From Candidatus Pelearchaeum maunauluense (GTDB taxonomy: Archaea; Thermoproteota; Nitrososphaeria_A; Caldarchaeales; Caldarchaeaceae), in the NCBI GenBank assembly GCA_030059675.1, contig JANVYQ010000001.1, positions 1 through 64,000 on the forward strand: a stretch of DNA of 64,000 nt. Direction: 5' to 3'. The notes under the pieces were generated by a model, which saw only the letters and a program-made list of their open reading frames with translations, was not told the DNA's origin and ran no database searches. The position numbers and the translations under genes are program-made. Every line of letters begins with the position of its first letter. Within the stretch, counting starts at the first letter, position 1. Below are positions 1 to 64,000 of this stretch, in pieces.

Positions 1-2
1 TC

Positions 3-485
3 GCTTACTTGGCGTGGCTCTTGGCTGGTATTGATGTGCGCAGAAAGCTCTTCATAACTCTAGGCATCCTAGGGATGGCCTCAATACTGGCTGGCGGAGC
101 AACAGTCGTGTTGATGCAACAGATGACCGTGCCGCCGACAGCTAGGCCTATGGAGAAACTCATACCGATAATAATCTTCTCCCTGGTAATGGGGGGACTT
201 TCTCTCGCGGTCAAGATTCTTGAGCTCATCTCATTCTTCTCTGCTGCGCGTCAATTTGGCGCTAGTATATTCAAGTACGCTGGGATAGCTGGAATCATAG
301 CGCTGGTCGTGGCTATCCTGCTTCCCACGTCTGCTGCCGTTATATTACTGGCCGCTGGGCGTCCAGCTATAAATGGCTTCCTAAGCCTCGTCCTGCCAAC
401 AATATTTGTAGTAGTCTCAGCAGCATATTCTGTGTTCTATATGCTGGCTGCGTATGCTTTCATAGGTCTCCGTAGGGTGGTGTGA
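3..485 (+). CDS. Integral membrane protein, 5' end outside window (DUF996-like)
   Basis: The reading frame is open to the first bases of the window, with no stop before position 9, so the annotated part is probably the C-terminal portion of a longer gene; a TTG at position 9 is only a formal start. The visible ~160 residues form about four hydrophobic segments separated by short loops. The glycine/alanine-rich composition recalls the small archaeal DUF996 membrane proteins, but no signature motif proves it. It ends in a TGA four bases before the start of the SppA gene, so the two are probably cotranscribed. Function unknown; membrane location is clear, family assignment is weak. Confidence 0.6.
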   Translation, partial: AYLAWLLAGIDVRRKLFITLGILGMASILAGGATVVLMQQMTVPPTARPMEKLIPIIIFSLVMGGLSLAVKILELISFFSAARQFGASIFKYAGIAGIIALVVAILLPTSAAVILLAAGRPAINGFLSLVLPTIFVVVSAAYSVFYMLAAYAFIGLRRVV

Positions 486-488
486 ATT

Positions 489-1436
489 ATGCAGACCAAG
501 TGGATTATTGTTATAGTTGTCGCCGCCGTTGTTGCGGCCTCTCTAATACCGTTCCTATTCATAGCTGGTAATACCCCGCTACCCGTCGGGGGAGACTACG
601 TGGCGTTGCTGGAGCTTAGCGGAACAATCTCCTACGATGGCTCGCCAATATCCCTGTTCGGCAGAACACTAACCCCAGCAGACGTGGAGGAGATGGTTGA
701 GCAGGTTGAGAGCAACCCCTTCGCGAAGGCCGTCGTGCTGGTCATAAACAGCCCTGGAGGCAGCGCGGCGGCGTCTGAGGAGATATACCAGATGTTTAGG
801 AAGCTGGCTGAGAAGAAGCCTGTTGTTGCGTATATTGCTGAGTATGGCGCTTCTGGCGGCTATTATATAGCCCTGCCCGCTAGCAGGATAGTTGCCTCAC
901 CCTCGGCTCTCACAGGCTCCGTAGGCGCTGTTGCGCTGGTCATAAACTATGCGGAGCTGGCTGATAGGCTGGGCATTAGGGCTTACGTCTTCAAGAGCGG
1001 CGGTATGAAGGATGTGGGCAACCCGTTCAGGGAGCTGAGCAGCGAGGAGCAGAAACTCCTCCAGTCGCTCATAGACTCAACAGCCGAGACCTTTGCCTCG
1101 CGGGTGAGGGAGGCGCGCGAGGGAAAGATAAAGGCCTGGGACGAAGTGCTGACGGCCAGGCCATACACAGGGGAGCAGGCTCTCAGGATTGGGCTGGTGG
1201 ACATGGTGGGCAGCATAGGCGATGCCGTAAACGTGGCTAGAGAGCTCGCGGGAGTCCCAGAGGATACCCCAACCCGCTGGATAAGGCCCAGAACCCCGAG
1301 CCTCCTAGAGATGCTACTCGGCGGCGGGCTTGAGATACCAGGCGAGAGAATGAAACTAAGCTACGAGATACTACTAATGTGGCCGCTACCAGAAGCAATA
1401 CCAATAGAAAGCATCACATACCTATCAGCAAACTGA
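489..1436 (+). CDS. sppA: Signal peptide peptidase SppA (S49 serine protease)
   Basis: This 315-residue membrane-anchored protease should degrade cleaved signal peptides in the membrane. Residues ~5-27 form an N-terminal transmembrane anchor and the rest is the S49 domain facing outward. The nucleophile is Ser122 in ASGGYY and the general base is Lys174 in GMKDVGNPF. Their separation of exactly 52 residues matches the Ser/Lys dyad spacing known for bacterial SppA. The NSPGGS segment (~88-93) is the conserved oxyanion/strand region. Length fits the short archaeal SppA with one catalytic domain. The ATG at 489 follows the membrane-protein stop by 3 nt, suggesting an operon. The function call is firm. 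Confidence 0.93.
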   Translation: MQTKWIIVIVVAAVVAASLIPFLFIAGNTPLPVGGDYVALLELSGTISYDGSPISLFGRTLTPADVEEMVEQVESNPFAKAVVLVINSPGGSAAASEEIYQMFRKLAEKKPVVAYIAEYGASGGYYIALPASRIVASPSALTGSVGAVALVINYAELADRLGIRAYVFKSGGMKDVGNPFRELSSEEQKLLQSLIDSTAETFASRVREAREGKIKAWDEVLTARPYTGEQALRIGLVDMVGSIGDAVNVARELAGVPEDTPTRWIRPRTPSLLEMLLGGGLEIPGERMKLSYEILLMWPLPEAIPIESITYLSAN

Positions 1437-1524
1437 CCACACCATAAAGAATTTTGTTGAGGAGCCTTTCAAGCCCGCTTCCTGCTAGAGCTTGGAATTC
1501 GCTGTTGTATATTTTCCTAAAAGC

Positions 1525-1531
1525 TTTAATA
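1525..1531 (+). promoter_or_regulatory. Putative TATA box of truncated trpE
   Basis: A TTTAATA element lies ~42 nt upstream of the GTG start of the trpE fragment in an otherwise gene-free 136-bp gap. Spacing fits an archaeal TATA box with a short leader. No BRE was scored. Confidence 0.4.
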
Positions 1532-1572
1532 GGCCTGCGTCTCCGAGCATCGGCGAGGCTGTATGAGTAGAG

Positions 1573-2349
1573 GTGGCCCTGTTTGGTAGGGCTTTGCAGA
1601 ACCTACGACTACTGCGTGAGCCGCGTATATATAGACTAGGCCCTGTGGAAAATCCCTACGAGATATACCGAAGCATAGCTCTCGGCGAGGAGTACTCGTT
1701 TCTACTGGAGTCGGTCAGCGGTCCTAGGAAGCTGCGCGAATACTCGTTCATAGGGTTTGACCCCTACTTGGTCATCCGTCTCCATGATGGCATTCTGCTA
1801 GTGAAGGATATTGCTGGCGGCAGCGTGGCTGAGGTGGAGGTAGCTGACCCAGTGGAGCCTCTTAGGTGGCTTGTCCTATCAAACCCCATAGGCTCTGGGT
1901 TTAGGTTCCTGGGCGGCGCGGTAGGATACCTATCTTACGACGCCATACGATACTGGGAGAAGCTACCAGAGCTGGCAAAGCGTGTGGGAGACTTCCCAGA
2001 TATGGAGTTCGCCGTATACGACAGGGGATTTGTGATAGACCATAGGATGGGCGAGGCATACTACTACACCATGCGGAAGGGGGATGATGCACCGCCCAAA
2101 ATAGAACGCGTCAAGAACACAGCCAATCTACGTGTAAGCGGCGTCAAGTGCAACGTCAAGCAGAACGAGTTTGAGGACATGCTTATAAGAGCCAAGGAAT
2201 ACATAGCCGCTGGCGACATCTTCCAAGTAGTTCTATCAAAACGCTACGACATGCAGCTCTCAGGGGACGTTTGTAGATTCTATGAGCAGCTAAGGGAGCT
2301 GAACCCCTCGCCCTACATGTATCTCCTCAAGATGGGTGAGCGGGCATAA
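1573..2349 (+). pseudogene. trpE: Anthranilate synthase component I, 3'-truncated
   Basis: TrpE makes anthranilate from chorismate and an amino group, the first step of tryptophan synthesis. The 258 residues from the GTG at 1573 match the N-terminal domain, including the tryptophan-feedback LLES motif (residues 44-47), and the start of the chorismate-binding domain (AAGDIFQVVLSKRY). The normal ~420-450 residue protein continues after YLLKMGERA with an active-site segment; here the frame meets TAA within two codons and the following DNA is AT-rich and unrelated. All catalytic C-terminal residues are missing, so it should be inactive. The break is at about 2345-2350 and marks one edge of the CRISPR cassette. 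Partner genes trpG, trpD, trpC and trpF are not in the window. Confidence 0.9.
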
Positions 2350-2378
2350 ATCGCCCAAAAACTTGGGAAGTAGATTCT

Positions 2379-2402
2379 GGACACTCGAAAGAGGATTGAA
2401 AG
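2379..2402 (+). repeat. Degenerate CRISPR-like repeat at the left cassette edge
   Basis: The last 15 bases (AAAGAGGATTGAAAG) match the 3' half of the classical Thermoproteales repeat ending GAGGATTGAAAG; the first 9 bases match poorly. It lies ~30-35 nt from the trpE break and points opposite to the array at the other cassette edge. A single copy, so it could be coincidence, but the ATTGAAAG end equals the tag of both other repeat types in the window. Confidence 0.45.
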
Positions 2403-2682
2403 TTCTAAATTCAACTACCTGATAATGAACGAATACGAATTAGTTGTGTAGTATTGCTATTGCAGTCACAGCTTCTTCCAAAGTCTTTAACTCCCTTTAT
2501 CTCTCTGCATGAGAATTTTGGGGAGCATCTCAGGCATACAACGCAGGTTAAGGTCAGCTACGAAAGAAGTCCTAATCAAATACATGTATAAAAAATCGAG
2601 GCTAACCCTAATAACAAAAGCTTAAAGCGAAACTTAACAATGCCCGCTCTGTGAAATTAGCAACGAACTTGTTTAATAAAGC

Positions 2683-2690
2683 CTTATAAG
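2683..2690 (+). promoter_or_regulatory. Putative TATA box of the type III cas operon
   Basis: CTTATAAG lies ~37-44 nt before the GTG at 2727, preceded by a second AT-rich run (TTTAATAAA at 2672-2680). Either could drive the whole coupled operon from 2727 to 12372, because every downstream gene overlaps its predecessor. Confidence 0.45.
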
Positions 2691-2726
2691 TCAGTAATTA
2701 ACGGGAGTTTCTGTGGGTGCGCACGT

Positions 2727-3125
2727 GTGTCCGCGCCTGGTAGTGAATTATTAAATAAAGTGTTATTAAACTATGCAGCAAGAATAGGAGTCGCTGCGAA
2801 GCTTGAGAGAGTTGATAGATCGCAGTTAGAAAAACTGATTACGTCATTAGATTATGTGGGAGGCCAGGAGGAGTCGCTACTCGTAACGTCTGCCTTCGCA
2901 ATGAGGCAGGCGGCTAGAAATGAGCTAGGAAGGACAACGGCGCAGCTAGTAGGCGAAGCTTTGGAGAAGTGTAATGGAAAGGCGCAGGCTAGGGCCGTAT
3001 TGGGACTAGCTAAATGGGTATTTGAAAGCATCGAGAGGATACCCATACAGATTCGTTTGGAGGAGGTAGCTACGCTGAGCTTCCAGCACTACCTGAAGGC
3101 AGTAAGGGAGAGGCAACTTGCCTAA
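2727..3125 (+). CDS. Type III CRISPR small subunit (Cas11; Csm2/Cmr5-like)
   Basis: This 132-residue all-helical protein has the size and position of the type III small subunit, which lines the belly of the effector complex along the crRNA-target duplex. It has no catalytic motif, as expected. A segment with AFAMRQAARNELG and ARAVLGLAKWVFE (residues ~56-95) resembles the helical core of Csm2/Cmr5 families, but sequence alone does not decide which. The GTG start follows a TATA-like element. Its 3' end overlaps the next gene's TTG by 8 nt. Assignment rests mainly on length, helicity and being first in a run of RAMP genes and cas10. Confidence 0.7.
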   Translation: MSAPGSELLNKVLLNYAARIGVAAKLERVDRSQLEKLITSLDYVGGQEESLLVTSAFAMRQAARNELGRTTAQLVGEALEKCNGKAQARAVLGLAKWVFESIERIPIQIRLEEVATLSFQHYLKAVRERQLA

Positions 3126-3834
3126 CTACAAGGACTTCAACTCTGATAAAACACAGATAATTAGGATAGAAGGCATACTCATCAATGAGACCCCACTGAG
3201 GGTCGGAGCTGGCAAGGAATCCTCCTTAGAAGCCAGCGTGGACGTCGCAGTTTACAGGGTCAGGGGTAACCCGTGCATACCTGGTTCTAGCTTAAAGGGA
3301 GTGCTCAGGACTAGATTTGAGCAGTTAGCCAGAAGCGCTGGGCTTAGGGTCCACGGGATATTCGGCGAGGAGGGCGAGAGAATAACAAGGCAAGAGGACG
3401 AGAGTAATGACTTTTGCGAGGTCTGCGGGACGTTCGGTAATACTAGGTTAGCTAGCCACGTGATCGTCAGATACGCTTATCCAATTAATGGAGGAAGGAC
3501 GTTCCTGAAGACGAGCGTAGGTATAGATAGGGTCTTTGAGGGCGCTAGGCCTGGAGTACTGTTCACGGAGGAGCTCGTTGAGCCGTTTACCGAGTGGAGC
3601 TTCGGAATGGATATAATAAATATAGATGTCCTGCCAGAACCGAGAGAGGACGACAACAGGGCTAAACTTCTGAAGTCGCTCCTAGACGAGCTCTCCTCTT
3701 TAGGCGTGTACGTGGGAGCTAGGAGGAGTGTAGGCCACGGGCTCATTAAACTCAGGAAGTGGAGCTGGTCGAAGTACAGCTACGAGAAAGGCAAATTGGT
3801 AAAGGTCGACGGAAGTGAAGTAAAGATTGTCTAG
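3118..3834 (+). CDS. Csm3-like RAMP (Cas7 backbone) protein
   Basis: This 238-residue RAMP should form part of the Cas7-type backbone that holds crRNA and cuts target RNA. The N-terminal fold shows LRVGAGKE, then VDVAVYR with Asp42 at the place of the catalytic Asp of Csm3, then the hallmark IPGSSLKGVLR. A CEVCGTFGN Cys pair sits mid-protein. GIDR and the C-terminal Gly-rich GARRSVGHG loop complete the RAMP signature. The TTG start overlaps the upstream stop by 8 nt and its own end overlaps the next gene by 8 nt, so translation is coupled. Because Asp42 is kept, it should be cleavage-competent (inference from Csm3). Confidence 0.88.
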   Translation: MPNYKDFNSDKTQIIRIEGILINETPLRVGAGKESSLEASVDVAVYRVRGNPCIPGSSLKGVLRTRFEQLARSAGLRVHGIFGEEGERITRQEDESNDFCEVCGTFGNTRLASHVIVRYAYPINGGRTFLKTSVGIDRVFEGARPGVLFTEELVEPFTEWSFGMDIINIDVLPEPREDDNRAKLLKSLLDELSSLGVYVGARRSVGHGLIKLRKWSWSKYSYEKGKLVKVDGSEVKIV

Positions 3835-4738
3835 TAGGGAAGATTGGATAGCGTCGAATAATTATTTGAGAGATGTTTTAATACAGGGAGATATAATAAA
3901 TTTATCGCCTTTAAGGATAGGTGCCGGAAAAGAGACAGTATTGGTTTCCCCGATAGATTTGTCAGTTATACGAGTAAACCTCAATGGTATCCCGACACCG
4001 TACATCCCCGGCTCTAGCTTAAAAGGGATCTTCAGAAGCCAGGCTACCGCGCTGTCTAGGAGCAAGGGACTGAACGTCTGCAGCGGCCTATCTAAGGAGA
4101 CCTGTATGGATACGAAGGTTATAGGAGGTGTTCCATTGAGGCAGTTCGTGGATTGGAACTTAAGGGCAGGTAACGTAGCTAACGCTCTAAGGGCATTCGC
4201 TAGTGACGCCTGTCTGCTCTGTCACGTCTTCGGAGCACCGTCTTACGCCTCAAAGGTCAATTTCTCTGACGCGTACCCAATAGAGCGCGAGGGTGTGAGA
4301 CTAGGCTCTAGGACTGGGATCGCTATAGACAGGAAGACTGGCGCGGTGTTCCACCAAGCGCTTTACACAGTTGAGTACGTCGAGCCCGGCGCTAGGTTCT
4401 CGCTCTCGATACATTGCAGGAACATACCGAACTACGCGCTGGGGCTCATTTCTTCCATCATCAAGTTGGTAAACGATGGCAGCGTTAGGGTCGGAGGATT
4501 GAAGAGCAGAGGCTTCGGCCTAGTAAAGATAGAGAACCTCTCGTTCTCGATAAAGGATGCGCAAGGAAGCGAAGCTGTTCTAAGGGCTCTAGACGAGTGC
4601 GACTCCGAGGTCGACATAAGCGGTTTGCGGAAGGAGAGGAGGGATGGCTACGTAGTTATTAGGGGTGGCGAGTGCGAGCGGTTGATGGACGCCCTGCAGG
4701 AAGTCTGGAGAGGGTTTAAGGGTTATGAGCAGCGTTGA
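3827..4738 (+). CDS. Csm3-like RAMP protein, second paralogue
   Basis: A 303-residue RAMP closely parallel to the gene before it: LRIGAGKE, then SPIDLSVIR with Asp44 at the Csm3 cleavage position, then IPGSSLKGIFR. A ~60-residue insertion (residues ~80-140) contains several cysteines (CSGLSKETC, CLLCHVFGAP) that could bind zinc. GIAIDRKTGA and GGLKSRGFGL form the usual C-terminal motifs. Extra length relative to classic Csm3 comes from that insertion and a C-terminal tail. The TTG start overlaps the previous gene by 8 nt; the end overlaps the next start by 14 nt. Probably another backbone subunit with its own cleavage site. Confidence 0.88.
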   Translation: MSSREDWIASNNYLRDVLIQGDIINLSPLRIGAGKETVLVSPIDLSVIRVNLNGIPTPYIPGSSLKGIFRSQATALSRSKGLNVCSGLSKETCMDTKVIGGVPLRQFVDWNLRAGNVANALRAFASDACLLCHVFGAPSYASKVNFSDAYPIEREGVRLGSRTGIAIDRKTGAVFHQALYTVEYVEPGARFSLSIHCRNIPNYALGLISSIIKLVNDGSVRVGGLKSRGFGLVKIENLSFSIKDAQGSEAVLRALDECDSEVDISGLRKERRDGYVVIRGGECERLMDALQEVWRGFKGYEQR

Positions 4739-5699
4739 GGTCATAAAGAACCCGCCTAGGAGGAGGGACGTTTACGAAGGCTTAACCGGGACTATACGAG
4801 CCTCAATAATAGCAGAGAGTTTCCTTTTCGTCGGCTCTGGCAGGAGATCGATCGGGATCAGCGAAGAAAATGTAAGGAGGGTACTGAGCGGCAAGAGGAA
4901 TTTCAGGCAGGCGGCCGTCGAGCTATCTCAGAGGATAAAGCTCGAGCACGACGAGTTCTCGGTCAGCGGAGGAAGGGCTGTAGTTCCTGGCTCAAGCGTT
5001 AAGGGGAACGTGAGGTCTAGGATAGAGTTAAGCATCGTTCCGAGCGCGGGAAAGGTAATCTCATGCTTAGTAAGGGCCTCGAGAGTATCTAGCGAGCCCG
5101 GCAGGGGCACGCAGGGGTGGAGGCACTGGAGGATATGGAGGGAAGGCATCGAGGCACAAAGGGGCCCTCCATGCGATATGACTAGGGGCCAGACGGTCTG
5201 CAAAGTGTGCGACCTCTTCGGGAGCGCTGGGCTCATTAGCTTGATTCACTTCAGCGACTTCCAGATGGGTGACGGAGGTCTAGAACCGCTATCATTGGAT
5301 CACGGGATCAAACTCATGTCGGCCCGCCCTGGCTCTGTCTTCAACGGTTCCATCGCGTTCATGAACCTCTCTCCTGACGAGCTCGGCCTGCTCTTGTTCG
5401 GAATGGGCATAAGGAATTCCGCTGAAGGCTTAACCATATTGTTCGGCAAGCTTAAGTACAGGAAAGAGTTCTCTGGGAGGCAGTTCGGGAGGGGTAAATT
5501 CAAGGTAGAACGGATAGAGTTAAGCGACGTCTCCAAACCTTTGGTGACAGACGGCGGTGAACTCATCGCTCCAGGTAGGTCGGTATCAGGGCCAGAGCTT
5601 AACGGCGTACTAAGGGCACTACGCAAGGCGATGCTAGACTCGTTCTCTAATTATCTCGTCGAGATAATGGAGGTCGAGAGGTTACATGGCATTAGTTAA
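4725..5699 (+). CDS. RAMP superfamily protein of type III complex
   Basis: This 324-residue protein shows VPGSSVKGNVR (residues ~87-97) and a mid-protein CKVCDLFGSAG cysteine pair, both RAMP hallmarks, plus a DHGIKLMSARPGS segment at the place of the GIDR motif. An ~30-residue insertion precedes the RAMP motif and contains EHDEFSV, so whether an Asp is placed for RNA cleavage cannot be told by eye. It starts with ATG 14 nt inside the previous gene and ends 14 nt inside cas10. Likely a divergent Cas7-group or Csm5-like capping subunit; the exact place in the complex is inferred only from operon order. Confidence 0.8.
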   Translation: MSSVEVIKNPPRRRDVYEGLTGTIRASIIAESFLFVGSGRRSIGISEENVRRVLSGKRNFRQAAVELSQRIKLEHDEFSVSGGRAVVPGSSVKGNVRSRIELSIVPSAGKVISCLVRASRVSSEPGRGTQGWRHWRIWREGIEAQRGPPCDMTRGQTVCKVCDLFGSAGLISLIHFSDFQMGDGGLEPLSLDHGIKLMSARPGSVFNGSIAFMNLSPDELGLLLFGMGIRNSAEGLTILFGKLKYRKEFSGRQFGRGKFKVERIELSDVSKPLVTDGGELIAPGRSVSGPELNGVLRALRKAMLDSFSNYLVEIMEVERLHGIS

Positions 5700-8442
5700 C
5701 ATACCTTACACACCTCTGGGATACCCCGTCTACAAGTCCTTCATAATACCGTATAGGGATGGAGACGGGGTAGTTACCTGTAGGCGTCTAGAGAAGAGCG
5801 ACGTCGATAACTGGAGGGAGACGCTAGCGCAGCTCAGGGAGTTCTTAGAGCTAGTCGAAGGTACGGCCGCCGATGAGGAGGTAAAGGTTGAGTTAATTGC
5901 AGATATGGTCGCCGCCTTCTTCAAGGCTCCTCTTATAGCCGACCCGTTACCGTCACTCTTCATAAGCCCCTCGAAGCTTTACGTCATGCTCAGGTCCTTC
6001 GGCAGCAAACGGCTTAGCGACTTAATAATGCTAGATAAACGTCAGGAGAGCTTCTTGGACGTCTTTCGGACGGTTATGAACGAAGACATTATAAGGAAAA
6101 TCAAAAGCTCGAAGTTGTACGGTTATCTCTCTAGTAGGAGGTTATACGAGGTTCTGGAGAACAGCTGGTTCGTTATCCCTGCAGATACTAGGCCTGGCTA
6201 CAACGTCTCGAGTTTAGTACCACACCTGTTGCTCAGCTCAGCCGCTGCGTGGTGCATAGCTGTAAACAACGGAGGTGTTGAGAGGGAGGAGGCCGCATTG
6301 ATAAGAATTGCAGCGATGTTTCACGACGCGGGGAAGCCGTTTAATTACCAGCGGCACGTTGAACCCTCTTTACAGGTCGCTAGGTCCGTCTTAGGTAACG
6401 TCATACACCCGAGTTATATAGATAAGATAGTTGAGATAATAGAGAGGCACCACGAGGAGACTTCACCACTACATAAAGCTGACAGGGCAGTAGCGTCGAT
6501 CGACAGGCTGAACTACTTGGTAAGCGCGTTGATAGGCAACGAGATAAGGGACGCGGCTAAGGAGATAGGTGAGGTCGACGAAGTAAAGGATGAGCTTTAC
6601 CAGACGGGATGGAGCTTCTGGAGGAGATTATACGAGCATTATTCTTCTTCAGGAGCTGATAAGGTTAGGGAGCTGTCGGAGAAGTTCGTTAACAGACTAG
6701 CAGAGCACTCAGATAGTTACAAGTCGGTAATAGACAAGGAGAAGGCAGACGGTGAGGAGGTAAAGGACATAGATGTGCTGCTAATTGACATTGGAGGAAT
6801 ACAGAACTTCATATACAAGGGCGAGGACCTCCGCTCGCTATCGGCCGCTAGTCTCTCGGTAGACTTCCTCACGATGGCATACATACCCCTTTTCCTCCAG
6901 AGCTTCCTGCTCAGCCGATACGGCATCTGGCCCCCATACGAGGCGTTCGTCTACTCGGCTGGAGGTGTAGTCGAGGTGCTCCTGCCCTCGCGCATCGCTG
7001 AGAAGGTCAGCGGAGAGTTGGAGGAGGAGCTGAACAGGCGCGTGAAGGGAAGGTCGTCGATGAATGAGCTCTCGGTCAGGCTGATCAGAGGGAGACTCTA
7101 CACTAAGTACTCTACGACCACCGTCAAGTTAAGCCAAGGGATGGCTATCAAGAAGAACACCTCGAGGATGGACGTCACCCAAGAAGTAGAGGGCGAACTA
7201 GGAAAAGAAGTGAAGAGGTTATGCGAGAACTGTAGGTCTAGAAGGCCGGCGCGCGGCGAGCGCGTATGCGAGGTCTGCAGGGCTCTTAGAGAGATAGGCA
7301 GCGCGATCCACTTCAAGGAGAAGTACACAACGGAGGTCGAGCTACCGCAAGGGATATCACGGGATAGGATTTTGACGTGCGAAAAGGCGTTTGGGATTGA
7401 TTGGAATAGTGCATCTAACTTCCTGACCGAGCTAATAGCTGGCAACGATCCTAGGAAGTTGCCAGAAGAGAAGATAAGGTCTCTGGCAGTTGTAGCGTGT
7501 GACGGGAATTTAATGGGCCCGTTCATAGCTTCTAGCGTTTCTTTGACCGATAAACTAGAGAGGAGCACTAGAATAGATATCGCGATGAAGAAGGCTTTGC
7601 GGAGAGCTGTCGAGGAGATATCTAAGGCTATCGGTAGCGAGGACGGGGAGGAGGCCGTAAGGACGTATCTAAGGGTATACCTCGGGACCGTCTACGCTGG
7701 CGGAGACGACGCGCTCATACTGAGCCCCGCATGGGCCTCGCCTATATTAGCTACTAGGCTATCTGAAGAGTTCGCGAGGGAGCTAGGAGGGGCTAGAGGG
7801 CTTTCCGTCGGGTTGGTAGCCGTCAACGCCAGGGCTAACATATGGGGCGCTATCGACGCCGCCAAAAGCCTGCTCAAGTTCGCTAAAGATAAGGGAAGGG
7901 ACAGGCTAGGCGAGGGGTTAGGATATATCGCATTTGACGCTATCGACGCAGGGATGTTCTCCGGGAGCACCTCAAAGTCGAGGTTGGGACAACTCGAAGC
8001 CGCTATTCTTTCACATCAACCGTACGTTATAGGCCGCGATTCAGATAACTCGATCAACGCGCTGTTGTCTATAATCCTCTCGGGGAGCTGGTCATCAGGC
8101 GATCCTAAAGGCGCTGAGGACGCTGTTAGGAAAGCCTTTAAGATCTACATAGGTGGAGAGGAGCAGAACGAGGTTAAAAGGTTAAGGAACGTGATCCGGA
8201 GGGCCCTCTCGTCCTGCTTGGAGATGGCAGCCGCACTAGGGATCTCTAAGGACTCTGAGAGCTACGTAGGAGGCCTAATACCGACGTATATCGCTAGGCA
8301 AATAGCTAGAGTTAAGGAGGGCACTGGTGGGAGGGCTTACGAGATTACCTTCAAGCTAATTCCCGGCTTCGTTGGTAGCAATTATTCTGCGCTAGGAGAC
8401 GCTTTCATCATGATAAAGATACTCGGAGGCGGATTGTTATGA
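5686..8442 (+). CDS. cas10: Cas10, type III large subunit with HD and GGDD
   Basis: This 918-residue signature protein of type III CRISPR systems should degrade DNA and make cyclic oligoadenylate second messengers when target RNA is bound. The HD nuclease domain has MFHDAGKPF with His213-Asp214 and a His255-His256 pair. The first Palm domain includes IDIGGIQNFIY near residue 367. A four-cysteine zinc module (Cys513, 516, 528, 531) lies between the palms. The second Palm has an intact GGDD at residues 672-675 in YAGGDDALIL. Both catalytic sites therefore look functional. The ATG overlaps the previous gene by 14 nt; the stop overlaps the next start by 4 nt. Identification is very secure. Confidence 0.97.
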   Translation: MALVNIPYTPLGYPVYKSFIIPYRDGDGVVTCRRLEKSDVDNWRETLAQLREFLELVEGTAADEEVKVELIADMVAAFFKAPLIADPLPSLFISPSKLYVMLRSFGSKRLSDLIMLDKRQESFLDVFRTVMNEDIIRKIKSSKLYGYLSSRRLYEVLENSWFVIPADTRPGYNVSSLVPHLLLSSAAAWCIAVNNGGVEREEAALIRIAAMFHDAGKPFNYQRHVEPSLQVARSVLGNVIHPSYIDKIVEIIERHHEETSPLHKADRAVASIDRLNYLVSALIGNEIRDAAKEIGEVDEVKDELYQTGWSFWRRLYEHYSSSGADKVRELSEKFVNRLAEHSDSYKSVIDKEKADGEEVKDIDVLLIDIGGIQNFIYKGEDLRSLSAASLSVDFLTMAYIPLFLQSFLLSRYGIWPPYEAFVYSAGGVVEVLLPSRIAEKVSGELEEELNRRVKGRSSMNELSVRLIRGRLYTKYSTTTVKLSQGMAIKKNTSRMDVTQEVEGELGKEVKRLCENCRSRRPARGERVCEVCRALREIGSAIHFKEKYTTEVELPQGISRDRILTCEKAFGIDWNSASNFLTELIAGNDPRKLPEEKIRSLAVVACDGNLMGPFIASSVSLTDKLERSTRIDIAMKKALRRAVEEISKAIGSEDGEEAVRTYLRVYLGTVYAGGDDALILSPAWASPILATRLSEEFARELGGARGLSVGLVAVNARANIWGAIDAAKSLLKFAKDKGRDRLGEGLGYIAFDAIDAGMFSGSTSKSRLGQLEAAILSHQPYVIGRDSDNSINALLSIILSGSWSSGDPKGAEDAVRKAFKIYIGGEEQNEVKRLRNVIRRALSSCLEMAAALGISKDSESYVGGLIPTYIARQIARVKEGTGGRAYEITFKLIPGFVGSNYSALGDAFIMIKILGGGLL

Positions 8443-9119
8443 AGGAGATAAAGGTCTACCTGAAACCGGTCACACTCCTGAGTATAGGTTCCGGCGTAGA
8501 GGAGGCTGTAGGTTCTGACATAGTGCAGATCAGGACTAGGACCGAGAGGGGACTCGTTCCTTACATACCCGGCTCTTCAGTCAAGGGAGCGCTCAGGTCG
8601 GCAGTCAGCAGGGTAGCTAGGAACTACGGCTTCGAGAGCTGCGGCGAGACTCTGCCTGAATATGTGAAGGCTAGACACGTAGAGATGCTTAAAGAGGGAA
8701 AGGAGTGCGACGTCTGCTACGTCTTCGGCCAACCGGGCCCGTCAGTATCTAATATGGGAAAGGCAGTCTTCTCGCCTTTCTACCCGGACGGTGAAGTAAC
8801 TGTTACCTCGATAACTAGGGTTAGGTTAGAAGACTCCAGCTTAAGGGCCCACGAGGGAGCGCTATATACGGCCGAGTGCATAGTGCCGGGCCAGACCTTC
8901 AGCGGCTCGATTAGAATAATAGCTAGGAGAAACGGAGACGTCAGGAAAACGCTACAACTGCTGCTGCTCTCGCTAGCGTCCCTAAGGACCGATAGAATAG
9001 GAAGGTCAGGGATAACCGATGTTAGGATAGAATTAGCTGATGATTTGAAGGCACTGTTAGACAGTAAGTGGAGGTCCCTCGCCTCAGATTTGGAGGGGTG
9101 GTTCTGGGTTGATATGTAA
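8439..9119 (+). CDS. Csm3-like RAMP protein, third paralogue
   Basis: A compact 226-residue RAMP starting at ATG 8439, overlapping cas10 by 4 nt. It has LLSIGSG, VGSDIVQIR with Asp27 at the Csm3 cleavage position, IPGSSVKGALR, a CDVCYVFGQPG cysteine pair and a shortened C-terminal domain ending in a GRSGITDVRI loop. The Asp suggests a third potentially cleaving backbone subunit. It lies between cas10 and the Csx10-like gene. Size and motifs fit Csm3; the short C-terminus could mean a position at the end of the filament. Confidence 0.86.
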   Translation: MKEIKVYLKPVTLLSIGSGVEEAVGSDIVQIRTRTERGLVPYIPGSSVKGALRSAVSRVARNYGFESCGETLPEYVKARHVEMLKEGKECDVCYVFGQPGPSVSNMGKAVFSPFYPDGEVTVTSITRVRLEDSSLRAHEGALYTAECIVPGQTFSGSIRIIARRNGDVRKTLQLLLLSLASLRTDRIGRSGITDVRIELADDLKALLDSKWRSLASDLEGWFWVDM

Positions 9120-10185
9120 AGAGGTAGAGATCGAGTTCGTAACCCCTGCGATAGTGAGCACACGCGTATCCGATAGAGGTTACGTTGCGCCGAGCAGCTA
9201 CATAGCCGCTACTACCGTTAGAGGGGCCCTGTTATCATCGCTGCTCTATCACGGGTACGTCGACGAGGAGCTAGTAGCCAAAGAGGCCGAGAGGCCCTCG
9301 GTAATAGCTAGCCCTGCCTATCCGTTGAGCGGTGAAGGCAAGAGGGCCCTTCCAGCCACTCTTCTACACATCAGGTGCAAGGTCTGCAAGGAAGTACGCA
9401 TTCCGCAAGACTTCAGGATAACCGCAGAAGGGATCGAGGGAGCGGAGACGCTTTGTAGAAATGGTCACCCAGCTGTGGAGAGTCCACATCCTAAACCGGT
9501 ATACCTTAGCGGAGAAAAAGGTATGGAGGATGCAAATGTCAGCTGCGAGAGCCCGATAAACGTAGGGATGAGCAGGTACAGGGCCTCGGCAGCTGGAAAG
9601 ATGCTCTACATATACGAGGCCATCTCGCCAAAGAGCAGGTTCTGGTTCAGGGTCGTTAGCTTAGAGGACGTAGAGGTCCCATCGCAACAAACCCTGTGGC
9701 TCGGGAGAGGGATAACTAGAGGCTTCGGCGAGGCTAGGATGAGGGTCAGGAGCGAGATAAGCTTCGAGGGGCTTGCTGAGCGGATGAGGGACGCTAGCAG
9801 GGAGGGTAGGGAGCTGCTATTCTACTCGTTATCGCCCATAGCTAGGGTTGACGGCGATAAGTACTGTGGCTACCCATCGAGGGTAGATCTTTACAGGTTA
9901 TCTGCTAAGAGGAGGGGAGGGGAGCTCAGGATACGAAACATTTACGGCCGGCCGATCGACGTGAGTCTAGGCTGGAGCATTACTAGGGAGAGGGAGGGCG
10001 AGAGGCCAAATCTCTTCTCAGTAGCTCCGATGGGCTCACTCGTGGTAGCTAGCCCGCATGAGACGAGCCCGGAGGACCTAGCCATGCTGTTCCTAGCTGG
10101 TACCGTAGAGGACGTCCTGGGTTCTCCGATAACGGGGCTTAACATGTTAGGCCCTGCCGAGCTAGCTCTGGGCGAGAATCTGTGA
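9109..10185 (+). CDS. Csx10/Cas5-like RAMP (crRNA 5'-tag side subunit)
   Basis: This 358-residue protein has the N-terminal YVAPSSYIAATTVRGALL motif and the strong Gly-rich loop LGRGITRGFGEA typical of Csx10/Csm4-Cmr3 (Cas5-group) proteins, which cap the complex at the crRNA 5' tag beside Cas10. A Cys pair IRCKVCKE plus a later LCRNGHP may bind zinc. Presence of a Csx10-like gene with several Csm3 paralogues suggests a III-D-like architecture, although subtype needs profile searches. The TTG start overlaps the upstream stop by 11 nt and the end overlaps the next GTG by 4 nt. Confidence 0.78.
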   Translation: MICKEVEIEFVTPAIVSTRVSDRGYVAPSSYIAATTVRGALLSSLLYHGYVDEELVAKEAERPSVIASPAYPLSGEGKRALPATLLHIRCKVCKEVRIPQDFRITAEGIEGAETLCRNGHPAVESPHPKPVYLSGEKGMEDANVSCESPINVGMSRYRASAAGKMLYIYEAISPKSRFWFRVVSLEDVEVPSQQTLWLGRGITRGFGEARMRVRSEISFEGLAERMRDASREGRELLFYSLSPIARVDGDKYCGYPSRVDLYRLSAKRRGGELRIRNIYGRPIDVSLGWSITREREGERPNLFSVAPMGSLVVASPHETSPEDLAMLFLAGTVEDVLGSPITGLNMLGPAELALGENL

Positions 10186-11120
10186 GGGCTAGCCACATAG
10201 GGAACGTTACCGTTAGGAGCCTGGCCATACTCTACCTAGAGCCGGAGACGCCTATATATGTAGGTGCTGGAGGAGAGGAGGTCGTTAGATACTTCCTCAG
10301 ATTACCGGGAAGGGGCCTGCTAATACCTGCGACGAGCTGGAAGGGAGCCTTCAGGGCTGTGACCGAGGCGATAGCTAGGAGTTTAACTAGGGAGGACGTA
10401 AAGGACGAGCTAGAGTGGATAGCCCTAAGGACTTACTCCGAGGCCGACGACGGGATAAGGTACAAGGCTGATAGTGAAGAGCTTGAGAGGGTAGGGAAGG
10501 AAGTGAAGGTTATACTCAACGGAGGCAAGAGCGAGCTCTTAGACGTGAGCAAGGAGGAGCTACTTTATTTCCTAGAGGAGGCGGGCTCCGAGAGGGAGAA
10601 GCTGGAGCGTAACGACGAGCACGAGTTAAGAAGTGCAGCTGAGAAGCTGGTCGCACTCAACTGCCCTATCTCCAAGCTCTACGGGAATAAGGTCATAGCT
10701 AGCAAGCTCAAGTTCCTAGACACGATAATCGACGCACCTACCTCGATTAGGCCCGGTATAGCCATAGACAGGGCTAGCATGAGGGTTAGGGAGGGACACC
10801 TCTTCTTCACCGAGGTCTTAGACAGGAAGGATACAATACAGCTTAAGTTAATAATTGATAACGTAAAGCCCGGAGAGACTGATTCGCTACTTTTAGCATC
10901 AACCTTACGACATATAGAGACGCTAGGGCTGAGGATAGGGGGGAGGAGGTCAACGGGTTTGGGGAACCTAAGACTTAGAGAAGCGAAGATATACACGATA
11001 AATCTAGAAGAGGACGTAAAAAGGGAAAGGATGAAAATAGCGAGGATAACTGAAGGAGATCAGCGTAGCATAACAGAATTCATAGAATGGTTGATGGCAC
11101 AGAGAGATGAGCGTTCATAA
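10182..11120 (+). CDS. RAMP protein, divergent (no cleavage Asp)
   Basis: A 312-residue RAMP beginning at GTG 10182. It keeps the fold markers IYVGAGGEE, IPATSWKGAFR, GIAIDR and RIGGRRSTGLGNLRL. The Csm3-type Asp is replaced: VVRYFLRL occupies the segment where the other paralogues carry it. A charged ~100-residue helical insertion (residues ~60-160, rich in Glu/Lys) separates the motifs. This suggests a structural, non-cleaving subunit such as a Csm5-like cap at the crRNA 3' end; that role is inference. The 3' end overlaps the AT-rich next gene by 14 nt, where base composition changes abruptly. Confidence 0.82.
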   Translation: MRASHIGNVTVRSLAILYLEPETPIYVGAGGEEVVRYFLRLPGRGLLIPATSWKGAFRAVTEAIARSLTREDVKDELEWIALRTYSEADDGIRYKADSEELERVGKEVKVILNGGKSELLDVSKEELLYFLEEAGSEREKLERNDEHELRSAAEKLVALNCPISKLYGNKVIASKLKFLDTIIDAPTSIRPGIAIDRASMRVREGHLFFTEVLDRKDTIQLKLIIDNVKPGETDSLLLASTLRHIETLGLRIGGRRSTGLGNLRLREAKIYTINLEEDVKRERMKIARITEGDQRSITEFIEWLMAQRDERS

Positions 11121-12372
11121 ACAGATAATTATGCGACAATTTGATGAGGCGTTTAGTAAAATAAGCATATTATCTTACTTTCTTAGCAACCTTGATATAA
11201 GGTTGCATGAGATCAATATTAATAAAATATTAGAGGAATGGTTACTCGATAATGCAATTAAAAAGTTAAATGATGAAAAATGGGATAATATATTAAGTAA
11301 ACTTGTAATAAGCACCCTAGAAACTAAATCAAGAGAACTATTTCATGAGATAATATCTTACACAGAAAATAAAATTAACGAATATAAAAACTATATAAAA
11401 GAATTAACACATGCCAAACACCCCCCTCCTGATGAAGCTCTCTCTGTCTTTATAAATTGTAGTAAAGTTTTACATGATTTCGTTATATTTGAAAAAGAGA
11501 AAATAAAGGAATTAAGAGAGATTATAAATAAGAGTTTAAATGAGGGCCTATGGTATTTATGCAGTATAAATTCTATGCTCTTTACACTTAGTGAATATAA
11601 AATTATAGAGGTACTTAGGCCACCTAGAAACGGGCAAATACTCCTAACATATGGGTCAGTTTTTCAACAACCTATATCGTTTAAGGTAAATCTTGATTTA
11701 ATCAATGATTTAACAATTTTATTTGAAAATTATACGAGTTTAAACCTAAATGACAGTCGTCTTGTAGAACGGTTAGCTACATGGAGGGCAGAGAACAAAG
11801 AAAATGAGATTATCGAACTATTAACAAATAAAATATGCAGTCTTAACCAGTTACAAAATAAAGGCGATAAAATTAGAGATCTCATAAAAATGATTACGTA
11901 TATACTGATAAGAAATAAGCAGGTTTGTTTATTAGACTTATTTAATTATCTACTTTCTAAATCAAGTCGCGGAACTGTTAACCTGTTGGTTTCACTCGAA
12001 ATATATAAGAACACACATGTATGCGTAATACCTCATTGTGAGGTTAAATTTGATGAAGATTTACTCAAAGAAGTTGACTTAGTAATTCCCTATGTCAATG
12101 CAAAATTTCCAAACCTTATAATAATTGAAATAACTACTAGCAAAAGTGATAAAGAAATAGATAGAAAACTATGTGAGTTTGAGAAGAAATTACTCATCTT
12201 AAGGAATTACTGTGATGTACTAGGAATACTCGTTCATAATAACAACGAAAAAATTTACGAAGAACGTTCCGAACAATTAATTATAGCACCTTTTTCAGAG
12301 TTTCAAAAAATCCTAGAGAAAATAAGATCTGAAGTGTCTTCGAATAGTAGCCTCATTTTGGAGAACGTATAA
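11107..12372 (+). CDS. Uncharacterised AT-rich protein coupled to type III operon; possible PD-(D/E)XK-like effector
   Basis: I do not recognise this 421-residue protein. Residues 1-300 are mostly helical and Lys/Asn/Ile-rich. Residues ~310-380 look like an alpha/beta nuclease core: VDLVIPY with Asp324, then the hydrophobic strand LIIIEITTSK with Glu341, then a Lys/Glu-rich helix, spaced as in PD-(D/E)XK folds. The usual Lys two residues after Glu is Thr343; Lys346 is nearby. No CARF domain is evident. It starts with ATG 14 nt inside the upstream RAMP gene, so translation is coupled to the complex. It is far more AT-rich than the rest of the operon, a sign of separate acquisition. A role as the type III accessory effector is inference. 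Confidence 0.6.
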   Translation: MSVHKQIIMRQFDEAFSKISILSYFLSNLDIRLHEININKILEEWLLDNAIKKLNDEKWDNILSKLVISTLETKSRELFHEIISYTENKINEYKNYIKELTHAKHPPPDEALSVFINCSKVLHDFVIFEKEKIKELREIINKSLNEGLWYLCSINSMLFTLSEYKIIEVLRPPRNGQILLTYGSVFQQPISFKVNLDLINDLTILFENYTSLNLNDSRLVERLATWRAENKENEIIELLTNKICSLNQLQNKGDKIRDLIKMITYILIRNKQVCLLDLFNYLLSKSSRGTVNLLVSLEIYKNTHVCVIPHCEVKFDEDLLKEVDLVIPYVNAKFPNLIIIEITTSKSDKEIDRKLCEFEKKLLILRNYCDVLGILVHNNNEKIYEERSEQLIIAPFSEFQKILEKIRSEVSSNSSLILENV

Positions 12373-12769
12373 TTTTTAACCCCATATATGGTTATAAATC
12401 TCCAGGCGATGAATGTGTCCCCTAAGGAATAATTATATTATAATTATATCAATAGACACAACTCTCAACTACGAGATTTATCATCGAAATGCGTTTACTT
12501 GCTTTTAAGGAGTAGGGGTAGGGGGCCTAGCAGAGACGTTAGACTATACATAACTATCGTAGTTGTTAATGAGAGGTCTAAAGGCTCTCTGAGATATGTT
12601 GAGGACAACTATAGGTATAGGTTTAGGTGAAGTTCAGCGACATGATGAAACTAGGAGAAGGAATAAACTGAAACTAAGATATTAGCAAGATTGATAGCAC
12701 GTGCAGCGAAGATATGGACGAGGATAGTAAGGGCAATAAATGAAATTATTAGACACGCTCACAGGATTG
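12373..12769. other. Non-coding stretch between cas operon and array, with a possible gene remnant
   Basis: About 400 bp without an intact gene. Near 12512-12630 a short + strand frame reads YITIVVVNERSKGSLRYVED then NYRYRFR and stops; a second helical frame follows near 12670-12770 (LIARAAKIWTRIVRAINEII). Together they resemble a decayed transposase C-terminus (an RYRFR-type motif) but no catalytic residues survive. The left part is AT-rich and may hold the operon's transcription stop. Confidence 0.3.
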
Positions 12770-12928
12770 TTTTAAATTCCTTCTAGGATTCAAGTTACAC
12801 GACGGTCTCGAGGATAGACATCGACTCCATGTTCATCTTTCAATTCCTTCTAGGCTTCAAGGCGACAGGCTGATGTGGTACAACATGGGCGAGTTCGACC
12901 ACACTTTCAATTCCTTCTAGGATTCAAG
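12770..12928 (-). CRISPR. Three-repeat CRISPR array, truncated by trpB
   Basis: Three 25-nt repeats at 12770-12794, 12837-12861 and 12904-12928 begin CTTTCAATTC and end TTCAAG. They are separated by two unrelated 42-nt spacers. The first copy differs at two positions and the second at one from the consensus. Read on the minus strand the repeat ends AATTGAAAG, the usual archaeal 5'-tag sequence, so transcription should run leftward and the leader should lie to the right. Only ~27-30 nt of a third spacer separate the last repeat from trpB sequence, so the leader side is missing. The most degenerate repeat is at the trailing end, as usual. Confidence 0.92.
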
Positions 12929-12955
12929 AGCGCAGGCATGATAGTCCAAGGCCGT

Positions 12956-13702
12956 TTAGCCCTCTTCCTCCATCTGCCGCACAGCTTCAAGACCAATAAC
13001 CGACTGGTGGATTAGCGTGAAGTTCATCACACTCCCTACAGCGTATCTATAGCCATCTCCCTGGAGCACGGTCTCTACGGCCTCAGAGATCGCTATACCC
13101 AGGGAGCCTGGGTGTTCTGGGTTTTCTCCAAGCAGTATGGAGCCGAGCCGCGTCCGCCTACTTGGGCTGGGAACAACCTCAGCACCATACATGCGCATCA
13201 AGTACCGCCTATAGGGTTTCTGGCGATAGCTACTCCGCGTCATGAAGACTAGGCAACGGAGGCCGAAGCGTGATGCAGCGAGAGCAACAGCAGAGCCCCA
13301 CTGGCCAGCACCAGTCTCGGTAACCAAATACGCGGAGTTCTCTCTATGCGCATAATACGCCTGAGGCAGGGCCGTGTTGGACTTATGACTACCAATCGGG
13401 TTGATGTCCTCGCGTTTGTAGAGGATATGTGCAGGCGTGTCAAGTAGCTTCTCAAGCCGCCTAGCCCTTACCAGCGGCGTCGGTCTGCCCAGAGCTCTGT
13501 AAGCTTCAAGAACCGCGTCTAGAATATCTATGTAGCGCTGCGGTGATATCTCTTGGTCTAGAAGCTCCGCTGGGAAGAGCTTGGGCAAATTCTCAATCCG
13601 CGAATGCTCGTCAAAGCTTTTAGGGTCTCGTGGTGGTAATGGTTTGGGGAGGTCTGGCAGAATATTATACCATCTATTGCTGAGTATAGCCATGCCTCTC
13701 AA
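12956..13702 (-). pseudogene. trpB: Tryptophan synthase beta chain (TrpB2 type), 3'-truncated
   Basis: TrpB joins indole and serine with PLP. The 248 residues here match the N-terminal half of the TrpB2 family: WYNILPDLPKPLPPRDP near the start, KREDINPIGSHKSN with the PLP lysine, and ETGAGQWGSA. The normal ~430-residue protein continues with the glycine-rich GGGSN PLP-phosphate loop; here the sequence stops after MEEEG at a TAA supplied by CRISPR spacer DNA. It should be inactive. The start is either GTG/ATG at 13702 or the ATG of MAILSNRW at 13693; both overlap trpA by 20-29 nt, so trpA-trpB were translationally coupled. The break at ~12955 is the right edge of the CRISPR cassette. Confidence 0.92.
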
Positions 13703-14444
13703 CCGCCCTCTTTAATTCAGCGACAAAACCGCATACGCGGCTTATCTTTTCATCCTCACCCGCTTCCTCTAAAATTCGCAGTAGAGCGCTCCCCACCACG
13801 ACGCCATCCGCGCCTGCCTGCATGTATTGCTCCACCTGCTCAGGGCTTCGGACAGCAAAGCCAACAATAAGCGGCACACTCCCTACCAGCTCGCGGAAGA
13901 GGCGTATGTTCCTCCCAGCCGAGATGGGCAGTAGAACCCCAGTAGATACCATCAAGCCCAGGTAGATGAAAGCTGGCTCCAAGGAGGAGAGCCGCTTAAC
14001 CAACTTATGCGGAAAGCCCGTAGTTATGAAGAAAGCCTGCGCAACACCATACTTCTCACAGAGCCTAGAGTATCTCTCCAATTCCCCCAAGTGGTCTATC
14101 AACAAATCTGGAAATAACACACTACCGAACCCACTACTAACCCTGGAGAAGAAATCTTCAACCCCATACTTGAGAGCCTCGTCATAGTAGGTGAATAGAA
14201 TCTTGTTATCTCCAGGTAATTTGACAGCAGAATCCAGAGCATCGTCAAGCCCAGACAGGCTGGCGAGCGCGCGGCGCATAGAGCGTCTGATAACAGGACC
14301 ATCATACTTGGGCCTAGCTACGGGAAGCCCCACCTCAAGAATATCCATACCCGACTGATAGAGAGCAGAGACTAGCTTCGTGTTGATGAGCGGGTCTCCC
14401 GCGGTTATGTACAGGATGAGCGCGCGTCTTAGTTTTGGCAGCAT
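13674..14444 (-). CDS. trpA: Tryptophan synthase alpha chain
   Basis: TrpA splits indole-3-glycerol phosphate into indole and glyceraldehyde-3-phosphate. The 256-residue TIM barrel has YITAGDP, the catalytic Glu in LEVGLPVARPKYDGP together with the conserved Asp of KYDGP, and the phosphate-binding GADGVVVGSAL near residue 220. Length is normal. It is the first gene of a leftward trpA-trpB pair. With trpB and trpE broken, it can serve tryptophan synthesis only if intact copies exist elsewhere; otherwise it is a stranded relic. Confidence 0.93.
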   Translation of the reverse strand: MLPKLRRALILYITAGDPLINTKLVSALYQSGMDILEVGLPVARPKYDGPVIRRSMRRALASLSGLDDALDSAVKLPGDNKILFTYYDEALKYGVEDFFSRVSSGFGSVLFPDLLIDHLGELERYSRLCEKYGVAQAFFITTGFPHKLVKRLSSLEPAFIYLGLMVSTGVLLPISAGRNIRLFRELVGSVPLIVGFAVRSPEQVEQYMQAGADGVVVGSALLRILEEAGEDEKISRVCGFVAELKRAVERHGYTQQ

Positions 14445-14481
14445 AGCCCTGCTGTCGCTTTTCCCGTGTTGAAGGACGCGA

Positions 14482-14490
14482 CAATAAAAG
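14482..14490 (-). promoter_or_regulatory. Putative TATA box of trpA
   Basis: On the minus strand CTTTTATTG lies ~38-46 nt before the trpA ATG (14444). Spacing fits an archaeal promoter with a short leader. Confidence 0.35.
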
Positions 14491-14751
14491 TGTAATCTAA
14501 GTGAGCTTCATGGAACTTGGACTTCGGCAACGTAGGCGTCGCCTAGTTTTACAATACACTTTGACCTACCAGGGCTAAGCACAGCCAACGGGGCGATAAC
14601 GGTGCTTATAGCTTTTCTTAAAGTCAGAGCAGAAAAATCTCCTTTATAGTAATATGCGGCGAAAATCAGCTATAGCGGTTGTTGCTTAATGATTAAACAG
14701 TTCTGGGCAAGATTATTAAGTGATGGTTTGCACCGCTATTAGGCTGAAATC

Positions 14752-14910
14752 ATGGCAGGACTAGTTTGCCATAGTTGTGGAAAAGAGATGGAAACGCCGA
14801 CTTGCTGCGGCTCGCCTATGAAGCAAGAGGGGGATAAGCTGATTTGTCCCTCCTGCGGCGGCTCAAAGCCAACTCCAACCTGCTGCGGCGCACCGATGCA
14901 CGCGCATTAG
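14752..14910 (+). CDS. Small double zinc-knuckle protein (52 aa)
   Basis: The ATG at 14752 opens a 52-codon gene ending in TAG at 14910. It is made of two near-identical halves, each with a CxxCG knuckle followed by TPTCCGxPM: the first half carries CHSCGKE then TPTCCGSPM, the second CPSCGGS then TPTCCGAPM. Eight cysteines in 52 residues imply two metal sites. A TATA-like TTATTAAG lies at 14713-14720. Function unknown; such small archaeal zinc-ribbon proteins are often regulators or accessory subunits. It is too short for standard gene length cut-offs, but the exact internal duplication makes it convincing. Confidence 0.72.
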   Translation: MAGLVCHSCGKEMETPTCCGSPMKQEGDKLICPSCGGSKPTPTCCGAPMHAH

Positions 14911-15083
14911 CGCTACACCCAAAAATATCCCTCCAAATATTTTTCATCTTTAATAAGATGCACAACAAGCTAGTGGTAGAGAAGCTTAGGGGAAGTTCTC
15001 CACTGAGAAAATAGCTCCTCCAACCCTCATCTAGGGCGTTAGTTAGGCTTCTCCCTACGTACTACTGGAGGTGAGTTGGTTAA

Positions 15084-16259
15084 TTGAGGATAAGGCTAAC
15101 AGCCAGAACTAACATAACCGTATCAGGCTTCATACTAACCACCTCAATCCAGATACTCAACCCGATACTGGCTATCTACGTCTATCGTGAGCTCTCCGCC
15201 ACGCCTGCCGAGGTTGGTGTTATATTCGCTGTCTTCGCGCTGGCTGGCCTTCTTCTCCGCGTGGGCCTGGCTTTTCTCGTGAGCGAAGACCGTCTGGGAG
15301 CGCTACTACTGCTGGGGCTGGTGGTCAACACACTCAGCATAGCAGGCTACTACCTAGTGGATACAATAGAAGGAATGCTGGTCATGCGCATAATACACGG
15401 CGCAGCCATAGCACTTGACAACACAACCATGCTAACCCTAATCGGCCTCGTAGTAGCCAACGAGGGAGAGATAGCGCGCTCACTCTCCAGGTATACAGCA
15501 GCAATAGCCATGGGACTCATGACAGGCCCCGCCATAGCCACAGTAGTGGTAGCAGTATTAGGGACCAGGGAAGCCATACTCGCTTCAGCCCTCATAAGCG
15601 CACCAACAATCATACTCGGCTACCTATTCATACGAGAATCACGTGGAATATGGCTGGGTCCAATCCACCATCATACGACTGTTAAGGAGTTTATCACGAT
15701 AATACGCGGCGTCGGCATAAGGCTTGCCAGCTCCATCTTCTTCCTCTTCTCCGTCGTCTATGGCGTGTTTCTAGCTTACGCGCCCCTCATCGCTGGTCCC
15801 AGGCTGGGGCTCGCCGACGAGATAATCACAATCCTCTTCCTAGGATACTTCGGAATCTCATTCATAACCCGCGTGATGCTGTCGCGTCTCCTAAGCCTAC
15901 TGGGAGCACAGCACCTCCTAATACTCGCGCTAACAATCTCAGCAGCAGGCCTAGTAATCACAGGGCTCAGCAACTCACCGCAGCTCTTCATACTGGGATT
16001 TGAGCTGATAGGAGTTGGGCATGGAATCACGTTCCCAGTAACCGCGATAATCGCCGCAAGAACTGTGGCGCCACAGTTTAGGGTTTTGGGGAACGCTATA
16101 TATCTAGGAGCGTGGGACGTTGGCACGCTCCTGGGACCGTTGGTAGGCGCCCTGCTGGCACCCTACCTAGCCATAGGGCAGCTAATAGCGCTGGCAGCGA
16201 TAGCGCCTATAGCAGCGGCGCTCCTCGCGCTTAACCTAAAGAAGACAGGCATACACTAA
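15084..16259 (+). CDS. Major facilitator superfamily transporter
   Basis: A 391-residue membrane protein with about 12 hydrophobic helices in two six-helix halves, the standard MFS layout. A charged loop near residues 187-203 separates the halves. The C-terminal half keeps a GVGHGITFPV segment typical of drug/sugar exporters. The TTG start is preceded by GGAGGTGA at a good ribosome-binding distance. Substrate cannot be told. It stands alone between a small zinc gene and a CopD-like gene. Confidence 0.85.
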   Translation: MRIRLTARTNITVSGFILTTSIQILNPILAIYVYRELSATPAEVGVIFAVFALAGLLLRVGLAFLVSEDRLGALLLLGLVVNTLSIAGYYLVDTIEGMLVMRIIHGAAIALDNTTMLTLIGLVVANEGEIARSLSRYTAAIAMGLMTGPAIATVVVAVLGTREAILASALISAPTIILGYLFIRESRGIWLGPIHHHTTVKEFITIIRGVGIRLASSIFFLFSVVYGVFLAYAPLIAGPRLGLADEIITILFLGYFGISFITRVMLSRLLSLLGAQHLLILALTISAAGLVITGLSNSPQLFILGFELIGVGHGITFPVTAIIAARTVAPQFRVLGNAIYLGAWDVGTLLGPLVGALLAPYLAIGQLIALAAIAPIAAALLALNLKKTGIH

Positions 16260-16317
16260 GCCCCTTGAGAGACAGTTTAATAGAACTTAAAATACACTGC
16301 CCCTACAGTGCTGCTTC

Positions 16318-16797
16318 ATGCTCTTGACGTGGATAATCATAATCAAGCTGATACACATTATCGCTGCCACCATCTGGATTGGCGGGATAATCTTCACAAC
16401 GCTTATGAGCCGTGGGCTTAGGAGGGAGATGCCCCAGCGCGAGGTTACCGCGCTTGTTCAGAGGGTAGGCCGTATAATAGCGTCGCCCATGCGCATATCC
16501 CTCTACATAGCCATAGGCACTGGGCCTTTCCTACTGCTGAGCAGGGGGATAAACCCAATAACGCTACTACTGGAGGTGGATACATTCGTGGAAGCCCTAG
16601 CAGCAAGCAAAACAATACTCGCAGCAATAATCGTGGTTCTGGCTATTTATCATACGCGGATAGGAAGCAGGCTCTCAGGCCTTGAGGATGATAAGGAATA
16701 TAGCAGGACTAGAATGAAGCTGATAGTTGTTGGCTGGCTGTCGTTGATACTCACTCTAGCTTTGCCAGTTCTTGGGACGATAATGCGATACTCATAG
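16318..16797 (+). CDS. CopD/DUF2269-like four-helix membrane protein
   Basis: This 159-residue protein has four transmembrane helices. The first helix pairs KLIHIIAATIWIGG, with the His and Trp-x-Gly-Gly pattern of the CopD/cytochrome-like family, and a later AIYHTRIGSRL supplies another conserved His. Such proteins are linked to copper import or to membrane redox proteins. Its stop overlaps the oppositely directed sugar-isomerase stop by 6 nt. Copper function is only family-level inference. Confidence 0.7.
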   Translation: MLLTWIIIIKLIHIIAATIWIGGIIFTTLMSRGLRREMPQREVTALVQRVGRIIASPMRISLYIAIGTGPFLLLSRGINPITLLLEVDTFVEALAASKTILAAIIVVLAIYHTRIGSRLSGLEDDKEYSRTRMKLIVVGWLSLILTLALPVLGTIMRYS

Positions 16798-17637
16798 ACC
16801 TTTTCTCAGTAGCTCCACAACTCCCTGGAGCTCGCTGGGCTTCACATCCTCACCACGTATATTCTTAAAAGCCTCCACAACAACAAAATCAGAAGCCACA
16901 TCGTACTTCTGCCGATTGTCTATGACAGCCCTCAAAAACTCGGAATCAACGCCAGGGAGTATATGCTCCTTCAAACAGCCGTTTATGGCTAGACAATCGT
17001 ATATATGAAGACCACTAATCCACCTGCCCAGCCCGCTGAACCAACGCTCCACAACACTACCCACGGAAACATTCTCCTCACGTCTCACCTCATACATCCA
17101 TGCATGCCCGACATCAAAACATAGCCTAGCATTACCAACCTCTAGGAAAACCGCCTCAGCGTCATGCGGGTCTGCTAGAAATTGAGATGGGACGTTTTCA
17201 AAGACCAGCCTAATATCAAGCTCCTCTGCACGCATTACGAGTGTATTCATAGAATTGACAGCAGCATCTTTCACGGCCTTAGTGTATTCGTCCATCTCCT
17301 TGACAGCCTGCTCCGTAGCCATGTGAAAGAGCATATAGAGCGGCTCCATCCTCTTAGCCTCTTCCACCGTCTTCAACACATATTTTAACGAGGCTTCGCG
17401 AACCTCATTTATCGGCGACGCCAGCTTTACGTCGCGCCAACCGCCATGAACAGCTAGAAGCAAACCATTTTCGCAGATTTCCTCGCCAATCTTCCTTAGC
17501 AGCCCGTTATCTTGCAGAGGCCATGGAAAATCAAAGCTAACCTCCACATAGTCAAAGCCAGTTTCGCGTATCTCTCTTATCTTCCCGCTATACGCGTTCC
17601 TATCACCTCTCCAGAGTGAGAAGCCTAAAAACACCAT
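16792..17637 (-). CDS. Sugar phosphate isomerase/epimerase-like TIM barrel (AP endonuclease 2 family)
   Basis: I place the start at the ATG of MVFLGFSLWRG (17637), 10 nt after the primase stop. The 281-residue protein is a xylose-isomerase-like barrel: YVEVSFD, AVHGGWRD, FHMAT, VFENVPSQF, CFDVGHAWM and HIYDCLAING line up with the metal-ligand strands (Glu, Asp/His, His) of this superfamily. Members include sugar epimerases and endonuclease IV relatives; the substrate here is unknown. It is tightly linked behind priS in the same direction. Confidence 0.8.
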   Translation of the reverse strand: MVFLGFSLWRGDRNAYSGKIREIRETGFDYVEVSFDFPWPLQDNGLLRKIGEEICENGLLLAVHGGWRDVKLASPINEVREASLKYVLKTVEEAKRMEPLYMLFHMATEQAVKEMDEYTKAVKDAAVNSMNTLVMRAEELDIRLVFENVPSQFLADPHDAEAVFLEVGNARLCFDVGHAWMYEVRREENVSVGSVVERWFSGLGRWISGLHIYDCLAINGCLKEHILPGVDSEFLRAVIDNRQKYDVASDFVVVEAFKNIRGEDVKPSELQGVVELLRKGL

Positions 17638-17647
17638 GCTGGGGCTG

Positions 17648-18991
17648 TCATGCTTCTCTGAGGAATTTATCCCTAACGGGCTGGTAGACCTTTTCGTAGA
17701 AGTCGCGCTGGCTCTCCAGAACCTTCCTGTCAAAACTCCTGACATACTCTACTGCCTTTGCCCAAGCCTCTTCGTAGGGGATGAAGCGCTCTATCCTACT
17801 CACTATCTCCCTATCATAGTCTCTTGGTGTCTGTACATCCCCGCCTATCGTGAACCAGCCCTCGCTTGATAGGTATGCTTGCTCATCACCAACACTTGCT
17901 ACAAGCTTTTCGCGCGTCTCATAGGCAGGGCGCGTGGCTTCGCGTCTCCTTGTGGTAGCTGTTCCACGCTTCTTAGCCCACGCATAGAATATAGCCCTAT
18001 TCAAGCCAAAAGACTTTGCCTTATCCAAGTCGCCGAAGAGGATATAGTAGCGGGCAGCCTGTAATAACGCCATAATCTGGAATCTCCCAATCGCAGCCAC
18101 CCGCGGAGATTCGCGTGCTGCTCCAGTCTTTTCTTCTCCAACAACAAGCCTAACCTCAGACGCCGCCGCGAAGTATCCTGGGATTTCTGTAAGCGCTATT
18201 TGGGCGGCGTTGTCTGCTTCCCCCTCGCTGAAGTCGCGCCAGGCTGGGTTATGTCTTGGCGACTCTAGGCTGGCCCAGCTAATGTCAAAGTCGTTAATCT
18301 CATTGGGTTTTAGGCAGACCGCCGCTAGGTCTAGCCTGCGGTGCAGGCTTAGGGGAGCCGTGAAAACCCTCTTGATGTCCATTAGGTTCTCCACCTTAAG
18401 CGAGACTCCACGCTCCTTGGAGAGCTGCTCAACATTCTTAGCAATCCTCTTGAGAACATACGCCACTATAGCGTAGGCCGCGTCTAGGGGGTTGTGTCTC
18501 TGCAATAAGCCGCGCGAGAAAGCGCCCTCATGTATCCTTACATGCGCACCATTACCAGACCACAAGATATACACGGAGCGACTAATACCCAGCTTGGCAA
18601 GCTCATCAACAACCAGCCCAACAACACTCATCACATCCTTAAAACCGCCTCTCTCACAATCAACGTCAAACGTCGGCGTAGATGCGGCTATGTTATCTGG
18701 AGCCTCAAGAGCCTGGGGATTAGCTAGGGATTTGTATATGCCGGCAGAGGCGTAGAACGTTCTGGGCTTAAGCCAGAAGAACCTTTTGAATATCTCATCA
18801 ATATCATGCTCCGTGTTGATTGTCAGGGGTTTTGAGCGCCCTCTGTGCCAGTATCTTATGAATGTGCGTTTTTCCGCTTCCTCCCCCTCTAGAGCAGCCC
18901 ACCTACCGCGGCAGAAGTCTATAATCTCCTGCCTCACGTCGCGCCTGGCGTAATAGTCTTTCACAGATAGCACGACAGCATAAGCTAGCAA
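17648..18991 (-). CDS. priS: DNA primase small (catalytic) subunit with C-terminal extension
   Basis: PriS makes RNA primers with PriL at replication forks. The metal-binding DVD is at Asp109/Asp111 in STPTFDVDCE, the nucleotide-binding SGNGAHVRIH at 145-154, and the third acidic residue Asp205 in MDIKRVFTAPLSLHRRL. These are all in the expected order. The core ends near residue ~290. Another ~155 residues follow, containing RFQIMALLQAARYYILFGD and a basic helical stretch, so the protein is ~100 residues longer than usual archaeal PriS (330-360). The extension has no motif I recognise. Core identity is secure; PriL is not in the window. Confidence 0.92.
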   Translation of the reverse strand: MLAYAVVLSVKDYYARRDVRQEIIDFCRGRWAALEGEEAEKRTFIRYWHRGRSKPLTINTEHDIDEIFKRFFWLKPRTFYASAGIYKSLANPQALEAPDNIAASTPTFDVDCERGGFKDVMSVVGLVVDELAKLGISRSVYILWSGNGAHVRIHEGAFSRGLLQRHNPLDAAYAIVAYVLKRIAKNVEQLSKERGVSLKVENLMDIKRVFTAPLSLHRRLDLAAVCLKPNEINDFDISWASLESPRHNPAWRDFSEGEADNAAQIALTEIPGYFAAASEVRLVVGEEKTGAARESPRVAAIGRFQIMALLQAARYYILFGDLDKAKSFGLNRAIFYAWAKKRGTATTRRREATRPAYETREKLVASVGDEQAYLSSEGWFTIGGDVQTPRDYDREIVSRIERFIPYEEAWAKAVEYVRSFDRKVLESQRDFYEKVYQPVRDKFLREA

Positions 18992-19066
18992 TCACCGCCT
19001 TAATTATTCTAGCCAAGCCATACGGGCATAGTATATTTCCCAGACTACCGCAGGTATCTAGCTGGT

Positions 19067-19963
19067 ATGGAGCGGATAGGCTTCATCGGCCTAGGGCAGA
19101 TGGGGAAGCCCATGGCGCGTAATCTTCTAAACGCTGGCTACAGCTTGACGGTCTATAATAGAAGCAAGCAACCTATGGAGGAGCTGGCTTCATACGGAGC
19201 TAAGACAGCAGGCTCACCACGCGAGGTAGGCTCCAACTCTGATGTGGTCATCCTCTCGCTACCTTATCCAGAGACCGTTAAGCAAGTGGTTCTAGGAGTG
19301 GGCGGCGTGGCTGAGGGAATACGCGCAGGCGGCGTGGTGATAGACACCAGCACGACAGACCCACTAACAGCGCGAGAACTGCATGAAGAGCTGCGTAGAC
19401 GTGGAGTAGGTTTTCTAGACGCTCCAGTAAGCGGCGGCCCCGAAGGGGCTGAAGCGGCGGCGCTAACCTTCATGGTGGGTGGAGAAGAGAGAGACTTAGA
19501 GAGATGTATGCCGATACTACGCGCCATGGGTAAGCACATCTTCCACGTAGGCGGACCAGGAGCTGGGCAGGGCGTGAAGCTGGTAAACCAGATACTCGTA
19601 GCGTTACACACCCTAGCCGCTGCCGAGGCGATGCTCTTCGCATCCCGTCTCGGTCTAGACCTTGGAATGGTCTTGGAGGTCATTCAGAGAAGTGCTGGCG
19701 ATTCGTTCATATTCAGGAGGGTGGCGCCGCAGTTTATCGCGCGTAAATTCGGCAGGGGCTGGCAGACGTATCTAATACACAAAGACCTGGGCCTGGTTCT
19801 TAAGACTGCGGAGAAGCTTAAGCTCCCCATGCTCCTCTCAAGCCTGGCACGCGAGAAATACGGCGCGGCCATGGCGCAGGGGTTGGAGAAAATAGACTCG
19901 GCAGCGGTAATCAAAGTCCTTGAACAGCTAGCAGGTCCGAATACGCGGCCGGGACATTCTTAA
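19067..19963 (+). CDS. 3-hydroxyisobutyrate/beta-hydroxyacid dehydrogenase family
   Basis: This 298-residue enzyme oxidises a beta-hydroxyacid with NAD(P). The Rossmann motif GLGQMGKPMA is at residues 7-16, the substrate-binding DAPVSGGPEGAE near 126, and the catalytic-lysine segment GAGQGVKLVNQ near 172. Length is normal for MmsB/GarR-type enzymes. It may be linked to valine or propionate metabolism with the liv and acyl-CoA genes downstream, but this is context only; the exact substrate is not determined. Confidence 0.88.
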   Translation: MERIGFIGLGQMGKPMARNLLNAGYSLTVYNRSKQPMEELASYGAKTAGSPREVGSNSDVVILSLPYPETVKQVVLGVGGVAEGIRAGGVVIDTSTTDPLTARELHEELRRRGVGFLDAPVSGGPEGAEAAALTFMVGGEERDLERCMPILRAMGKHIFHVGGPGAGQGVKLVNQILVALHTLAAAEAMLFASRLGLDLGMVLEVIQRSAGDSFIFRRVAPQFIARKFGRGWQTYLIHKDLGLVLKTAEKLKLPMLLSSLAREKYGAAMAQGLEKIDSAAVIKVLEQLAGPNTRPGHS

Positions 19964-19992
19964 AACCTGGCTCTCCACAGTAAATATTCTGG

Positions 19993-20964
19993 GTGCGTGG
20001 TTTGTCGTCTTTCCTAATAACTGGCGGTTGTGGGTTTATTGGTTCTTGGCTCGCGCGTCGCCTAGTGAGCGAGGGGCATGAGGTCGTTCTCTACGATGTG
20101 AATACCGAAAGCCGTTTAGTGGATGACCTCCGCGACAAAACTCGGATACTACGCGGAAGCATAACAGACTACGAAACGTTACGCCAGGCGGTTAGGGAGA
20201 GCAGGCCTGATGTCATAATCCACTACGCTGCGCTCTTATCATCGGCAGCGGAGCGCGAGCCTAGAAGGGGTTATGAGGTGAACATAGCCTCAACATGGCC
20301 GCTCTTTGAAATAGCGAGAGAATCCGACGTAGATGCGGTGCTCTTCGCCAGCAGCACAGCAGCATACGGCCCTACGAAGGCGCAGAACTACAGCGAAGAC
20401 CTCTACGCACCGCCAGCAACAATCTACGGAATCTCAAAGATTGTAGGAGAGCTCATAGGCCTGTGGTTCTACAGGACGTATGGGATACAGTTCGCCGCGT
20501 TTAGATACGGCTCGGTTATAGGGCCTGGGAGGAAGGATGGCGGAGCATCAAGCTACACGACTCTAATAATACAGAAACCAGCGCAGGGCGAGAGCTACAC
20601 CGCGAGCGTGGACGAGGAAACAAGAATGCCCATCGTCTACGTTAAAGACGCGGTGGATGCTACGTTATTCGTGTATGGGAAAATCGGAACACTAGGCGAT
20701 GAGCGTATCTTTAACGTGACTAGTCTTACACCTAGTCCCACGGCTGGTATGATGGCTCAGGCCGTAAAGAAATACATACCAGAAGCCCAGATAGGCTTCA
20801 ACCCGCTGGACGACATTATGAGGATAGTCAAATCATGGCCACGCGACATAGACGTCACGAGGCTACTCTCGCTGGGATGGAAACCCAGATACACAGACCT
20901 GAACAGCCTAGTGGAGGACTTCATAAACGAGGTCAAGCAGAAGCCGCAAATCTTCAGGATTTAG
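19993..20964 (+). CDS. NAD-dependent epimerase/dehydratase (extended SDR)
   Basis: A 323-residue extended short-chain dehydrogenase starting with GTG 19993. GGCGFIG binds NAD, and the SSTAAYGP Ser with YGISK Tyr/Lys form the catalytic triad. The stretch RYGSVIGPGRKDGGA and TRMPIVYVKDAVDA resemble the threonine-dehydrogenase/UDP-sugar-epimerase branch. It follows the hydroxyacid dehydrogenase in the same direction at a 29-nt distance. Either a sugar-nucleotide epimerase or an SDR-type threonine dehydrogenase is possible. Confidence 0.82.
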   Translation: MRGLSSFLITGGCGFIGSWLARRLVSEGHEVVLYDVNTESRLVDDLRDKTRILRGSITDYETLRQAVRESRPDVIIHYAALLSSAAEREPRRGYEVNIASTWPLFEIARESDVDAVLFASSTAAYGPTKAQNYSEDLYAPPATIYGISKIVGELIGLWFYRTYGIQFAAFRYGSVIGPGRKDGGASSYTTLIIQKPAQGESYTASVDEETRMPIVYVKDAVDATLFVYGKIGTLGDERIFNVTSLTPSPTAGMMAQAVKKYIPEAQIGFNPLDDIMRIVKSWPRDIDVTRLLSLGWKPRYTDLNSLVEDFINEVKQKPQIFRI

Positions 20965-21001
20965 TAAATGTCTTAAAGCAGCGTGTTAGTGGAGTAGGGA
21001 G

Positions 21002-22527
21002 ATGAGGAGATGGGAGGATTGTTGGCCTAGCTATCTTCCTAGAGACATCGAGTCTAGGAGTGTTGGTTTTCATGAAATCTTATCTGATCTGGCGCGGAAG
21101 AGCCCCAACGCTACAGCGCTCATAAGCGATGAGGCTGGTAGTATAAGTTATCAGGAGCTTGATGAGCGTAGCAGCTTATTTGCAGACTCTCTCTCAATAA
21201 ACTGGACATAGGTAGGGGGGATAAGGCCGTTTTTATGGCGTCCAACAGTGTGGAGGCCATAGAAGCCCTCTATGGCCTGTTCAAGAGCGGGCTTACGACG
21301 GTGATGATAGACCCTACAACGATGTCTGAAGACCTGCTCTATCAGCTAAGTGATGCGCAGCCTAAGGTTATGGTGGTTGGTGGTGATGTGTATGAACGGG
21401 AGCGCGAGACTATATCCAAAGCTGGTGTTGGCCGCGTGGTGGTTTTAGACGTTGGGGGTGAGCGCCCAGATTCCTACCGAAACCTCATGAAGAGGGGCGG
21501 GGATAGACGTTTTGCGGCGGAGACAAAGCCTGAGAAGGATGCTGCGTTAGTGTTCTACTATGCTGGCATAGCTGGGAGGACAGAGCAGGTTCTCCACAGA
21601 CATTACGGCGTAGCCTCCTGCGCAGCCGCATACGGAGCGATGTACACCACGCCAGGTCTTGATAGATACACAGGCCTGCTGGCGTCGCCCATAACCCATG
21701 TTCTAGGGCTTTTCCACATGCTGGCGATTCACCACTATGGAGGCGCTATCGTTGTGATGCGGGGGTTTAACGCCGAGCGCGCCTATGAGCTGGTTAAGAG
21801 GTACGGGATAACGCATATAGCTGCCGCACCTATGTTCTTTGACGCCTTAACCAAGATAACCAACGTGGGGAGAGGCGAGCATAAGCTTAGGCTCTGCCTC
21901 TCTGGTGGTGCTCCCCTGCCCAGGGAGGTTTATGACAGGTTTAGAGAGACTTTCGGCGTTCCGCTGCTCCAGACCTACGGCCTGACCGAAGCACTACTTG
22001 TGAGCATGCAGACGGAGAATATGGCGCATGTGTATGGCACAGTTGGCTCGCCCATCGTTGGTGTTGATGTTAAGATTGTGGACGAGTCGGGGCGCGAGCA
22101 GGGGGTTGGGGAGGTCGGCGAGCTTGCGGTAAAGTCTCCCTGGATTATGATGGGGTATTCAGACCCCGCTGACACGGCGCGCGCAGTACGCGACGGCTGG
22201 CTCTACACAGGAGACCTAATGAGCATGGATGAAAACGGGCTACTGTTCTTCAAAGGCGTCAAGAAACGGATAATAAAATATAAGGCATATCCCGTCTTCC
22301 CCCGCGACCTTGAGGACATACTCCTACGGCACCCAGCTGTGAGGGAAGCCCTAGTCGTGGGCGAGCCAGACCCAGAGACAGGCCAGAAGCCAGTAGCGTA
22401 TGTGGTTCTCCACGACGACATGCGGGGCAGCGTATCATCCGAGGAGCTGATGAACTTCGTCAACCAGCGTGTGGCAGCGTATAAGAAGATAAGAGCCTGC
22501 AATATAGTTGATAGTCTTCCCAGCTAG
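21002..22527 (+). pseudogene. AMP-dependent acyl-CoA ligase 1, frameshifted and 3'-cut
   Basis: Adenylate-forming ligases activate carboxylates to acyl-CoA. The N-terminal 69 residues (21002-21211) and the remaining ~440 residues lie in different frames. The shift falls at a CT-repeat (CTCTCTC near 21188), after which the other frame reads NKLDIGRGDKAVFMASN as expected. The phosphate-binding loop is unusual (YYAGIAGRTE instead of a Ser/Thr/Gly-rich SSGTTG). YGLTEA and GWLYTGDLM remain. The frame ends at a TAG after VDSLPS, before the catalytic-lysine tail; the bases after the TAG still read LTQPEREVL in frame. Two lesions and a poor P-loop argue for a dead gene; a sequencing error could explain only the frameshift. 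Confidence 0.82.
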
Positions 22528-22560
22528 CTCACACAGCCAGAGCGGGAGGTGCTAGGGGTG

Positions 22561-22689
22561 ATGGTCTGCCTAGAATGCGGACACGAATTCACCCCAAACC
22601 TCTTCGAATACATACCCACGCGGCTAGCCCCATGCCCCCGCTGCAAGAGCTATAAGACAATATCCAAGAAGAATATGAGACGCGGCTAG
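22561..22689 (+). CDS. Small zinc-ribbon protein (42 aa)
   Basis: A 42-codon gene with ATG 22561 (a GTG directly before it is an alternative start). It has MVCLECGHEF, then 22 residues later PCPRCKS, so two CxxC knuckles form one likely zinc ribbon, followed by a basic tail. A GGAGGT 8-14 nt upstream looks like a ribosome-binding site. It follows the broken ligase and converges on the livM gene. Function unknown; comparable ribbons accompany acyl-CoA ligases or act as nucleic-acid binders. Confidence 0.6.
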   Translation: MVCLECGHEFTPNLFEYIPTRLAPCPRCKSYKTISKKNMRRG

Positions 22690-23735
22690 TAGGAGAAGGG
22701 CCACAGGTCAAAGAATCTCTTAAATTTTCTCAGCAGGCTCGCTAAGCCGCGCGGCTCCGCTATTAGTATAGCCGCGATTATGGCGCCGAATATTATTATC
22801 TTGAACCCGAAAGCTGTTGGGCCTAGCCAGGGCATCGCTGTAGCTAATGTGCTCACCATGAAGGTTAATCCATGCGAGACCGCTATCATCAGCGTCGCTC
22901 CCAGTGTTGAGCCCCAGACATAGCTTCCCGGACCTCCCACTATAACGCCCACACTCAGCATCTCCCAAGCTAGGTCAAAGGATACGTGCTCTATTGTTAT
23001 CAGGCCCAGCATATAGCTCCAGAGAGCGCCGCCGACTCCTGCGTAGAAGCCTGAGATGGCGAATGCGAGGGCCTTATACTTCAGCAGGCTCAGCCCATGC
23101 ACTTGCGCGGCGTAGTCCTTCTCACCTATCATGACAAGCGCCTTACCCAGAGGCGTCCTACCTATATGCGCTATAGCAAGCCCCATCAGTATCGTTATTA
23201 TCAGGAACGTGTAATACTGCTCAAGCGGTGAGAACTTATACCCCAACAAGCCCATAGGCTGTGTATATACCACAGTCTCAGGGACATCCTTTACTATGAA
23301 GCTGAGAATCCATACTATTATGAAGTGCGCCGCCATGGTTGAGAATAGTAGGTAGAATGCTTTTATCCGTAGTGAGGGGAGGCCGAAGAAGACCGATGTG
23401 GCTGCCGCTATTATTCCTGCTAGGGGTATTGTGGCGATGAATGGTAGTGAGTAAGGTGGTTGGGAGAGTATGACTGTGGCGAAAGCGCCGACACCCATGA
23501 GAGCCTAGTGCATTACGGAGAAGAGCTGCGCGTGTGTAAGGAGGTTAAGCCCCATGATTGGTATGGCGAAAACGATTATCAGCATGATGAAGCTAGGCAG
23601 GAACGATATGCCTGTTAGCGGCAAGAGAAAGAAAACCGCGAGAAAAATGAACAGACTGACATAATGGAATTTCTTCTGCAGGAAGCCCATATCCTGCATG
23701 TATGTCTCTTTAACTACGCCGCATGGCCGCGACAC
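22686..23735 (-). pseudogene. livM: Branched-chain amino acid ABC permease LivM, in-frame TAG
   Basis: LivM is one of two permease subunits of the branched-chain amino acid/carboxylate ABC transporter. From the GTG at 23735 the first 76 residues (three helices, ending AQLFSVMH) are followed by a TAG at 23505-23507, and the same frame then continues with ALMGVGAFAT, exactly the expected conserved segment, through GGPGSYVWGS and EPRGLASL to 22686. Thus a single in-frame stop interrupts an otherwise complete ~350-residue gene. A restart at the ATG of MGVGAF would give a protein lacking three helices. It lies 5 nt downstream of livH. Pseudogene, error or readthrough cannot be separated from sequence alone. 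Confidence 0.85.
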
Positions 23736-23740
23736 TGTAG

Positions 23741-24667
23741 CTACACCCTCTCTATTCTAACGGTGCCGAATAGCCCATACGGCCTGAATACCAGCACTAT
23801 CAGGAGTATGATGAACGGCATTATCTCCCTTATCCCTGGGATGAATGGGTTTAGATACGTCCCTACGGAGTGCTCTATCAATCCCAGAAGTATGCCGCCC
23901 AGTATTGCTCCACCTGGGCTATCTATGCCGCCTATCAACGCCGCTGGGAGGGCGCGCGTCAGGCCTATTACTGAGATATTTACGGTTAGCCCGTTTATCA
24001 CGCCCATGATGAGGCCGCCTAGAACAGCGGCCATGTTAGCGATAATCCAACTATACTTGTATATCTTTCTGATGCTTATCCCATGCGTCGCCGCCGCTTC
24101 AGGCTCAAGCGACACAGCCCTCATAGCAAAGCCGAAGAGGGTTCTCCTGAATATGTAGAGGAAGAAGCCGAATACGACAGCCGCCCCAGCTATGCTCCAG
24201 ACCATAACTAGGGGGAGCTTAATGAAGCCTATCTCTAGAGGGACTGGCGGGGAGACCTCATGCTGGCCTGGGAAAATCTTCAACGCGGTACCCCAGCGGA
24301 CTATGGTAACTCCCCGCAGTATGAGCGCCAGGGCTACCGTCATCTTGATGAGCGAGAGTATTGACTGCCCGTAGAGCGGTCTGATTAGGAATCTCTCGGT
24401 GAGAAGCGCCAATATGATTGTTGCAATAAGCGCCAGGCCCAGGCCGACGAGCAAGTTAATAAACGGGTCTGCAACAAGCCCCAGCTCCGAGAAGAAGAGG
24501 ATTAGGTAAGCGCCTATAAGAACCATGTCGCCCACAGCTATATTGACTATCTTCCCCACCCTGTAGAGGAGGACGAAGCCCAGCGCTATTACGCCGTATA
24601 TGGTGCCTGAGGCTAGGCCTAGAATCGCTGAATTGAGCAGCAGCCCCAGCGTCTCCTCTATAGCCAC
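23741..24667 (-). CDS. livH: Branched-chain amino acid ABC permease LivH
   Basis: I choose the GTG at 24667 (VAIEETLGLLLNS) as start because the family begins here and the longer frame upstream has no homology. The 309-residue protein has about eight transmembrane helices. It carries the EAA-type cytoplasmic loop RAVSLEPEAAATHGIS (residue ~195) that contacts the ATPases, and FRPYGLFG at the C-terminus. It looks intact. Its start lies only 8 nt from the opposite livK fragment, leaving no room for its own promoter, so expression is doubtful. Normal livKHMGF operons have one direction; here H and M are inverted relative to K, F and G. Confidence 0.88.
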   Translation of the reverse strand: MAIEETLGLLLNSAILGLASGTIYGVIALGFVLLYRVGKIVNIAVGDMVLIGAYLILFFSELGLVADPFINLLVGLGLALIATIILALLTERFLIRPLYGQSILSLIKMTVALALILRGVTIVRWGTALKIFPGQHEVSPPVPLEIGFIKLPLVMVWSIAGAAVVFGFFLYIFRRTLFGFAMRAVSLEPEAAATHGISIRKIYKYSWIIANMAAVLGGLIMGVINGLTVNISVIGLTRALPAALIGGIDSPGGAILGGILLGLIEHSVGTYLNPFIPGIREIMPFIILLIVLVFRPYGLFGTVRIERV

Positions 24668-24675
24668 TGGACACC

Positions 24676-25953
24676 GTGGAGACAACAACAGTCTTCCAAA
24701 CAAAGACGGTGACAGCAGGCGACCCAGGTGCGCAGACGGTAACAGTAACAAAGACCGAGACGGTCACCAAGGCGGCTCCTGCGGGCAAGAGGGGGAAGAT
24801 TACAATACCCACACTCTTTGACCTAACAGGCCCCACATCGGAAGTCGGTGTAGAGTACGCTGAGGGCGTCAATAATGCTGTGAAGTGGATTAATGAGCGG
24901 GTGGGCGGAATACCAGGCGTCGGCGAGATAGAGCTCGTCTTTACCGATTATGGCTACAAGCCCCCAGAGGCGATAAGCACGTATGACAGGTATAAGACGC
25001 AGTTCAACCTACCGCTCATAATAGGGTGGGGTACACCCGACACTGAAGCACTCGCGCCCAAGGTGGCGGAGGATAAGATAGCATACATCTCGGCGAGCTA
25101 CTCAGCCCACCTAGACGACCCGAGTAAGACGCCGTATAACTTCTATCCATGCGCCAGCTACTCAGAGCAGGCTAGGGCCGCTATGGTCTGGATTAGGAAG
25201 TTCTGGGACGAGCAGGGAGAGAATAGGCCACCTAGGCTTGCCTTGGCATACCAGTTCGGCCATCCCTACACGACAGCGCCAAACAAGGCGATTAAAGCAA
25301 TAGCACAAGAGCTGGGTATAGAGATAGTTACGGAGCAGGATGTATCGCTTAGAGCGACTGATACATCCTCACAAGTCCTAGCCATCAAGGGCGCTAAGGC
25401 TGACTTTGTATGGTTCGGGAATACTGTGGGAAGCGCGTCTGTTTTCGCAAGAGACCTGAAGAAGCAGGATGTTGTCGCTATCATGATAAGCAACCAGTGG
25501 GGGCATGACGAGAACCTAGTAGCGCTGGCTGGAGAGGCCGCTGAGGGAGTCCACGGCGCGTCTGGCCACTACTACTTCGGAATGGAGGAAAACGCCCCAG
25601 CACTCTTAAACCCGATAAAGAAGTCAGTAGAACTATTCGGCCGCACATTCGGCCCAGAAGACAAGTTCCCAACATCAACCTACATAAGAGGATGGCTAAA
25701 TCTCAGGATGGCCGCGCTGGCGATAGCGCATGCCAACGCTAAATTCGGCGAGGTAACTGACGAGAACATAAAGAAGGCTATAGAGATGTGGAGGCAGCAG
25801 ACCATAGAGGGTAATGTGGTGTCTCCAGTAACATCCACGCCAAAAGACCATAGACCAAGTACAACCTCATACATAATGAAGATTGAGAACGGGAAGTATA
25901 AGTTGGTGGATGTCATAACTGTTGAGAGACGACCCGACTGGCTTGGGTGGTGA
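24676..25953 (+). pseudogene. livK: ABC substrate-binding protein LivK lacking its signal peptide
   Basis: The mature part of a Leu/Ile/Val- or amide-type periplasmic binding protein is complete (ITIPTLFDLTGPTS, then the two-lobed type I fold to DRPDWLGW-like end, ~395 residues). It is preceded by a Thr/Val-rich linker (TVTVTKTETVTK) of the kind that follows archaeal lipoprotein signals. The signal peptide and anchor are absent: upstream of GTG 24676 only four in-frame codons precede a stop, and livH starts on the other strand at 24667. Compare the BmpA protein at 52366, which has signal plus linker. Without the signal the protein would not reach the membrane. The cut looks like a rearrangement breakpoint. 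Confidence 0.78.
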
Positions 25954-26030
25954 GAGCCCGCAAATAATCCCCTATTACTATCATTTTTATCCAACCCCAT
26001 GAAAATAGACGCGTAGAGAGGAGGTCATCC

Positions 26031-26843
26031 TTGTCTGGTAATGGTGGCAACAGACTGATAGAGCTAAACAATGTTGAGGTTACGTTTGACCCCTTTATCC
26101 TCGTTGTTAAGGGCGTGTCCCTGAAGGTTCCGCGTGGTAATATTGTTGCTCTTCTGGGAGCTAACAGCGCTGGCAAGAGCACGATACTCAAGAGCATATC
26201 AGGAGTCATTAGGCTGGAGCGCGGCTGGGTAACGCGAGGCTGGATAACCCTAGACGGCAGGAGGATAGAGAATATGCTCCCAGAAGACGTTGCTAAGTTG
26301 GGCATAACATATGTTCATGAAGGTAGGAAGGTGTTTGAAGAGCTCACGGTTGAGGAAGACCTCCTCTCAGGCCTCTATGGTAGGCGGGCAAAGAACCCGC
26401 ATGACGCGCTTGAGATGGTGTATAACTTCTTCCCAAGACTTAGGGAGAGGCGGAGAGTACGGAGCGGGCTACTAAGCGGAGGCGAGCAGCAAATGCTCGT
26501 CATAGGACGGGCGCTAATCTCAAGACCAAAGGTCCTACTCCTAGACGAGCCCTCACTAGGTTTATCACCCAAGATAGTCTCGGAGCTTTTTAAGAGTGTG
26601 AAGGAGATAAATGAGCAGGAGGAAATCTCAATACCCTTGGCAGAGCAGAACGTCAAGAAGGCTTTAGAAATTGCAGACTACGGGTATGTCATGGAGAATG
26701 GCCGCGTGGTGATGGAAGGGCCGTCTGAGAAGCTAATCAACAACCCAGACGTCCAGAACTACTATCTCGGAATAGGCGAGACGGGACGGATAAGCTATCG
26801 TGAAGTGAAGTCATACAAGCGTAGAAAGAGATGGATAAGCTAA
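26031..26843 (+). CDS. livF: Branched-chain amino acid ABC ATPase LivF
   Basis: This 270-residue ATPase energises the Liv permease. Walker A is GANSAGKST, the signature LSGGEQQM, Walker B LLLDEPSLGLS, and the switch segment reads PLAEQN, as in LivF. The C-terminus has a ~15-residue basic tail (YKRRKRWIS end) longer than usual. TTG 26031 follows a GGAGG-like site. It looks intact, although its partners LivG, LivM and LivK are damaged. Confidence 0.9.
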   Translation: MSGNGGNRLIELNNVEVTFDPFILVVKGVSLKVPRGNIVALLGANSAGKSTILKSISGVIRLERGWVTRGWITLDGRRIENMLPEDVAKLGITYVHEGRKVFEELTVEEDLLSGLYGRRAKNPHDALEMVYNFFPRLRERRRVRSGLLSGGEQQMLVIGRALISRPKVLLLDEPSLGLSPKIVSELFKSVKEINEQEEISIPLAEQNVKKALEIADYGYVMENGRVVMEGPSEKLINNPDVQNYYLGIGETGRISYREVKSYKRRKRWIS

Positions 26844-26896
26844 GTCACACAGTAGAAAGTTAATTATGGTATCCTTCTGGGATTATTCTGACTGTT

Positions 26897-27292
26897 TTGA
26901 GGAGAACGGAAGACTGGATGAGGATGGCTGAAGCAGCGCTGAAACAAGCAAGAGATTCAATAGAGGATGGAAACTATTGGGCGTCTTGCTTCTTCTCTCA
27001 CCAAGCAGCAGAATTCTCAGTAAAGGGCTTCCTAGCCTCAAAAGGAGTTGAAGCCAGAGGTCATAGCATATACGACCTAATAGTAAAGGCTGAAGAGCTT
27101 AGTCATAAGATTGCTGAGGAGCTTAAATCGTATGCTAGAAACTTGGATAGACATTATCTACAGTCAAGGTATGTAAATACTTATCACGTGGGCGCACCTG
27201 TTGACTATTACAGATATGAGGATGCTGAGAAGGCTCTAAGAGAGGCTGGTGAAGTTGTCAGATATTTTAAGGGAGAAGTTACGAAGGGTTGA
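26897..27292 (+). CDS. HEPN-domain protein (toxin of HEPN/MNT pair)
   Basis: A 131-residue helical HEPN protein, proposed RNase toxin of the HEPN/nucleotidyltransferase family. It has the SHQAAEFSVKGFL helix typical of HEPN proteins and an RNLDRH sequence fitting the RX4-6H RNase motif. The TTG start is preceded by a run of T and a weak site. Its 3' end overlaps the next gene by 44 nt, the usual toxin-antitoxin coupling. It sits as an intact island between livF and livG, so may have inserted into the liv operon. Confidence 0.85.
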   Translation: MRRTEDWMRMAEAALKQARDSIEDGNYWASCFFSHQAAEFSVKGFLASKGVEARGHSIYDLIVKAEELSHKIAEELKSYARNLDRHYLQSRYVNTYHVGAPVDYYRYEDAEKALREAGEVVRYFKGEVTKG

Positions 27293-27668
27293 GGATTATT
27301 CTAGATGGGTAAGGGAGAAGCTTACAGTCAGGCTTCTTATACTCTTCGGCTCGCTGGCCAGAGAAGACTGGACAGAGAGCAGCGATATTGATATTCTAGT
27401 TGTTGCGGATGAACTATCAAGCGATGTAGGAGAAAACTACATACAGCTTAAACAATACATGATAGAGCCAATAGGCTATAATTCGGATATTTTTGTTGAA
27501 GAGATAAAGAAGCCCAACATGCTTATACTTGACGCCCTAAGATACGGGAGAATACTGTACTTTGATGAAGAATACTTGAATAGGATAGAAGCGGCTGTTA
27601 TGAGGGTGTTGAAGGAGAAGAAGATTGTGTATGAGAGGGGAGTATGGGTTTTCAAACGTAGGGTATAG
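27249..27668 (+). CDS. MNT-type minimal nucleotidyltransferase (antitoxin)
   Basis: A 139-residue DNA-polymerase-beta-like nucleotidyltransferase. The signature FGSLAREDWTESSDIDILVV carries GS and the DxD acidic pair (SDIDIL). In characterised pairs such enzymes neutralise HEPN toxins by adding AMP residues; same role is inferred here. It starts with GTG 44 nt inside the HEPN gene. A C-terminal extension (~35 residues, IEAAVMRVLKEKK) is slightly longer than the minimal type. Confidence 0.88.
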   Translation: MKLSDILREKLRRVEDYSRWVREKLTVRLLILFGSLAREDWTESSDIDILVVADELSSDVGENYIQLKQYMIEPIGYNSDIFVEEIKKPNMLILDALRYGRILYFDEEYLNRIEAAVMRVLKEKKIVYERGVWVFKRRV

Positions 27669-27727
27669 CCTTAGCATGTGTGTTTAATCTTTTTATCCCT
27701 GTTATTGCTGGATGTGGTTTGGTATAT

Positions 27728-28464
27728 ATGCCGTTGCTGGAGGCGCGCGACATACACCTTACCTTCGGCGGTGTGGTTGCTCTTAGGGGCGTTGATTTCG
27801 CCGTTGAGCGCGGACAGCTCGTAGCCCTAGTAGGCCCCAACGGCTCTGGGAAGACGAGCCTCCTAAACTGCATATGCGGCTTCTACAAACCTCAGAAAGG
27901 AAGAATCTACTTTAACGGCATGGATATAACGCATAAGCCGCCCCATAAACGAGCAGCACTGGGAATAGGGAGAACATTCCAAACACCATACATCTTTCAC
28001 GGAACAGTCCTTGACAACATAATAGTAGGCTACATGACGCGGCATGGCGGGATAATAAACTCGCTTAGATACAAGGCCATGCGTGAAGCGCGCGAGCGGC
28101 TGAGGTACTCATAGACTTCGTGGAGTTGGAGCAGTATCGTGAAGCCCACGCCGAGGGGCTTCCGATGGGGATAAGAAAGAAGATAGAACTGGCTAGAATA
28201 CTCATGTGGAACCCAGAGGCTATACTTCTGGAAGAGCCAAGCTCAGGTCTGAGCATAGACGAGAAGCGCGACATGACGCGGTTTATACAAGAACTCCACG
28301 AGGTTCTGGGAAAGACGATAGTGCTGGTTGAGCATGATATGTCGCTTGTCTATGACCTCTCTGAGAAGACCGTAGTCCTAGACGCTGGGCAGAAGATAGC
28401 CGAGGGAAAGCCTGAGGTTGTGATTCAGGAGGCAAGCGTCATAAAGGCTTACTTGGGAGAGTAG
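27728..28464 (+). pseudogene. livG: Branched-chain amino acid ABC ATPase LivG, frameshifted
   Basis: I start at the ATG of MPLLEARDIHLTFGG (27728). Walker A is GPNGSGKTS and the Q-loop GRTFQTPYIF. At ~28100 the frame changes: the first frame stops at 28114 after ERLRYS, while the next one continues LIDFVELEQYREAHAEGLPMG. The second half has Walker B written LLEEPSSGLS, with Glu in place of the conserved Asp, and EHDMSLVYD for the switch His. A ~1-nt shift and the altered Walker B both suggest loss of function. Without them it would be a normal 246-residue LivG. Confidence 0.82.
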
Positions 28465-28529
28465 CGTATTCCTGTTGTGTGGGGTAAAGAATATTTAGGG
28501 GATGTGGGTTTAGGTTTTCCGAAGACCAC

Positions 28530-30550
28530 ATGGCGCAAGTTGAGGTAACCGAGGCGCGGCTGGTTGAGGAGCAGCTCCCTGAGTGGGTTAGGGAAGTGAT
28601 AAGGACCGCGCCAGAAGAGCTTGTTGGAGTATGTTATGGAGAGTATCCTGACGTAGAACTGCCTAAGGAGGAGACGTTTCCAAAGCTATTGGCTAAGATG
28701 GCGGAGGGGCGGGGAAACTATACAGCCCTCAGGGAGAAGGAGCACGGGATATGGAAGAGGATAACATGGAGAGAGCTCTTAACCATGTTAGAAACATATC
28801 ACTGGGGCTCCACGCACTAGGCTTTAAGCAGGGAGAAAAGATAACCCTGATAGGGGACAACAGGCCAGAGTGGATGTACACGTTCCTCGGAGCAGAAGCT
28901 GCTGGCGGCATTCCATTCGGGGTATATCAAGACAACCTAGCTGAACAACTACTACCACTCATAAGAAACAGCGACTCAACATGGATATACTGCGAGGACC
29001 AAGAGCAGACTGATAAGGTTCTCTCAATACTGGACGAGCTTCCACAGGTTGAGAAGATAATAGTTGAGGATTGGACAGGGATGTGGCGCTACAGAGACAA
29101 CCCAAAGCTCGTCAGCCTAAGGGAGATTGAGGACATAGGCGCCAGGGTTGCAGAGAAAGAGCCAGGGTTATTCGGCGACATGATAGGCAGGCAGTCTAAA
29201 GATGGTGTGGCATGCTTCGTAACCTCCTCAGGGACTACAGGCGTGCCCAAGTGCGTCATCCTAACCTACGAGAACCTCCTCTTCATGGGGAGCGCCATGA
29301 GGAAGATAGTCCCCATGGGGCCGCGTGATGATTACTTCTCATTCCTCCCCTTCGCCTGGATTGGTGAGATTATGATGGTCTTCTCATGCGGCTTAACAGC
29401 TGGCTTCAGGGTAAACTTCTACGAGGAGCCTGAAACCGTGTGGCGGGACTTCCGCGAGGTAGGGCCGACGATAATGTTCGGCCCACCTAGGATATGGAGG
29501 GACATAGTATCCCAGATACAGGTGAAGATAGCAAACTCAGGGAGAATTCGTAGAACTCTATTTGAGAAAGCCCTCCAGCTGGCGTATAAGCGCGTTGACA
29601 TGGAGTTTAAGCGTGAGCCTGTTCCAACGTTCCTCAAGCTCTCCAACTTATTGGCTTACTGGTTCGTCTTTAGACCAATCCTGGATAAGGTTGGGCTGAA
29701 ACGGATAAGACACGCATACACAGGCGGAGCGCAGGTCTCGGTGGATGACTACAAGTTCCTAAGGGCTATAGGCGTGAATATTAAGCAGATTTACGGCCAG
29801 ACGGAGATCTCTGGAATATCATGCCTGCATAGAGACGGGGACGTTGACCCCTGGACGGCTGGCAAGCCCCTACCGGGCACGGTTATAGCAATAACGCGAA
29901 ACGGAGAGATTATCTCTAAGAGCAGAGCGGTTATGCGCGGCTACTACGACAGGCCAGACTCGCAGGACGTTAGAAACGGCTGGCTATACTCGGCAGACTC
30001 GGGAATGGTTGACAGTAAGGGACATTTGGTCGTCGTTGACAGGATGTCGGATATCATAGTGCTGCAAGACGGGACGCGCGTTCCTCCACAACATATAGAG
30101 AATAGACTCAAGTTCAGCCCATACATACGCGAGGCCTGCATACTAGATCATGGAAGGCCATACGTAACGGCTATACTCAACATACATCCTGAGAATGTGG
30201 GGCAGTGGGCTGAGAATAATAACATACCATATACGGGCTATGTTGACCTTTCTTAGAAGCCGCAGGTATACGAGCTATTAGCGGATGTTGTTAGGCGCGT
30301 GAATAAAGACCTGCCCAGCAATATGAGGATTCGGAAATTCACGATACTATACAAGGAGTTCCACCCAGATGATGACGAGATTACGCGAACTAGGAAGCTG
30401 CGGCGCGGCCTGATACGCGAGAGGTATAAGCCTGTTATAGACGCTCTCTATAGCGACGCGGGCGAGGTCTCATTCCTGGGTGAAGTGAGATATGAAGACG
30501 GTCGCCGCGACACGATAAACGTAACGATGAAAATCGTGAAGGTAGAGTAG
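28530..30550 (+). pseudogene. Long-chain-type acyl-CoA synthetase (AMP-binding), frameshift plus in-frame TAG
   Basis: An AMP-forming acyl-CoA synthetase of the FadD15-like group. The N-terminal ~85 residues end ITWRELL near 28780, where one base appears missing; the other frame continues NHVRNISLGLHALGFKQ. The P-loop TSSGTTGVPKC, YGQTEISG and the RNGWLYSADSGM segment are all present. At 30254-30256 a TAG interrupts DLS-KPQVYELLADVV, where relatives commonly have Gln; the same frame then runs on to 30550 with MRIRKFTILYKEF (C-terminal domain). So the gene has one frameshift and one stop. It ends just before the acyl-CoA mutase gene. Confidence 0.85.
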
Positions 30551-30602
30551 GGAGATTATATCTGGCTAGTTACGAAGAGCTTATAAGAAAATCAGTAGTA
30601 TA

Positions 30603-32378
30603 TTGTGGTGCATGCTGAGGGCTGAGCAGGCTATAGAGACTTATTGGGCTAGGAAGCTTGAGGAGCTTAGGTCCAAGCGCGGGAAATGCTCCGAGATGTA
30701 TAATTCGGCTTACATGGAGAAGATACGTGAGGCTCTCAGGAGCTGGGAGGACAAGACCCTAAAGCCCTGGCTTGAGGGCTCTTGTGAGAGGAGGAAACGC
30801 TTTGTTAATAGGAGTCAGATGGAGATAAAAACGATATACACGCCGCTTGATGTTGTTCACCAAGATTATCTGGACGAGCTTGGTTTTCCAGGCTCCCCAC
30901 CCATGACGCGCGGCGTGTATCCAAACATGTATCGCGGCAAGGTCTGGACCATGCGTCTCTTCTCAGGCTACGCCACGCCTGAGGAGACGAATAGACGCTT
31001 CAAGTATCTGCTGGAGCATGGCGAGACTGGCCTGAGTATAGCTTTTGACATGCCCACCCTCTATGGCTATGACGCAGACCATCCAAGAGCCAAGGGTGAG
31101 GTGGGTAAGTGTGGCGTTAATGTATCATCACTGGAAGATATGGAGGTTCTCCTAAGCGGCATACCCTTGGATAAGGTGAGCACATCCATGACGATTAACG
31201 CCCCAGCGGCGGTTATCCTAGCGATGTACATAGCTGTGGCTGAGAAGCAGGGGGTGCCGATAAACGTCTTGCGCGGAACGACGCAGACGGATATTTTGAA
31301 GGAGTTTATAGCGCAGAAGGAGTGGGCGTTCCCGCCAGAGGCTCACCTGAGGATAATTAGGGATATGATGGTCTTCTGCACACGTAACATGCCTTACTGG
31401 CATTATATCAGCATAAGCGGCTACCATATACGCGAGGCTGGCGCTACGCCGCTTCAGGAGCTGGCATTCACGCTTGCCGATGGTTTTGCCTATGTTGAGC
31501 TGGGGCTTGAGGCTGGTCTGAAGGTTGACGAGTTCGTCCCGCGCTTCTCATTCTTCTTTGACTGTGGTATAGAGTTCTTTGAGGAGATAGCGAAGTTTAG
31601 GGCTGCGCGGCGCATATGGGCTAAGGTCTTGAAGGAGAAGTATGGCGCTAGAAATCCGCGCTCCCTCATGCTACGCTTCCATACACAGACCTCTGGAGCC
31701 TCGCTAACATGGCAGCAGCCCCTCAATAACATAATACGTACAGCCATAGAAGCGCTGGCAGCGGTGTTGGGTGGAACGCAATCGCTGCACACAAACGCGT
31801 ATGATGAGGCGTGGGCGCTCCCAACGGAGGAAGCGGCGCTCATAGCCCTGAGAACCCAGCAGATAATCGCCGAAGAGACGGGGATAACAGACACAGTAGA
31901 CCCGCTGGCTGGCTCTTACTATATTGAGTGGCTTACCGAGCAGATGGAGGAGGGCGTATATAGGTATCTGGACCAGATTGAGAGGATGGGCGGGATTCTT
32001 GAGGCGATAAAGAGCGGCTGGATACAGCGCGAGATACATGAGAGCGCCTACGCGCATAATATGGCTATGAACAGCGGCGAGATGGTTATCGTTGGTGTGA
32101 ATAAATACGTGCATGAGGGCGAGAAGCCGATTAACATACTCAGGATTGACGAGAAGGTGGAGCTTCACCAGCGCGAGCGCCTCAAACGTCTTCGCGAGAG
32201 ACGGGATACAGCAGCAGTAAAGAATGCCCTTGAAAATCTACGTAAAGTCTTTGAAGACCCCGATGCAAACTGTATGCCAGCGATAATAGATGCTGTAAAG
32301 AAGTATGCTACGCTGGGCGAGATAATGGACGTGGGGCGCGAGGTCTTTGGGACATGGCCGGAGCCCAGAATACTATGA
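30603..32378 (+). CDS. Acyl-CoA mutase large subunit (methylmalonyl-CoA mutase alpha, N-terminal type)
   Basis: A B12-dependent carbon-skeleton mutase, 591 residues, TIM-barrel catalytic domain only; the small cobalamin-binding subunit (DxHxxG) is not in the window. Motifs [46 protein letters not shown] and [14 protein letters not shown] are all present. The residue aligned to the methylmalonyl-specific Tyr of WTMRQYAG is Phe (WTMRLFSG), as in isobutyryl-CoA mutase. The Arg that binds the free carboxylate in methylmalonyl-CoA mutase appears kept (HLRIIRDM). Substrate therefore is methylmalonyl-CoA or a branched acyl-CoA. It overlaps no upstream gene; TTG/ATG alternatives near 30603-30612 exist. 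Confidence 0.88.
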
Positions 32379-32385
32379 TGCGCCC

Positions 32386-33201
32386 ATGTACGTTGAGATT
32401 AGCGCTGGGAGGATAAACACAGTAACAACAGGCGGAGAAGGGCCTGTTGTTGTTTTTCTTCACGGAATACCAACCCATTCCTACCTATGGCGCAACATAA
32501 CAAGCCTACTTCCTAGTTTTAAGACGGTATTGATAGACCTGCTCGGCTATGGTTATTCAGATAAGCCTAGCGATAAGAGCCTCTCGCTGACCTCGCAGGC
32601 TGGCTATGTAGCTGAGGTCTTGTCAAAGCTCGGCGTGGGGTCTGCGCATATAGTTGGGCATGACATAGGCGGCGGAGTAGCCCAGATACTCGCGGTGAGC
32701 AGGCCAGAGCTAGTTAAGTCCCTCATCTTGATAGACTCTGCTGGTCTTGACTACTGGCCCATACCAGAGATAGCGCGGCTGAAAGACCCTGCGTGGGATA
32801 GGATTGTGGAGAGGATAGACCTGCGTGAGGGCTTTATGCGGGGTTTCATGAAGGGGATGGTTAGGAAAGAGAGGGTTAACGACGAGCTGGTGGGCGAGTA
32901 TGTTAGACCCTTCGCAGACTTGGAGGGGAGGCGCGCATACCTGAGGGTTGCACGCGCCCTAGATTTCCGCGACACGATGAAGATAGCCGATGACCTAAAG
33001 AAGCTGGAGAAGCCAGCCCTACTCATCTGGGGAAGCGAAGACGATTACATACCGCCGCGCAGAGGTGAGCAGCTTAAACAAGCAATCAAAGATGCCAAGC
33101 TTATTCTACTCAGCGACGCTGGGCATTTCTCACCAGAAGACCAGCCCGAAGCTATAGCCGCGATAATACGCGGCTACGTAGAGATACTGGAAAGACGATA
33201 A
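32386..33201 (+). CDS. Alpha/beta hydrolase with Asp nucleophile (dehalogenase/epoxide hydrolase-like)
   Basis: Start chosen at MYVEISAGRI (32386), 7 nt after the mutase stop. The 271-residue enzyme has the oxyanion HGIPTHS, the nucleophile elbow VGHDIGGG with Asp93, the acid in WGSEDDYIP and the base in SDAGHFSPEDQPE. An Asp nucleophile points to haloalkane dehalogenase, epoxide hydrolase or fluoroacetate-type chemistry rather than esterases (Ser). A cap domain lies between. Close spacing suggests cotranscription with the mutase; the biological substrate is unknown. Confidence 0.85.
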   Translation: MYVEISAGRINTVTTGGEGPVVVFLHGIPTHSYLWRNITSLLPSFKTVLIDLLGYGYSDKPSDKSLSLTSQAGYVAEVLSKLGVGSAHIVGHDIGGGVAQILAVSRPELVKSLILIDSAGLDYWPIPEIARLKDPAWDRIVERIDLREGFMRGFMKGMVRKERVNDELVGEYVRPFADLEGRRAYLRVARALDFRDTMKIADDLKKLEKPALLIWGSEDDYIPPRRGEQLKQAIKDAKLILLSDAGHFSPEDQPEAIAAIIRGYVEILERR

Positions 33202-33216
33202 CAGCCCTTCCCTCCT

Positions 33217-33828
33217 TTACGCGATGCTGCTTCTCTTCCGCAGCTTCTGCTTAAAAGCCTCTAGACATTCAGGGCTTGAGAAATAGTAGCGGCCACCATC
33301 AATATACTCGACCAAGGGCTTCTCCACAATAAGGGCTTTACAGAAGTCGCACCTCACGTTTAGCGCCATATCCTCGTTGAGCAACGGGCTAGTCTCCTCC
33401 TTGTGCGTGTCCATGACAACTAGACACTCTATATCGTCCAGCCCATCTATATGTGAGAGTTTGTTGGATATGAATGACGTAACCTCATGCAGGCCGTTTA
33501 CCTCTATCACCGCCATCAAGCTGTATTTTCCGCTTACAGCATGTAGTTCGCGCACCTCCTCTATCGCTGCCAGTTTCTCAGCTGTTGATGCTAGAGCCTG
33601 TGGCGCGGCCTTGATAAGAGGCACGGCCCTAGTCTTCTCCAGAAGCTTTGTCCTATCTATGACGGCGGTAAACCTCTTTATCACTCCAAGCTCCTGCAGC
33701 CTTTCCAGACGGGATTTAACGGTTGGAATGCTTACATGAAGTTTCTCCGCTATATCCTTATACTGCGCTCTTCCATCCTCAAGAACAATCTTCAATATCT
33801 CCACGTCAAGCCTATCAAGTTTAACCAT
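33217..33828 (-). CDS. Lrp/AsnC-type regulator with C-terminal TRASH metal-sensing domain
   Basis: A 203-residue transcription factor. Residues 3-50 are an AsnC-type helix-turn-helix (LDRLDVEILKIVLEDGRAQYK...IPTVKSRLERL). The middle is the RAM-like dimer domain. Residues ~157-195 form a TRASH domain: CDFCKALI, then YYFSSPECLEAFKQK, with three Cys ligands. TRASH domains in archaeal regulators of this layout sense copper or mercury. It lies between the alpha/beta hydrolase and a redox/mercury gene block, so it may control merA and its neighbours; that target is inference. Confidence 0.85.
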   Translation of the reverse strand: MVKLDRLDVEILKIVLEDGRAQYKDIAEKLHVSIPTVKSRLERLQELGVIKRFTAVIDRTKLLEKTRAVPLIKAAPQALASTAEKLAAIEEVRELHAVSGKYSLMAVIEVNGLHEVTSFISNKLSHIDGLDDIECLVVMDTHKEETSPLLNEDMALNVRCDFCKALIVEKPLVEYIDGGRYYFSSPECLEAFKQKLRKRSSIA

Positions 33829-33895
33829 GATGCCGAATCCACTAAATCTTTACAATATTCCCAGTAAGATAAAAACATGCACCATGGAAGAAATG

Positions 33896-34609
33896 CTAGC
33901 TCGCGGCTTTCTGCAAGGCGTATCTAAGGAGGGTAGAAGATACTGGGCCATCGCTCCTAAGTATTATTCTCCCATCAGACCCTATCACGAACGTTGTATC
34001 TACGTAGCGGAGTTGATAGAGCTTAGTAAGCCCATAGTTATCCAATACTAGTAGCCATGAGTCAGAGCCGTAGGAATCTATAAAGCGTGTAAGGTCTTTT
34101 CCCGTCTCTGGCGGAGGAGCGCCAGGCTTGTTTAGAAGCCCTAAATCCTTTAGGATGGGCTCCGTCCACATATCCACCACTATCACAACCGTATCCTGGT
34201 CTTGGTTGTCTCTAATTATTGGTCCCACCACAGCGCATGAAGGGCACCAAACAGCCATAAACCACAACACCACTTTCCTCCCTCTAAACTCCGAAAGGGA
34301 AAACTCCTCCCCATCTAATGTGCGAACGGTAAAATCTGGCGCTATCATCCCCTCTTGGGGTCCTTCACCACTTTGTGTCGTGTAGCTCGTTAAGACGGTG
34401 AAAGCATTTGTAGAGCTGCTGGATGTCTGGTTTTGAAATACTACTAACGTCGTGATTATTGCTATTACTACTAGAGCTATTACCGTTCCTGGCACTATTT
34501 TACGGGTTATATAATATTGATAGTGCTTGTTCTTTATGTGCTGTTTTAACGCGCTCTCAGAGTGGAAGGCGCTTCCACATTTTTTACAACGTATTTTCCC
34601 TTTCGTCAT
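33896..34609 (-). CDS. Membrane-anchored thioredoxin-like protein with N-terminal C2H2 zinc finger
   Basis: A 237-residue protein. Residues 8-30 read CKKCGSAFHSESALKQHIKNKH, a C2H2 finger. Residues ~39-58 form a transmembrane helix. A Ser/Thr-rich linker follows, then a redoxin domain starting GMIAPDFTVRTLDGEEF with the redox pair WCPSC near residue 122. The redoxin should face outward and reduce or isomerise disulfides, or handle metal thiolates. Its start overlaps the upstream membrane gene's end by 26 nt. The 5' finger on the cytoplasmic side is unusual for redoxins. Confidence 0.83.
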   Translation of the reverse strand: MTKGKIRCKKCGSAFHSESALKQHIKNKHYQYYITRKIVPGTVIALVVIAIITTLVVFQNQTSSSSTNAFTVLTSYTTQSGEGPQEGMIAPDFTVRTLDGEEFSLSEFRGRKVVLWFMAVWCPSCAVVGPIIRDNQDQDTVVIVVDMWTEPILKDLGLLNKPGAPPPETGKDLTRFIDSYGSDSWLLVLDNYGLTKLYQLRYVDTTFVIGSDGRIILRSDGPVSSTLLRYALQKAAS

Positions 34610-35195
34610 GAATCCTCACGACGTCTCTATAGCTTAGGAAGAGGTTTAAGGCGAGTATAGCCGCGGCCAATATTGTCAGCAACCTGCCGTAGGGGAGGAA
34701 GATACCTGACCATAACCCCCCAGCTCCCACCGCAAACAATAGAGTGAATACCAATCCGCTTCCGCAGCATGAGAAGACGGAGAAGAATGAAGGGATGACT
34801 GCTAGAAATGGTGCTTTATTGTTGGCTCTTCTGCATGTAGCGTGGCGTAATCTATAGGTCATGGCCGCTATGTTCATGCTGAACAACAAAGTAAGGGCAA
34901 CTACAGCCAGACTCGCTTCTAAGTTTATGGAAAACATCCAGTACTTGTCTATATAGATAATTAGCCAGGGAACCTGGCCTATCGGGCCTTCAAGTATAAC
35001 CTCGTAGCTTGGTGTCGGGAAGTCTTCTGGGAGCGGGTTTGGGGATGCGGCTAATATCCCAATACCGAATGCATAGGCTATGAAGAATGCGATAGCCGAC
35101 AGGGCTGCATATACCCTGCATCGCCTAAAACTCATGACAAGCCTTATGAATGATAGGAAGCGAGTAGCGGCGGCCATAGCGTCTGGATGTATCAT
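34584..35195 (-). CDS. Membrane protein with CCGSG motif, linked to redoxin
   Basis: A 203-residue protein with about five hydrophobic helices. The helix SVFSCCGSGLVFTLLF has a vicinal cysteine pair in a membrane setting, reminiscent of metal-binding CC pairs in mercury and copper transport proteins, but no family match is certain. Alternative ATGs exist at residues 7 and 21. It is translationally linked to the redoxin gene (26-nt overlap) and sits divergently from merA. A role in metal or disulfide handling is inferred only from context. Confidence 0.6.
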   Translation of the reverse strand: MIHPDAMAAATRFLSFIRLVMSFRRCRVYAALSAIAFFIAYAFGIGILAASPNPLPEDFPTPSYEVILEGPIGQVPWLIIYIDKYWMFSINLEASLAVVALTLLFSMNIAAMTYRLRHATCRRANNKAPFLAVIPSFFSVFSCCGSGLVFTLLFAVGAGGLWSGIFLPYGRLLTILAAAILALNLFLSYRDVVRIHDERENTL

Positions 35196-35402
35196 AAATA
35201 GATATGCTAGATTAAAATTTCGGCTTAACGACCTAAAGACCTGAAACGTATTTTATTGCGCTCTATTCCTAGAATTAATAAAGCTTGCAGATTAGGAATT
35301 TACTTAATTTAACTGGATTGGCGAGATATTTTGTTGGGTTAATGTTCAGGGTCGGTTATCTTTCTGTTGTTTAACGGTTTTTGTCAAATAGCAGGATAGC
35401 CA

Positions 35403-35410
35403 GATTATAC
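35403..35410 (+). promoter_or_regulatory. Putative TATA box of merA (leaderless start)
   Basis: GATTATAC lies 23-30 nt before the merA ATG, so transcription should begin at or next to the start codon. The 237-bp divergent gap between merA and the membrane-protein gene is the natural place for the metal regulator to bind. Confidence 0.5.
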
Positions 35411-35432
35411 GTGTTAAGAGTGGTGTGATGTT

Positions 35433-36851
35433 ATGAAGCGTTATGATTATACGATAGTTGGTGGTGGTGCGGCTGGCTTCTCAGCCGCTATCAAGCTCTC
35501 AGAGCTAACTGAGGGTAAGGCGTCAATAGCGTTGGTTAATTATGGGAAGCTCGGCGGCACATGCGTTAACGTTGGCTGCGTCCCCTCAAAATACTTGATA
35601 GAGGCTGCCAAACTTTATCATGAGGGTAGAGAGAGCCGTTTCCCAGGTATAGGGGTATCCACTAGGCTTGATTTCAAGGCCTTGATGAATGACCTTAGAC
35701 GTTTTGTAGCCCAGTTACGTTCAGAGAAGTATGAGCAGGTTTTACAGCATTATGGTAATGTTGAGGTTTTCCACGGTAAGGCCAGCTTCACAAGTAGTGG
35801 AGCGCTCCAAATAGCGGCTGACGGCCAGCAGCTTGAAGTGGGCGCTGAGAAGTATCTAATAGCAACTGGCTCGCGGCCTGTGCCCCCACCCATAGAGGGA
35901 ATAAACAAGGCAGGCTACTTAGATTCTGATAGGATATGGTCTCTTGAGGAGCAGCCAGAGTCTATGCTCGTCATAGGCGCTGGCGCTATAGGGCTTGAAA
36001 TAGGGCAGGCCATGCTGAGGCTTGGAACTAAGATACACCTCGTAGAGGTTATGGACAGAATACTACCAGGCGCCGAGCCTGAAATATCAGATACCTTATA
36101 CAGGGTTCTAAAGCAGGAGGGTATGGATATTCATCTTAAGACGCGGATAGCGCGTATAGCCACTGATAATGGGAGGAAGAGGGTTAGCATACTAACGCAT
36201 GAGGGGGAGAAGTCCATCATTGTTGATGAGGTTTTGGCCGCTGCGGGTAGAAGAGCCAACACAGAGTATCTGAATTTGGATAAAGTCGGCGTAGAGCTTG
36301 ATGGTAGAGGGTTCGTGAAGGTTGATGATGGCATGAGGACATCAAACCCGCGGATATATGCCGCTGGTGATGTAATCTCTAAGAAGCTTATGCTTGAGAC
36401 GCTCTCAGCCCGCGAGGGTGTTGTGGCAGCGATAAACATGACAGGTGGGCACGCCGCTATTGACTACTCAGCGGTACCAGTAGTAACATTCACAGAACCA
36501 CAGGCGGCGTTTGTGGGTATGAGCGAGCAGGAAGTCTCGGAGAAATACGGCGCGTGCTCATGTAGGGTTCTCAAGATGGAGGACGTCCCAAAAGCTAGGA
36601 TAACGCGCAATACTGAGGGGCTCATCAAGATAGTGATACACCCATACACGGGGAAGATAGCTGGGGTACACGCCCTTTCGGCAAACGCGGCAGAGTACAT
36701 AATCGCCGCCGCATATATGCTGAAGACAGGCCAAAGGGTGGAGGATGTCATAGATACGATTCATGTCTTCCCGTCATTCGCCGAGGCCATGAAGCTGGCC
36801 GCGACAGCATTCACAAGGCCAGTTGAGTTCATGCCATGTTGCATGGAATAA
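35433..36851 (+). CDS. merA: Mercuric reductase
   Basis: MerA reduces Hg(II) to volatile Hg(0) with NADPH and FAD. The 472-residue flavoprotein has GGGAAGFSAA for FAD, the redox-active pair Cys44/Cys49 in GGTCVNVGCVPSK, GAGAIGLEIG for NADPH, and AAGDVISKK. The decisive mark is the vicinal pair Cys469-Cys470 near the C-terminus (FMPCCME), which hands Hg(II) to the active site and is absent from dihydrolipoamide dehydrogenases. No N-terminal NmerA domain is present, as in most archaeal MerA. No merH or merT is evident, though the CCG membrane protein lies next to it. Confidence 0.92.
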   Translation: MKRYDYTIVGGGAAGFSAAIKLSELTEGKASIALVNYGKLGGTCVNVGCVPSKYLIEAAKLYHEGRESRFPGIGVSTRLDFKALMNDLRRFVAQLRSEKYEQVLQHYGNVEVFHGKASFTSSGALQIAADGQQLEVGAEKYLIATGSRPVPPPIEGINKAGYLDSDRIWSLEEQPESMLVIGAGAIGLEIGQAMLRLGTKIHLVEVMDRILPGAEPEISDTLYRVLKQEGMDIHLKTRIARIATDNGRKRVSILTHEGEKSIIVDEVLAAAGRRANTEYLNLDKVGVELDGRGFVKVDDGMRTSNPRIYAAGDVISKKLMLETLSAREGVVAAINMTGGHAAIDYSAVPVVTFTEPQAAFVGMSEQEVSEKYGACSCRVLKMEDVPKARITRNTEGLIKIVIHPYTGKIAGVHALSANAAEYIIAAAYMLKTGQRVEDVIDTIHVFPSFAEAMKLAATAFTRPVEFMPCCME

Positions 36852-36857
36852 ATAATC

Positions 36858-37034
36858 CTAACTCTCAATACTTTCTTGGGAAAACCTCTCCAGCCTACGA
36901 ATCTCAGCGTATCCAATCTCCGTGTCTCGTTTCTTATAACAGTCAAGATCAGCCGTATGGTCTTGCGACGTCATTAAACGCTCACCCATCGGGAAGAACA
37001 TTAGCTCTTCCTGGTCGAAATAATCTGTTAAGTG
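36858..37034 (-). pseudogene. C-terminal part of a split hemerythrin HHE gene
   Basis: On the minus strand the frame reads HLTDYFDQEELMFFPM, then GERLMTSQDHTADL and ends at TAG 36858. The His followed by an acidic pair and FFP is the last iron-ligand helix of HHE hemerythrin domains. The N-terminal part (40377-39991) stops at ELLR, exactly where this piece should follow. The two halves are separated by ~2.96 kb of unrelated DNA. No start codon or promoter is attached to this piece, so it is not expressed as a gene. Confidence 0.75.
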
Positions 37035-37071
37035 GAGACTCTAACCATGTTTGTTATGAGTGGTGTTAATG

Positions 37072-37080
37072 TTTATATAA
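37072..37080 (+). promoter_or_regulatory. Putative TATA box of the coiled-coil gene
   Basis: TTTATATAA is a near-perfect archaeal TATA box ending 24 nt before the TTG at 37105, implying leaderless transcription. Confidence 0.5.
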
Positions 37081-37104
37081 GTGATTGTATATTAGATTGA
37101 TTGC

Positions 37105-37368
37105 TTGGCTTCTAAGATTCCTTCTTGGATTCAGAAGTTTCTTCTGCCCGAGCTTGAGTCTGTAAAGGGCGAGCTTAAAGCGATTAACACTCGTATAGAG
37201 GAACTTGACAAGAGGATTGAAAGACTTCGTAATGAGATGATAGCCCGGTTCGAAGCTGTAAATAGTCGGATAGACTCTCTTGATAAGAGATTGGATGTTG
37301 CGGAAAGACTTGCAGTAATCGAGGCTAAGCTGAGAGAACATGATGAGATCCTGGAAAAGATAGCATAA
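37105..37368 (+). CDS. Small coiled-coil protein (87 aa)
   Basis: From the TTG at 37105, residues 17-87 have repeating heptads with Leu/Ile at a and d and many Glu/Lys/Arg (ELKAINTRIEELDKRIERL, SRIDSLDKRLDVAERL), so it is a long parallel coiled coil. Short proteins of this kind are common in thermophilic archaea and have no assigned function. It is the first gene inside the insert that splits the hemerythrin gene and has its own TATA box. Confidence 0.75.
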   Translation: MASKIPSWIQKFLLPELESVKGELKAINTRIEELDKRIERLRNEMIARFEAVNSRIDSLDKRLDVAERLAVIEAKLREHDEILEKIA

Positions 37369-37520
37369 AACCTAAAACAAGTTATTACTAATTTTCACAT
37401 TATAGATCAATTAAAACCCGCTCTACCAAGTTTCTTATGTTTGGCGTTTATCTGCTTCATTTCTTATGCATGTGGGGTTCCGTTAACTTATTGTTGGTAT
37501 AAGTATAAATTACGTTTTGG

Positions 37521-37635
37521 GGATATGTGAAGTTTGCGATAGCAAATTTGGGCGAGCGCAGCGAAGCCACATATCCTCCTGCTAAGTGACCCTGATAGGG
37601 GCAAGGTGCGAAGCACCGCAGAGTGCCCGCCGTCG
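37521..37635 (+). ncRNA. Probable structured RNA of unknown family
   Basis: A GC-rich island inside AT-rich DNA folds well by eye. A perfect 9-bp stem joins GGATATGTG (37521-37529) and CACATATCC (37568-37576). It encloses a 7-bp hairpin (37531-37537 with 37542-37548, loop GATA) and a short GGC/GCC stem. A second domain has GGGCA (37599-37603) pairing with TGCCC (37624-37628) around a perfect GGTGC/GCACC hairpin (37605-37617). Several GCGA-rich loops occur. No protein frame fits. It is not recognisable as tRNA, 5S, SRP or RNase P RNA. Strand is not certain, because stems are symmetric; + is assumed. Confidence 0.5.
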
Positions 37636-37705
37636 CCACATTCACTCATTTCTACCATCTCCTATGAGTTTTACTTGATAATCTTTTCAAGAAAGATGAC
37701 TTTAA

Positions 37706-38600
37706 CAAACAGGAACCGAAATTATAAAACATCTTTATTTTGAAATTTTAACAAAAATAAAAATCTGTGATAATGTTTGCGGTTCAGGGAGTTTTCTGAT
37801 TGCTGCTGGAGATGTTTTACTCAGATTATATAGCAGAGTTCTTAAAATATTAGAAGATAATCTTAGCGATGACAAAGAGGTCAAAGAAGTTTTAAAAGAC
37901 ACCAGGAAATCCCCAACTAGAACCTACTACATTGTTAGGCAAATAATTGTAAACAATCTTTACGGCGTTGACATAATGGAAGGCGCTGTTGAAATTGCTA
38001 AACTAGGATTTTGGCTCTGGTTAATTTCTCAGGTTAATCCAAAAAAAGTTGAGGATAAAAAATTGAAACATTACCAAACTTAGACTTCAACTTAATGGTT
38101 GGTAACACCTTGATAGGATTTGTTAATATCGAAGATGTAGAATCTGATCTTATACCAGTAAGACCTAAGAAAAAGCGGGAAAATCTTAAAACCAAACAAT
38201 ATTTAATAACCACATGGACTGATAAAGAGAAAACAAAATGGTTGAAAGAGCTGGCTAAATAAAAACAAAAATTCAAAACATTGCCTGCACAAGAAGCAGT
38301 TAAATTAAAAGAGGAGCTAAATAAAGATCTAGAAAAAGCAAGAGAAATTTTCAATGAAAAGTTCTACAATATGTTAAAGTCTAAAGGAATTAAGATTTCT
38401 AGGGAAGAATTTTTGAAATTAAAACCTTTCCACTGGGGATTTCGAGTTCTATGAAGTTTTCGCTTTAGAGAAAACAAAAGAAAGAGGGTTTGATATAATG
38501 ATTGGGAATCCTCCATATGGAAATACTTTGAATGAAATTGAAAAAATAACTACAAGGAATATATATAAATTCGAAAGTACTTTCCCGAACAAGGAATCGG
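37706..38600 (+). pseudogene. Eco57I-type DNA methyltransferase/restriction gene, wrecked
   Basis: Three frames must be joined to follow it. The first reads KICDNVCGSGSFLIAAGD, i.e. SAM-binding motif I (DPACGSGSF-like), then NNLYGVDIMEGAVEIAK. At ~38070 it shifts, then gives LPNLDFNLMVGNTLIG. A TAA follows at ELAK. Another shift near 38445 leads to RGFDIMIGNPPYGNTLNE, the catalytic N6-adenine methylase motif NPPY. The pattern is that of type IIG/Eco57I-like or BREX-type methylases. At least three lesions and lack of both ends show a dead remnant. It runs into the CRISPR relic at 38606. Confidence 0.75.
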
Positions 38601-38605
38601 TGCTA

Positions 38606-38691
38606 CCTTCAATTCTCTTTTTGAGGTTCTAGTTAAAACAGTGATTGTCCCGACGAGCGTTATCGTTCTTTCAATTCTCTTTTTGAGATTC
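38606..38691 (-). CRISPR. Two-repeat CRISPR relic (second repeat family)
   Basis: Two 24-nt copies at 38606-38629 and 38668-38691 differ at two positions and flank one 38-nt spacer. The consensus begins CTTTCAATTC and ends TTTGAGATTC. Its complement matches the well-known Thermoproteales repeat (GAATCTCAAAAAG then AGGATTGAAAG) except one base. It differs from the 25-nt repeat at 12.8 kb, yet shares the AATTGAAAG tag. No leader. The flanking genes are wrecked cas and methylase fragments, so it is a remnant. Confidence 0.8.
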
Positions 38692-38694
38692 ATG

Positions 38695-39184
38695 AAGATG
38701 TAAATCCATGTTCGCATGCTGAATTTATTATAACTGAGGAGATCCTTCCTGAGCTTATTGGGGGTTTAAGAAGAGGTGGAGAAGGAGCTTACCTCAAAGT
38801 CGTTAATGAATATTATGAAGAGTTATTGCCTGAGGTCGAAGATAAGGTGAAGAAAACGCAAAACTGTACAGAGAAAGCATTAGATAACCATGAATTCTTT
38901 TACCGCGTTAAAACATACTCTCCTGAAAAAATACTAGGCAGAGAGCTAAGTTGTTTAGCTATCCCTAAATGTTATGCCGATAAAGTGATGCAGCTTAGGG
39001 AGAAAATGAAACGCGAAGATTGTAGAAGAAAGAGAGAGTTATTGGCACGTTTGAAAGGTTACCTCATCTCTGTTCCTCATTATATAATCGAAAATGATGG
39101 AAGATGGGATGAGGAGCTCGGTCTTCCTATCGTCGGCCTTAAACGTTACACATATTCACCGCAAACAGGGCTTGTTAAGGGTTG
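38695..39184 (+). pseudogene. Fragment of a putative cas gene (Cas3-like C-terminus?)
   Basis: The frame is open from inside the CRISPR relic (reading through the second repeat) to TGA near 39184, with an internal TTG/ATG-type start at 38826. It reads AEFIITEEILPELIGGL, RRGGEGAYLKVVNEYYEELL, and ends LISVPHYIIENDGRWDEELG then LPIVGLKRYTYSPQTGLVKG. The LISVP and EELGLPIV..Y....GL pattern resembles the C-terminal end of Cas3 helicases of type I systems. The N-terminal helicase is absent. Location between a CRISPR relic and a cas6 remnant supports a cas origin; family is uncertain. Confidence 0.45.
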
Positions 39185-39208
39185 AAGTGATTTTCCCCAC
39201 TATATATT

Positions 39209-39361
39209 TTGGATGATGTCATAGACTGCTTTCGTAAGGTGAGCGACAGCGTGAATTACGATATTGTAAAGCCATATATGCCCTCTTCCAGTTATTTTTA
39301 TAAGCTCTGTATGCACTTTCACGCCGATGGCTTAAAAGCATATTCTGGATCGCTTATTTAA
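39209..39361 (+). pseudogene. Short reading frame between cas fragments
   Basis: A 50-codon frame from TTG 39209 reads LDDVIDCFRKVSDSVNYDIV and ends LKAYSGSLI. It could be a small remnant of a cas gene, but no motif proves this. It lies in the 240-bp gap between the Cas3-like fragment and cas6. Confidence 0.25.
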
Positions 39362-39421
39362 GGAATTTTTTATTGAAATATCTATGATTCACAGGTAGCT
39401 CTTCAATTCGGGTTTGAGGTC

Positions 39422-40039
39422 TTGCCAATCGATGTTCTGGGAATCCTGCTCGAATGCAGCTCTAATCTAAATCCCATTTACTTTTCAGGATTTCATCTTA
39501 GGGGGCTTTTCTATAAGGTTTTGAGGTCTTTTGACCCGGGTTTCGCTGGATGGCTTCATGGTTTTAGGGGTTTGGCTCCATTCTCTATCTCTCCTCTAAT
39601 GAAGATCGATTCAGGCACGTATATCTTCAGGATAACATCGTATTTGACCAAGCTTAGCGATGCCTTGATCAAGGCATTCTCCAAGACTGATGATGTTGAG
39701 CTATTGAATAGGAGATTTAGGGTTGTTGAGATCTCTTATAAGAGGTTGGATCTTGAGAGGTTTATGAGGGATTCCGTGCCTTATACGAGGTATGAGCTCG
39801 ACTTCCTATCCCCTACATGCTTTAGGAGACCATGCCCATATATCCCCCTCCACCTCATGGGATTCCTGGCAAGGATTATGAAGTTTATCGGTAGACCGAG
39901 ATCCCATTATAGGTTCCTGCCCCTGCCGGAGCCTATCCTAATGTTGAGAAATCTTAGGAGGCAGTGGCAGCAGTATGCTGGGTTTATGTGCTACCGTAGC
40001 AGCTCAATATACTCCCTGCATAGCTCTAGAACTTTATGA
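39422..40039 (+). pseudogene. cas6: Cas6 CRISPR RNA endonuclease, 3'-truncated
   Basis: Cas6 cuts precursor crRNA within repeats. The first ~188 residues fit the family: SGFHLRGLFYKVLRSFDPG, a YIFRITSYLT strand and RYELDFLSPTCFR, followed by PYIPLHLMGFLARIMKFIG. The C-terminal RAMP half ending in the Gly-rich GxGxxxxxGFG loop is missing. After RRQWQQYAGF the frame runs into DNA that belongs to the hemerythrin gene on the other strand (from ~39990) and stops at 40039. The 205-residue product lacks the RNA-binding loop and is probably inactive. It is the only Cas6-like gene in the window. Confidence 0.75.
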
Positions 40040-40377
40040 GCATCAACCCTACCTTCCTCATACTCTCTTATGGTGCTCTCTATCTGCCTAATGAGCGCCC
40101 TACCAGCCTCATGCTCCCTCAATATCACCTCAATAGGACCACCTGCGCGACGCATACCCCGCGTCTCAAAACAGGGCAACAAACAACCCTCCTCCTTCCC
40201 ATGATGGTATCTATCAACATAAACACTGCTGAACTCTAAGACCCTAACTATAAAACTAACCTCAATAGCTCTAGGAGAATTTTTCCAGAAGTTGATTCTT
40301 TCCTCTAAAGCATTTAGTATGCGCAAGATAAATGTATGCTCTCGCCTCAATTGTGTAGAGGGAGAGTCTTTACTCAT
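39991..40377 (-). pseudogene. Hemerythrin HHE-domain protein, N-terminal part
   Basis: This 128-residue piece starts at ATG 40377. It carries REHTFILRIL (first His ligand), YVDRYHHGKEEGCLLPCF (H-HxxEE helix) and LREHEAGRALI (third helix). It stops at ELLR followed by TAG, just before the last ligand helix, which is found at 37034-36858. Hemerythrin-like proteins bind a di-iron centre for oxygen or NO sensing. Without the last helix the metal site is incomplete. The stop codon comes at the insert boundary. Confidence 0.82.
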
Positions 40378-40438
40378 ATAGGGATAAATGCATAAAGGGG
40401 AGAGAGTTAAGTTTTCATGACGGAATCATTAATGATTT

Positions 40439-41566
40439 TTATATCTGTGAAGCAAACTTGGCCGTCACGTCCCAAGGCGTTATTATTAGCTGTTTATCAT
40501 GCGTTACTATGCAGTGGGCTTCGCTTGTTAGGAGCGCGCGTAAAACCGTTTTGATGTCTGTTTCTTGGTTTATTATCGCTGGTCTCCGCATGTAGCGCGT
40601 CATGTTGCTTATTGGTCTTGCGAGAACCTGTTGTGGGTTTTCTCTGAACTCGTCAACGGTAGGTCTTGGAAGCAGGTAGCGCGCTATGTCGCGGTCTGTG
40701 ATTATCATATCCATATCGCTCACCAACACGCGCCTAACCCCATTATACAACATGGCCTCAATTGCCTGTGTTACGCTAGCCTTGGAGTCAACCGATACTA
40801 TGCCCTTGGTCTCGACGTCTGATGCTCTTATCCTAGGGAGGCGGTCTATTACGTGGGGCTGGGCTAGTAGTTTTGCTATGTCTATCACGCCGATGACTGT
40901 TTTGACATCATCATTCTCCAGCACGAGGGCATAGCCCCAGCGCCTCTTGTGCATCCTATGGAGAAGTGATTCCAGCGATTCCGTTGGTGTTGTAAGAAAT
41001 GCTTTCCATCCCGTTAGGTAGCTGTCTGTAGTGTATATCGTTTTCCATACACTACCTATGTCGCCGCTTATTAGTAGTGAGATGAAGTTGTAGCCTGTGA
41101 ATACGCCGTGCGCGTGTTTACCCTGGCCTAGAACCGCCAAAGCCTGAGCGTCCAGCATGGCTAAATACATAGCAGCCATTATCACTGGATCTTCACACCT
41201 AACAAAATACAACTGCTCACCAGAGACTTTCAATACATCCGATACGAAGAGGTCTGAAAATATTGACGATTTACCTGTTGAAGCTTGTCGTGTGTTGGTT
41301 CTTTGTTCATGATTTGATATATTGCGAATGTCTATTCCCATTTTCTCAGCTAGTGTGCGTGCTTTTTCCGTGAAGCTCGGCGCTCTTATCTCGGCGTGGA
41401 TAGCACCAACATCCAGGGCTTTCACTCTAATCTTGAGTATGTCAATCTCGTTGCATTCATGGTCTATAACATCAACAACACGCTCAACCTCACCATCACC
41501 TATTACTTCAGAAAACTCGTGTATAACGCCAGACCTGCCCAGCAGTCGCCGTTCGTGGATTGACAT
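40439..41566 (-). CDS. Multi-CBS-domain protein
   Basis: A 375-residue protein with four CBS-like units. Clear ones contain GYALVLENDDVKTVIGVID, then GIVSVDSKASVTQAIEAML, then MTRYMRRPAIINQETDIKTV and HCIVTHDKQLIITPWDV. CBS pairs bind adenine nucleotides and control attached or partner proteins. Residues 1-80 form a non-CBS N-terminus rich in Ile/Val, with HAEIRAPSFTEKARTLAEK. No enzyme domain is fused. It lies 140 nt after the atpB stop in the same direction, so might be cotranscribed, which would be unusual. Confidence 0.8.
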   Translation of the reverse strand: MSIHERRLLGRSGVIHEFSEVIGDGEVERVVDVIDHECNEIDILKIRVKALDVGAIHAEIRAPSFTEKARTLAEKMGIDIRNISNHEQRTNTRQASTGKSSIFSDLFVSDVLKVSGEQLYFVRCEDPVIMAAMYLAMLDAQALAVLGQGKHAHGVFTGYNFISLLISGDIGSVWKTIYTTDSYLTGWKAFLTTPTESLESLLHRMHKRRWGYALVLENDDVKTVIGVIDIAKLLAQPHVIDRLPRIRASDVETKGIVSVDSKASVTQAIEAMLYNGVRRVLVSDMDMIITDRDIARYLLPRPTVDEFRENPQQVLARPISNMTRYMRRPAIINQETDIKTVLRALLTSEAHCIVTHDKQLIITPWDVTAKFASQI

Positions 41567-41709
41567 ATAGTTATTACCTTAAGAAAGCCGACGAAACTTT
41601 AGCTATAAATGTATTTGCTAAATAAGAATGGAAACTTCTCTTTTTGTGTTGATTTCTCCGATATTTAAACGCATTAAAATAAATGCAGTATAATTATGGG
41701 ATTATTGTG

Positions 41710-43113
41710 TTATGATGGTTTCCGTCTGTAGTGCTTCTGTATGTGTTCCGCCTTTATCTTCGTCAGCTCCGATTCTGGGAGCGCCGATAATATATCCCAA
41801 GCTATGTCTAGGGTTTGGTCTAGTGTACGGTTCTCGTCATATCCCTGTCTGAGGAAACGCTGCTCAAAGAGGTCTCCGAACTCCAGGTATCGTAGGTCTA
41901 TCTCCGAGAGCCCCGACCTGCCTACTATCTCGGCGAGAGCCCTTAGCTGCACAGCCCTGGCGTAGGCAGCGTAGAGCTGGTTGCTCACATCGCCGTGGTC
42001 TGCCCTTGTGCGCTTCTCCGCTATGATTCCAGGCCCCATGAGCCTGCTCAGCGACATTAGCACGTTAATCGGCGGGTAGATGCCCTTCCTGAAGAGGTCG
42101 CGGCTCAGGACTATCTGCCCCTCCGTTATGTAGCCCGTGAGGTCTGGAATCGGGTGGGTGATGTCGTCGCTGGGCATGCTGAGTATGGGCATCTGCGTCA
42201 AGCTCCCCTTCAAGCCCTTAATCCTGCCAGCACGCTCATACAGCGAGGCCAGGTCGGTGTACATGTATCCTGGATAGCCCTTCCTGCCAGGCACCTCCTC
42301 GCGCGCGGCGCTTATCTCGCGGAGCGCCTCGCAGTAGTTTGTGATGTCCGTCGTGATTACTAGGACGTGGTAGCCCTGCTTGAATGCCAGGTATTCCGCT
42401 AGGGTGAGCGCTATTCTGGGCGTAATTATACGCTCTATCGCTGGGTCGTCTGCCAGGTTTAGGAAGAGTGTGCTCCTGCTTATCGCTCCGCTCTCCTCTA
42501 GGCTCTCGCGGAAGAAGCGCGCCTCGTCGTTCTGAACTCCGACGGCAGCAAATATAACGGCGAACTCCTCCTCCTTCCCAGGGACTGTTGCCTGCCTAGC
42601 TATCTGCGCAGCGAGCCTGTTATGCGGCAGGCCTGCGCCTGAGAATATGGGGAGCTTCTGCCCCCTAACCAGGCTATTCATACCATCTATCGCCGAGATC
42701 CCCGTCTGGATGAAGTCCGACGGATACTCGCGGCGCGCTGGGTTTATCGGGTCTCCGTTTATGTCGCGGAACTCGTCAGCCAGAGGCTCTGGCAAGCCAT
42801 CCAGAGGCCTTCCCAGACCATCAAAGATTCTGCCCAGCATGTCTGTTGAGACGCCTATCTCCATAGTCCTGCCCAGGAAACGGGCCTTTGTGCCAGCTAT
42901 CCCGAGGCCCTGCGTCCCCTCAAAGACCTGTACTAAGGCTCTGCCCTCGCCTACTTCTAGAACCCTGCCCAGCCTGCGCTCTCCGTCGGCCGTCTCTATC
43001 TCCACAAGCTCATCATACGACGCGCCGCTTACACCCTGGACAACCATCAGCGGGCCCTTAACCTCCGCGATGGAGGTATACTCAACACCCGCAGCCTGTC
43101 TAGCGCGCGACAA
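41710..43113 (-). CDS. atpB: A-type ATP synthase subunit B
   Basis: Regulatory, non-catalytic nucleotide-binding subunit of the archaeal A1 head, 467 residues. It has [15 protein letters not shown] near the start, the degenerate P-loop segment [14 protein letters not shown] instead of a Walker A, and [17 protein letters not shown]. Length is standard. It follows atpA by 45 nt in the same direction. Subunit D, which normally follows B, is not here; the next gene is a CBS protein. Confidence 0.96.
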
Positions 43114-43158
43114 CCCTTAAGCACCTTACCTCATGAGTGGTATGTGGCTATTTCTAGC

Positions 43159-44943
43159 TTATGCGGAGACGGGTGTCTCCGTCGCGAGTTTCCTGAAGCT
43201 CTCCTCCACGCTCCTCTCCAGCTCGTCAATCTCATGCAAGGCATCGTTCCTAACCTCGTACTTCGCTCTTATCATCCTAGCTATTATCGGCAGCGCCCTT
43301 ATGCTGCTCAGCTGAACCCCCCGCCTGAGAGCCTCCTCAGCCAGCTTGTGGAACTTCACAAAGAGTCTTAGGAGCTTGACCTGCTTGGGCGGTGGGCAGT
43401 ACGCGTCAACCTCATCGTAGGCGCTCTGCTGTAGGTAGCCCTCGCGTATCATCCTAGCAACGTCAAGTATCAGCTTCTCCTCGTCGGGGAGAGCCTCTGG
43501 GCCTAGCAGCCTAACTATCTCCAGAAGCTCCTCCTCGCGCTGGAGAAGCCTATAAGCCTCGTGGCGAAGCTCCAGCCACTCCTGGCTCACGTCAGAATGC
43601 CACCACTTGCTGACAGTCTCCACATAAGCCGAATATGATGTTATCCAGTTTATCGCTGGATAGTGCCGCGTGTAAGCGAGGTTAGCGTCAAGCGCCCAGA
43701 ATGTCCTGATGAAGCGCATCGTGTGGGTTGTCACTGGCTCTGTGAAGTCTCCTCCTGGCGGGCTCACCGCACCAACGAGTGTTACGCTCCCCACGCGCGG
43801 CGGTTTGCCCAACGTATTCACCCTCCCAGCCCTCTCGTAGAACTCAGCCAGCCTACTCGCGAGGTAGCTGGGATAACCCTCCTCAGCAGGCATCTCCTCA
43901 AGCCTCCCACTAATCTCGCGGAGCGCCTCAGCCCACCTACTAGTAGAGTCTGCAACCAGCAGGACATCATAGCCCATGTCGCGGTAGAACTCAGCCATGG
44001 TTACACCCGTGTATATACTTGCCTCGCGAGCCGCTACCGGCATGTTGCTGGTGTTAGCTATAAGCACGGTCCTCTCCATAAGCGGCCTACCCGTAGCTGG
44101 GTCGGTAAGCTCAGGGAACTTGGTCAGAACCTCAGACTCCTCATTACCCCGCTCACCACAGCCAATGTGGAAGATTACCTTGGCATCACTCCACTTAGCC
44201 AGCTGGTGGAGCGTAACCGTCTTACCCGTTCCGAATGCTCCTGGTATGCAGCCTGTTCCTCCTTTGGCCATTGGGAAGAATGTGTCTATGACGCGCTGGC
44301 CTGTTATGAGTGGTACTTCTGGGTTTAGGCGGCTCTTGAATGGCCTTGCGCGCCTGACTGGCCATCTATGGTATAGCTTCAGCTCGTTCTTGCCCTCCTT
44401 GGTCTCCACCGTCGCTATAACATCCTCTATCGTGTATTCACCTTCTCCAGCTATGTCGGTAATCTTCCCAGGCTTGGCGTCAGGTGGGACCATTATCCTA
44501 GTCTCTATCAGTGGCGTCTCCTTAACCGTCCCTATGATGTCGTTGGGCCCTACCTCGTCGCCCTTCTTTACCGTTGGTGTGAAGTGCCACTTCTTGTCGC
44601 GGGGGAGTGGGTCTACCTGTATCCCCCTCCGTATGAAGCCACTCTTGCTCACTTCGGCTATCCTGTCCAAGGGGCGTTGAACGCCGTCGTAGACGCTTCC
44701 TATCATACCAGGGCCTAGGGCTACCGAGAGGGGGAGGCCAGTCGCTATAACAGGCTCCCCTGGCTTGAGGCCGCTGGTGTTCTCATATACCTGGATGAAG
44801 GCTATGTCTCCTGTTAGCTTGATTATCTCCCCTATGAGACGCTCCTCACCAACGTAAACGGTCTCATACATCTTAGCCCCCATCATCCCGTCTGCGCGCA
44901 CAGCAGGCCCAGCTACCCAGATTATCCTACCCTTCGGAGGCAA
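43159..44943 (-). CDS. atpA: A-type ATP synthase catalytic subunit A
   Basis: Catalytic subunit of the archaeal ATP synthase head, 594 residues. Walker A is [15 protein letters not shown], catalytic Glu lies in [12 protein letters not shown], and Walker B in [19 protein letters not shown]. The A-specific non-homologous region (~110-200) is present with [14 protein letters not shown]. No intein. Starts at ATG 44943 after a TATA-like CTTAAAA ~40 nt upstream, so transcription probably begins directly at atpA: the stalk subunits I, K, E, C and F must be encoded elsewhere. Confidence 0.97.
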
Positions 44944-45050
44944 ACCATCACCTCACCACGTCGTCGGTTGATTTGCCATATTCAACTTTTAAGTCATTCC
45001 CCGCCTAGGGATGCGATTATAGGGGCCTAGACGTATCCCTGTAATTTCGT

Positions 45051-46418
45051 TTACTTCAATTTTAGCGGTTCAACGGCTTCTGGTGGTGAGGCGCCTAGCC
45101 TCTCCCATAGACGCTCAACAGCCCCCAGAACCTCCTTCTCGGCCTCTTCCTGCGCAACCTTCAGCAGGCGTTGATTCTCCGCTATAAGCTCGCCATCCAC
45201 GAAGACATGCGTTACGTCCCCGCCTTTTATCCCGTTGACTATGTAGTTGTATGGTGAGCCTGTGAGTGGTGTGGCCAGGATTTTGGGCCGTATTATGATG
45301 ATGTCTGCTTTCTTCCCTGGCTCTAGGGAGCCCAGCTCTCTAAGGCCATAGGCGCGGGCTGCATCCACCGTGGCCATCTCCACCATCTTCTGCGCCGAGA
45401 CAACACCAGGGTCGCGGCGCGCTACTCTGTGAAGTAGGAAGCAGGAGCGCATGTTCTCAAACATGTCAAAGACGTACCCGTCGTTCCCAAGGCTTACGTT
45501 AACACCGTTAGCCAGCATCTCTGGCAACGGCTGCACACCAACGGCGTTGAGCATGTTGCTCATAGGGTTGTGCGCGACGTTGGTCTTCGTCTCGCTGAGC
45601 AGTTTTATCTCCTCAACGCTTAGATGGACGCAGTGAGCCAACACCGCGCGCTCAGAGAGGAGACCAACATCACGCAGCCGCTCAACCGTCCTCTTACCAT
45701 ATCTCTCTATGTTGTGGTAAACGTCGTTGGGGCCTTCCGAGACGTGTATGGTTAGTGGGGCGTTGTATTTCTCGGCCGCCTCAACTCCAGACCTTATGAG
45801 GTCGTCGCTAATCGTGAATGATGCGTGTAGGCTTATCATGCCTATTGCTCTTCCTTTGTCGCCGCGTTTGAGGAACCGTATATTCTCCCCAAGGCCGCGG
45901 CGTCCCTCTTCCTCGCTTCTTCTCTCGGTTGCCTCAAATGAGATTACCCCGCGTATTCCTACCCTATTCACCGCCTCCGCTATCCTGTCCAGCGAGCCTT
46001 CTATTCCGTTGGGTGCTGAGTATGTGTCGGCGAAGGTTGTTGTTCCGCTTAGGGCGAACTCCATGCACGCCGCGAGCGCTGTTGCGTATGCGTCGTCATT
46101 ATTCAGCTTCTCGTCAAGCGGCCACCATACGCGCTGGAGTATCTGGAGGAAGTCGCTGGGCTGCTTTATGTTGAGCGCAGCCCCTCTAAGGGCTATTCCG
46201 TATAGATGCGTATGTGCGCATATCAGTCCAGGCATCACTATGCTATTACGTGCTTCAATAATCCTGTCAGGCTTTCCATAGCGTAGAACCTCATCCACTC
46301 CCCCTACTGCAGCTATCCTATCGCCCTCAATCATCACAGCGCCTCCACCCACCACGCGGCGGCCAGCATCCATGGTAACAACTAGCCCATCCCTGATGAG
46401 CGTCCTCTCGCTAGGCAT
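45051..46418 (-). CDS. SsnA-like aminohydrolase (amidohydrolase family)
   Basis: A 455-residue metal-dependent deaminase. GLICAHTHLYG gives the HxH metal ligands, TIHVSEG and LAHCVHLS the further His, and SLGNDGYVFDMF the catalytic Asp. The GNDG form and FDMFENMR resemble SsnA (selenium/molybdenum hydroxylase-linked) more than MtaD/AtzA, though S-adenosylhomocysteine/methylthioadenosine deaminase cannot be excluded. It fits the nucleobase-metabolism theme of 45-64 kb, which includes a xanthine-dehydrogenase-like gene. Confidence 0.82.
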   Translation of the reverse strand: MPSERTLIRDGLVVTMDAGRRVVGGGAVMIEGDRIAAVGGVDEVLRYGKPDRIIEARNSIVMPGLICAHTHLYGIALRGAALNIKQPSDFLQILQRVWWPLDEKLNNDDAYATALAACMEFALSGTTTFADTYSAPNGIEGSLDRIAEAVNRVGIRGVISFEATERRSEEEGRRGLGENIRFLKRGDKGRAIGMISLHASFTISDDLIRSGVEAAEKYNAPLTIHVSEGPNDVYHNIERYGKRTVERLRDVGLLSERAVLAHCVHLSVEEIKLLSETKTNVAHNPMSNMLNAVGVQPLPEMLANGVNVSLGNDGYVFDMFENMRSCFLLHRVARRDPGVVSAQKMVEMATVDAARAYGLRELGSLEPGKKADIIIIRPKILATPLTGSPYNYIVNGIKGGDVTHVFVDGELIAENQRLLKVAQEEAEKEVLGAVERLWERLGASPPEAVEPLKLK

Positions 46419-46433
46419 CCAGCTACACCAACA

Positions 46434-47456
46434 CTATACTGATGCTATCTTCTTGATTACGTACTCGGCGTTTCCGCTCAGCGGGAGTAGTAGCGGCGAC
46501 GTGCAGCCGTGTTGCATGTATTCCTCGACCTTGGCCTTCACATCCTCAACTGTTCCTGAAGCGGTTATCAGCCTTACAACATCATCGGGAACTATCTCGC
46601 TGGCCTTCTCAATACCTCCAGGCTTAGCTGGCCAGCCCCCCATCACTTCCTGAACCTCCCTAATCAAATCCTCACTAACGCCACTGGCTTTCATGATATG
46701 CGGCTGCTGGCCCAGCGTCATGGTAACATGCTTCTTCGCCAGCTTTATCGCCTTGTCAGCATCCTCCTCCATGGAGCAGGCTATAAGCTGCGGCCTGTCT
46801 ATCTCTTCCAGCTTTCTGCCAGCCTTTGCTGCTCCCTCCCTGATGCGCTCAAGAGCCTTGTCGTTATACTGTGGTGAGACTAGGTAGTTTAGGAGCACTC
46901 CATCAGCTATCTCGCCTGCTAGGCGCATCATCTCAAAGCCTGTAGCGCCGATGTATATCGGAATATTGCGCGGCTTCTCCCCAGCTCCGTGAAGCACATC
47001 TAGGCGAACTCCACGCATCTTGACAAACTCGCCCTCGTAATCTACGGTCTCCATCCTGAAGAGCCGCCGTATAACCTCTACATACTCCCGCATACACTTC
47101 AACGGCTTCTTCCTCTCAATCCCAACCTTCCACGCCAGCGGATCCCACCAGGCGCCGAGGCCCAGCATCACGCGCCCGTCAGAGAGCTCGTCAAGCGTGG
47201 CGAAGGTCTGGGCTATGAGGGCGGCGTTCCTAGTCCATGTGTTTACCACACCAGCCCCTATCTTGATTCTCTTGGTATCGGTAGCTATCGCGGCCATCGG
47301 TATTAGGGCATCCCTAGCAAGCCTTGACTCGGCAATCCATACAGACTCAAACCCATTCTCCTCGGCAATCTGAGAATACCTAACCATCTCCCGCACATGC
47401 ATATCCTGCAAATAGAGGCCTAAGCGTGGAATTGAAGCCATAACACCAAAAACCAA
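46434..47456 (-). CDS. F420-dependent LLM-class oxidoreductase (Mer-like)
   Basis: A 340-residue luciferase-like TIM barrel. GFESVWIAESRLARDALIPMA, GAGVVNTWTRNAALIAQTFATLDELSDGRVMLGLG and PIYIGATGFEMMRLAGEIADGVLL are strong marks of the methylenetetrahydromethanopterin-reductase-like group using F420. It may act in one-carbon transfer or in another F420 oxidoreduction. ATG at 47456 or at MASIPRLGLYLQD (47438) are both possible starts. It lies 15 nt upstream of the SsnA-like gene, so the two are likely cotranscribed. Confidence 0.87.
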   Translation of the reverse strand: MVFGVMASIPRLGLYLQDMHVREMVRYSQIAEENGFESVWIAESRLARDALIPMAAIATDTKRIKIGAGVVNTWTRNAALIAQTFATLDELSDGRVMLGLGAWWDPLAWKVGIERKKPLKCMREYVEVIRRLFRMETVDYEGEFVKMRGVRLDVLHGAGEKPRNIPIYIGATGFEMMRLAGEIADGVLLNYLVSPQYNDKALERIREGAAKAGRKLEEIDRPQLIACSMEEDADKAIKLAKKHVTMTLGQQPHIMKASGVSEDLIREVQEVMGGWPAKPGGIEKASEIVPDDVVRLITASGTVEDVKAKVEEYMQHGCTSPLLLPLSGNAEYVIKKIASV

Positions 47457-47530
47457 ACACTACGTAATAATCATTACCCACGAATCCTATCAAGCTTTAT
47501 CCGCGCAATCTTGGATAAGTTCCACTTACC

Positions 47531-47920
47531 TTATTTATTCACCAATACATAATTCTCATCCACAAGTCTCTGAAAGAGCTTCTCAACGTATCCCTTAAAA
47601 CCTATCCTATCGTAGAGAACCCTATAACCCAGCACCAAGCCGGAGAGAAACGTACCAGGCTTTAGATTATCTTGAAACTGCCTAACATCCATTACATGGA
47701 CATCAAAGGCTCTACTTCCTCCGCTGGCTCTTAGTAGCTTTATGCTTAGCTCCGTCTCCTTAGACAGCTTCTTCTCAAAACTTAGCTCCTCATCAACAAC
47801 TACTAAAACATCAATATCGCCAGACCGTATATCATAATATACACTACTCCCAAACACAGCGACAACCAATAACCTACCCCCGAACAACTCCCTAGCGCTA
47901 CTCACTACACTGTTAAACAT
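47531..47920 (-). CDS. MNT-type nucleotidyltransferase (antitoxin), second pair
   Basis: A 129-residue minimal nucleotidyltransferase: VFGSSVYYDIRSGDIDVLVV supplies GS and the DID acidic pair; a later Asp in FDVHVMDVRQF completes the triad. It starts with ATG 47920, overlapping the end of an upstream HEPN gene that is now broken. The antitoxin therefore seems to persist without an active toxin. Length and motif are normal for the family. Confidence 0.85.
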   Translation of the reverse strand: MFNSVVSSARELFGGRLLVVAVFGSSVYYDIRSGDIDVLVVVDEELSFEKKLSKETELSIKLLRASGGSRAFDVHVMDVRQFQDNLKPGTFLSGLVLGYRVLYDRIGFKGYVEKLFQRLVDENYVLVNK

Positions 47921-48347
47921 CTATGCCGTTTCTCCTCAGGTATGTTAGAACAGCCTCAACAACCTTCCCAGCCATTTCAATAGCGTTAGAAGATTTCTCT
48001 GCATTAACGTATTCTGACGGAGATACTACATCCTCATTCAAGATGAATGGATACCTGCTCCTAGTATAGTATTCCTGCAACTTTTCCAACGCTTCCAGAA
48101 TAATGTTGAAATTCTCCTCTCATTCATCTTGGAATATCTTCAGAAACTCGTTGGCAAGGCGTGGGCCATAATTATAGATATACTCACCCCGCGATTCAAT
48201 CATAGCCTTAACCGCCTTCTCTACCGATTGCTGAGCGAAGAAGACGGCGGATGGAAAATCACCCATACCATGCACCTTCTTAGCCCTCTCCAAGTCTTTG
48301 ATGGCCTAGCGCATATATTCGCGGGCGAATTTTCTGAATAGACTCAT
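47913..48347 (-). pseudogene. HEPN toxin gene with two in-frame stops
   Basis: The 145-codon frame from ATG 48347 reads SLFRKFAREYMR, then TAG (48306-48308), then AIKDLERAKKVHGMG, PSAVFFAQQSVEKAVKAMIE (the HEPN helix), then TGA (48120-48122), then ENFNIILEALEKLQEYY and RSRYPFI. Its end overlaps the nucleotidyltransferase start by 8 nt, the standard pair layout. One TAG and one TGA without frameshift show a decayed toxin. The RX4-6H motif is not seen even in the restored sequence, so it might have been of the non-RNase branch. Confidence 0.78.
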
Positions 48348-48367
48348 AATTCTGATGGATAAGTTAT

Positions 48368-50140
48368 CTACTCAGCCAGCCAGGGTACGAATTTCTGCTG
48401 ATTCACGTCGAATATTCCTTTGTCGGTTATTCTTGCGTGTGGGATTACTGAAAGGGTTAGTAGGTTGGGGAGAGGCATGTATGGGTGGTCTAGCACGCCC
48501 ATCTCCTTGAATGCCCTTCTCAGGTTCTTCATCTTCTCCGCTATCGTCTCGAAATTCTCCTCCGACATCAGTCCTGCTACTGGTAGCTCAATCTTTGCCA
48601 ACACCTTGGAGTTCTTTACGGCGGCTATTCCTCCTCGGCTCTCAATCACCAGCGAGGCTGCTCTATGCATGTCGCGCGTATCTGTTCCCACTACTATGAG
48701 ATTATGCGCATCGTGAGCGACTGTTGAGGCTATCGCTCCCTGTTTGATTAGGTTGCGTGCAAATCCCACCCCCCTGCCACCTGTCTTCCCATGCCTCTCA
48801 AAGACCAGCACCAACGCTATATTGTCCAGAACAAACCTGCCGTCCCTAACCTCGATCTCAACACGTCCAATTCTGGTGAGAATCATCTCTAGGAAAGCTG
48901 CGGCGGGGTTCTCAAGCTCACCAGAGTAGGAGGCGAAGTCTATCGCGTTGACGGCTACCTTACCGTTCTGTATGGGTGGCTTCACTTCAAAGTCCCTCTC
49001 GCTTAGGGCGAGGAGCTTCACCGTGTCCAGAGCTCTACGGTCAAACCTCCTCTCTGGAATCTCCACAACCAGCCGCCCATCCTTGGCCACGACCCTACCA
49101 TCTGCTATGACCATGCTAACGCTGAACTTCTCCAAGCTCCTTAGAAGAACAATGTCAGCAACCTTCCCAGGAGCTATAGCGCCTAAGTTAAACATACGCA
49201 TATGCAGCGCAGGCCTGAGCGTAGCGCTCCTAACAGCCTCTACAGGGTCCATACCAGCCTCAATAACAGCCCTGATGACGTGGTCAAGATGCCCAGTCTC
49301 GCGCAGGTTATCAGGCATAACGTCGTCTGTTACCAGGATAATGTTCCAGGGGTTTGGAAGCTTCTTAAGCTCTGCTATGAATTTCTTGACGTCTAGTATG
49401 TAGGGGCCGCGTAGTTTTAGGTACATCCCAGCCCTAAGCTTCTCTAAAGCGGTCTCTACGGTGAAGTTTTCGTGGTCTGCCTCTGGGCCTGCAGCAGCGT
49501 AGGCGTTTAGCCTAGCTCCTGAGAGGAGGACGCAGTGGCCGTCTATCACAGCCCCGCGCCTATGCCCTATCTCAATCATGCGTATCATCTTCGGGCTGTT
49601 GGAAAGAACCCCCTCATAGTCCATCACCTCTCCCAGGCCAACGATTCCATCCCAACCAAGCATCTCCTCAACATCTTCAGGCGTTATCTCGGCACCAGCG
49701 GTTACCGCCTGCGACTCCGGAACACAGGTGGGCGCGAAGAAGTATATCTTGAGCGGAAGGCCGCGGCCGTTCTCCAGCATCATGCGCACACCCTCCTTGC
49801 CAAGCACATTCGCTATCTCATGCGGGTCCGCGCATACTGTGGTGGTTCCGCGTGGGAGCACAGCCTCCGCGAACCTTGCTGGCGTTATCATGCTACTCTC
49901 TATATGGAGGTGCGTGTCTATCAGGCCTGGAACCGCTATAGCCCCGTCCCCATCTATAACCTCATCAGCATCCCGCACCTCATCACCAACATAAACAATC
50001 CTATCACGGTAAACACCAATACCAGACCTCAGTATCTCGCCTGAAAAGACGTTAAGCACATCCACATTCTTTATGAAGAGCGTCAGCCTCCTCTTCCCAA
50101 GCGCTGCCTCAATAATCTCAGAAACACTCGGCTGCGACAT
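48368..50140 (-). CDS. ade: Adenine deaminase
   Basis: Ade converts adenine to hypoxanthine and ammonia. The 590-residue protein has DTHLHIESSMITPARFAEAVLPRG with the metal-binding HxH, ADPHEIANVLG, DGHCVLLSG and LVTDDVMPDNLRETGHLDHV, all diagnostic for bacterial/archaeal Ade. The C-terminal domain (TGGRGVGFARNLIKQGAIAS, DAHNLIVVGTD) is complete. Length fits. It lies in a nucleobase-use region with an aminohydrolase, a pyrimidinase-like hydrolase and nucleoside transporter genes. Confidence 0.95.
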   Translation of the reverse strand: MSQPSVSEIIEAALGKRRLTLFIKNVDVLNVFSGEILRSGIGVYRDRIVYVGDEVRDADEVIDGDGAIAVPGLIDTHLHIESSMITPARFAEAVLPRGTTTVCADPHEIANVLGKEGVRMMLENGRGLPLKIYFFAPTCVPESQAVTAGAEITPEDVEEMLGWDGIVGLGEVMDYEGVLSNSPKMIRMIEIGHRRGAVIDGHCVLLSGARLNAYAAAGPEADHENFTVETALEKLRAGMYLKLRGPYILDVKKFIAELKKLPNPWNIILVTDDVMPDNLRETGHLDHVIRAVIEAGMDPVEAVRSATLRPALHMRMFNLGAIAPGKVADIVLLRSLEKFSVSMVIADGRVVAKDGRLVVEIPERRFDRRALDTVKLLALSERDFEVKPPIQNGKVAVNAIDFASYSGELENPAAAFLEMILTRIGRVEIEVRDGRFVLDNIALVLVFERHGKTGGRGVGFARNLIKQGAIASTVAHDAHNLIVVGTDTRDMHRAASLVIESRGGIAAVKNSKVLAKIELPVAGLMSEENFETIAEKMKNLRRAFKEMGVLDHPYMPLPNLLTLSVIPHARITDKGIFDVNQQKFVPWLAE

Positions 50141-50211
50141 TTTCCGACTTTCCAGTAGATGTTCTTATAAAGATTTAGGGGTCGTCTTTTTAACGCTTTT
50201 AAGTTATGTAC

Positions 50212-50636
50212 TCACTTGCGAATATCTAACCGTGTATTAAATGGTCTTTTCTGTAATTCTATCTCTATCTCTTTTTCACGGCGTGCAAACATTACATCAA
50301 CATTCATTAGCTCTCCTGCGGCGATTGTGAGGCAATCAATAAAGGATATAGCCCGCTGACATTTTAATAACACGGCTCTCTCTAAATTTCTTGCACACCA
50401 ATAACTCTTACATAACCAGAGAGGATTAATTTATCTACGATTTCCAAAGCCTTTACCCAACCTACCTTCCTGCATATAAGATATTTTAGTTCTGCCATGT
50501 TAAACTCCGTAGTTAATGCTTTAACATTATGCTCTCTTGGAAGATGCTACAATCTCCTTCCTAGCTCTGTTCCCGCGACAAGTTCAACTAAGACGCTAGT
50601 ATCAAATATTATATCGCCTCGCAATACGTTCTTCAT
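50212..50636 (-). pseudogene. VapC PIN-domain toxin, decayed
   Basis: From ATG 50636 the frame gives GDIIFDTSVLVELVAGTELG with the first PIN Asp, then TAG at 50547-50549, then EFNMAELKYLICRKVGW. A frameshift near 50390 is needed to continue to ISFIDCLTIAAGELM and FARREKEIEIE, the last PIN motif, ending at TGA 50212. One stop and one frameshift destroy the RNase. The 3' part of a VapB-like gene lies directly upstream. Confidence 0.72.
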
Positions 50637-50848
50637 CTTTTCTCCTCTCTTCATACAGTTCTTCAACACTTAATCCTGACACTGAACCCACTACAGAACT
50701 AAGCAGTTCAGGCCTCCGCTCTTCAAGGCTCATAAGATATTGTATAACTTTAGGTTAAACTTACGGCCGTACCTTTCTTGCAGTTTAACAGCTAAGCGGG
50801 TAAGCATTTCTTTTGTTGTTTTGGATATTTTTATGCTTATGGACAGCC
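50615..50848 (-). pseudogene. VapB-like antitoxin, decayed
   Basis: On the minus strand RLSISIKISKTTKEMLTRLA, then VKLQERYGRKFNLKLYNIL, give the N-terminal DNA-binding part; after a frameshift at ~50735 RRPELLSSVVGSVSGLSVEE and LYEERRKDEERI continue and overlap the vapC start. No usable start codon remains. The pattern is a VapB with AbrB/RHH-like N-terminus and a C-terminal toxin-binding tail. Confidence 0.6.
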
Positions 50849-50922
50849 TTATTCACCTACTATATCGTAGTTGTGTGATGCTTCATATATTTTAAAATAT
50901 GCATTTGGTATGTGAATGTTGT

Positions 50923-52320
50923 ATGCTTGATTTGGTTATTAGGGGCGGTAATGTTGCGACGGAGTTTGGTATTTTCCAAGCTGATATAGGGGTTGAGGAG
51001 GGTAGGATTTCTAAGGTTGCGCGTCTGGTTGAGGAGCCTGCTGAGAGGATAATCAACGCGGGTGGGAAGCTGGTAATCCCAGGGGGTATTGATGGCCATG
51101 TCCATTTCGCCATGCATTATAGCGATGGTGTCTATACTGCGGATGACTTCTATAGCGGCACCGTCGCGGCTGCGTGTGGAGGAATAACCACTGTGATAGA
51201 CTTTGCAACACCAGAACGTGGTCAGTCGTTTATTGATGCTTTTGTCAGTAGGCGGCGCCAGGCTGATGGTGAGGTGGCTGTAGATTATGGGCTGCATTTA
51301 TCGGTAGTGAGCGCAGATGCGCGGCGTTTGGCCGAGTTGGAAGAGCTGTATAACAAGCATGGGGTTGCGAGCATTAAGGTCTTCACCGCCTACCGTAGGC
51401 GTGGCCTCATGCTGGATGATGGAGCTATACTGGATGTTCTCCGCGAGGCTTCCAGGCTGGGAACACTAGTTCTCGCCCACTGCGAGAATGAGGACATCAT
51501 AAACCGTAATGTTGAGCGGTTCCTATCTAAGGGGAAGACGGGTGTAGAGTATCATGGGTTGAGCAGGCCTGACTATGTTGAGGCCGAGGCTATTCGCCGT
51601 CTCTCGTTCTTCACGGGCTTGACAGGCGCTATGCTACTGGTTGTCCACCTCTCCTCTGGTATGGGTCTTGAGGCTGTGAGAGAAGCGCGGCGCGGTGGTG
51701 CTAGGGTTTATGCCGAGACATGCCCCCATTACCTAATGTTTGACGACTCGGTCTATCGGAGTAAAGACGCGGCGCTCTATCTAATGTCCCCGCCTCTCAA
51801 GAGTCCGCGTGATAGGGAGGCTCTCTGGGATGGTGTGGTTAAGGGTGGGATAACGGTAATGGGGAGCGACCACGCCTGCTTTACGGCCAAGGTTAAGAGA
51901 CGTTCAGAAATCTTCACAGAGATTCCAGGCGGCGTTCAGGGAACAGAGAACATAATACCCATACTCTACTCCGAGGGCGTTGCTAAGGGACGTTTATCTA
52001 TTGAGCGCTTCGTCGCGCTAGTCTCAGCAAATCCAGCAAAGCTGTACGGACTATACCCGTGTAAGGGCGCGATACTCCCAGGCTCCGACGCCGACTTAAC
52101 GATAATAGACCCGAACATGAAGGTTAAGCTAGGCAGGGACGCGATGCACAGTAGGCTTGACCACTCCATCTATGAAGGTATTGAGGTTAGGGGCTATCCT
52201 ACGGAAGTCGTATCACGGGGCCGTGTTATAGTTGAGAACCGTGAGTTCGTAGGGCAGAGGGGGTGGGGGCGATACCTAGCTAGGAGAGGAAACCCGAAAA
52301 CAGTAGAGGGTTTACAGTGA
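50923..52320 (+). CDS. Dihydropyrimidinase/hydantoinase family hydrolase
   Basis: A cyclic-amide hydrolase starting at the ATG of MLDLVIRGGNV (50923; a 24-nt longer start at 50899 exists). GGIDGHVHFAMHYSDG gives HxH, SIKVFTAYRRRG the carboxylated Lys that bridges the metals, CPHYLMFDDSVY a His ligand, and MGSDHACFTAK the catalytic Asp. Members open dihydropyrimidines, hydantoins or allantoin. The 465-residue length is normal. With BmpA-type transport genes directly downstream, it may act on an imported nucleobase product. Confidence 0.88.
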   Translation: MLDLVIRGGNVATEFGIFQADIGVEEGRISKVARLVEEPAERIINAGGKLVIPGGIDGHVHFAMHYSDGVYTADDFYSGTVAAACGGITTVIDFATPERGQSFIDAFVSRRRQADGEVAVDYGLHLSVVSADARRLAELEELYNKHGVASIKVFTAYRRRGLMLDDGAILDVLREASRLGTLVLAHCENEDIINRNVERFLSKGKTGVEYHGLSRPDYVEAEAIRRLSFFTGLTGAMLLVVHLSSGMGLEAVREARRGGARVYAETCPHYLMFDDSVYRSKDAALYLMSPPLKSPRDREALWDGVVKGGITVMGSDHACFTAKVKRRSEIFTEIPGGVQGTENIIPILYSEGVAKGRLSIERFVALVSANPAKLYGLYPCKGAILPGSDADLTIIDPNMKVKLGRDAMHSRLDHSIYEGIEVRGYPTEVVSRGRVIVENREFVGQRGWGRYLARRGNPKTVEGLQ

Positions 52321-52335
52321 ATATGCTACAATATA

Positions 52336-52343
52336 CTTAAATA
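52336..52343 (+). promoter_or_regulatory. Putative TATA box of the nucleoside transporter operon
   Basis: CTTAAATA lies 23-30 nt before the bmpA ATG (52366), so leaderless transcription of the four-gene operon (52366-57395) is likely. Confidence 0.5.
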
Positions 52344-52365
52344 CAATCTGTGTAAGTAAGTTGAT

Positions 52366-53709
52366 ATGACGCTTGAAAAACGCCTGACGAGGCGGAAGTT
52401 TCTAGGCGTCTCCACAGGAGCAGCGGCGGGAGCCGTCGCTGCTGGCGCAATTATTGGCGGAATAGCAGGCTACTTCGCGGGCCAGTCCACCGCACCAACA
52501 AGAGAAGTAACAAGAACGGTGACAACCACCGTCGCTGGACCAGCCCAGACCGTTACGAAAACCGTTGAGAAGCCTGTTACCGAGAAGGTGAAAGCGGGCT
52601 ATGTGTATGTCGGGCCAGTAGGTGACTTCGGCTGGACATACGCTCATGACCAGGGTAGGAAATGGGCTGACGCTAGGCAAGCTAATGTTGAATCCACGTA
52701 TATAGAGAGCGTACCTGAGGCTGAGGCTGCTGGCGCTATTGAGACGCTATTAGCCGAGGGTTATGAGCTCATAATCACGACGAGCTTCGGCTACATGGAT
52801 GCTACGGCTGAGATGGCTGAGAAGAATCCAGAAAAGTATTTTGTCCATATATCAGGCTACCGCAGCGGCGCTGCTGGAAACGCGCCTGAAAACATGAGCG
52901 CAGCATTCGCAGAGTTCTACCAGCTATACTATCTCAACGGACTGGCAGCAGGGGCGGTAACAAAGACTGGAGTAGTCGGCTACGTGGCTGCTCACCCAAT
53001 CCCAGAGGTAATTAGACACATTAACGCTTTCGTACTGGGCGCTAACTACGCTTATAAGAAGAGAACAGGAAAGAACATCAAGGCATATGTTAATTGGCTC
53101 TTTAGCTGGTTTGACCCTGGAAAGACCCGTACTGCTGCTGTCTCGCTAATAGAGGAGAAGAACGCTGATGTGCTTGCTTTTACCGAGGACTCGCCAACAA
53201 CACTACAGGTAGCTGAGGAATATACGACGCAGAAGGGTAAGCAGGTCTGGAGCTTCAGCCACTATAGTGATATGACGCAGTATGGGCCCAACTCGCATCT
53301 TACGGGCCAGATAGTTAATTGGGGGCCGCTCTATCTGGAGTTCTACCGCATGGTCGCTACAGGGACTTGGCAGAGCGTAGACATATGGACTAGGATAGGC
53401 GACTACCTTCCTTGGAGATGGCGGCTACCTGTTGAGAAGAGCACCGCTGGCAAGCCTGAGGGGACCGTCTATCTAGCCCCGCTCAATCCTGCTATACCAT
53501 CTGAGTGGCAGCTTGAGATTAAGCGGCGCTACGAGGAGATGAAGGAGCTTCTCTTTGAGCCGTTCTCGCCTGAGGGTAATCTTGACCAGCCGATAAGAGA
53601 CCAGGCTGGCGAGGTAAGAATAGGCCCTGGCGAGAGAGCAGACCACGACATGCTCTGGACTATGGACTGGTTCGTTGAGTATATTGAGAGCGAGCTGCCG
53701 AAGGTCTAA
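52366..53709 (+). CDS. BmpA/Med-type nucleoside-binding lipoprotein
   Basis: Substrate-binding protein of a purine-nucleoside ABC transporter, 447 residues. An N-terminal RRKFLGVSTGAAAGA twin-arginine-like signal and hydrophobic segment (res 9-45) is followed by a Thr/Val-rich linker (TREVTRTVTTTV). The domain starts VKAGYVYVGPVGDFGW, the classic BmpA/PnrA pattern (GDxGW). FSHYSDMTQYGPNSHLTGQI is another conserved part. It is the first gene of a binding protein-ATPase-permease-permease operon. Membrane-anchored outside. Confidence 0.9.
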   Translation: MTLEKRLTRRKFLGVSTGAAAGAVAAGAIIGGIAGYFAGQSTAPTREVTRTVTTTVAGPAQTVTKTVEKPVTEKVKAGYVYVGPVGDFGWTYAHDQGRKWADARQANVESTYIESVPEAEAAGAIETLLAEGYELIITTSFGYMDATAEMAEKNPEKYFVHISGYRSGAAGNAPENMSAAFAEFYQLYYLNGLAAGAVTKTGVVGYVAAHPIPEVIRHINAFVLGANYAYKKRTGKNIKAYVNWLFSWFDPGKTRTAAVSLIEEKNADVLAFTEDSPTTLQVAEEYTTQKGKQVWSFSHYSDMTQYGPNSHLTGQIVNWGPLYLEFYRMVATGTWQSVDIWTRIGDYLPWRWRLPVEKSTAGKPEGTVYLAPLNPAIPSEWQLEIKRRYEEMKELLFEPFSPEGNLDQPIRDQAGEVRIGPGERADHDMLWTMDWFVEYIESELPKV

Positions 53710-53763
53710 ACAGCCCCCTCTTTAACTCTCATATATTTTTAGAAGCCTAGCCCTTAACGCTGG

Positions 53764-55332
53764 TTGGTGCGCCAAGGGAAGCGTATGCGCGGTGGTGATA
53801 GTCCAGAGATACTGGTTGAGATGCGCGGCATAACCAAGAGATTCCCTAATGTCTTGGCTAATGACCATGTTGATTTTACTCTCATGCGCGGCGAGGTTCA
53901 TGCTCTCTTGGGTGAGAATGGAGCTGGCAAAACCACGCTCATGAATATCCTATACGGGTTGTATCGTCTTGATGAGGGGGAGATATGGATTAAGGGTAGG
54001 CGCGTGAATATACGCTCACCGCGCGATGCGATAAAGAATGGTATCGGGATGGTTCATCAGCAGTTCAGGCTCATACCAACGCATACAGTAGCGGAGAATG
54101 TCATACTAGGATTGAAGGAGGCAGGATTTTATCTCAATTATCGCGATATTAATGAGAAGCTTAGTGAGATAATCTCGTTCTACGGCTGGAATATATCGCC
54201 GTCAGCCCGCGTGTGGCAGCTCTCCGTGGGTGAGAAGCAGCAGGTAGAGCTTTTAAAGGCGCTCTACCGCAAGGCGGATATACTCATACTTGACGAACCA
54301 ACCTCGGTACTAACCTCGCAGGAGACTACGCAGCTCTTCGCAACCCTCAGAAAGATGGCTGGCGAGGGCTTGGGAATAATTCTAATCAGCCATAAGCTGG
54401 ACGAGGTCATGCAGGTGAGCGATAGAGTAACTGTGATGCGGCGCGGAAGGGTTGTGGCCACAAAGCCGACACGCGAGACAAACCCCAACGAGCTGGCCAA
54501 CCTAATGGTAGGCAGACCGCTGATAACAAGCTTTGAACGCCTAAACAAAACAAGCGAAAAACCAATACTCCGCGTAGAGAATCTACGCGTGCTTGATGAT
54601 AAGGGACTCCCAGCAGTCCGCGGCGTCTCCTTCACAGTAAAGGGGGGCGAGATTCTGGGGATAGCTGGGGTTGCTGGGAACGGCCAGCAGGAGCTGGCGG
54701 AGACCATAGCTGGAATAAGGAAGGCCGTCGCTGGGAAAATAATACTAGACGGCGTGGATGTGACGAATAAGGGCTCGCTGTTTATGATTAGGCAGGGTGT
54801 GGCGTACATACCAGCCGAGAGCTCTAAGTGCGTCGCCTACCAGATGAGCGTCGCGGAGAACTTGGTGATGAAGTCTTTTAGGTATGAGCCTTTCTCCAAG
54901 TCTATCGTAATGGACTGGGATAGCATTAAGCAGCACGCTGAGCGTTTGATTGATGCTTTCAGTATAGTTACCCCGTCTCCCAGCACTAGGGCGGGTAATC
55001 TCTCTGGTGGGAATATCCAGCGCCTCATCCTAGCGCGCGAGCTTACTGGCCTCCCTGGGAGCTCGGCTCCAAAGCTGATTATAGCAACATACCCAACACG
55101 CGACCTTGACGTTGCTGCTACAGAGTTTGTTAGGAGGACACTCATACAGAACCGAGACCAGGGAGCGGCTATCCTCCTAGTGTCGGAAGACCTTGAGGAG
55201 ATAATGATGTTGAGCGACAGGATAGCTGTTATGTACCGTGGCGAGATAGTTGGGATTCTTGAGCAGCAGGAGTTTGATGTTGAGGTTATCGGTATGATGA
55301 TGACTGGCGCGAGGCGCGGGGAGGCTGCTTGA
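53764..55332 (+). CDS. Nucleoside ABC transporter ATPase (tandem, NupO/YufO-like)
   Basis: A 522-residue double ATPase. The first domain has Walker A GENGAGKT, signature LSVGEKQQ and Walker B ILDEPTSVLTSQE, all functional. The second has GVAGNGQQEL instead of Walker A and LIIATYPTRDLDV in place of Walker B, the degenerate form typical of RbsA/YufO-like second domains. It feeds the two permeases. TTG 53764 or GTG 53767 are likely starts. Its last codons overlap the next gene by 4 nt. Confidence 0.93.
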   Translation: MVRQGKRMRGGDSPEILVEMRGITKRFPNVLANDHVDFTLMRGEVHALLGENGAGKTTLMNILYGLYRLDEGEIWIKGRRVNIRSPRDAIKNGIGMVHQQFRLIPTHTVAENVILGLKEAGFYLNYRDINEKLSEIISFYGWNISPSARVWQLSVGEKQQVELLKALYRKADILILDEPTSVLTSQETTQLFATLRKMAGEGLGIILISHKLDEVMQVSDRVTVMRRGRVVATKPTRETNPNELANLMVGRPLITSFERLNKTSEKPILRVENLRVLDDKGLPAVRGVSFTVKGGEILGIAGVAGNGQQELAETIAGIRKAVAGKIILDGVDVTNKGSLFMIRQGVAYIPAESSKCVAYQMSVAENLVMKSFRYEPFSKSIVMDWDSIKQHAERLIDAFSIVTPSPSTRAGNLSGGNIQRLILARELTGLPGSSAPKLIIATYPTRDLDVAATEFVRRTLIQNRDQGAAILLVSEDLEEIMMLSDRIAVMYRGEIVGILEQQEFDVEVIGMMMTGARRGEAA

Positions 55333-56408
55333 GGTCTGCCATACCCCTGATTAGGGTTCAGCGTAGGCTTGAGGTGCCGCGTAGGGTATCTGCGGCGGTA
55401 AGCGCGTTCTTCATACTCCTATCATTCGCAGCAGCAGCACTCATCTTCGAGCTGATGGGCGTTAGCTCCGTCGCCACCTTCGGCGTGATAGCATCGGTCT
55501 TCACAAACCCCAACCTACTCCTACAAGCAATCCTACGCGGACTCCCAATAGGCTTAGCAGCCCTAGGCCTCTCAATAGCGTTCCGCATGAACTTCTGGAA
55601 CATAGGGGCGGAGGGCCAGCTATACATGGGCATGTTCGCCGCTACTGGTGTTGTTCTTCTCCACGAGTATCAGGGGCTGATAGCCGAGCCGCTGGTCATA
55701 GTATTCATGGTTCTCGCGTCCTTCGTGGCGGGCGGGCTATACTGCGCGCTGAGCGCGGCGCTCAAAGCCAAGATGGGCGTGAACGAGGTCTTGACAACCC
55801 TCATGCTCAACTACATCGCCATACTCTTCGTGGATTTCCTAGTCTACGGCCCCTGGCGCGACCCCAAGGGCTTCAACTTCCCCCTCTCAATACAGTTCCC
55901 AGACTATGCGCGGCTTGGGTTTGTGTTGGGCAGTCCTAGCTATGAGGGGCTTGCCATGCTTTTGGTGGTGGCGTTCTTGGTTTATGGCTTGATGCGCCAT
56001 ACTACGCTGGGCTTTGAGATGCGTGTTGTCGGTGAGAGCCCTGAGGTGGCTAAGCATGCGGGGATAAGCTACGCCAAGGCGCTCATAATAGGCGGGTTCA
56101 TCTCAGGCGGGCTTGCTGGGATAGCGGGCTTCAGCGTCGTGAGCGGAATCATAGGCAGACTCAGGCCGCGCGCATCACCAGGCTACGGCTACACAGCAAT
56201 AATAGTGGCGTTCCTAGCCCTACTAAACCCCTGGCTCATAATACCAGCCAGCATCTTCTTCGGCGGCCTGATAGTGGCTGGAGACCTAATACAGGCATCT
56301 CTCAAGCTTCCATTCGCGGCGGTCCAGATATTCCAGTCAATAATCTTCCTCTTCATAATTGCTGGGGAGTTCATGAAGCGTTATAGGATAATAGTTAGCT
56401 GGAGGTGA
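55329..56408 (+). CDS. Nucleoside ABC permease 1 (NupP/YufP-like)
   Basis: A 359-residue membrane protein with ~9-10 helices. MNFWNIGAEGQLYMG, KMGVNEVLTTLMLNYIA and RVVGESPEVAKHAGIS (EAA-like loop) are the diagnostic sequences of YufP. Overlaps the ATPase gene by 4 nt and ends 6 nt before the second permease. Forms the membrane channel with the next protein. Confidence 0.93.
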   Translation: MRSAIPLIRVQRRLEVPRRVSAAVSAFFILLSFAAAALIFELMGVSSVATFGVIASVFTNPNLLLQAILRGLPIGLAALGLSIAFRMNFWNIGAEGQLYMGMFAATGVVLLHEYQGLIAEPLVIVFMVLASFVAGGLYCALSAALKAKMGVNEVLTTLMLNYIAILFVDFLVYGPWRDPKGFNFPLSIQFPDYARLGFVLGSPSYEGLAMLLVVAFLVYGLMRHTTLGFEMRVVGESPEVAKHAGISYAKALIIGGFISGGLAGIAGFSVVSGIIGRLRPRASPGYGYTAIIVAFLALLNPWLIIPASIFFGGLIVAGDLIQASLKLPFAAVQIFQSIIFLFIIAGEFMKRYRIIVSWR

Positions 56409-56414
56409 GTTTGG

Positions 56415-57395
56415 ATGGCTGACGTAGCCTGGATTGAGTCCGTGCTAAGCGGCGCGGTTCAGGCTGGGACTGTGTATCTCCTTGCCTCACTGGGGGAGGT
56501 CTATGCTGAGCGCTCAGGGATACTCAACCTTGGGCTTGAGGGGATGATGATACTAGGCGTGGCGGTGTCCTTTATCTTTACAAACGCACTAGGCCACGGG
56601 GCTGCCCTCTTGGTTACCATGCTCGTCGGTGGCCTTATTGCGTTGATTCTAGCCTTCATGGCCGTGAGTCTGAGGCTCAACCAGATTGTAGTCGGCCTAG
56701 CTTTGACGCTCTTTGGCTTGGGGTTAAGCGGCTTCATAACATCAGCGGAGATAAGGAAGGGAATCCTGCTATCCCTGAACCCCAACCTAAGCGAGGCGGC
56801 GCTGGTAACACAGCAGGCTCCGAAGCTACCTAACATAGCAATACCAGTCCTATCCGACATACCGCTCATAGGCGAGCCGCTCTTCAACCAGAACATCCTA
56901 GTCTACCTCTCCTACATCCTCGCTATTGTCATGTGGTTTGTGCTGTTCAGGACTAGGTTTGGGCTTAGCCTCCGTTCCGTGGGTGAGAACCCAGCGATGG
57001 CGGATGCTATGGGCGTGAATGTCTATCTCATGCGCTACATAGCTACCGTGATAGGTGGGATGCTCGGAGCCCTGGCTGGTGCTTATCTCTTCATAGGATA
57101 CCAGCCCTTCTGGCAGGAGGGGATGACGCAGGGTAGGGGATTCATATCACTAGCTCTAGTAATCCTAGCTACGTGGAGCCCGCTCCGCGCCATTCTTGGT
57201 GCGTACCTCTTCGGCGGTGTTGAGGTGCTCCAGTTCAGGCTTCAGCTCCTCGGCGTAGGTGCGCAGACACCCCAGTTCCTACTAATGCTACCATACCTCG
57301 TAACGATAGCTACCCTCACCCTCCTCTCGTTTGAGGGTGTGAAGAAGAGGATAGGCGTTCCCGCAGCGCTCGCAACACCATACTCAAGGGAATAG
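56415..57395 (+). CDS. Nucleoside ABC permease 2 (NupQ/YufQ-like)
   Basis: A 326-residue membrane protein with about eight helices. GEVYAERSGILNLGLEGMM, LSLRSVGENPAMADAMGVN (EAA loop) and MTQGRGFISLALVILATW are marks of YufQ. It is the last gene of the operon. With BmpA, the ATPase and YufP it completes a four-component nucleoside importer. Confidence 0.93.
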   Translation: MADVAWIESVLSGAVQAGTVYLLASLGEVYAERSGILNLGLEGMMILGVAVSFIFTNALGHGAALLVTMLVGGLIALILAFMAVSLRLNQIVVGLALTLFGLGLSGFITSAEIRKGILLSLNPNLSEAALVTQQAPKLPNIAIPVLSDIPLIGEPLFNQNILVYLSYILAIVMWFVLFRTRFGLSLRSVGENPAMADAMGVNVYLMRYIATVIGGMLGALAGAYLFIGYQPFWQEGMTQGRGFISLALVILATWSPLRAILGAYLFGGVEVLQFRLQLLGVGAQTPQFLLMLPYLVTIATLTLLSFEGVKKRIGVPAALATPYSRE

Positions 57396-57428
57396 CATTT
57401 ATCGCGGCGTTATAAAACTCTAGGGGAT

Positions 57429-57632
57429 ATGGATAGGGTGTTTGCGCGTTGTAAGACCTGCCACCTATGGTTTAACACTGGCATTAGCGTTGAGGGCTTT
57501 AAGGAGAGCGCGTCGGTGGAGGTTAGCTGCCCAGTTGGACATCTTAACACTTACTCGCGTGAGGAGCTTAGGCCTGAGAGTAGTTTTGAGAGACGTTACC
57601 GCAGGGTGGCCGGGAGACTTGTAAACCTCTAG
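57429..57632 (+). CDS. Small zinc-binding protein (67 aa)
   Basis: From ATG 57429: MDRVFARCKTCHLWFNTGI with CxxC, then VSCPVGHLNTY with a Cys and His, so one CxxC...CxxxH zinc site is likely, and a basic tail ([13 protein letters not shown]). It follows the permease by 33 nt in the same direction and overlaps a gene on the other strand by 4 nt at its end. Function unknown. Similar small archaeal zinc proteins are widespread. Confidence 0.65.
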   Translation: MDRVFARCKTCHLWFNTGISVEGFKESASVEVSCPVGHLNTYSREELRPESSFERRYRRVAGRLVNL

Positions 57633-58426
57633 ACCTGAAGCAGCTCCAGCATCTTTCTATGCTTGTTGCATAGCTCGTGGCCTGCTAGCTGGGCTTCTAG
57701 AACCTCTTCCTGCCAGTGGGAATTATAGAGGCGGCAGTGCTTATTGTCGCAGAAGGCTTCGCCGAGGGCTTGGTAGAACACTGCTTGGAGGACGTAGCCC
57801 TTCATCACTTCGGTTAGCCGCTCATCATCATACTCTATGAACCTGCCACGCATTTGTTGCTTCATCTCCTCCCATATGAGCGGCGTTAGCTGCGCTGCGG
57901 TGTGCGTAGTTGCTATGTAGAATTCGCGGGGCTTGGCTGGGCCTTCCACTATTCCAGTTGTTGAGATTAGGCTTGGGTAGCCGCATATGATTACTCTGAT
58001 GTGGTATCTGTCTTCTCCGTATGTTGCGAGTAGGCGGCCTGTGAAGATTATGTGTGCCTCGCTTAGGTTGTTTTCTTCCCTCTTCAGTAGGCTATGGCAT
58101 ATTGCTTGAATCATGAAGCCGTCGTAGAGTATTCCCAGCGGTCTCTTGCTTGGATTTTTGAGTAGTGATTTTTCATACTCCACCTCGCCGTAGAGTGGCT
58201 GACGATTGTCTAGGCGTTTTAGTGGATTCCGTATCCGCGCCGCTGCGAGGAGCGGGGCTACGTGCTCAAAATCAGCAGCATGGTAGGTGAAGAACTCCTG
58301 CCTGACATCCACCTCTAGTGCTGGGAGCTTTTCTCTTAGGTATTCGGCTATCTCTTCTGGGTTTAGGGTTTTGCTGGATGGGTCAGCGTATAGGTGGAGC
58401 TTCCTCAATCTCGCGTAGCTTCTCAT
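57629..58426 (-). CDS. Uncharacterised archaeal protein with C-terminal Cys/His cluster
   Basis: Start at [15 protein letters not shown] (58426), 44 nt inside the thi4 gene. The 265-residue protein has no motif for a known reaction. The C-terminus [16 protein letters not shown] then [10 protein letters not shown] is a conserved Cys/His cluster that should bind a metal; the pattern recalls the tail of archaeal metallopeptidase-like families (archaemetzincin type), but the HEXXH core is absent. It is translationally coupled to thi4. Function unknown. Confidence 0.6.
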
Positions 58427-59189
58427 ACGCCACCTGCGCCGCCTTACGGCCTGAGAGGAGCATGGCCCCAAACGTCGGCCCCATGCGCGGCAGGCCATAG
58501 ACCTCCGCGACCGCCATACCAGCGACTATAATCCCTGGATAGGCTTCTCCAGTATGCTCCACCACCGCGTCCTCGGACATCTCAACCCACATGGCGCCCA
58601 TTCCCGGTATCTTAATTATCCCACGCTCCTCAAGCCTCCTCATTACCACGGCGTCGTGCCCGGATGCGTCTATTATCAGCCTGGCCTCAAGGGCTATTGG
58701 GTCTACGCATGTTACTTGGCGCGGGAGTGCGTTTACTGGTGTCCAGTTGACCACCACCCCTGCTGCCCTGTTGTCGCGCATAATTATGTCATCCAGCTGT
58801 GTCATGTTGAGTATCTTCACGCCCGCCTCGCAGGCTGCTGCTATGAGCTTGGAGCATGCGTATGGTGCTGGCGCTACGTAGAGGCCGTCGCTGTATCGCT
58901 CGTATTTTATTCCCAGCTCGTCCAGTATTTCCTGGGCTGGGTGCCTGAATGTTGCTGGGTTCATCAGGTAGCCGCCTATCCAGAAGCCTCCGCCTAGGTA
59001 GTTGTTCTGCTCTATGATGAGCGTCTTAACGCCCTTGAGGGCTAGGTCTCTGCCAGCCATGAGTCCAGAGGGGCCGCCGCCCACGATTATCACGTCGCTC
59101 TCGGCATACTCCAGAAATTGCTCGGTGAAGGTCTTGACTATCGCCCGCGTGATGTCCTTCTCCCCTATACCAGTGCTGAAGGTTGGCAT
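58383..59189 (-). CDS. thi4: Thiamine thiazole synthase Thi4
   Basis: Thi4 makes the thiazole half of thiamine from NAD, glycine and sulfur; archaeal homologues are also misnamed ribose-1,5-bisphosphate isomerase. I start at [17 protein letters not shown] (59189), where the family begins, although the frame is open further upstream. [15 protein letters not shown] binds the ADP part, and [17 protein letters not shown] and [21 protein letters not shown] are typical. Cys161 in QVTCVDP aligns with the sulfur-donating Cys205 of yeast Thi4; sulfide-using methanogen enzymes have His there. So this may be a single-turnover type. Confidence 0.9.
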
Positions 59190-59211
59190 GGTCTCTGCCG
59201 CTTTTTTCTCA

Positions 59212-59220
59212 TTATTTAAG
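59212..59220 (-). promoter_or_regulatory. Putative TATA box of thi4
   Basis: On the minus strand CTTAAATAA lies 23-31 nt before the chosen thi4 ATG (59189). This supports that start over longer options and implies a leaderless message. Confidence 0.5.
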
Positions 59221-59269
59221 CGAGTTAATAACCCGCTTATACGGTAGATGCGTGTATAAGGTATGTAGG

Positions 59270-59277
59270 TATAAATA
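59270..59277 (+). promoter_or_regulatory. Putative TATA box of the xanthine dehydrogenase-like gene
   Basis: TATAAATA lies 28-35 nt before the ATG at 59305. The divergent thi4 TATA box is ~55 nt away, so both promoters share a short 115-bp gap. Confidence 0.55.
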
Positions 59278-59304
59278 TAGTCTGAACGTATTACATTTTC
59301 CTCC

Positions 59305-61626
59305 ATGAAATTAATAGGCGCATCCATCAAGCGTGTTGAGGATTTCCGCCTCATAACTGGGAAGGGGCTGTATGTTGATGATGTTAAGCTCCCCAACATG
59401 CTTTACGGCGCAGTCCTCAGGAGCACATTCGCACACGCTCTTATACGTTCAATAGACAAATCACAAGCCCTAAGCCTCAGGGGCGTTAGGGCAGTATATA
59501 CTGCGGAAGACCTGGGAAGCATAAATGGGCCATTACCCCAATCCGTCTCCCCACTACCCCAATACCCAATACCACACCAAAAAACACACTACACACTAGC
59601 TCCTGGGAAGGTCAGATACGTGGGCGAGCCAGTAGCATTCGTCGTTGCAGAGGATAGATACACAGCACGCGACGCGCTGGAGCTCATAGAAGTGGAATAC
59701 GAGCCTCTGCCACCAGTTGTTGATATTGAAAAGGCAATAGAGCCAGACGCCCCGCTAGTCCATGATGACGTCCCAAGAAACATAGTAGCCCAGCACACGA
59801 TAAGCGTCGGAGACATCAACCAAGCATTCAGCAAGGCAGACCTAGTAGTTAGGGAGAGGATGGTGTTCAACCGAGGAGCTGGCCATTCAATAGAAACACG
59901 CGGCGTGGTGGCAAGCTATGATGAACGCTCAGGCTACCTAACGATATGGGACTCCACACAAGCGCCTATACCGGTAAGGAACGGCCTGGCGAAAATCCTC
60001 AGCCTACCAGAGAACAAGATACGCGTAATAGCCCCAGACGTGGGCGGGGGCTTCGGCCCAAAGATAATGCTCTTCTACCCAGAAGAGGTGCTAGTAACAT
60101 ACGCGGCTCTCAAGCTGGGCAGACCAGTAAAGTGGATTGAAGACAGACGCGAATACTCCATAGCAGCCAACCAGCAGAGAATACAGATACACTACGTAGA
60201 GGCAGCGTTCAGCAACGACGGAAAGTTGCTGGGAATCAAGGATAGATTCCTTGTGGACATGGGGGCATACACCCCATACGGGATAATGGTCCCGATAATC
60301 ACGACGGGCACGATGCCAGGCCCATACAAGATAGGCGCCTTCCACGTGGATTTCACAGCCGTCTATACCAACAAGACCGTTGTAAGCCCCGTCAGGGGAG
60401 CTGGCAGGCCAGAGGCGGTATACGTGATGGAGAGGGTCATGGACATAGCGGCAGCTAGACTCGGAATACCGCGCGACGAGATTAGGCGGAGAAATCTCAT
60501 ACAGCCAGAGGAATTCCCATACGACACTGGAATAATCTACCAAGACGGCGGCCCCGTAAAGTATGACAGCGGCAACTACCCCCGAATGCTTGAGAAACTG
60601 CTTGAAGCCCTAGACTATGCTAGCTGGCCTGAGCGGAAGCGCAGGTACCGCGAAGAAGGCCGTTATGTTGGCCTCGGCTTTGCGCTATACGTTGAGGGAG
60701 CTGGTGTAGGGCCTTACGAGATGGCGCGCGTCCGCGTAGAGCCATCAGGGAGGGTGAGCGTAGCTACTGGCGTAGGGACACAGGGCCAGGGGCACTTTAC
60801 AACCCTCGCACAAGTCGCCGCGGAGGTGTTGGGCGTTAATGTTGAGGATGTGGATGTAGTGACAGGCGACACGGCACAGATGTCATGGGGCATAGGAACA
60901 TTCGCCAGCAGGGCTGCCACGATAGCGGGGAGCGCCGTCTACCTAGCAGCGCAGGAAGTTAGGAACAAAGCTGCCGAGCTAGCGGCGAAGAAGCTGGAAG
61001 CAAACCCAGCAGACCTAGAGTTCGCCGATGGGAAAGTCTTCGTACGCGGAGCGCCGGAAAGAGCCATAACGCTGGGCGAGCTCGCGGTGCTAGCTCACCC
61101 GATACGCGGCTTGATAGAGCGCGAGCCTGGCCTTGAGGCCACAAAATTCTTCAGCCCCCGACAGTCTGTCTTCAGCAGCGGCGCTCACGGCGCCGAAGTG
61201 GAGATAGACCCTGAGACAGGCGAGATTAAGATACTCCGCTACGTAATCATACACGACTGCGGTACTGTGATTAACCCGATGATAGTTGAGGGCCAGATAG
61301 TCGGCGGCCTCTCCAACGGCATAGGCTCGGCGCTCTACGAGGAGATACTGCACGACGAGAATGGCCAGCCCCTCGCTACGACGTTCATGGACTACTTGAT
61401 ACCGAGTAGTATGGAGATGCCACTTGAGGTTGAGGTGCATCACCTTGAGACGCGGTCTCCGCTCAACCCGCTGGGCGCCAAGGGTGTGGGCGAGGCGGGC
61501 GTTATACCCGTAGCAGCGGTGGTGGCGTCAGCAGTCCAAGACGCGTTTGACGGGAAGGTAGTACCCCTGGAGAGCCCCCTCACACCACCTAGGCTAAAAG
61601 CCCTCCTAGAGGTTCAGAGAGGCTAA
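59305..61626 (+). CDS. Molybdenum hydroxylase large subunit (xanthine dehydrogenase/aldehyde oxidase family)
   Basis: A 773-residue molybdopterin-binding subunit. [22 protein letters not shown] starts the typical N-terminal domain; [10 protein letters not shown] contacts the cofactor; [15 protein letters not shown] is the active-site loop, of the AYRGAGR (form II, XDH-like) type, not the CO dehydrogenase CSFR type. [16 protein letters not shown] and [10 protein letters not shown] with the catalytic Glu complete it. No FAD or iron-sulfur subunit lies next to it. In this context a purine or aldehyde substrate is likely. Confidence 0.9.
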
Positions 61627-61721
61627 AAATCCGTTCCACTTTTTAGAAAAACATACCCAGCAATCCCACCCAGCAAGGCTAGGGATTAGGTTATAGCGTG
61701 GCTATTCTCGCATAGGCGGTA

Positions 61722-62621
61722 ATGGTCTGGAGAGTAGGAGTCATAGGTGCTGGAACAATCGGCAGAGAGCTTGGGAGGACTTTCCACACAGTAGGCTACG
61801 ACGTAACGTTCTACGACGTCAGCGAGGAAGTGAGCAACAAGCTTCAGAACAACGGCTTCAACGTGGCGCGAAGCCTAGACGAGCTCGTAGCAAGGACAGA
61901 CATCTCATTCATCTGCGTACCCACACCAACAAACGGAGGGAGATTTGACCAACGCCACGTGGAGGAAGCACTAGGTAGCATGATAGAAGTCTTCCGCCGA
62001 AACCCAACAGAACACTACCACGTAACAGTCGTCAAGAGCACAGTCCTCCCAGGCGTCGTTGATGAAATACTCAGGAGAAACCACTACTGGGAAGTGAGCA
62101 ACAAGCTTGGGATATGCATAAGCACTGAATTCGTACGCGGCAAGATAGCGTTCATAGACTTTTTCAGGCTCCCCTTCTTCGTCGTCTCAGGATACGACCC
62201 AGAAGCGGCATCAACCCTCCGCCGCTTCTATGAGGATTTCAAGGGCAGAAGCTTCGCCAACTTTGAGATATTTGAAACCACGCCAAACACAGCCTGCTTG
62301 GCGAAGTATGTCTCCAACTGCTTACTGAGCTGTAAGATTTCCTTCTTCAACGAGGTTGCCAAGCTATGCGAGGTCTTGGGAGTAAGCCCCTACGACATAG
62401 TAAAGCTGGCGCTGAGCGACAGGTATCCGATACATCACTGGTATTTGGAGGACTTTCTCAAAGGCGGATTCACGGATGAGTGCCTCCCAAAGGATTTGGA
62501 CGCTCTCCTATCGTTTGCGCGGGAGCTGGGGCTGGAGCTAAGTCTGCTGGAGAACGTGAAACGCATAAACGACTATAAAGTAGCCGCGACATGCCAGGAA
62601 GATGTTGAGGAAGCTGTATAA
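61722..62621 (+). CDS. UDP-glucose/GDP-mannose dehydrogenase family protein, short
   Basis: A 299-residue NAD-dependent sugar-nucleotide dehydrogenase relative. VIGAGTIGRELGRTF binds NAD, CVPTPTN and VVKSTVLPG are family motifs, AKYVSNCLLSCKISFFNEV is the helix of the central domain, and GGFTDECLPKD holds the catalytic Cys and Lys-Asp. The ~120-residue C-terminal UDP-binding domain of normal 420-440-residue enzymes is missing; the ends look natural, so a separate or diverged function is possible. TATA-like sequence is unclear. Confidence 0.8.
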   Translation: MVWRVGVIGAGTIGRELGRTFHTVGYDVTFYDVSEEVSNKLQNNGFNVARSLDELVARTDISFICVPTPTNGGRFDQRHVEEALGSMIEVFRRNPTEHYHVTVVKSTVLPGVVDEILRRNHYWEVSNKLGICISTEFVRGKIAFIDFFRLPFFVVSGYDPEAASTLRRFYEDFKGRSFANFEIFETTPNTACLAKYVSNCLLSCKISFFNEVAKLCEVLGVSPYDIVKLALSDRYPIHHWYLEDFLKGGFTDECLPKDLDALLSFARELGLELSLLENVKRINDYKVAATCQEDVEEAV

Positions 62622-62668
62622 AGAGCCAAACAAAATAAATATATTTATTATTTTACATTAATTCAAGC

Positions 62669-63235
62669 TTACCTACTAGCTAGAGCCACACGCTCCTGCT
62701 CCATCTTCTTCCTAACAGCAAAGCTCTTCGCATCATTCTCAGCAGCGAGGACTATCTCATCAGCGAGGCATTCATCGACAGTTTTCCTATTTCTGAATGA
62801 AGCCTCCCTAGCTGACAGCGCTATGTAGCGCAGCGCCAAATCAACCCTCCGCTGTGGGCTTATGTCAACGGCCTTGAAATACACTATACCACCATAGCTT
62901 AGGCGCGTAACATCCTCGCGGGGTGCTGCATTCTCAATAGCCCTAACTAGAACCTCAACAGGGTTCTTGCCAGTCCTCAGATGGACTATCTCAAGAGCGT
63001 TCTTAACTATCTTGAGAGCCTTGGTCTTCTTCCCACCGTTCTTTCCTGGCCGCATGAACATATTCGCAAGCCGCTCAACTATGTTTACCTCTGACTTCCC
63101 GAACCTGCGGTGCTCGTGCCTACCCCCTGAGTGGGGTATGAGCATGGGCTTCAAGCTGATGTAACGCTTAAGCCCCTCATCACGCACCTCTATATCCTCA
63201 ACACTCCACTTGCCGAATAGCTTGAAGTCCACCAT
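62669..63235 (-). CDS. rps7: 30S ribosomal protein S7
   Basis: A 188-residue S7 of the small ribosomal subunit head. [30 protein letters not shown] and [38 protein letters not shown] are highly conserved rRNA-binding stretches. Length is right for archaea. In many archaea rps7 follows rps12 and precedes EF-2/EF-1A; here only the 5' neighbour to the right is a permease, so the usual str operon is broken up. Confidence 0.97.
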
Positions 63236-63374
63236 GATTCTCCTCTAGCATCCACAGGCTGGAACAGCGACATAATAACCTTAGCTCACTCCCTTCACCA
63301 CATCAACTTCAATCTAACCCACCGAATCTTATGCCGAATCCGGCGAATGTCAATAATTTTTTGTTGAAAAGCGT

Positions 63375-63384
63375 AAATTATAAG
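63375..63384 (+). promoter_or_regulatory. Putative TATA box of the NCS1 permease
   Basis: AAATTATAAG predicts transcription start at about 63408-63412, ~66-70 nt before the GTG at 63478 and close to an in-frame ATA at 63414. Confidence 0.45.
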
Positions 63385-63477
63385 TATAGGAGTATAGTTT
63401 AGCCGCTTGCCGATATAAGTAGTGAAGTAGGCAAGGAAAAGGAGTCTGACTATTTTGGTGATTTTGCCGTCGTAAGC

Positions 63478-64000
63478 GTGCCTTTACACGAGCGGCGAAC
63501 CCTAGTAAACCAGCTTATGGTATTCTTGGGAGTGCTTGCAGTTTGGGCTGCTGTATTTGCCGGCGCAGGCTTAGCTACATGGTTCGGCGCAATCGACATA
63601 ATAGTCGTATCAGTTATAGGCTGCATAATACTCGGCGTATTAGCATTCCTCACAGGGCTTATAGGAGGTAGAACACATGCATCAACCTACGTAATTCTAA
63701 GACACGCTATGGGGAGATTTGGCTCAATAGCAGGAGGCATAATAATCTCAGGCATCAGTGCGACACTATGGTTTGCTTTTGAAACATGGCTCTTCGGCGT
63801 CATAATGTCAGGAGCGTTTCCAGGCTTCCCGCTAACCGAGGTCGGGATAGCGGCAATATGGGGAGGAATACTGATGATGATTACTGCGGCCATAGGATAT
63901 AGAGGCATATCCGTACTGAGCTACTTCATCGTCCCAGCATGGTTCGTAATAATAACACTTGGACTAGCCGCAGCGATAGATGTTAACGGCGGTATGGACG
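63478..64000 (+). CDS. NCS1-family nucleobase permease, 3' end outside window
   Basis: A membrane protein running off the window. From GTG 63478 it reads VPLHERRTLVNQLMVFLGV then GGRTHASTYVILRHAMG and WFAFETWLFGVIM, which fit the cytosine/purine NCS1 (CodB-like) transporters. About five helices are visible. The in-frame DNA upstream (SDYFGDFAVVS) also looks like the family's N-terminus (D-Y-x-x-x-P-V-P), but has no ATG, GTG or TTG after the stop at ~63399, so the true start may be the ATA at 63414 or has been lost. Fits the nucleobase theme of the region. Confidence 0.8.
   Translation, partial: MPLHERRTLVNQLMVFLGVLAVWAAVFAGAGLATWFGAIDIIVVSVIGCIILGVLAFLTGLIGGRTHASTYVILRHAMGRFGSIAGGIIISGISATLWFAFETWLFGVIMSGAFPGFPLTEVGIAAIWGGILMMITAAIGYRGISVLSYFIVPAWFVIITLGLAAAIDVNGGMD

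Follow-up and report, generated by a model that had tools for sequence, protein, structure and literature searches.

A type III-D CRISPR-cas cassette in place of the core of the tryptophan operon: a probable chromosomal replacement in a Caldarchaeales-type archaeon

The CRISPR-cas cassettes of the Sulfolobales lie in variable, transposon-rich regions of the genome (PMC4390879), and for the biosynthetic side of the present case, the TrpB2-type tryptophan synthase beta serves as comparison system (PMC11917138, citing Busch et al. 2014). Type III-D modules with the cas gene order described below occur in Caldarchaeum, Calditenuis, HR01, Bathyarchaeota, Methanomethylicota and other archaea, whose proteins are about 30–57% identical to those of the present module. 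Here we describe a type III-D operon with the trailer end of a CRISPR array that stands between the halves of trpE and trpB in Candidatus Pelearchaeum maunauluense, within a window of 64,000 nucleotides (contig JANVYQ010000001.1, positions 1 to 64,000; Table 1). No description of this locus turned up in literature searches. We consider it very probable that this is a real chromosomal replacement, in which 10.6 kb took the place of some 4.2 kb of trp DNA.

Table 1. Features of the replaced trp locus, in window coordinates
Position	Strand	Feature	Evidence
489..1436	+	SppA-like protease, native left neighbour	name from sequence reading; window 1–1440 93% identical to G001:C73
1573..2343	+	trpE remnant, codons 1–257, open frame, 3' half lost	PF04715; PF00425 partial; homology end 2342–2343
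2344..2726	.	left insert end, AT-rich non-coding (39% GC)	unmatched in trp DNA of relatives
2727..3125	+	small subunit Csm2 of type III-D	PADLOC Csm2 CAS-III-D, E 3.8e-14
3118..3834	+	Csm3/Csx7-type Cas7	TIGR02581 above cut-off; PADLOC Csm3
3827..4738	+	Csm3/Csx7-type Cas7	TIGR02581 above cut-off
4725..5699	+	RAMP protein, Cas7-like	PF03787; weak TIGR03986
5686..8442	+	Cas10 with HD (HDAGK) and GGDD (YAGGDDAL) motifs	PF22335, PF01966
8439..9119	+	Csm3-type Cas7	PF03787, PADLOC Csm3
9109..10185	+	Csx10 (Cas5 of III-D)	PADLOC Cas5_IIId, E 2.1e-11; TIGR02674 weak
10182..11120	+	Csm3-type Cas7	PF03787, PADLOC Csm3
11107..12372	+	AT-rich (29% GC) 421-aa orphan ORF, overlaps last cas gene	no family match
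12475..12750	+	putative insertion-sequence transposase relic, decayed, with stops and internal deletion	tblastn to intact copy
12770..12928	-	three CRISPR repeats, 25 nt, period 67, two full spacers	repeat starts 12770, 12837, 12904
12929..12958	-	third spacer, truncated (30 nt); right junction	trpB homology back at 12959
12959..13702	-	trpB remnant, codons 1–248, open frame, 3' half lost	85% aa to G004 TrpB
13674..14444	-	trpA, intact, ORF 256 aa	G004 orthologue

The ancestral state can be read from two relatives. In G004, a single contig carries trpE (6543–7946), trpG, trpD, trpC and trpF (to 10989), followed by the convergent trpB (10978–12261) and trpA, the gene names being assigned by position and by reading of the translations. 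In G001, a member of the same genus, trpE-G-D-C-F lie on one contig, whose last bases, read in reverse, encode the TrpB C-terminus. Projected on G004, the window is without about 4,192 bp, and alignment to the trp DNA of both relatives shows 10,615 bp in their stead, between the end of trpE homology (~2343) and the start of trpB homology (12959). The flanks are native: window 1–1440 is 93% identical to G001:C73:297–1736, and the DNA past trpA is 89–91% identical to G001:C35. An earlier note on this DNA had claimed that trpE and trpB are both cut on the side facing the cas genes and that the cassette replaced these gene ends and perhaps also trpG, trpD, trpC and trpF; the cuts were placed correctly to within a few bases, and the intact loci of G004 and G001 bear out the rest. 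The same note had counted intact trpE–trpB neighbours in relatives against such a replacement. The relatives are intact, yet this is the ancestral state and favours a replacement. In G001, a CRISPR array with a leader lies between SppA and trpE (L031 = G001:C56 20–171; L111 = G001:C73 27–112), and the window has no array there, just about 75 bp of mostly unrelated sequence (1437–1514). The trpE neighbourhood has therefore been labile in the genus.

Both gene remnants are still open. The frame 1573–2349 (+) aligns with TrpE over its first 257 codons, at 88% amino acid identity to the congener and 71% to G004, and the homology breaks off where both relatives run on into the rest of the 461–467-aa enzyme. 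PF04715 is kept whole, and of the chorismate-binding domain PF00425 just 62 of the 257 profile positions are left, so that most of this domain is gone. On the other side, 248 codons of the frame 12956–13702 (-) align with TrpB of G004, which has 427 aa in full length. The trpE remnant shows a dS of 0.31 and a dN/dS of 0.195 against G001, and trpA a dN/dS of 0.18 against its G004 orthologue. When the changes were polarised by G004, 8 silent and 7 replacement changes fell on the window branch and 13 and 4 on the G001 branch, numbers that are too small to prove relaxed selection. As both remnants are native and have not yet decayed, the comparison suggests a recent event.

An assembly artefact has to be weighed against a real replacement. 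The earlier note had offered as an alternative that the contig was joined in CRISPR DNA, and a foreign or unlinked CRISPR-cas contig could have been misjoined between the trp ends while the missing trp genes lie in assembly gaps; the genome is a short-read style assembly of 21 contigs and 94% completeness, and arrays do break the assemblies of relatives, as the G001 contigs C56 and C73 end in arrays. We nevertheless regard a chimera as quite unlikely. Exact overlaps of 77 bp connect seven pairs of contig ends, among them the start of the window's contig (C2) and the end of C21. Such overlaps are the mark of a k=77 de Bruijn assembly, in which the k-mers at the junctions derive from reads as long as no gap-closing step has joined tips. 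The DNA at both junctions is unique and not part of a repeat, the flanks on both sides are native and match, the missing 4.2 kb are on no other contig, and a random join would not pick two convergent halves that both stem from one ancestral locus. The window contains no N bases, and no second genome was found that shares the junctions. Window 1–77 is identical to the end of C21, and C21 and C2 are thus probably adjacent in the genome. The start of G001:C73 (L111 1–17) carries a sequence that resembles a Nextera adapter (CTGTCTCTTATACACAT).

A real replacement raises the question of what became of tryptophan synthesis. The G001 DNA from mid-trpE to trpB, searched against the host's own assembly, matched the trpE remnant and nothing else; the remnant was likewise the sole match of Chorismate_bind (PF00425), and TrpD had no match. 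The earlier note had suspected that the lineage turned from a tryptophan producer into an auxotroph or relies on second copies. Its first part holds for the genes, which are absent from the assembly, and the lineage has very probably lost de novo tryptophan synthesis and may well have become auxotrophic. Its second part holds for trpB, of which a complete second gene is found on contig C20 (a 501-aa frame, 57% identical to the trpB remnant), but this intact copy cannot stand in for the lost pathway steps. Absence of the pathway is common in the family, since TrpD is missing from 5 of 8 family genomes, and Chorismate_bind likewise from 5 of 8. A single-contig family member, G003, has a partial pathway, with trpD-C-F, trpB and trpA kept (L096 = G003:C1:876000–895999, 9408–14254) and no detectable TrpE or Chorismate_bind domain.

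The inserted block itself contains familiar genes. Pfam, TIGRFAM and PADLOC profile matches give eight genes in the order Csm2, Csm3, Csm3, RAMP, Cas10, Csm3, Csx10, Csm3, which by these matches form a complete type III-D effector operon, ordinary in kind; the Csx10-type Cas5, the III-D small subunit and several Cas7 proteins were all recognized by PADLOC. The HD and GGDD motifs of Cas10 are conserved among homologues, and its palm domain matches PF22335 above cut-off, with a TIGR02578 match below the equivalog cut-off of that profile. The operon plausibly retains a promoter of its own, as a TATA-like CTTATAAG can be seen by eye near 2683–2690, ahead of the first cas gene. The 29% GC of the 421-aa ORF contrasts with the 52% GC of the operon. 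No relative of this ORF was found among Pfam, TIGR and PADLOC profiles, in the PDB or among viruses, and its single-sequence structure model is poor (pLDDT 37); a reading of motifs makes a restriction-type nuclease fold of its C-terminus possible. The relic farther downstream gave no Pfam match, and it is probably a former transposase, matching an intact 279-aa ORF in another genome (L109:1941–2780; tblastn, E 9e-8 and 7e-4); copies are present in G002, G003 and G018.

The three repeats form a CRISPR array with regular repeats and unique spacers, and 0 such repeats are expected by chance. The repeat at 12770 is degenerate and represents the trailer. No leader stands beside the first repeat: on that side, the trpB remnant starts 31 nt past the last repeat. 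We took the orientation from the native arrays of the host (C8) and of G001, in which, on the transcribed strand, the repeat starts with CAGAAATCC or CTTGAATCC and the leader lies on that side, and by this rule, the leader of the inserted array once lay on the trpB side and would now be gone. The inserted repeat differs from that of the host's own C8 array and matches the long arrays of G024, which belongs to another family of the same order. Since the GC content of the insert, 52%, is like that of the host, its foreign origin is argued from this repeat and from the lack of any Cas10 match in the congener G001. When Cas10 was used to look for a donor across the order, GTDB species genomes and plasmids, it gave only relatives of 24–38% identity or none. 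A 10.7-kb interval between arrays of near-identical repeats in G024 was considered as donor and rejected, as its cas genes form another set, which appears to be type I when its ORFs are read, and yield no Cas10 match. The native repeats end in the same ATTGAAAG handle as the inserted ones, and the III-D complex could also use crRNAs from native arrays. The spacers had no target among all loci compared. One native spacer matches G004 trpD over 16 nt, which was taken as chance, and we found no evidence for a deletion driven by self-targeting. Solitary native CRISPR repeats occur at G000:C2:68548 and C2:370510–371327, and the right end of C2 carries leader-like sequence.

How the block came to its place can be proposed from the two junctions. 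As a discrete block with a foreign repeat type and an insertion-sequence relic within, it could be suspected to have entered the trp locus as a whole, as a transposon or an integrative element, but we consider this highly improbable. No terminal inverted repeats stood out from chance (an equal or better score came up in 699 of 1000 random pairs), and no target duplication was found at the insert ends, which makes transposition unlikely; moreover, the block contains no intact recombinase, just the dead fragment of an insertion sequence, and 4.2 kb of the target are missing. We rather propose that the 3' half of trpE, trpG, trpD, trpC, trpF and the 3' half of trpB, about 4.2 kb, would have been lost as 10.6 kb of foreign DNA, the III-D operon with the trailer end of an array, came to join trpE codon 257 to trpB codon 248. 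As the likeliest route, an incoming or translocated fragment would have been captured through illegitimate repair or recombination, or an insertion would have been followed by a deletion beside it. De novo tryptophan synthesis would thereby have been lost, and the stand-alone trpB may have been left for indole salvage. That the replacement took two events, either a trp deletion followed by the cassette or the cassette followed by an adjacent deletion, departs from this explanation only in the number of steps, and we regard it tentatively as a possible course: the absence of TrpD and PF00425 from several family genomes and the position of the relic near the right end speak for it, whereas the two ends of the insert fall exactly where the deletion ends and no trp DNA is left over, and the open frames of both remnants indicate that little time has passed.

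The arrangement also places the block between two host transcription units. trpA and the trpB remnant are transcribed toward the array in crRNA sense, and trpE toward the cas operon in the same sense as the operon, so that transcription through trpA and the trpB remnant may reach the leaderless array. A functional fusion, in which the trpE promoter drives the cas operon and the trpA–trpB promoter the array, and biosynthetic control sets CRISPR expression, seems doubtful to us. The block has just two possible orientations, and the matching directions, a one-in-two outcome, are therefore a lead and not evidence of selection.

In summary, this is not a new kind of system but a clean gene-replacement scar. 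The scar is fresh and can be compared with the intact locus of a sister species, and it illustrates that gaining a defence module and losing an amino-acid pathway can amount to a single change at the level of the locus. It offers a concrete case for asking how tryptophan biosynthesis comes to be lost in this archaeal family, where the pathway is patchy, and whether a host operon can express an array that lacks its leader. With the TrpB2-type tryptophan synthase beta it shares a second, complete trpB, the one on C20, whose assignment to subclass and substrate is putative. The Sulfolobales regions likewise rearrange, in part via mobile elements, and modules are exchanged between systems (PMC4390879), but here the cassette sits within a biosynthetic operon and the core of this operon is replaced. 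The order of Csm2, the four Csm3-type Cas7 proteins, RAMP, Cas10 and Csx10 is the same as in other archaeal type III-D modules, from which the insert differs by its additional AT-rich 421-aa ORF and by an array that is cut on the leader side.

What the first reader, a model, noticed from the sequence alone, without database searches (positions are those of the whole stretch)
36858..40377. Hemerythrin gene split by a ~2.96-kb defence-rich insert
The N-terminal three helices end ...ELLR at 39994 and the fourth helix resumes HLTDYFDQEELMFFP at 37034, same strand, in the right order. The DNA between holds a coiled-coil gene, a likely structured RNA, and relics of a methylase, CRISPR repeats and cas genes. 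So a defined element entered this gene. No clear terminal inverted repeats or target duplication (only CAC shared) are visible.
Basis: partly seen in the sequence, partly recalled or inferred. Interest (0 to 1): 0.8.

Follow-up and report, generated by a model that had tools for sequence, protein, structure and literature searches.

The report
Hemerythrin gene broken by debris insert
In this archaeon an oxygen-binding-type protein gene was cut in two by a clean 3-kb insertion made of broken pieces of defence genes and of an integron gene cassette, whose recombination site is shared with distant archaea and bacteria; it looks like a dead patchwork of captured DNA, not a working mobile element.

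Summary
The split is real. A same-genus genome (G001) carries the gene uninterrupted next to the same neighbour; the window's two flanks join on it with no base lost. 'ELLR' ends at a separate CAG-to-TAG change upstream of the junction. The gene is a long-standing pseudogene: 20 amino-acid versus 15 silent codon differences from G001, against 4 versus 28 for the intact paralogue.

The insert is not a defined element. It is a mosaic: an intact small coiled-coil gene, a frameshifted type IIG methylase piece, two CRISPR repeats, a Cas3-like C-terminus and a cas6 cut off at the right junction. Related attC sites stand in same-strand cassette arrays in Archaeoglobus, Altiarchaeales and Caldiserica, and the closest copy, in an Aerophobetes bacterium, is 87% identical over 142 nt including the cassette gene's tail. 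A second attC R'' box lies 10 bp inside the left edge.

Neither end is an integrase-made junction or a terminal repeat, so end-joining capture of a ready-made patchwork is most likely.

The parts
36858..37015 (-). 3' part of the hemerythrin gene (rest of helix 4 and C-terminus, DQEELMFFP...QESIES*)
   Evidence: 85% DNA identity with uninterrupted gene in G001, L022 6250-6407
39982..40377 (-). 5' part of the hemerythrin gene (helices 1-3 and start of helix 4, ...ELLR TAG HIN); in-frame stop TAG at 39991-39993
   Evidence: Pfam Hemerythrin 6e-12; 84% DNA identity with L022 6406-6494, where the stop codon is CAG
37013..37015 (.). GGT at the left edge, also at the right edge (39981-39983): possible 3-bp target duplication or microhomology
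   Evidence: base-by-base comparison with G001
37016..39983 (.). the insert, 2,968 bp, a mosaic of fragments
   Evidence: absent from the same position in G001; flanks adjacent there
37025..37034 (-). CACTTAACAG, an attC R'' box 10 bp inside the left edge: probable truncated second attC
   Evidence: identical to the R'' of L075 and L111; the pattern CACTTARCAG occurs only here and in the attC in 64 kb, 0.26 expected
37105..37368 (+). intact 87-aa coiled-coil ORF with its own archaeal TATA-like box (37072-37079)
   Evidence: 80% identical to a gene in G040; DNA match starts about 40 bp upstream of the start codon
37476..37503 (-). about 27-nt block (TTATACCAACAATAAGTTAACGGAACC) next to the attC, shared with three other Thermoproteota attC sites
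   Evidence: L145, L146, L147
37504..37588 (-). integron attC site (R'' CACTTAGCAG; L'' GGATATGTG; L' CACATATCC; R' degenerate)
   Evidence: CM R1 81.4 bits, E 3.9e-20, only copy in the genome; relatives in tandem cassette arrays; covariation
37589..37650 (-). 3' tail of the cassette upstream of the attC (hairpin and last codons of the lost cassette gene)
   Evidence: with the attC, 86.6% identical over 142 nt to L075 of an Aerophobetes bacterium, up to the stop codon of its cassette gene
37735..38585 (+). frameshifted internal piece of a type IIG restriction-methylase (motifs CGSGSFL and GNPPYG)
   Evidence: PADLOC REase_MTase_IIG 4.5e-25; Pfam Eco57I, MmeI_Mtase; L033
38606..38629 (+). CRISPR repeat 1 (DR45 type)
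   Evidence: Rfam RF01354, 34.5 bits, below gathering score
38668..38691 (+). CRISPR repeat 2 (DR45 type), 38-nt spacer between the two
   Evidence: Rfam RF01354, 37.4 bits; identical repeats in G350, next to its cas6
38691..39185 (+). C-terminal fragment, probably of Cas3b
   Evidence: PADLOC Cas3b C-terminus, weak, E 0.005; no other hit
39407..39983 (+). cas6 truncated by the right edge (about 187 of 279-287 codons, open frame)
   Evidence: TIGR01877 4e-8; 74% DNA identity to G350 cas6 up to the edge; L028

Best explanation
The hemerythrin gene was inactivated by one clean insertion of a roughly 2.97-kb DNA fragment. That fragment was already a patchwork from a variable region: an integron cassette tail with its attC, a cassette-like segment carrying a coiled-coil gene, and decayed type IIG methylase, CRISPR, Cas3-like and cas6 pieces. 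It was probably joined at a double-strand break by end joining using the 1-3 shared bases GGT. It was not put there by an integron integrase or by a transposase acting on the element's ends. Since then the hemerythrin halves have drifted as a pseudogene; the coiled-coil gene, with its own promoter, may still be expressed. Shown: clean insertion, the exact edges, the attC identity, the fragment identities, relaxed selection. Inferred: single event, end joining, previous residence of the pieces in one defence/integron island.
For: Uninterrupted allele in G001 with adjacent flanks and no lost bases. Only GGT shared at the edges. No terminal inverted repeats. The right edge cuts cas6 mid-gene although full-length homologues of 279-287 aa exist. 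The left edge lies 10 bp outside an attC R'' box, so that attC is also cut. The attC is a genuine family member: arrays of single genes on one strand between the sites in three distant genomes and 20 of 25 pairs with two-sided changes, 0/500 shuffles as high. Relaxed selection: 15 silent/20 amino-acid changes versus 105/33 in the neighbour and 28/4 in the intact paralogue, Fisher p about 0.0003.
Against: No donor locus with the same order of pieces was found, so a single event is not proven. GGT could be a true 3-bp target duplication made by an unknown transposase. The truncated pieces could have arisen after the insertion, although that does not explain both edges being mid-feature. The relaxed selection could partly be in the G001 branch.
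Confidence: 0.55

Rival explanations
1. A larger genomic island (integron cassettes plus restriction-modification plus CRISPR-Cas) once sat in the hemerythrin gene and has shrunk by internal deletions and decay to the present scraps.
For: The methylase is frameshifted, the cas genes and CRISPR array are fragments fused to each other, the host gene is an old pseudogene.
Against: The edges against hemerythrin are exact and both fall inside features (cas6; attC R''), so the island would already have had mid-gene ends.
Confidence: 0.22
2. A non-autonomous or unrecognised transposable element with a 3-bp target duplication (GGT) brought the cargo.
For: Clean insertion with a possible 3-bp direct repeat.
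Against: No terminal inverted repeats, no transposase remnant, no second copy in the genome, right end inside cas6 coding sequence conserved with relatives up to the edge.
Confidence: 0.12
3. An integron integrase inserted a cassette circle into the hemerythrin gene at a non-classical target (attG-like G^TT).
For: An attC is inside the insert, and the target reads CCTGG|TTTATG, which contains G|TT. Such genomic insertions are reported for bacteria (Loot et al. 2024, known here only as cited in PMC12901181 and PMC11023631).
Against: Integrase insertion would leave a complete attC at one edge and a TTRRRY start at the other; the right edge is cas6 and the left edge is TCGAAATAATCTG followed by only an R'' box. 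The attC is 490 bp inside.
Confidence: 0.05
4. Assembly or binning artefact: a chimeric contig.
For: The genome is a draft of 21 contigs; reads cannot be checked here. The G001 contig also ends about 85 bp upstream of this site.
Against: A chimera would not restore both halves of one gene at adjacent bases, nor explain the excess of amino-acid changes and the TAG in the flanking halves.
Confidence: 0.05

Closest known systems
Integron attC sites / CALINs and archaeal integrons (Ghaly et al. 2022, PMC9668308)
   Same: R''-L''-VTS-L'-R' architecture, AAC/GTT core, folding into one covarying hairpin, single genes on one strand between sites in relatives, attCs shared between Archaea and Bacteria, Thermoproteota included
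   Different: A single site with no integrase nearby and a degenerate R' box, embedded in an unrelated mosaic; singletons were excluded from that survey
Defence islands with decayed CRISPR-Cas and restriction-modification genes
   Same: Methylase, CRISPR repeats, Cas3-like and cas6 pieces within 2.3 kb
   Different: All truncated, so none is expected to work; carried inside another gene
Hemerythrin-domain pseudogenes made by insertion
   Same: One gene, two halves, insert between them
   Different: The insert is not an IS element, intron or intein

Membership tests
Integron attC site | Conserved R''(..AAC) and R'(GTT..) ends and L''/L' boxes that pair | tested here: met
   Family of 26 sites: R helix 77%, L helix 85% paired, 20 of 25 pairs with two-sided changes, 0/500 shuffles as high (alignment is fitted to the model). 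The window copy itself has AGC and a degenerate R'
Integron attC site | Sites recur in tandem, same orientation, single genes on one strand between them | tested here: met
   In relatives: G303 four sites, G300 and G304 two to three per contig. Not in the window, where it is single
Integron attC site | Recombined by an integron integrase as folded bottom strand | not testable with these tools
   needs a recombination assay
Complete integron | IntI gene above the curated cut-off near the sites | tested here: not met
   No TIGR02249 match over cut-off in G000; only generic tyrosine recombinases, which also ring in all 14 control genomes
CALIN | At least two attC within 4 kb | tested here: inconclusive
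   One full attC plus an isolated R'' box 545 bp away
attG-type cassette insertion | attC ends exactly at one edge of the insert | tested here: not met
Insertion sequence / DNA transposon | Terminal inverted repeats and a transposase or multiple copies | tested here: not met
Group I/II intron or intein | Intron RNA family, or an open frame through the insert | tested here: not met
   No Rfam intron; stops in all frames
Functional CRISPR-Cas locus | Complete cas genes and array | tested here: not met
   Two repeats, C-terminal Cas3-like piece, cas6 cut at codon about 187

The most novel reading that the evidence does not exclude
Integron cassettes with one attC family circulate between Thermoproteota, Archaeoglobi, Altiarchaeota and deep-branching bacteria. 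The insert is a snapshot of a cassette array being torn and captured into a chromosome, with the single attCs and the shared 27-nt block in Thermoproteota marking an integron-like entry site of their own.
Probability: 0.2. Interest if true: 0.65.

Novelty: new member of a known kind. Interest (0 to 1): 0.42.

Why it matters
It shows how an archaeal gene was lost to a fragment patchwork, and it reveals an attC family common to several archaeal phyla and to bacteria. Archaeal integrons were described only in 2022 and single attC sites were left out of that survey, so relics like this one may show that cassettes reach Thermoproteota chromosomes more often than recorded.

Tried and rejected
RNA family for the structured segment: none in Rfam. 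Exact cassette bounded by GTTAAGTGG on the plus strand, with the coiled-coil gene as the cassette gene: rejected once the arrays showed that cassette genes run on the opposite strand. attG insertion: edges do not fit. Plasmid and phage relatives of the attC segment: none. Viral contigs: no attC match; two chance coding matches only. Phage match for the CRISPR spacer: none. Cas3-like fragment: no match at the chosen threshold in 121 relatives or in plasmids, only a non-significant PDB hit. Strict RYYYAAC/GTTRRRY scan misses most members of the family and finds only L075 among the attC-like sites, so the covariance model was used instead. L069 (Peregrinibacteria) is a chance match in what looks like coding sequence.

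Full report
Observation. The window holds a minus-strand ORF of 128 aa (39991-40377) that is a hemerythrin domain lacking its end, and downstream on the same strand the missing end. Searching 60 relatives with the first part found, in the same-genus genome G001, a contig (C35) that ends inside a hemerythrin gene. That contig (L022) has the same left neighbour, a pyridine-nucleotide dehydrogenase, at 85% DNA identity, and the hemerythrin reading frame runs straight through...LCREYIELIRQHINKEELMFFPMGERLM.... Blastn joins window 37015 to L022 6407 and window 39982 to L022 6406. The base-by-base table puts the junctions at 37015 and 39982, with GGT on both sides and no base lost.

Age. Compared codon by codon with G001, the hemerythrin halves differ by 15 silent and 20 amino-acid changes; the neighbouring dehydrogenase by 105 and 33; the intact hemerythrin paralogue on C20 (G001 C24) by 28 and 4. 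Fisher p is about 0.0003 in both comparisons. The gene has been drifting, which fits an old pseudogene and argues against an assembly artefact. The drift could in part be on the G001 side.

Anatomy of the insert (37016-39983, plus-strand order). (1) An intact 87-aa coiled-coil ORF with a TATA-like box about 26 bp upstream; the closest relative in G040 is 80% identical. (2) A hairpin-rich element, 37504-37588. (3) A frameshifted type IIG methylase piece. (4) Two DR45 CRISPR repeats with one 38-nt spacer. (5) A C-terminal fragment with a weak Cas3b match. (6) cas6, open from its start to the edge, where it is cut at the codons that read QYAG in full-length homologues of 279-287 aa. G+C ranges from 31% in the methylase to 45% in cas6, against 48-50% in the flanks. 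There are no terminal inverted repeats and no second copy.

The hairpin element is an integron attC. Its core was found in nine GTDB stretches, of which one (L069) is a chance match in what looks like coding sequence and one (L071) matches only the hairpin core. The rest are sites in Altiarchaeales, Aenigmatarchaeota, Archaeoglobus, Caldiserica, Aerophobetes and Methanomethylicota MAGs. A covariance model from six sites finds one copy in the window's genome, none in G001, and tandem same-orientation copies in Archaeoglobus JdFR-27, the Altiarchaeales MAG and the Caldiserica MAG. Between successive sites lie mostly one or two genes, on the same strand, each group followed by its site. Read in that direction the sites show R'' (CACTTAACAG, CATATAACAG, CGTATAACAG), L'' (GGATATGTG or GGATAAAAG), L' and R' (GTTATAT, GTTAGGC). 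On 26 sites 85% of pair cells form standard pairs and 20 of 25 pairs have two-sided changes, while shuffles give 12 and slid versions 6-10 (the alignment is fitted to the model, so it leans that way). The window copy reads on the minus strand. Its R'' is CACTTAGCAG and its R' is degraded. Together with the upstream cassette tail it is 86.6% identical over 142 nt to the Aerophobetes site L075. Archaeal integrons, and attCs shared between Thermoproteota and bacteria, are already reported (PMC9668308), so this is a new member of a known kind.

Ten bp inside the left edge lies CACTTAACAG, a perfect R'' box in the same orientation; the pattern CACTTARCAG occurs only there and in the attC within 64 kb, 0.26 expected. 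The stretch 37016-37503 therefore looks like a cassette whose attC was cut by the edge. The coiled-coil gene is antisense to the cassette direction, so its being the cassette's gene is doubtful. This point was noticed after the fact and is inference.

Mechanism. An integrase-made insertion would put a complete attC at one edge. Neither edge has one, and both edges cut features mid-way, so site-specific recombination most likely did not make this insertion. A transposon should have end repeats; there are none. What remains is joining of a fragment with already broken ends into a break in the hemerythrin gene, helped by 1-3 shared bases, or a shrunken island. No locus with the same order of pieces was found in 398 genomes of the phylum, although G350 holds both a close cas6 next to CRISPR arrays with the same repeat and a related attC, on different contigs. 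End-joining capture is preferred (0.55), the shrunken island second (0.22).

Verdict.

Noticed in passing
L145 4817-4845, L146 3299-3326, L147 987-1014, window 37476-37503: Four Thermoproteota single attC sites from different families share a block of about 27 nt (TTATACCAACAATAAGTTAACAGAACC) directly after R'. It contains an inverted GTTA...TTAAC pair like a simple integrase site, and could be a common cassette start or an attI-like site.
   Followed up: partly
L111 (Archaeoglobus JdFR-27), L109-L110 (Altiarchaeales), L112-L113 (Caldiserica): Integron-like cassette arrays with one attC family in two archaeal lineages and a deep bacterial lineage.
   Followed up: partly
L126 (Aerophobetes G306 C126:28-240): N-terminal 71-aa piece of an integron-integrase-like gene (87.5 bits, below the curated cut-off) with one internal stop, at a contig end, in the genome that holds L075.
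   Followed up: no
window 39400-39420: TCTTCAATTCGGGTTTGAGGTC just upstream of cas6 resembles a degenerate DR45 CRISPR repeat.
   Followed up: no
G001 C35:22493: The G001 contig ends about 85 bp upstream of the insertion point inside hemerythrin, so its right neighbour is unknown.
   Followed up: partly
window 39209-39361: Short ORF of 50 aa between the Cas3-like fragment and cas6 with no match in Pfam, NCBIfam, PADLOC or PHROGs.
   Followed up: partly
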